Shown: positions 1 to 17,321 of the stretch, piece after piece
Layout: each line of letters begins with the position of its first letter
Position numbering within the stretch: the stretch's first letter is position 1
Source of the DNA: Chloroflexota bacterium
GTDB lineage: Bacteria; Chloroflexota; Anaerolineae; VGOG01
DNA length: 17,321 bases
Assembly: GCA_030615705.1 (NCBI GenBank)
Contig: JAUWYT010000005.1
Location: 1 to 17,321, forward strand
Direction: 5' to 3'
Made by a program: the position numbers and the translations under genes
The notes under the pieces: model-generated
Seen by the model: only the letters and a program-made list of their open reading frames with translations
The model's database searches: none
Told to the model about the DNA's origin: nothing

Positions 1-1076
1 AGACCGCCCACCACATTGACGAAGACATCTTGATCAAAGAGCCGCACCCCCACCCGCTTGTTGAGCACGGCCACCAGGAGGAGCAAGCGGTTGAAGTCTA
101 CTCCGTTGGCCGTCCGCCGTGGCAGGCCAAAGCTGGTGGTGCTGGCCAAGGCCTGGATCTCCACCAGGAGAGGGCGTGTGCCCTCCAAAGTGACGGCTAT
201 GGTGGAGCCAGCCGCGTTGGGCAGCCGCTCAGCCAGGAAAGCTTCAGAGGGATTGGCCACCTCGATCAGCCCCTGGCTTCCCATCTCGAAGACGCCCACT
301 TCCGAGGTTGCCCCGAAGCGATTCTTGACACTGCGAAGCAGGCGATAGGCGTGAAAACGATCTCCTTCCAGATAAAGCACCGTATCTACTATGTGTTCTA
401 AGACCTTAGGCCCGGCAATAGCGCCCGCCTTGGTTACGTGCCCCACGAGGAAGATAGGGATGCCCTCTCCCTTGGCTACCTGCATCAGCCGAGAAGCACA
501 CTGGCGCACCTGGCTGATGCTGCCCGCAGTTGACTTCAGCTCGTCCAGGTGAACCGTCTGGATGGAGTCAACGACTACCATCTTGGGCACGAGCTCCTGG
601 ATGTGCTCCACGATGATGTTCAGGTTAGTCTCCGTCAGAAGATAGAGCTGGTCAGTGGTGAGCCCCAGGCGCTGAGCGCGCATCTTCATCTGCCGCACCG
701 ACTCCTCGCCGGAAACGTAGAGCACCTTGCCGATGGTTTCAGCCATCAGGGCCGAGACCTGCAGGAGGAGAGTTGATTTGCCTATCCCCGGATCGCCTCC
801 TACCAAAACCAGAGAGCCGGGCACAATGCCACCCCCCAGCACGCGGGAGAATTCAGGCATGGGCAGTTGCACGCGCTCCAGGCCATCGCCTGTCACCTCC
901 GAGAGACGCTGGGGCTTGCTGCGCCGCACGGCATACGAAAGGGGAGAGCGCTCTTTGCTCTCCACAATCGTCTCTACCAGGGTGTTCCATTCACCGCAAT
1001 CCGGGCAGCGTCCCATCCATTTTGGCGAGGTGCTGCCGCACTGCTGGCAGACGAATTGAGTGCGCGTTTTAGCCAT
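1..1076 (-). CDS. radA: DNA repair/recombination protein RadA (Sms), C-terminus cut by window edge
   Basis: RadA is a RecA-like ATPase that drives branch migration of recombination intermediates in the cytoplasm. About 358 codons are visible, against roughly 450 in complete family members, so the end of the Lon-protease-like C-terminal domain lies beyond base 1. The start is ATG at 1074-1076 and gives MAKTRTQFVCQQCG. An N-terminal C4 zinc finger is visible (C10, C13, C24, C27), then Walker A GDPGIGKST with K100, and the RadA-specific KNRFG motif at residues 251-255. The last visible residues, DVFVNVVGGL, match the conserved C-terminal domain of the family. The ribosome-binding site is weak (GGGA about 7 nt upstream). 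It lies 98 bp downstream of clpC on the same strand, an arrangement also known from Firmicutes clpC operons, so co-transcription is likely. Identification is secure. Confidence 0.96.
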   Translation of the reverse strand, partial: MAKTRTQFVCQQCGSTSPKWMGRCPDCGEWNTLVETIVESKERSPLSYAVRRSKPQRLSEVTGDGLERVQLPMPEFSRVLGGGIVPGSLVLVGGDPGIGKSTLLLQVSALMAETIGKVLYVSGEESVRQMKMRAQRLGLTTDQLYLLTETNLNIIVEHIQELVPKMVVVDSIQTVHLDELKSTAGSISQVRQCASRLMQVAKGEGIPIFLVGHVTKAGAIAGPKVLEHIVDTVLYLEGDRFHAYRLLRSVKNRFGATSEVGVFEMGSQGLIEVANPSEAFLAERLPNAAGSTIAVTLEGTRPLLVEIQALASTTSFGLPRRTANGVDFNRLLLLVAVLNKRVGVRLFDQDVFVNVVGG

Positions 1077-1174
1077 TCCGCTATCCCATCACTCCAGCAA
1101 AATGGCTGAGGGAACTTTTGTCCACATCTGAGTGAGAAAGCCTTGAGTCCACCTGCGTTTTGCCTATCCAAACT

Positions 1175-3625
1175 CTAACGATTCACCCCTGCCGTTTCCA
1201 GGGCCCGCAGTTTGATCTTGTCCTCTTCCAGATCAACGACAACAGTGTCGCCGGGCTGAAATTCACCGGCCAGGAGCTTTTCGGACAGAGGATCCTCGAC
1301 CAAACGCTGGATGACCCGCCGCAAGTGCCGGGCGCCAAACTCGGTGCTGTAACCCTCCTGGGCCATGAAATCCTTGGCCGCGTCGGCGGCCTTTAGTTCT
1401 ATCTGATGCTCGTCCAGGCGTTCCCTGATCTTGTCCAGCTCCAGGGTAACGATTTGCTTGATCTCCTCCTTGGTCAAAGCCTTGAAAACGACTATCCCCT
1501 CCACCCGGTTGAGGAATTCGGGACGGAAAGTCTTCTTGAGTTGAGCTAATAGCTTCTCTCGCATCTCCTGGTAGGCCTGTTCTTCGTCTCTAGCCTCGTC
1601 ACGAGGCACAGCGAAGCCCAGGCTTGTTTCCCGCTTGATGAGCTGGGCTCCTACGTTGGAGGTCATAATGATGATTGTATTGCGGAAGTCAACCTGTCGC
1701 CCCCTAGCGTCGGAGAGACGCCCCTCTTCCATAAGCTGAAGCAATATGTTGAGGACCTCAGGATGGGCTTTCTCCACTTCGTCGAAGCAGATAACAGAGT
1801 AGGGACTACGGCGGATGGCTTCGGTAAGCTGCCCCGCATCCTCATAGCCGACGTAGCCTGGCGGAGCCCCTACCAAGCGGGCCACGTTGTGACGCTCCAT
1901 GAACTCGGACATGTCTAATTGCACCAGGGCCTCCTCGCTGCCGAACAAGAACTCGGCCAGGGCCTTGGCCAGCTCCGTCTTGCCCACGCCCGTGGGCCCC
2001 AGGAAGATAAAGGAACCGATGGGACGCTTTGGGTCCTTCAAGCCCGCTCGTGCCCTGCGAACAGCTTTAGCTACGGTCGTGATAGCCTCGTCCTGGCCAA
2101 TGACCCTTCCATGCAGGGCCTCCTCCATCTGCAGGAGTCGCTCCGTCTCTTCGCCGGCAATGCGGGTGAGAGGGATGCCCGTCCACATAGAGATCACCTC
2201 AGCCACGTCGTCGGCAGTGACCGACGGGCCCTCGTCTGAGGAATCCCAGCCCAGGCGAAGCTGGTTTAAGCTCTCTTGGAGCTCTACCTCCAGGTAGCGC
2301 AGTTCCGTTGCATCCTCGTATTGTCCGTCCTCAATGGCTTTATCTTTTCGACGTCGCACTGCCTTCAGATCGGCGTAGGTCTCCTTCAGGCCTGTAGCCG
2401 GGGGAACCTTATACATGCGCACCCGGGAGGCAGTTTCGTCAATGAGGTCTATGGCCTTGTCAGGTAGATACCTGTCGGATACGTAGCGGTCGGCCAGGTG
2501 AGCGGCCACGTAGATGGCCTCGTCGGATATCCTCAGCTTGTGGTGAGCCTCGTAGCGCTCCTTTAAGCCTTGCAGGATGTCAATGGTCTCCTCGACAGTG
2601 GGCTCCTCGACAAGGATGGGCTGGAAACGCCGTTCCAAAGCGGAGTCGCTCTCGATGTATCTGCGATACTCATCGGCTGTGGTAGCCCCGATGCACTGGA
2701 GCTCTCCCCGCGCCAGAGCCGGCTTGAGGATGTTGGCCGCGTCCACGGAGCTACCAGCAGCTCCTGCTCCAACCAACATGTGTACTTCATCTATGAAGAG
2801 GATGCTATCTGAGTTTTTGATTTCATCAATGACCCGTTTAAGCCGCTCTTCGAACTGACCACGGTATATGGTGCCGGCTACCAGTGAGCCAACATCCAAC
2901 TGTATCAGGCGCTTGTCGAGCAGGGGTGCCGGTGTCTCACCGGCCACGATACGCTGGGCCAGGCCCTCTACGATAGCCGTCTTACCCACCCCAGGCTCGC
3001 CAATGAGAGCCGGGTTGTTTTTTGTCCGCCGCGAGAGGATTTGAATGACTCGCTCTATCTCCGTTTGCCGACCGACAACGGGGTCCAGCTTTCCCGCCTC
3101 GGCTAAGGCCGTAAGATCGGTAGCAAGTTGATCAATGAGGGGGGTCTTCCTCTCCTGTCTTGCGCCCCCAGCATAGACGGGGTTCTTCATCACGGCCCGC
3201 GTGGTCTCAGTGCGTACCCTGTCCAAGCTAACACCCAGGCTCCTCAGCACATCGATAGCCACACCGTCACCTTGGCGCACTAACCCCAAGAGGAGGTGTT
3301 CGGTGCCAATGTAATGGTGCCCCAGGCGCCGGGCTTCATCAACAGCCAGCTCTATCACCCGTTTGGTGCGTGGACTGAGGTAGATCCTGCGGAATGAGGC
3401 CTGCCGGCTGGGCCCACTGATCCTCTCGATCATCTCCTGTACCCGTCTTGGCTTGACACCCAAGCCCTTTAAGACCTTGCTAGCCACGCCCTTCTTCTCG
3501 CGCATCAGGCCCAACAGTAGGTGTTCGGTGCCGATGTAGCCGTGATGCAGACGCTGGGCCTCCTCTTGAGCCAGGGTCAGGACACGGCGGGCTCTCTTTG
3601 TGAACCTATCCAGTTTGTCAGCCAT
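1175..3625 (-). CDS. clpC: ClpC-type AAA+ unfoldase (Hsp100), ATPase partner of ClpP
   Basis: This 816-residue protein unfolds substrates and feeds them to the ClpP protease. Domain order: two Clp N repeats (about 1-145); AAA domain 1 with Walker A GEPGVGKT (K215) and Walker B FIDEVH; a middle domain with a UVR-like coiled segment around 420-455, the ClpC hallmark that separates it from ClpA and ClpB; AAA domain 2 with Walker A GPTGVGKT (K549). An LGF tripeptide in [10 protein letters not shown] matches the ClpP-docking loop. I chose ATG at 3625 (MADKLDRF) because GAGAGGG lies 8 nt upstream and family members begin this way. An in-frame ATG at 3670 would add 15 residues without family similarity. 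A weak promoter (TATGCT near 3660) is possible. No ctsR, mcsA or mcsB is adjacent, unlike Firmicutes; upstream is the S1 gene and downstream radA. Confidence 0.96.
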
Positions 3626-3633
3626 CCTACATG

Positions 3634-3640
3634 CCCTCTC
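3634..3640 (-). promoter_or_regulatory. Ribosome-binding site deciding the clpC start
   Basis: GAGAGGG on the minus strand lies 8 nt before ATG 3625. It supports the shorter ClpC start over the in-frame ATG at 3670, which has only a poor AGGC upstream. Confidence 0.7.
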
Positions 3641-3751
3641 GTCTACTCGCTCGGCTTGCCCGTTGAGCATACAGTGCCTGTCGACAACTGAAAAAAACTA
3701 TTAATGGCCTGAGAATACACTGCTATCGTCTGCTGAAAGGGACTCAGTAGA

Positions 3752-5077
3752 CTAAAGGGCTTCGCTCTCGGCTACCGAAACGGCTTCCTGGATCTCTTCT
3801 GCCCCTTCGCTCTCCACCTCGCTCAGTTTCTCTTCCTTGCCTTCGCTTTCTACTTCGACTTCGTGCTCCTCTTCTTCAAGCATGGCGGCGCGTTCCACTC
3901 GCCAGTCTAGGTCAGCGTACTCAGCTTCAGCGACCCTTTTTAGGCTGAGGCCCATGCGACGGCGATCTGAGTCGAGACGGATGATCCTCAGGGTGAGAGT
4001 GTCCCCTTCTCTGACTACCTCTTTGGGATGAGCGATGTGGTCGTTCGATAGCTCTGAGACGTGGATCAGCCCTTCAATCTCATCTCCTTTTAGTCGGGCA
4101 AAGGCCCCGAATCCAGTCAGCTTGGTGATGGTGCCTTCCACTAGCTGACCCACCGAGTATTCCTCCTCAACTTGGCTCCAGGGGTCGGGCTGCAGACGCT
4201 TGAGGCTAAGGCCAATGCGACGCTTCTCACGATCGACGTTCAGAACGTAGACGTCTACTTCGTCACCTACCTGGAGTACTTTACTGGGATGAGACACCCT
4301 CCCCCAGGAAAGCTCCGACAGATGAATCAAGCCGTCGGCCCCTCCCAGATCAACAAATGCGCCGAAGTCGCACAGGCTGCTAACCTGTCCGTGGCAGATG
4401 TCGCCCTCTTGAAGCTTGGCCAATAGCTGAGTCTTTTGCTCCCTGCGCCATAGGCGCTTGGCGGCTCGTTCGGAGAGGATCAGGCGGTTGTGCTGACGAT
4501 CCAATTCGATGATCTTGAGCAATAATTGCCGCCCAACCATCTTTGCTCGGCGCTCCTCAGGAGTCAGGGCCCGTTCCTCGTCCTGCCGGGGGAGAGCAAC
4601 TACCTGTGAGGCTGGCACGAAGCCTCGCACCTTACCCAATTGGACGATCAATCCTCCTTTGTTGTAGCCAGCCACTGTCCCCTCGAGAATCTCTTCAGCC
4701 TCGAAAAGCCTCTCTAAAGATTGCCAGTCCTTCTCCAGCTCGGCTTGGCGTAGGGACAGGACGATCCGACCGTTCTTGTCCTCGGGGTTTACTACATAGG
4801 TCAGCACCTCGTCCCCGATTTGTATCTCCTCGATGGCCGCTGGTTCCATGCTCTCCAATTCGCGACTGGAGATGGTTCCTTCGTATTTCTGACCTACATC
4901 GATCAGAACCTCTTCAGGGCTGACCCGCACCACCCTCCCCTCCAAAATGTCACCTCGACGCAAGGTCTTGAAAGTGTAGGCTCCCTCCGGGACGTGCTCC
5001 ATAGAGTCAACGTTCTGTTCTTCGACTGCCTCCGGGACCCTCCTTTCTTCTACCGACAGGACATCCTCTTCTTCCAT
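3752..5077 (-). CDS. rpsA: 30S ribosomal protein S1-like protein with four S1 domains
   Basis: 441 residues. S1 proteins bind single-stranded mRNA and help initiate translation on the 30S subunit. Four S1 (OB-fold) RNA-binding repeats are visible, at about 38-112, 127-205, 222-295 and 308-382. Repeats 3 and 4 carry the typical signatures GFGAF or DFGAF, GLIHLSELS or GLIHVSELS, and IGLSLKRL or MGLSLKRV. A strongly acidic Glu-rich tail follows (about 398-441). Four repeats rather than the six of E. coli S1 is common in Gram-positive and Chloroflexota lineages. The start is ATG 5077, with AAGGAA about 7 nt upstream and a strong promoter directly before it. It may be co-transcribed with clpC, 126 bp downstream. 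A minor alternative is a general S1-domain RNA-binding protein rather than the true ribosomal S1. Confidence 0.9.
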   Translation of the reverse strand: MEEEDVLSVEERRVPEAVEEQNVDSMEHVPEGAYTFKTLRRGDILEGRVVRVSPEEVLIDVGQKYEGTISSRELESMEPAAIEEIQIGDEVLTYVVNPEDKNGRIVLSLRQAELEKDWQSLERLFEAEEILEGTVAGYNKGGLIVQLGKVRGFVPASQVVALPRQDEERALTPEERRAKMVGRQLLLKIIELDRQHNRLILSERAAKRLWRREQKTQLLAKLQEGDICHGQVSSLCDFGAFVDLGGADGLIHLSELSWGRVSHPSKVLQVGDEVDVYVLNVDREKRRIGLSLKRLQPDPWSQVEEEYSVGQLVEGTITKLTGFGAFARLKGDEIEGLIHVSELSNDHIAHPKEVVREGDTLTLRIIRLDSDRRRMGLSLKRVAEAEYADLDWRVERAAMLEEEEHEVEVESEGKEEKLSEVESEGAEEIQEAVSVAESEAL

Positions 5078-5105
5078 AGAAATCTTCCTTATTAAGCTTT
5101 CTCAT

Positions 5106-5134
5106 ATTATACCAACTTTCGCGCTAAAAGGCAA
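5106..5134 (-). promoter_or_regulatory. Sigma-70 type promoter of the S1 gene
   Basis: Minus strand: TTGCCT (5129-5134), a 17-nt spacer, then TATAAT (5106-5111) preceded by TGG, an extended -10. The predicted transcription start is near 5099, giving a leader of about 20 nt before ATG 5077 that includes the AAGGAA ribosome-binding site. Confidence 0.82.
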
Positions 5135-5186
5135 GCAAACCCTCGGTGTTCACAATTTGGCGAGAGATCCTGCCAGGCCGCTGGCG

Positions 5187-5225
5187 GCTCGACTGAGCCT
5201 TCGGGCCGACGGCTCGCCGAAGTCT
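5187..5225. repeat. Short copy of a dispersed repeat (also at 9606-9684)
   Basis: The 17-mer GCTCGACTGAGCCTTCG (5187-5203) and the block GCTCGCCGAAGTCT (5212-5225) recur in the same order and orientation at 9606-9622 and 9671-9684. Here they are separated by 8 bp, there by 48 bp. The unit is imperfectly palindromic and lies in the noncoding gap between the S1 gene promoter and the end of ridA. Confidence 0.7.
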
Positions 5226-5246
5226 CAGCTCTCCCTTTGCAGGCCC

Positions 5247-5270
5247 GCATGGGGATGGAAATCCCCATGC
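5247..5270. repeat. Perfect 10-bp inverted repeat downstream of ridA
   Basis: GCATGGGGAT, a 4-nt loop (GGAA), then ATCCCCATGC. It lies 41 bp past the ridA stop codon, so the ridA transcript could end in this hairpin. Neither side has a T-run, so it is not a textbook intrinsic terminator; it could protect an mRNA 3' end or be a DNA-level site. Confidence 0.6.
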
Positions 5271-5310
5271 TAAAAGCTCAAGTACGTCAAGGCGCACTCT
5301 ATGCCGCCCA

Positions 5311-5694
5311 CTACCCTACGACTGCTATGGCGTCAATTTCCACCAAGGCTCCCAGGGCCAGGTTCGCCACCTCTACGGTTGAGCGAGCTGGCGGTTCGTT
5401 AGCAAAGAACTCGCCATAGACCTCGTTCATGGCTTTGAAGTCGCCCATGTCCTTGAGAAACACCGTGGTCTTTGCCACTTTGTCTATGGAACTGCCGGCT
5501 TCCTCCAGCACAGCGGCGATGTTTCTCAGCACCTGGCGGGTCTGCTCCTCGATCCCACCCTCAACTAACTCGGCGGTGGCTGGGTCAATGGCCAACTGGC
5601 CAGCGGTGAAGACAAAATCGCCAACGCGTATCGCCTGGGAATAAGGACCCACCGCCGCCGGGGCCTTCCTGGTAGCTACGACTTCTGGTTTCAT
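5311..5694 (-). CDS. ridA: RidA family reactive intermediate/imine deaminase
   Basis: 127 residues, the standard length for RidA (YjgF/YER057c/UK114). These small trimeric cytoplasmic enzymes hydrolyse reactive enamine/imine intermediates (such as 2-aminoacrylate released by PLP enzymes) to keto acids and ammonia. The sequence shows the family core: GPYSQAI near residue 16, FTAGQLAIDP near 29, and PARSTVEV with the catalytic Arg at R104. E119 in the segment LVEIDAIAV corresponds to the second conserved active-site residue. The start is ATG 5694 with a near-perfect AAAGGAGG about 8 nt upstream. It lies 134 bp downstream of dnaE on the same strand, with a REP-like element filling most of the gap. 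No separate promoter was recognised, so read-through from dnaE is possible. Paralogues are hard to tell apart, but the catalytic Arg supports true deaminase activity. Confidence 0.93.
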   Translation of the reverse strand: MKPEVVATRKAPAAVGPYSQAIRVGDFVFTAGQLAIDPATAELVEGGIEEQTRQVLRNIAAVLEEAGSSIDKVAKTTVFLKDMGDFKAMNEVYGEFFANEPPARSTVEVANLALGALVEIDAIAVVG

Positions 5695-5714
5695 CGAACA
5701 TCCTCCTTTGATTT

Positions 5715-5812
5715 GTCATTGCGAGCCGAAGCCGCGAGCGCAGCGTGGCGGGCAGCGAAGCAATCTCCAGCACACGAGGGGATTGCTTCGTCACTTGGTT
5801 ACTCGGAATGAC
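5715..5812. repeat. REP-like palindromic element, copy 1
   Basis: 98 bp bounded by imperfect inverted termini: GTCATTGCGAG at 5715-5725 and CTCGGAATGAC at 5802-5812 (10 of 11 pair). An inner inverted repeat GAAGCAATCTCC / GGGGATTGCTTC folds the centre. It matches the element at 14403-14487 in both termini and centre. It occupies nearly the whole gap between the dnaE stop and the ridA ribosome-binding site, so it would form a hairpin in any dnaE-ridA transcript. Confidence 0.85.
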
Positions 5813-5828
5813 AGTGATACGAATCTGG

Positions 5829-8800
5829 CTATTCTACTCTTATCGCCCCTGCCCCCAGCATCTCGATCAGGGCCTCCTCCAGGGTGGGGCAATAGGCGGT
5901 AGTGGCGTTGGGGAAATCCAACTGTATTCGCTTCTCGTCGCTGACCAGATAGAGGCTGAAGTGGTCGTCACCCTTATAGCTCTGCAATAGGCTATGCACC
6001 TTCCCCAGCCGCTCAATGTCCTGCTCTTGTTCCCTGGTGCGGGGGATAGTGATGTGGAGGTGTCGGGGCCTACTGGGCTGATAGTTCTCTTCATCCATCG
6101 GTCGGCTGATCAGCAGATAATCTTGAACCGATTCGCAGATCACCTTAGGCACCCTGCCCTTTGTGTCCACCCTGCCCTTGACGACCAGAATCTTGTCTTC
6201 CTGCCAAAGCTCGCGAGTCCTCTCGTAGACGCTGGGGAAGACGATGACCTCAATGCTGCCCCGTAGATCCTCAAGTTGCACAAAGGCCATGGGGTTCCCC
6301 TTCTTAGTCGTATATGGGCGCACCCAAGTCACCACCCCGGCTATGATCACCTTCTGGTCGGCCATCTCCTCGTCAATCTCGCCGCAGAAGGCGGTCACCG
6401 TCCCATCCAAGCTAGCAGCTACCTGTTGTAAGGGGTGTTCGGAGACGTAGAAGCCAACTAGCTCCTTCTCCCAGGCCAGCATTTGCTTGCGAGGCACCTC
6501 TCGTATGTCGGGCAGAGGGATGGAACTTCCCATAGATAGGGAGAAGCCGCTGGAGGCGTCGAACATGCTCAATTGGCCCGCCTCCTGGGCCTGGTGGGTG
6601 CTCTGGCTTAGAGCTATCATGGGATCAACGATGGCCAACAGTTGGGATCGCTGGCCGAAAGCATCTAAAGCACCGACCTTGATAAGACATTCCAGGGCCC
6701 GGCGGTTCACCTGACGCAAATCAACCCACTGGCAGAAATCCTCATAATTCTTGAAGGGGCCGCCTTGCTCTCGGGCAGCTAGTATAGCCTCAATGGGCCC
6801 CTGGCCCACGTTCTTTACTGCACCCAAACCGAAGCGGATGGCACTGCCAACAGGAAGCAGGACGCAGGATGCAGGATGCAGACTAGTTTCTTGCCTCTTG
6901 TTCCTTACCTCTTGCTTCTTGCTTCCTGCTTCTATGGTAAAGTCCAGCCCGCTCCGGTTCACATCCGGCGTCAGGATCTCGATCCCCATTCTACGACACT
7001 CGGCGATGAAGAGGCCAACTTTATCAACGTTGTTGCGCTCCACGCTGAGGAGGGCGGCCATGTACTCCACGGGGTATTTCGCCTTGAGCCAGGCTGTCTG
7101 ACAGGTGATGACGGCGTAAGAGGCAGCGTGCGCCCGGTTGAACCCATAGTTAGAGAAATACTCGATGGCATCGAAGATTTCCCTGGCCTTATCAGCTTCG
7201 ATGCCGCTATGCTTGACTGCCCCCTTGATGAAGGTTTTCCGGTGCTTGAGGAGCTCCTTCTCTTTCTTCTTGCCCACGGCCCTCCGCATCAGGTCGGCAT
7301 CGGCAGCCGAGTAACCGGCTAATTCGGTCATGGTGCGGATAATCTGTTCTTGATAGACGATTATGGCGTAGGTCTCTTTCAGGATGGGCTCCAGTTTGGG
7401 ATGGATATAGGTCACTTTCTCCCGGCCGTGCTTGCGGGCGATGTAATTGGGGATGAACTGCATCGGGCCAGGGCGGTAGAGGGAAATCACCGCAATGATG
7501 TCTTCGAAGCGCGTGGGCTGCATGTCCGTGAGGACACGACGCATTCCCGCCGACTCTACCTGAAAGATGCCGGTTACTGCGCCGCTGGAGAGTAGCTCGA
7601 AGATGGCAGGATCATCGGTGGGAATCGCGCTCAAATCCAGTTGGATGCCGTAATTCTGGCGGATGAGATCAACGGCCTTGCGCATGATGGTCAGAGTGGA
7701 AAGGCCCAGGAAGTCGATCTTGAGAAGGCCAATGTCCTCCAATATGTCCATCGGGTATTGGGTTACAACTATTCCCCCTTTCTCACCCCCAGTTGGGCGA
7801 CGCAGCGGGGTGTAGTTGATTAAGGGCGCGTCAGCGATGACCACGCCAGCAGCATGAGTCGAGGCGTGGCGAGCCACCCCCTCTAAACTCTTGGCTGTAT
7901 CAATGAGCTTTTTGACGTAATCCTTGCTCTCGTATAGATCTCGGAGCTCTGATACTTTCTCCAGGCCATCCTGGATTTTGACCTTTGGCCCAAAGGGGAT
8001 CATCTTGGCCGCCCTATCCACCTCGTTTAGAGGCAAGTCCAGTGCTCGCCCGGCGTCGCGGATGGCCGCTCGAGCGCCCATGGTGCCGAAGGTGATGATC
8101 TGGGCCACCCGATCCTGGCCGTATTTTTCGACGGCGTACTTGATCATCTCGTCGCGGCGCTCGTCGGGGAAGTCCAGATCAATATCTGGCATGGTCACCC
8201 GACCCGGGTTAAGGAAGCGCTCGAAGATGAGGCCGTAACTCAGTGGGTCCAGGTTAGTAATGCCCAGGGTATAGGCTACGATGCTGGCAGCCACGGAACC
8301 ACGCACGTTCCACCAGATTTCCTGGCTCCTGGCATGATGCACGAGGTCCCAGACGATTAAGAAGTAGGTGTCGAAACCCATCTGATGAATTAGGCTCAGC
8401 TCGTACTGGAGGCGGGCCTGGATCTCCGGGGTGACGATGGCATAGCGATCCTTTGAGCCCTCCTGGCACAGGTGACGCAAGTAACTTTCGGCATCGTAGC
8501 CCTGGGGAACCGCGAAGATCGGCAGGTGATAGCCCTCGCTCTGTAAATCCAGGTTACATTTTTCGGCGATGAGCAGGCTGTTTTCTACTGCTTCCGGCAC
8601 ATCGGAGAAGAGAGCAGCCATTTCCTCGCCGCTCTTGAGGTAGAAGCTTTCGTCACCCATGGTCATGCGCTTGGGATCGTTGATAGTGGTGTTGGTCTGA
8701 ATGCAGAGGAGGATCTCCTGGGCCTTGGCCTCCTCGGGCCGCACGTAGTGGACATCGTTGGTGGCCACAAGAGGGATGCCCATTTCATTCGCCAGGGCAA

Positions 8801-9374
8801 TGAGCCCCTCGTTCACCTGTTTCGTCTCGGGGATGCCCTCGTGCCTCTGTAGCTCCAGGTAGAAGTTGCCCTGTCCGAAGGCATCGCGGTACCAGGCGGC
8901 CACTTCGCGTGCTTTATTCAATTGCCCCTTCAAGACCAGGCGGGGAATCTCCCCTGAGCCGCAGCCTGAGAGGGCGATCAGGCCCTGGGCGTGCTCAGCC
9001 AGGTACTTTTTGTCCACGCGGGGCTTGTAGTAGAAGCCTTCGAGCTCTGCGGCCGTGGCTATCTGGAGCAGGTTGTGATAGCCGACGTTGTCCTTGGCCA
9101 GGAGGAGAATGTGGTGAGGGCGCCTGTCTTTTTTGGGGTCTCTCTGCTTCATGCCGCGGGGGGCGATGTACAGCTCGATGCCGATGATCGGCTTTATCCC
9201 ATGCCTCTGGGCTACCTGGTAGAACTCAATGGCCCCGTACATAGCTCCGTGGTCGGTGAGGGCCAGAGCTGGCATGCCCAGTTCCTTGGCGCGAGCGACC
9301 AGATCCTCCACCCGACCCAAGCCATCGAGCAGGGAGTATTCGCTGTGGACGTGGAGGTGAACAAAGGGAGGCAT
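5829..9374 (-). CDS. dnaE: DNA polymerase III alpha subunit with an in-frame repeat insertion
   Basis: 1181 residues: the catalytic subunit of the replicative polymerase. Visible in order: PHP domain (HLHVHSEYSLLDGLG at 6-20, TDHGAMYG, GIELYI); the polymerase core with motif PDIDLDF at 396-402, whose Asp residues D397, D399 and D401 include the metal-binding pair of this family; the nucleotide-binding segment WWNVRGSVAAS; the beta-clamp/helix-hairpin region; an OB fold (IIAGVVTWVRPYTTKKGNPM, roughly 1005-1080); and a C-terminal domain. The start is ATG 9374 with GAGAGGAG about 7 nt upstream and a promoter at 9418-9446. Two oddities: residues about 816-843 are encoded by an inserted 78-bp palindromic repeat, and the usual GSGAGS glycine motif reads GSVAAS. 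ridA follows on the same strand. The identity is certain; whether it is fully active is inferred from the intact frame. Confidence 0.97.
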   Translation of the reverse strand: MPPFVHLHVHSEYSLLDGLGRVEDLVARAKELGMPALALTDHGAMYGAIEFYQVAQRHGIKPIIGIELYIAPRGMKQRDPKKDRRPHHILLLAKDNVGYHNLLQIATAAELEGFYYKPRVDKKYLAEHAQGLIALSGCGSGEIPRLVLKGQLNKAREVAAWYRDAFGQGNFYLELQRHEGIPETKQVNEGLIALANEMGIPLVATNDVHYVRPEEAKAQEILLCIQTNTTINDPKRMTMGDESFYLKSGEEMAALFSDVPEAVENSLLIAEKCNLDLQSEGYHLPIFAVPQGYDAESYLRHLCQEGSKDRYAIVTPEIQARLQYELSLIHQMGFDTYFLIVWDLVHHARSQEIWWNVRGSVAASIVAYTLGITNLDPLSYGLIFERFLNPGRVTMPDIDLDFPDERRDEMIKYAVEKYGQDRVAQIITFGTMGARAAIRDAGRALDLPLNEVDRAAKMIPFGPKVKIQDGLEKVSELRDLYESKDYVKKLIDTAKSLEGVARHASTHAAGVVIADAPLINYTPLRRPTGGEKGGIVVTQYPMDILEDIGLLKIDFLGLSTLTIMRKAVDLIRQNYGIQLDLSAIPTDDPAIFELLSSGAVTGIFQVESAGMRRVLTDMQPTRFEDIIAVISLYRPGPMQFIPNYIARKHGREKVTYIHPKLEPILKETYAIIVYQEQIIRTMTELAGYSAADADLMRRAVGKKKEKELLKHRKTFIKGAVKHSGIEADKAREIFDAIEYFSNYGFNRAHAASYAVITCQTAWLKAKYPVEYMAALLSVERNNVDKVGLFIAECRRMGIEILTPDVNRSGLDFTIEAGSKKQEVRNKRQETSLHPASCVLLPVGSAIRFGLGAVKNVGQGPIEAILAAREQGGPFKNYEDFCQWVDLRQVNRRALECLIKVGALDAFGQRSQLLAIVDPMIALSQSTHQAQEAGQLSMFDASSGFSLSMGSSIPLPDIREVPRKQMLAWEKELVGFYVSEHPLQQVAASLDGTVTAFCGEIDEEMADQKVIIAGVVTWVRPYTTKKGNPMAFVQLEDLRGSIEVIVFPSVYERTRELWQEDKILVVKGRVDTKGRVPKVICESVQDYLLISRPMDEENYQPSRPRHLHITIPRTREQEQDIERLGKVHSLLQSYKGDDHFSLYLVSDEKRIQLDFPNATTAYCPTLEEALIEMLGAGAIRVE
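6851..6928. repeat. 78-bp imperfect palindromic repeat inserted in frame within dnaE
   Basis: The ends CAGGAAGCA (6851-6859) and TGCTTCCTG (6920-6928) are perfect inverted repeats. The interior is purine/pyrimidine biased, built on GAAGCA, GGATGCA and GAGGCAAG motifs, and meets at CTAG near the centre. The length is exactly 26 codons and no stop is created. It encodes a Lys/Gln/Arg-rich then Cys/Leu-rich stretch unlike DnaE, between FTIE and IRFGLGAVKNVG. Its composition resembles intergenic junk repeats of many environmental bacteria (from memory, not searched). Confidence 0.8.
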
Positions 9375-9417
9375 GAGACGCTCCTCTCACTTGAAGACCT
9401 TTGCGCATGCTACTTGT

Positions 9418-9446
9418 ATTATACCACAAAATTCCTTTTGTCGTAG
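9418..9446 (-). promoter_or_regulatory. Extended -10 promoter of dnaE
   Basis: Minus strand: TGG followed by TATAAT (9418-9423). The -35 region is poor: CTACGA at a 17-nt spacing, or ACGACA at 15 nt. Initiation therefore probably relies on the extended -10. The predicted start near 9411 gives a leader of about 36 nt before ATG 9374. Confidence 0.62.
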
Positions 9447-9501
9447 CTCTAAAGGGCTGTCCAAAGGCCACTCGGTGAAGTTTTAAGGTTAGAACGCAGG
9501 G

Positions 9502-9530
9502 TTGACCTAACTTCCATTCCGCTGTATAAT
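9502..9530 (+). promoter_or_regulatory. Strong plus-strand promoter without an adjacent gene
   Basis: TTGACC (9502-9507), a 17-nt spacer, then TATAAT (9525-9530): the best sigma-70 match in the window. The predicted start is at about 9536-9538. It diverges from the dnaE promoter. The next recognisable gene on this strand, DUF2085, begins only at 10018, so it either drives a leader of about 480 nt or a separate small RNA. Confidence 0.72.
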
Positions 9531-9535
9531 CCGAT

Positions 9536-9578
9536 GGCCTCACGAGAGGTAGTCTCTCACTTGCTTGTTGGTGAGGCC
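9536..9578 (+). other. Candidate structured 5' RNA at the predicted transcription start
   Basis: GGCCTCAC (9536-9543) pairs perfectly with GTGAGGCC (9571-9578), and inside it GAGAG (9544-9548) pairs with CTCTC (9554-9558). The closing stem begins at the predicted first transcribed base of the promoter at 9502-9530. This could be a small RNA or a structured mRNA leader. No known riboswitch class was recognised. Confidence 0.4.
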
Positions 9579-9605
9579 GTCGGTGTCATGGTGGACGCGA
9601 GAACT

Positions 9606-9720
9606 GCTCGACTGAGCCTTCGAGGGTGAGCCTCAGGACGAAGCCTCAGCCGAATGTCCTCAGCCGAACCGCTCGCCGAAGTCTTGTTCTCACCCTTTCG
9701 ACAACAAGACTTCGTCGAGC
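9606..9720. repeat. Long copy of dispersed repeat with an 18-bp hairpin
   Basis: 9606-9684 shares GCTCGACTGAGCCTTCG and GCTCGCCGAAGTCT with 5187-5225 but has about 40 bp more between the blocks. The second block, extended to 9671-9688, forms an inverted repeat with 9703-9720 (17 of 18 positions pair) around a 14-nt loop, a strong potential hairpin. It lies downstream of the plus-strand promoter at 9502. Confidence 0.7.
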
Positions 9721-9802
9721 CGTCAGGACGTTGCGGTGTCCATCTGGTACAGTGCGGCATAAGTCTACCGACAGTTGCTTCGGCTGTGCTCAGCACAAGT
9801 TT

Positions 9803-9944
9803 GTCACTCTGAGCGGAGCCTTCGGCCTTGACGGCCTCAGCCCGAAGGCTTGCGGAGCGAAGAGTCTCTGGTCCACTTCAGCGTGAGATTCTTTGCTCGA
9901 CTGCCCCTTCGGCAAGCTCAGGACAAGGTTCCGCTCAGAATGAC
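9803..9944. repeat. 142-bp inverted-repeat element before the DUF2085 gene
   Basis: Termini GTCACTCTGAGCGGA (9803-9817) and TCCGCTCAGAATGAC (9930-9944) pair at 14 of 15 positions. An internal pair, GAGCGAAGAGTCTC and GAGATTCTTTGCTC, nests within. The layout (GTCA..GAGCG terminus, GAAGNNTCTC core) resembles the elements at 5715 and 14403 but the sequence differs, so it is a related family. It encodes no transposase, as expected of a non-autonomous or REP-like unit. Confidence 0.75.
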
Positions 9945-10017
9945 ACGCAATGTGAGTTCAACGCAACTGTGCGAGGACTTCCGCCGACATGCACTAGGCC
10001 CTTTCGTTGCTTTGCTC

Positions 10018-10737
10018 ATGGAGATTCACAGTTTCTTGGACCTCCTTAGCTTATTTGGCGCGGGGGTCTGCGGGCAGATACCCAGCCACTCTTTTATTAT
10101 CGGCGGGAGGCAGCTTCCGCTCTGCGCTCGTTGCACGGGGACCTATCTGGGTGCTCTCCTGGGTTTTTTGGGCGTGGCTGCTCTGCGGAGGTGGCGTGCC
10201 AGCGGCCTACCACCCAGCGAGGTTCTAGCTTCCCTGGCCAGCTTCATCGTTTTATGGGGCATTGACGGCCTCAACTCTTTCCTGACCCTCCTCCCCAACG
10301 CTCCCTACCTCTATGAGCCCCACAACTCTTGGCGCTTGATCACGGGGATTTTGAACGGCCTGGCTTTGAGCATCATCGTCTATCCGGTCTTGAACTTCCT
10401 CCTCTGGAAAGAGGCCGACACCGGGAGGGTGATCCGCAACTTTTGTGAATTGGGCTATCTTTTGATTCCAGCGGCTCTGCTCATTTGGATCGTTCAGACG
10501 CAGGCGAGTTTTCTATTGTACCCTTTAGCCACCTTGAGCATCCTTGGGGTGCTGGCCGTGCTGACGCTCATAAACACCATGATCATCTTGATCGTGACCC
10601 GGCGGGAGAGCAAAGCCCAGAGTTGGCGCGATGCTTTCTTGCCTCTTTCGCTGGGACTGCTGGCTACCTTCCTCGAACTCAGTGCGCTGGGACTGCTACA
10701 CTTCGCCTTGACCCAATGGTTAGCTTTGCCCATTTAG
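10018..10737 (+). CDS. DUF2085 family integral membrane protein
   Basis: 239 residues, several hydrophobic helices, no known function. The family signature is clear: CGQIPSHSF (from C18) then IGGRQLPLCARCTGTYLG with C36-x2-C39, matching the DUF2085 pattern CHQxPxRSF...GxxLPLCARCTG. About six membrane segments follow, ending at LALPI. The conserved Cys residues suggest a metal or redox role but none is proven. The frame stays open upstream to 9850, but that part is the repeat element at 9803-9944, so I start at ATG 10018, just before the conserved domain. No clear ribosome-binding site precedes it, so the start is uncertain. The usual His after the first Cys is Gly here (C18-G19). It may be transcribed from the promoter at 9502. 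It is followed by a separately promoted DUF4013 gene. Confidence 0.82.
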   Translation: MEIHSFLDLLSLFGAGVCGQIPSHSFIIGGRQLPLCARCTGTYLGALLGFLGVAALRRWRASGLPPSEVLASLASFIVLWGIDGLNSFLTLLPNAPYLYEPHNSWRLITGILNGLALSIIVYPVLNFLLWKEADTGRVIRNFCELGYLLIPAALLIWIVQTQASFLLYPLATLSILGVLAVLTLINTMIILIVTRRESKAQSWRDAFLPLSLGLLATFLELSALGLLHFALTQWLALPI

Positions 10738-10774
10738 CTGTGAAACGGGCTCTCAAACGGCTACCTGACGGAAG

Positions 10775-10803
10775 TTGCCAGGAACTAGCAACCTTGGTAT
10801 AAT
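10775..10803 (+). promoter_or_regulatory. Sigma-70 type promoter of the DUF4013 gene
   Basis: TTGCCA (10775-10780), a 17-nt spacer, then TATAAT (10798-10803) preceded by TGG. The predicted start near 10810 lies downstream of the first in-frame ATG (10806), which helps fix the translation start at TTG 10869. Confidence 0.82.
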
Positions 10804-10856
10804 GAATGTCGGTTTCATTCGCCGGCCCAGGATCAAGCTTGGGGCCTCAACACAAG

Positions 10857-10863
10857 AAGGAGG
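10857..10863 (+). promoter_or_regulatory. Ribosome-binding site deciding the TTG start of the DUF4013 gene
   Basis: AAGGAGG, an almost perfect anti-16S match, 5 nt before TTG 10869. Neither the upstream ATG at 10806 nor any other in-frame codon has a comparable site. Confidence 0.8.
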
Positions 10864-10868
10864 GAAAA

Positions 10869-11507
10869 TTGGACATCGGCAAATCGTTCACCTACTTGTT
10901 CGATGACGAGAACTGGGTTACCAAGATACTCATCGGTGGGCTTTTCGTCCTGCTCAGCTCTATCGTAATCGGGATCCCCTTCATGCTTGGCTACATGGTG
11001 GAGACGGTCAAGAATGTGATAGATGGCAACCCCAGGCCGCTGCCCGATTGGGCTGACCTGGGCGCCAAATTTACGAAGGGGCTGATGCTCTTCCTGATCC
11101 TCCTGATCTACAGCCTTCCCATCATCTTTGTTTCGTGCCTAAGTTGGATGGGAGCTATCGTCGCTGGGGAGAGTGAAGCCATAGGGGCGTTTGTGGTCTG
11201 TATGAACTGCCTCAGCGGCCTGTGGGGTCTCCTGGTTGCAATAGTCACCCCGGCGGCTACCATCCGGTACGCCATCACCGGTGAGTTTATGTCCGGCTTC
11301 CAGTTCGGCGAGATTTTCAACTTTATCGCCAATAACCTGGCCAATTACATCATCGCCTTCCTGCTCAGTGTGCTGGCCAGCTTCATCGGCGGATTCGGGG
11401 TGATCCTCTGCGGCGTCGGGGTGCTCTTCACGGGTTTCTGGGCCTCGCTGGTGGAGGCCCATCTCTTCGGCCAGGTCTACCGAGCCTCGGAGACGCAGAT
11501 CATCTAG
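10869..11507 (+). CDS. DUF4013 family integral membrane protein, TTG start
   Basis: 212 residues of unknown function. The N-terminus, DIGKSFTYLFDDENWVTKILIGG, is the typical DUF4013 opening. Long hydrophobic segments follow at about 20-45, 70-100, 115-140 and 160-200, with the family-like GYMVETVKNVIDGNPRPLPDW between the first two. The start is TTG 10869, not the ATG at 10806: AAGGAGG sits just upstream, the conserved domain begins there, and the promoter's predicted start lies after 10806. The gene is monocistronic by appearance. It ends 17 bp from the end of the convergent M23 peptidase gene, so the two transcripts probably overlap. These proteins sit in the cytoplasmic membrane; no catalytic motif is visible. 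Confidence 0.87.
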   Translation: MDIGKSFTYLFDDENWVTKILIGGLFVLLSSIVIGIPFMLGYMVETVKNVIDGNPRPLPDWADLGAKFTKGLMLFLILLIYSLPIIFVSCLSWMGAIVAGESEAIGAFVVCMNCLSGLWGLLVAIVTPAATIRYAITGEFMSGFQFGEIFNFIANNLANYIIAFLLSVLASFIGGFGVILCGVGVLFTGFWASLVEAHLFGQVYRASETQII

Positions 11508-11524
11508 ACAGGGGGGAACCGAGT

Positions 11525-12727
11525 CTACTTCTTCGTCTCTAGGGTGACCAAAGAGGTCTTCCCGGCCCTGACCTTTACGTCCTGTGTGTGCAACCGTCCG
11601 CCTATCCTGGCCTTCAGGACATAAGAGCCGGCTGGCACATCCCCCATCACGAAGTTCTCGCCCCATTCCTCGTCAGGGTTAACCCTGTCAGGGTCAACCT
11701 CATCGCTGGCATAGGTCCAGGTCTCGCGCCATCGCCTGTCGGGCTCCTCAGCGCGGTGAAAGGTGACGAGAGCCTCAGGTATGGGATTCCCCCCGGCATC
11801 CAACAACTGCCCGGCGATTGTCCCGTGGCCGGGCAAGGGCTTCAGCCACAGATCCGGGTTGCGGGTATTGGTGTAGGCGTTGGCTCCCACCCGCACCTCG
11901 AAGTGAAGGTGGGGCCCGATGGCTATCCCTGTCATTCCTACCTCGCCTAGCACTTCGCCTATCGTCACTCGCTGGCCCAAGCGAGCCATTACCCGCAAGA
12001 GGTGACCGTAAAGAACGAAGACAGGCTGCCCATGGAACTCTCTATCCAACTGCACCACTACAAGCTGGCCATAGAAATCGGTTCTGAGACCGTAGACCCT
12101 GGCCTGATCGGTGCCAGCGACGATGACCGTTCCTGAGGCAACAGCCAGGACGGGGGTGCCAAGGGGATTCTCAATGTCCACCCCGTGATGGAGAGTATAG
12201 CGGCCGCTGGCCGTGGTACCGTAGGGATAAAAGCGACTGGCCCGGGCTTGGCCCTCAGGGCCGATAGGACGCTCCAGCCAGTAGTGGTCCTGAGGAGGCC
12301 CTGGTGTTTTCGTCGGCGTGGGGGTGGGCGTTGACGTTGAGGTAGGCGTCGGTGTCAATGTGGGGCTGGCGGTCGGGCTGGGCGTCGGCGTTGCCGTTGC
12401 CGTGGGCGTACGTGTGGACGTAGGGGTACTGGTGGAGGTTGGCGTCGGCGTGGGGGTAAGCGTGGGTGTGGACGTAGGGCTACTGGTGGAGGTTGGCGTC
12501 AGTGTTGGGGTAGGCGTGGGTGTCGGTGTGGACGTGGGGGTGAAACTTTCCCACCAAAGTTGGGGGGGATTGAGGGGGGGCGTCGGCGTTGGCGTGGGAG
12601 TTCCCAAGACGGCGAGGTGAGCAAAGGGCCGCCAGACAAATGCGACAACTGAGATGACCAGGGCCAGGGCGAGGGCACCAGTTATTAAGACCAAGGTATC
12701 CTGTGGACTGTTCTCAGTCTTGAGCAA
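11525..12727 (-). CDS. Membrane-anchored M23 (LytM-type) metallopeptidase with Thr-Pro stalk
   Basis: 400 residues. The N-terminus has one hydrophobic anchor (about 11-33), so the rest is probably extracellular. A low-complexity Thr/Pro/Ser stalk covers about 43-155. The M23 domain follows with zinc and catalytic motifs H180-x3-D184 (HHGVDI), LYGHL, and H273-L-H275 (PHLHFEV), all present, so peptidase activity on peptidoglycan cross-bridges is plausible. The last ~100 residues ([20 protein letters not shown]...) form a carboxypeptidase regulatory-like beta-sandwich, perhaps for binding. The start is TTG 12727, 5 bp after the ftcD stop; AGGGA at the end of ftcD serves as ribosome-binding site, so translation is likely coupled. 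There is no Met alternative. It is the last gene of the DUF523-ftcD operon. The substrate could also be another protein. Confidence 0.88.
12414..12521. repeat. 54-bp tandem duplication inside the Thr-Pro stalk
   Basis: Units 12414-12467 and 12468-12521 match at 49 of 54 positions and encode 18 residues each of the stalk. A partial third unit follows. The whole 12303-12603 stretch is a GT-rich imperfect repeat on the plus strand. Confidence 0.8.
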
Positions 12728-12732
12728 AGCGC

Positions 12733-13638
12733 TTATCCCTGTTGAATAAGATCAGCCAGACGGTTCTCCAGAATCTGATGGGACGAGAGGCCGCCCAGTT
12801 GCAGGTAGAATTCTGCGGCCTCCACCAGCGCTTCGTTGGGTATGAGGCCAACGATCTCACTTCCTACCACGGACACGCCATAGCACTCTGCCTCTCGGAG
12901 GATCATCTCCATCACTCGGTGAATGGGTGTCTTGCGATAGTCGGTCAAGTTCATTGAGACCTGAGCCTTCCCCTTAACCAAGAGGCCCAGGGCCTTGACA
13001 TAGCGCAGGCCGCCGGAGGAGTGGCGCACGGCTCGTGCGATGGCCTTGGCGACCTCCACGTCATCGGTGCCCAAATAGACGTTGAAGGCGATGAGGGGCG
13101 GCCGCGCCCCAATAGCTGTGGCCCCCGCCTTGCCCAGGTGCTGAGGGCCAAAGTCAGGCGCCCTTTCGGGCTTAGTTTCGATCTCAGCTTTGATCCCCTC
13201 ATATTCACCCCGCCGCACCTCGGCCAGATTTCGCCTCTCGGGTCGGGTAGCTGCTTCTTCATAGAGATAGACGGGAATGCCTAGCTCTCGACCCACCCGC
13301 TCTCCCAACCGTCGGGCCATAGCCACGCAATCCTCCACGGTCACGTTCTTGATGGGCACGAAGGGCACTACGTCGGCCGCTCCCATGCGGGGATGCTCGC
13401 CTCGATGCAGGCTCATGTCAATGAGCTCCGCTGCTTTCCCGATGCCCCGGAAGGCGGCCTCCTCCACAGCCTCTGGCTCCCCTACGAAGGTCACCACTGT
13501 GCGGTTGTGGTCGGCATCGGACTGAACGTCCAGCACATGGACGTCGGGCACAATAGCCATGGCCTCCACGATCTGGTCGACGACCTCCTTCCGCCGTCCC
13601 TCGCTGAAGTTAGGCACACACTCCACGATCTTTCTCAT
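12733..13638 (-). CDS. ftcD: Glutamate formimidoyltransferase (formiminotransferase)
   Basis: 301 residues. It transfers the formimino group of N-formimino-L-glutamate (from histidine breakdown) to tetrahydrofolate, giving 5-formiminotetrahydrofolate and glutamate. It is the single-domain transferase; the cyclodeaminase domain found in mammalian FTCD is absent. The opening KIVECVPNFSEGRR is diagnostic. The segment SDADHNRTVVTFVG (40-53) and HRGEHPRMGAADVVPFVP follow, with H82 at the position of the catalytic His of the pig enzyme. The C-terminal half contains GARPPLIAFNVYLGTDD and KAQVSMNLTDY, also typical. The start is ATG 13638, which overlaps the DUF523 stop as ATGA, with AGAGGGAAG upstream. 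The in-frame extension to 13773 only reads back through DUF523. No other hut genes are in the window, so the pathway context is inferred from the family. Confidence 0.94.
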   Translation of the reverse strand: MRKIVECVPNFSEGRRKEVVDQIVEAMAIVPDVHVLDVQSDADHNRTVVTFVGEPEAVEEAAFRGIGKAAELIDMSLHRGEHPRMGAADVVPFVPIKNVTVEDCVAMARRLGERVGRELGIPVYLYEEAATRPERRNLAEVRRGEYEGIKAEIETKPERAPDFGPQHLGKAGATAIGARPPLIAFNVYLGTDDVEVAKAIARAVRHSSGGLRYVKALGLLVKGKAQVSMNLTDYRKTPIHRVMEMILREAECYGVSVVGSEIVGLIPNEALVEAAEFYLQLGGLSSHQILENRLADLIQQG

Positions 13639-14135
13639 CGCGCTTCCCTCTTTTCCCACTCTTCCTCGCTTTTGACGATGATCCCCTCTCGCTTCAAGAG
13701 AGCTGCGGTCACGCCGTCCCCTTCTACCAAGCGGCCGCTGAAGCTCCCATCGTAGATTTGGCCCACGCCGCAAGAAGGGCTTCGGGCCTTTAGGATGGCC
13801 TCTTTGATGTCCCAGCGATGGGCGACGCGCAATGCCTTTTGTGCCCCGGCCAAAAACTCGGCCGTGACATCCTTCCCCTCGGTGTTCACCACCCCAGCCT
13901 GTCCCTCCAGGACATCATCCCCGTCGCCGCCCTGGATCTCCGCTGGGGGGCGAGGTGTGGGAAGCCCGCCCAGCACCTCTGGGCAGAGGGGTAAGACGTC
14001 GCCTTGCGCGGCTAATGTCTGGAGCTGGTCATTGGAGCAATTGCCGCCGGCGTATCGGCAGGGGATGCCTACCAGGCAGGCGCTCACCAAGAGAGGGGAG
14101 TCTGGCTTCGCCGGCTTAACTGAATTGGGTTTCAC
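13635..14135 (-). CDS. DUF523 family protein (TudS-like desulfurase)
   Basis: 166 residues, with a GTG start at 14135 and AGAGGG about 5 nt upstream. DUF523 proteins include the thiouracil desulfurase TudS, a [4Fe-4S] enzyme. Three conserved cysteines are present: C20 in VSACLVGIPCRY, C51 in LPLCPEVLGGLPTPRPPAEI, and C122 in ARSPSCG; C26 and C33 are additional. That the three hold a cluster here is inferred from the family. It is the first gene of a tight operon with ftcD (4-bp ATGA overlap) and the M23 peptidase, driven by the promoter at 14263-14291. Many DUF523 proteins have no known substrate, so I give no gene symbol. A stretch of about 120 nt lies between the predicted transcription start and GTG. 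Confidence 0.88.
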   Translation of the reverse strand: MKPNSVKPAKPDSPLLVSACLVGIPCRYAGGNCSNDQLQTLAAQGDVLPLCPEVLGGLPTPRPPAEIQGGDGDDVLEGQAGVVNTEGKDVTAEFLAGAQKALRVAHRWDIKEAILKARSPSCGVGQIYDGSFSGRLVEGDGVTAALLKREGIIVKSEEEWEKREAR

Positions 14136-14262
14136 GTTTCCCTCTCACGTTGATAACAGTCATAACCGTTCGGCTGAGCTCACGACCAAGCCGCAGCGGG
14201 CTTGAGCCCCCGTGCTGGCTTCTTTAAATCCCCAGGCCCCGGATTTTAGCTCCACAGGGTCC

Positions 14263-14291
14263 ATTCTATCATCGCCGCTTCCAACTGTCAA
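14263..14291 (-). promoter_or_regulatory. Near-consensus promoter of the DUF523-ftcD-M23 operon
   Basis: Minus strand: a perfect TTGACA (14286-14291), a 17-nt spacer, then TAGAAT (14263-14268) preceded by TGA, an extended -10. The predicted start near 14256 leaves a leader of about 120 nt before GTG 14135; the leader has a small hairpin, GGGC-TCAA-GCCC. Confidence 0.82.
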
Positions 14292-14307
14292 CTGGCAAAG
14301 GGCAACC

Positions 14308-14336
14308 TTATCCTTTCGGCCGAAGTGTGCTATATT
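14308..14336 (+). promoter_or_regulatory. Possible plus-strand promoter before the orphan ORF at 14574
   Basis: TTATCC (14308-14313), a 17-nt spacer, then TATATT (14331-14336) preceded by TGC, an extended -10. The -35 matches only half the consensus. If real, the transcript runs through the REP-like element before reaching ATG 14574. Confidence 0.35.
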
Positions 14337-14402
14337 TTAGCTTGCTTGTCTGTGGGTAGTCTCCCTGTAAAGTGTTGTTGTGCTCAAATGAGCTGTTTGC
14401 TT

Positions 14403-14487
14403 GTCATTGCGAGGAGCACAGCGACGAAGCAATCTCCAACCCACGATGGAGGGGATTGCTTCGCTCCCTGCGGTCGCTCGCAATGAC
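14403..14487. repeat. REP-like palindromic element, copy 2
   Basis: 85 bp with perfect 11-bp inverted ends, GTCATTGCGAG (14403-14413) and CTCGCAATGAC (14477-14487). The core CGAAGCAATC / GATTGCTTCG is inverted around a short centre. It is the same family as 5715-5812. It has no coding capacity. Confidence 0.88.
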
Positions 14488-14573
14488 ACATCGGGCGGCA
14501 ACACCCAGGAGAGGGACCACTTGTCTGTGAAACTCCCATCAAGCTACAAATTCGAACCGGAGGAGAAGTCACA

Positions 14574-14867
14574 ATGGCTTTGCAAAATGACCGGATGATC
14601 ACCGAGGTCGCTGATCTAGTGTCAGTTCTGCCCGCTGCTGATCGGGAGGTCTTCGAGCGCCTCTTCCACATAAGCACCACTGTTGGCTATTTGAACCCAC
14701 CTGAGGACATGCACGGCTGGATCGAGAAGCACTTCGGCTCGGTAGAGGCGGTCCGCAGCCAACGAATTGTGAAGATAACCAATCTCGTCACGCAAGTTTC
14801 GCTTATTTCGAGAGCATATTCGCCAATTCCGGAGCGCATTTACCTCGATTGGGGGGTGGATAGATAA
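14574..14867 (+). CDS. Short hypothetical protein, possibly the 5' part of a truncated gene
   Basis: 97 residues; function not recognised. The start is well supported: GGAGGAG lies about 8 nt before ATG 14574. The sequence looks like real protein: an Asp/Glu- and Leu-rich helix (DLVSVLPAADREVFERLFHI), then GYLNPPEDMHGWIEKHFGSVEAV and QRIVKITNLVT. It has no signal peptide and no membrane segment. After ITNLVT the character changes (QVSLISRAYSPIPER) and the frame stops soon after, which suggests the remnant of a longer protein, though an intact small protein cannot be excluded. It lies among broken genes, which favours decay. Confidence 0.5.
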   Translation: MALQNDRMITEVADLVSVLPAADREVFERLFHISTTVGYLNPPEDMHGWIEKHFGSVEAVRSQRIVKITNLVTQVSLISRAYSPIPERIYLDWGVDR

Positions 14868-15178
14868 CACTTCCGGCGATCCGCAGGCCTTGAAGAGGCT
14901 TAGTGGATAGCCACCATGCACTTGCGATGGCCGCGTTGTGCCTTACAGACTGAAGAATGCCCTTGTGAAAGTGGAAACGCACACATCAAGCATCGAGAGA
15001 CGAGGCGAATGATCAGCTTATCGAACTTGGAAGAGCTTTCCATCGCTTCGGATGCTCCCAATGATCGTCCGAGGCGCCCAAAAAACGCTGTAACCCAACT
15101 TCCAAACTGACGCTATTGACCGAATCGCTTCAAAAATGAGCGAAACTCGAGTCAGATAATGCTGGGAGTAGAAAAGAA
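14868..15178. other. Gap with no recognised gene, possibly decayed coding sequence
   Basis: These 311 bp contain no convincing gene. Two protein-like stretches are open in different plus frames: 14911-15009 (33 codons, including VVPYRLKNALVKVETH) and one ending at 15061 (including DQLIELGRAFHRFGC). This would fit a frameshifted remnant, but neither stretch is recognised. No clear promoter for comM was found. Confidence 0.35.
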
Positions 15179-16632
15179 ATGCTAGCCAGGGTCACCAGTT
15201 GCGCCGTAGTTGGCTTGGACGGGGCCATCGTTGAAGTAGAAGTAGATACCTCTCGCGGGCTGCCCAGCTTAACCATCGTCGGCCTGCCCGACGCGGCTGT
15301 CCAGGAATCGCGAGAGAGGGTGAGATCAGCCATAAAGAACTCAGGATTGATCTACCCCAATAAACGCCTCACAGTCAACCTGGCTCCGGCTGATCTGCGC
15401 GAGGGCCCGGCTTACGACCTGCCTGTCGCTGTAGGCATCCTCCTGGCTTCTGAGCAGGCCTGGCCGGACCGGGTCGAGTACGCCCTCTTCGTCGGTGAAC
15501 TCTCCCTCGACGGTGGGGTACGCCACACCACCGGCATCCTCCCCATGGCTGCTCTGGCCAAAGAACGCGGCTTTAACACCGTCTTCGTGCCGGCGGTAGA
15601 CGCGCCGGAGGCGGCCCTCATCCAGGGAATAGAGGTCATACCCGTGACGGACCTCTCGTCTCTCGTCACCCATCTCCAGGGCCTGTGCCCCATTGAGCCA
15701 TATAGCTACCACCTAGACCTCAGCGCCGGCGAGCCCCCGCCTTACGCCGCGGACCTCTGCCACATCAAGGGTCAAGAGCACGTACGCCGGGCCTTGGAGG
15801 TAGCGGCGGCCGGCGGCCACAACGTGATCATGACCGGCCCGCCGGGTGCTGGCAAGACCTTGCTGGCGCGCTCCATGCCTTCTATCCTACCTCGGATGAC
15901 GACGGATGAGCGCCTCGAGGTGACCAAGATCTACTCCGTGGCCGGCTCGCTGCCGCCGGAGACTCCGTTGATTCAACACCGGCCCTTTCGCGCTCCCCAT
16001 CATACCATCAGCCACGCCGGTCTGGTGGGTGGAGGGCGTTGGCCCCGTCCTGGGGAGATTAGCCTGGCCCACCGTGGTGTGCTTTTCCTGGACGAATTAC
16101 CGGAGTTCGGCATGCGGACCCTTGAGGTTTTGCGTCAGCCCCTCGAGGATCACATCGTGACCATCAGCCGGGCAGCAGGCACCCTGACCTTTCCAGCCAA
16201 CTTCGTGCTAATTGCTGCCATGAACCCCCTGTCCCTGTGGCTACTTTGGTGACCCCGTAAGGAAGTGCACCTGCTCTCTGACGATGGTCAGCCACCGATC
16301 GGCTGGGGGAGAGATCTGAGGACATCAGGGCCAGGGTGGAGAAAGCGAGGGAAATGCAGCGGCGGCGCTTTGCTGGCATCAAGGGGCACGGCGTCCTGGC
16401 CCTACGCTGCAACGCTGACATGGGTCGGGCTGAGGTCAGGGAGTATTGTCAAATTGACGAGGCGGGGCGCAGCCTGCTCAAGGCGGCCATGCAACAACTG
16501 GCGATGAGTGCCAGGGCTTTTCACCGCGTTCTGAAGCTGGCTCGCACCATCGCCGATCTGGCGGGCTCGGAGCGGATAGAGACGGCACATCTGGCGGAGG
16601 CCATCCAGTATCGGCCGCGGCGGCAGTTGTAG
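15179..16632 (+). pseudogene. comM: Broken comM/yifB (Mg-chelatase-like AAA+ helicase of natural transformation)
   Basis: ComM is an AAA+ helicase that promotes branch migration during DNA uptake; YifB is the broader name. The N-terminal part is intact: [21 protein letters not shown], then Walker A GPPGAGKT (K226) and Walker [10 protein letters not shown] (D305). At 16225-16229 a run of five C's, where four are expected, shifts the frame, so the protein ends at 16252 instead of reading [18 protein letters not shown]. That motif continues in the next frame up to about 16290. A second break near 16290-16294 removes about 28 family residues (normally containing RISGPLLDRIDIHVE) and changes frame again. 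The C-terminus resumes at TDRLGERSEDIRARV and runs to YRPRRQL, ending at 16632. The start is ATG 15179 with GGGAG upstream. One indel might be a sequencing error; the deletion is harder to explain that way. Confidence 0.88.
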
Positions 16633-16852
16633 GGGCACCCTACATCTTAATCAGATGTTGGTTCTCACCCAGAGAGGAATTTGGTTAGGGCGCATAAGTC
16701 CTGGTCAATCCGCGACAGCCGTACCGAAGCTGTAGCGCGAGCCTAGGGTTTAGGTATCTTGTAGTGTAGCGCATGTAGTTATTGGGCGAAGAACATGGGG
16801 TCAACACGGGCTGGCCCCCCTGGGATGAGCATTACGGGCAAAAAGAGTCGAA
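16633..16852. other. Noncoding gap, nothing recognised
   Basis: 220 bp between the comM remnant and the MalT-like fragment. I saw no gene, promoter, tRNA or repeat here. Confidence 0.5.
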
Positions 16853-17161
16853 ATGTCTGTGCCATTGCTGATCACCAAACTCTACATTCCCCCCGTCTGG
16901 CCGGAGCTGGTGCCGCGTCCGCGCTTGGTGGAGCGGTTGAACGCGGAGCTTCACCGCAAGCTCACGCTCATCTCCGCCCCGGCCGGTTTCGGCAAAACCA
17001 CGCTGTTGACTGAGCGGATCGGGGGCGTCGACCGACCAACTGCCCAGCCTTCCCTGGACGCCGGCTTTAACGGTCCCGTCCGATTTTGGCGCTACGTCAT
17101 CACGGCGCTGCAAACGGTTGACGTCACAATTGGCGAAACCGTACGAGCCACAATGGAGTAG
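16853..17161 (+). pseudogene. N-terminal stump of a MalT/LuxR-type ATP-dependent regulator
   Basis: 102 residues that match only the start of the roughly 900-residue MalT-like STAND regulators: LLITKLYIPPVWPELVPRPR, ERLNAELHRKLTLISAPAGF, and the Walker A GFGKTTLL. The NTPase region then continues (SLDAGFNGPVRFWRYVITAL) and stops at TAG 17161, where family members run on through the rest of the ATPase, TPR-like repeats and a LuxR helix-turn-helix. A conserved Trp in the TEW/SEW segment is Arg here (TERIGG), another sign of relaxed constraint. The ribosome-binding site is weak (AAGAG). About 160 bp follow to the window end with no resumption of the family recognised. It is probably non-functional. 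Confidence 0.82.
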
Positions 17162-17321
17162 GGTAACTGCCCGACATACAAGAGAGCGTGCGACTGTATG
17201 AGCAAGGTCTGGAACCGCCGGACATTCCTCCTTAATATGTAACCCCCAGAGCCTGCCCATGTCCCAAACTCGTGATGATCTCAGACGTCGCAAATTGACA
17301 AATGCACCTTTCTATGCTACA
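17162..17321. other. Sequence after the MalT-like stump, nothing recognised
   Basis: A short open stretch (LPDIQESVRLYEQGLEPPDI) ends at a stop codon near 17235. I could not assign it to MalT or another family. The window ends soon after. Confidence 0.4.

Follow-up and report, generated by a model that had tools for sequence, protein, structure and literature searches.

The element that lies within dnaE in the 17,321-nt stretch of DNA analyzed here (the window) is probably a two-armed array of degenerate heptanucleotides, STRR-like in its build, that expanded in situ within the codons of a beta-hairpin loop. STRRs are short tandemly repeated repetitive heptanucleotides of cyanobacteria, and they also occur in rnpB. 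This genome has many other period-7 arrays.

The dnaE tract and the loop that it encodes

The features of the dnaE region are the following.

5829 to 9374, minus strand: dnaE, DNA polymerase III alpha subunit, 1181 amino acids (open reading frame, Pfam)
6642 to 6986, minus strand: HHH_6 domain (PF14579) containing the array, DnaE residues 797-911
6846 to 6929, minus strand: entire 84-nt tract, twelve 7-nt units in a single register (unit listing; period-7 detector on both arms)
6888 to 6929, minus strand: arm 1, coding strand GCAGGAA GCAAGAA GCAAGAG GTAAGGA ACAAGAG GCAAGAA, peptide AGSKKQEVRNKRQE
6881 to 6887, minus strand: center unit ACTAGTC, containing the palindrome ACTAGT
6846 to 6880, minus strand: arm 2, coding strand TGCATCC TGCATCC TGCGTCC TGCTTCC plus the deviating TGTTGGC, the Leu/Cys/Pro-rich half of the peptide
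6851 to 6928, strand not assigned: the 78 bp delimited in an earlier note on this DNA, with ends CAGGAAGCA and TGCTTCCTG

The earlier note described a 78-bp element with perfect inverted ends, and these ends are exact reverse complements over 9 bp. The element is in frame, with exactly 26 codons and no stop, and as the tract lies in the open dnaE frame (9374 to 5829, minus strand), repeat DNA has become coding sequence of DnaE, as was claimed. The 78 bp are thus present, but their boundaries are arbitrary, the 7-nt register spanning 84 nt from 6929 to 6846; likewise, the interior repeat units are real but form an array of heptamers rather than one repeat unit. The tract consists of six GCARGRR-like units, ACTAGTC, four TGCNTCC units and TGTTGGC, that is, of tandem 7-nt units in a kept register, as in heptanucleotide or STRR-like arrays. 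The inverted ends exist because the two arms have unit types complementary to each other. The detector found above-threshold period-7 segments in the 17.3-kb window only in the arms of this tract (6851-6881 and 6904-6932). The DNA hairpin is weak, with a fold z-score of -1.77 and 7 of 200 shuffles folding equally well.

DnaE matches five Pfam families of polymerase III alpha (DNA_pol3_alpha, DNA_pol3_finger, PHP, HHH_6 and OB-fold), and the HHH_6 match spreads 115 DnaE residues over just 89 profile positions. We modeled residues 659-958 with AlphaFold (44 sequences; mean pLDDT 81.5, pTM 0.59). The array peptide is placed between two strands (fragment residues 155-158 and 186-189), with residues 174-181 below a pLDDT of 50; this low-confidence loop supports the interpretation of the earlier note in this respect. 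The best sequence and fold matches of the fragment were polymerase III alpha chains, and in the alignment to 2hpi_A, the insert is missing between residues 882 and 883. From the model, we read the insert as a flexible beta-hairpin tip. Most likely, it extends the hairpin at the start of the helix-hairpin-helix region as a flexible and near-neutral peptide.

The search for DnaE homologues returned 7514 proteins; among the best 120, which were listed, the loop was parsed by pattern in 95 and by eye in P0003 and P0005. Its length varies widely in the 95, in line with the earlier view that this loop tolerates insertions. From E815 to the AIRFG strand, it has 29 residues in the window and in P0001, which represents the cluster of the window (13 member sequences), 22 in P0002 and P0003, and 15 in P0004. 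The latter three are the closest among the homologues listed, with 86%, 86% and 82% identity to the window DnaE over residues 700-960. The loop edges match between the three forms (AGSKKQEVRNKRQETSLHPASCVLLPVGS, AASKKQEVRSRRQETSLLPVDS and AASKKQETILLPADS), and the steps are of exactly 7 residues; as read from the proteins, 7 and 14 residues are the length of 3 and 6 heptamers, and the number of units varies between relatives. These differences would fit growth or shrinkage alike. The inserted residues, which the earlier note expected to be unique, are so only in part: the loop of P0001 is identical, P0002 to P0004 have shorter versions, and the same-family genomes G001 and G002 have, at the DNA level, short loops without an array.

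In most of the next relatives, the loop is 4 to 7 residues long (e.g., ADGQKSR), and some more distant homologues have long loops of other make-up (P0041, P0047, P0049, P0064 and P0101). The 26-residue loop of P0038 (70%), TASSKQQADREERGGLRPAACSPAGS, is similar in make-up, with a length outside the 7-residue steps, and could be a separate array. The loop could be parsed in 52 of 62 dnaE DNA loci, some of which come from the same genome; besides the window, a single weak, GC-rich period-7 score was obtained (L019). In a loop-free DnaE tree of 35 rows (from P0001-P0047, dropping proteins outside 1050-1300 amino acids, as well as P0014, P0015, P0023, P0032 and P0036, whose loop the pattern missed), the window and P0001 form one clade and P0002 and P0004 another. 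The origin of the array takes two changes on the best tree and one change in 22% of the bootstrap trees, and a single origin was not rejected (p-AU 0.453). The "datable insertion" of the earlier note was given up, since relatives share the array and the trees give no order for its growth. By dnaE, the nearest named genomes belong to the Chloroflexota, Anaerolineae, Thermoflexia and Caldilineaceae, next to a few distant ones from other phyla, and they point to the phylum of the window.

Several other observations were made on DnaE and its surroundings. Compared with the window genome, cluster representatives have 8 extra residues, FGKAQGRP in the C-terminal part of DnaE (P0001) and VLSPVEGL in ValS (P0241 versus L134); by its length, this may be a 24-nt repeat of another kind, polymorphic within or near the species. 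The DnaE proteins of G002, G006, G011, G053 and G056 give split matches, the parts of which overlap near fragment residues 88-98 and are set apart by a long intervening stretch. P0025, P0061, P0080, P0083 and P0109 bear PF14528 and PF14890, which we take to be intein-type domains. The genome of the window also has a second, divergent DnaE-like frame (1072 amino acids; G000 C81:2853-3527). In the window, positions 12311-12542 hold period-6 and period-12 repeats in a Pro/Thr linker ahead of a peptidase-like domain (labeled by eye), which are of the ordinary codon-level type, in contrast with period-7 arrays. GCTCGACTGAGCCTTCG is found at 5193-5240 and 9612-9660, both outside large genes, and a stretch resembling it adjoins an array near position 8140 of locus L187; it may be another dispersed repeat. 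The open reading frame at 14384-14680 (minus strand) terminates in CHCERPQGAKQSPPSWVGDCFVAVLLAMTSKQLI, presumably akin to the translation of an intergenic palindrome family.

Period-7 arrays in this genome and its relatives

The search of the element and its flanks against its own genome (1.9 Mb, 322 contigs, 79.6% complete) returned the element itself and no second copy. The copies predicted elsewhere in the genome were thus not found as such, but arrays of the same unit type recur: when a degenerate pattern made of three YYCYTGC units was allowed as many as 3 mismatches, it gave 67 matches including the element, versus 7 for the reversed control. The stretches fetched for these matches contain period-7 arrays with quite different units, such as GAGTTAC, AAATCCG, CCACTTG, ATAGCTG, CAACTTC, TTACTGG, AATTTGG, GTCCCAA and others. 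This targeted DNA has 32 segments at period 7, against 0 to 4 at each of the periods 4-6, 8-13 and 15, and 26 at the harmonic period 14. Untargeted DNA amounted to 127.6 kb from 20 contigs (C1, C3-C16 and C18-C22, skipping C2 and C17, where there were weak pattern hits). In this small sample, we detected 6 arrays at period 7, 5 at period 8, 6 at period 6 and 5 at period 12, whereas five dinucleotide-preserving shuffles yielded a mean of 0.0 period-7 arrays. The arrays are dispersed: the DNA fetched from the own genome, largely targeted, contains 38 distinct period-7 segments, with a two-armed element counted as two.

The periods 6 and 12 are divisible by three and suit coding repeats, and 7 is not; we therefore take the period-7 arrays to arise at the DNA level. 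The contrast between periods was smaller in targeted DNA of the relative G011, with 30 segments at period 7, 12 at period 6, 8 at period 9 and 7 at period 8. A two-armed array of period 8, with CACCAAGG-type and then CCTTTGTG-type units, lies at 7016-7075 of locus L175, and 7 is thus not the sole step. The two-armed arrays that were listed differ in their units and ends, and they have no shared terminal inverted repeats of the MITE or REP kind. A rule that the G-rich arm comes first was rejected: by our own count, which left out loci L082-L099 and includes the nearly balanced L107 and L108, 14 of 17 listed two-armed loci comply, the exceptions being L136, L181 and L127.

With at most 1 mismatch, the YYCYTGC pattern was found in 28 of 60 genomes including the window's own, all of the same class, that is, in 27 of 59 relatives, and in 18 of 43 high-quality genomes. 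The reversed control was zero in 16 of the 28, and it equaled or exceeded the match count in 6 (G014, G024, G031, G035, G040 and G059). Phylum-wide, the pattern occurs in 21 of 151 genomes, again including the own genome, many with a single hit. In 20 relatives, sampled as stretches of at most 20 kb on contigs picked for dnaE or a pattern hit, period-7 arrays were present in 6 (G001, G008, G011, G016, G020 and G028). G020 has a two-armed array with nearly the same arm pair as dnaE (GCAAGAAAC..TGCATCCTGCAT). An arm-pair pattern, chosen after that array had been seen, matched 2 of 60 genomes, the own genome and G020, and a shared element family was rejected on this limited occurrence. Loss of MutL was also discarded as a cause, as MutL_C is present in 56 of 60 genomes including the own genome and its absence does not mark array-bearing genomes.

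The arrays of this genome are positioned near-randomly relative to open frames. Twenty-four of the 38 segments (5 of 6 untargeted, 19 of 32 targeted) are stop-free in frames of at least 200 codons with at least 30 codons on either side, long frames not being proof of genes, and random segments do the same at rates of 0.69 and 0.72 (about 0.71). The shares were below random in the 20 relatives (4 of 11 arrays versus 0.82, in stretches of at most 20 kb) and in the targeted stretches of G011 (21 of 30 versus 0.86), suggesting that in relatives arrays may avoid genes. Array-bearing genes besides dnaE are valS, rpoB, mfd, miaB, hypF, folC, lpd and purA. By residue positions, above-cutoff curated models span the arrays of valS (three arrays), miaB, hypF (two), rpoB, folC and lpd. 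The mfd array is at the edge of the matched model stretch, the purA array lengthens the C terminus, and the TIGR03960 match to a radical-SAM protein spans its array with a score below the cutoff. The remaining in-frame arrays are in long frames with no model across them.

An hdrA-like gene (C234) carries its array within a linker, which we read in the proteins of the first 50 of 120 listed homologues, all of them parsed. Linkers of the same type differ by 7 residues in three pairs (P0124 and P0125, 30 and 37; P0156 and P0160, 28 and 35; P0170 and P0169, 28 and 35) and by 14 in one (P0129 and P0135, 28 and 42), the pairs having been chosen by eye among many other differences that are not multiples of 7. 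Linker length is a multiple of 7 in 22 of the 50, which we excluded as evidence because many array-poor homologues share the length 28. The array peptides vary among homologues (KQEA, SQVAG, EQGSRGA, PPSSIL, FPISNLQ), and P0151 strings several types in one 59-residue linker. As read from these proteins, the site would thus remain array-bearing while its units are replaced. ValS was considered as a further case of 7-residue steps; its loops could be read by pattern in 29 of 120 homologues at one site and in 4 of 120 at the second. An orthologous array of G001 and G002 differs by a 16-nt gap, not by a clean heptamer. L107 and L108, loci of these same genomes near a frame that we take to be coaE-like, share an orthologous two-armed GATTT/AAATC array, conserved across two genera with a nearly unchanged right arm.

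Origin of the array

The units of an array resemble their neighbors most. Of 115 arrays pooled from this genome, G011 and other relatives, 63 have at least 5 units. In these, the mean distance was 1.45 between adjacent units and 1.80, 2.12 and 2.42 at lags 2, 3 and 4. The distance rises with lag in 52 of the 63 and does not in 11, and with the end units trimmed it rose from 1.64 to 2.47 (32 arrays). As the detector itself selects on neighbor likeness, we simulated its effect. Independent errors around a fixed unit gave a nearly flat profile (1.64 to 1.87 in the noisiest case) and serial copying a steep rise, the observed profile lying in between. This supports the copying of neighboring units in place, although neighbor likeness has other possible causes, such as later homogenization.

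We propose that new units would arise when neighboring heptamers are copied by slipped-strand synthesis in 7-nt steps, with errors accumulating, and that the inverted arm would come from a fold-back or a template switch onto the complementary strand. Selection would then eliminate changes in length that disrupt the frame, bring in stops or affect structured regions, leaving frame-keeping arrays in loops. The 7-residue step equals 21 nt, or three heptamers, 21 being the smallest number divisible by both 7 and 3. A one-unit slip would break dnaE, and growth would thus proceed in 21-nt jumps or through brief compensated states. Three-unit jumps are awkward, fitting plain slippage badly, and slippage alone does not yield the inverted arm. 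The near-identical arm pair of G020 would be better explained by a shared or copied seed, which leaves room for seeding from elsewhere. A wider and doubtful extension is that some replication or repair activity of this lineage continually adds error-prone 7-nt steps to the chromosome, genes included. Coding copies would survive in 21-nt quanta because 7 is not a multiple of 3, providing a steady source of seven-residue segments, even in the replicative polymerase that may set the step.

It is unlikely that a mobile palindrome (RPE, REP or MITE-like) entered dnaE in frame and was then domesticated. The two inverted arms with their 9-bp perfect ends, the other arrays of this unit type in the genome and the G020 locus speak for this, as do RPEs, which enter genes in frame, including the DNA polymerase III alpha gene of Rickettsia (accessible text of PMC3767692). 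However, the 79.6% complete genome yielded no second copy, the arrays share the 7-nt period, their units being unrelated in sequence, and the homologue loops of 15, 22 and 29 residues indicate that the element is not fixed. These points also led us to drop the discrete dispersed palindrome and single insertion of the earlier note. No target-site duplication was seen in the alignment with G001 and G002, where the loop is too diverged to exclude one.

It appears improbable that the array is maintained for a function, with a DNA or RNA hairpin or the Lys/Gln-rich peptide acting to regulate or modify DnaE. The array is indeed common to homologues of 82-86% identity over the searched region, and many of the 50 HdrA homologues read have an array-like linker at the same site, with differing peptides. 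Nevertheless, many DnaE homologues read have a short loop, the loop is of low confidence in the model and the fold signal is weak. The near-random frame position of the own-genome arrays suits neutrality. The genome is a fragmented, metagenome-assembled one of 322 contigs, and short repeats are prone to assembly errors. Yet an artifact of assembly or binning is very hard to credit given the identical loop in P0001 (the representative, and the one sequence read, of its 13-member cluster), the kept reading frame and the unit-type arrays in 27 of 59 relatives and 18 of 43 high-quality genomes, with the reversed control reaching the count in 6 of 28.

Relation to known repeats and significance

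Heptamer arrays, two-armed ones included, are already known. "STRR-like" refers to build, and we claim no lineage link to cyanobacterial STRRs. The P6b repeats of Nostoc trnL, TDNGATT and NNTGAGT, are degenerate 7-nt units that form a complementary stem, with gain and loss of units and two classes per site (accessible text of PMC4476775). The dnaE array likewise has degenerate 7-nt units, complementary arms and two unit classes; unlike P6b, which lies in a tRNA-gene intron, the present arrays are translated in frame, in several enzymes of a single genome, and have more unit types. According to the accessible text of PMC4679880 and PMC4692102, Mrazek et al. (2007) found 7 to be the most abundant unit length in most prokaryotic genomes, proposed polymerase slippage over a 7-nt contact, and found units divisible by three likeliest inside genes. 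The arrays of this genome depart from that last trend, lying in open frames about as often as random segments.

The accessible text of PMC4692102 describes dispersed heptamer arrays, some intragenic, of GGGAATC in Xanthomonas and GGGGA(T/C)T in Nostoc. There are 70 and 75 convergent inverted pairs in two xanthomonads, with intragenic shares of 11% and 7%, and the intergenic share in Nostoc is 68%. In that text one unit type is followed per genome, whereas here there are many units and 24 of 38 segments are in long open frames. The TAACTGA heptamers of Beggiatoaceae are a single favored unit, mostly upstream of starts, with stop codons in translation and only one indirect repeat (accessible text of PMC4679880), in contrast to the many units and open frames found here. 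RPEs are sequence families of palindromes of about 100-150 bp that lie in frame in protein genes, DNA polymerase III alpha included (accessible parts of PMC3767692 and PMC10969869). The comparison with RPEs made in the earlier note stands for the outcome, palindromic DNA in frame within a protein gene and even in the same one (PMC3767692, in part), but not for the type of element: the 84-nt tract has no fixed sequence or length, and no homologous copy was found in the 79.6% complete genome. The present array therefore belongs with the heptamer repeats in build and with RPEs in outcome.

The number of arrays in essential genes and the turnover of their units look new. Our literature search, with subscription journals mostly outside it, turned up no genome for which heptamer arrays had been described in frame in many essential genes, stepping by 7 residues and exchanging their units. 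This genome has many arrays, both within and outside genes, and relatives with which to compare them. If the 21-nt frame filter holds, step size, error rate and the turnover of units could be tested on these natural arrays, which would also represent a route by which essential enzymes gain new loops.
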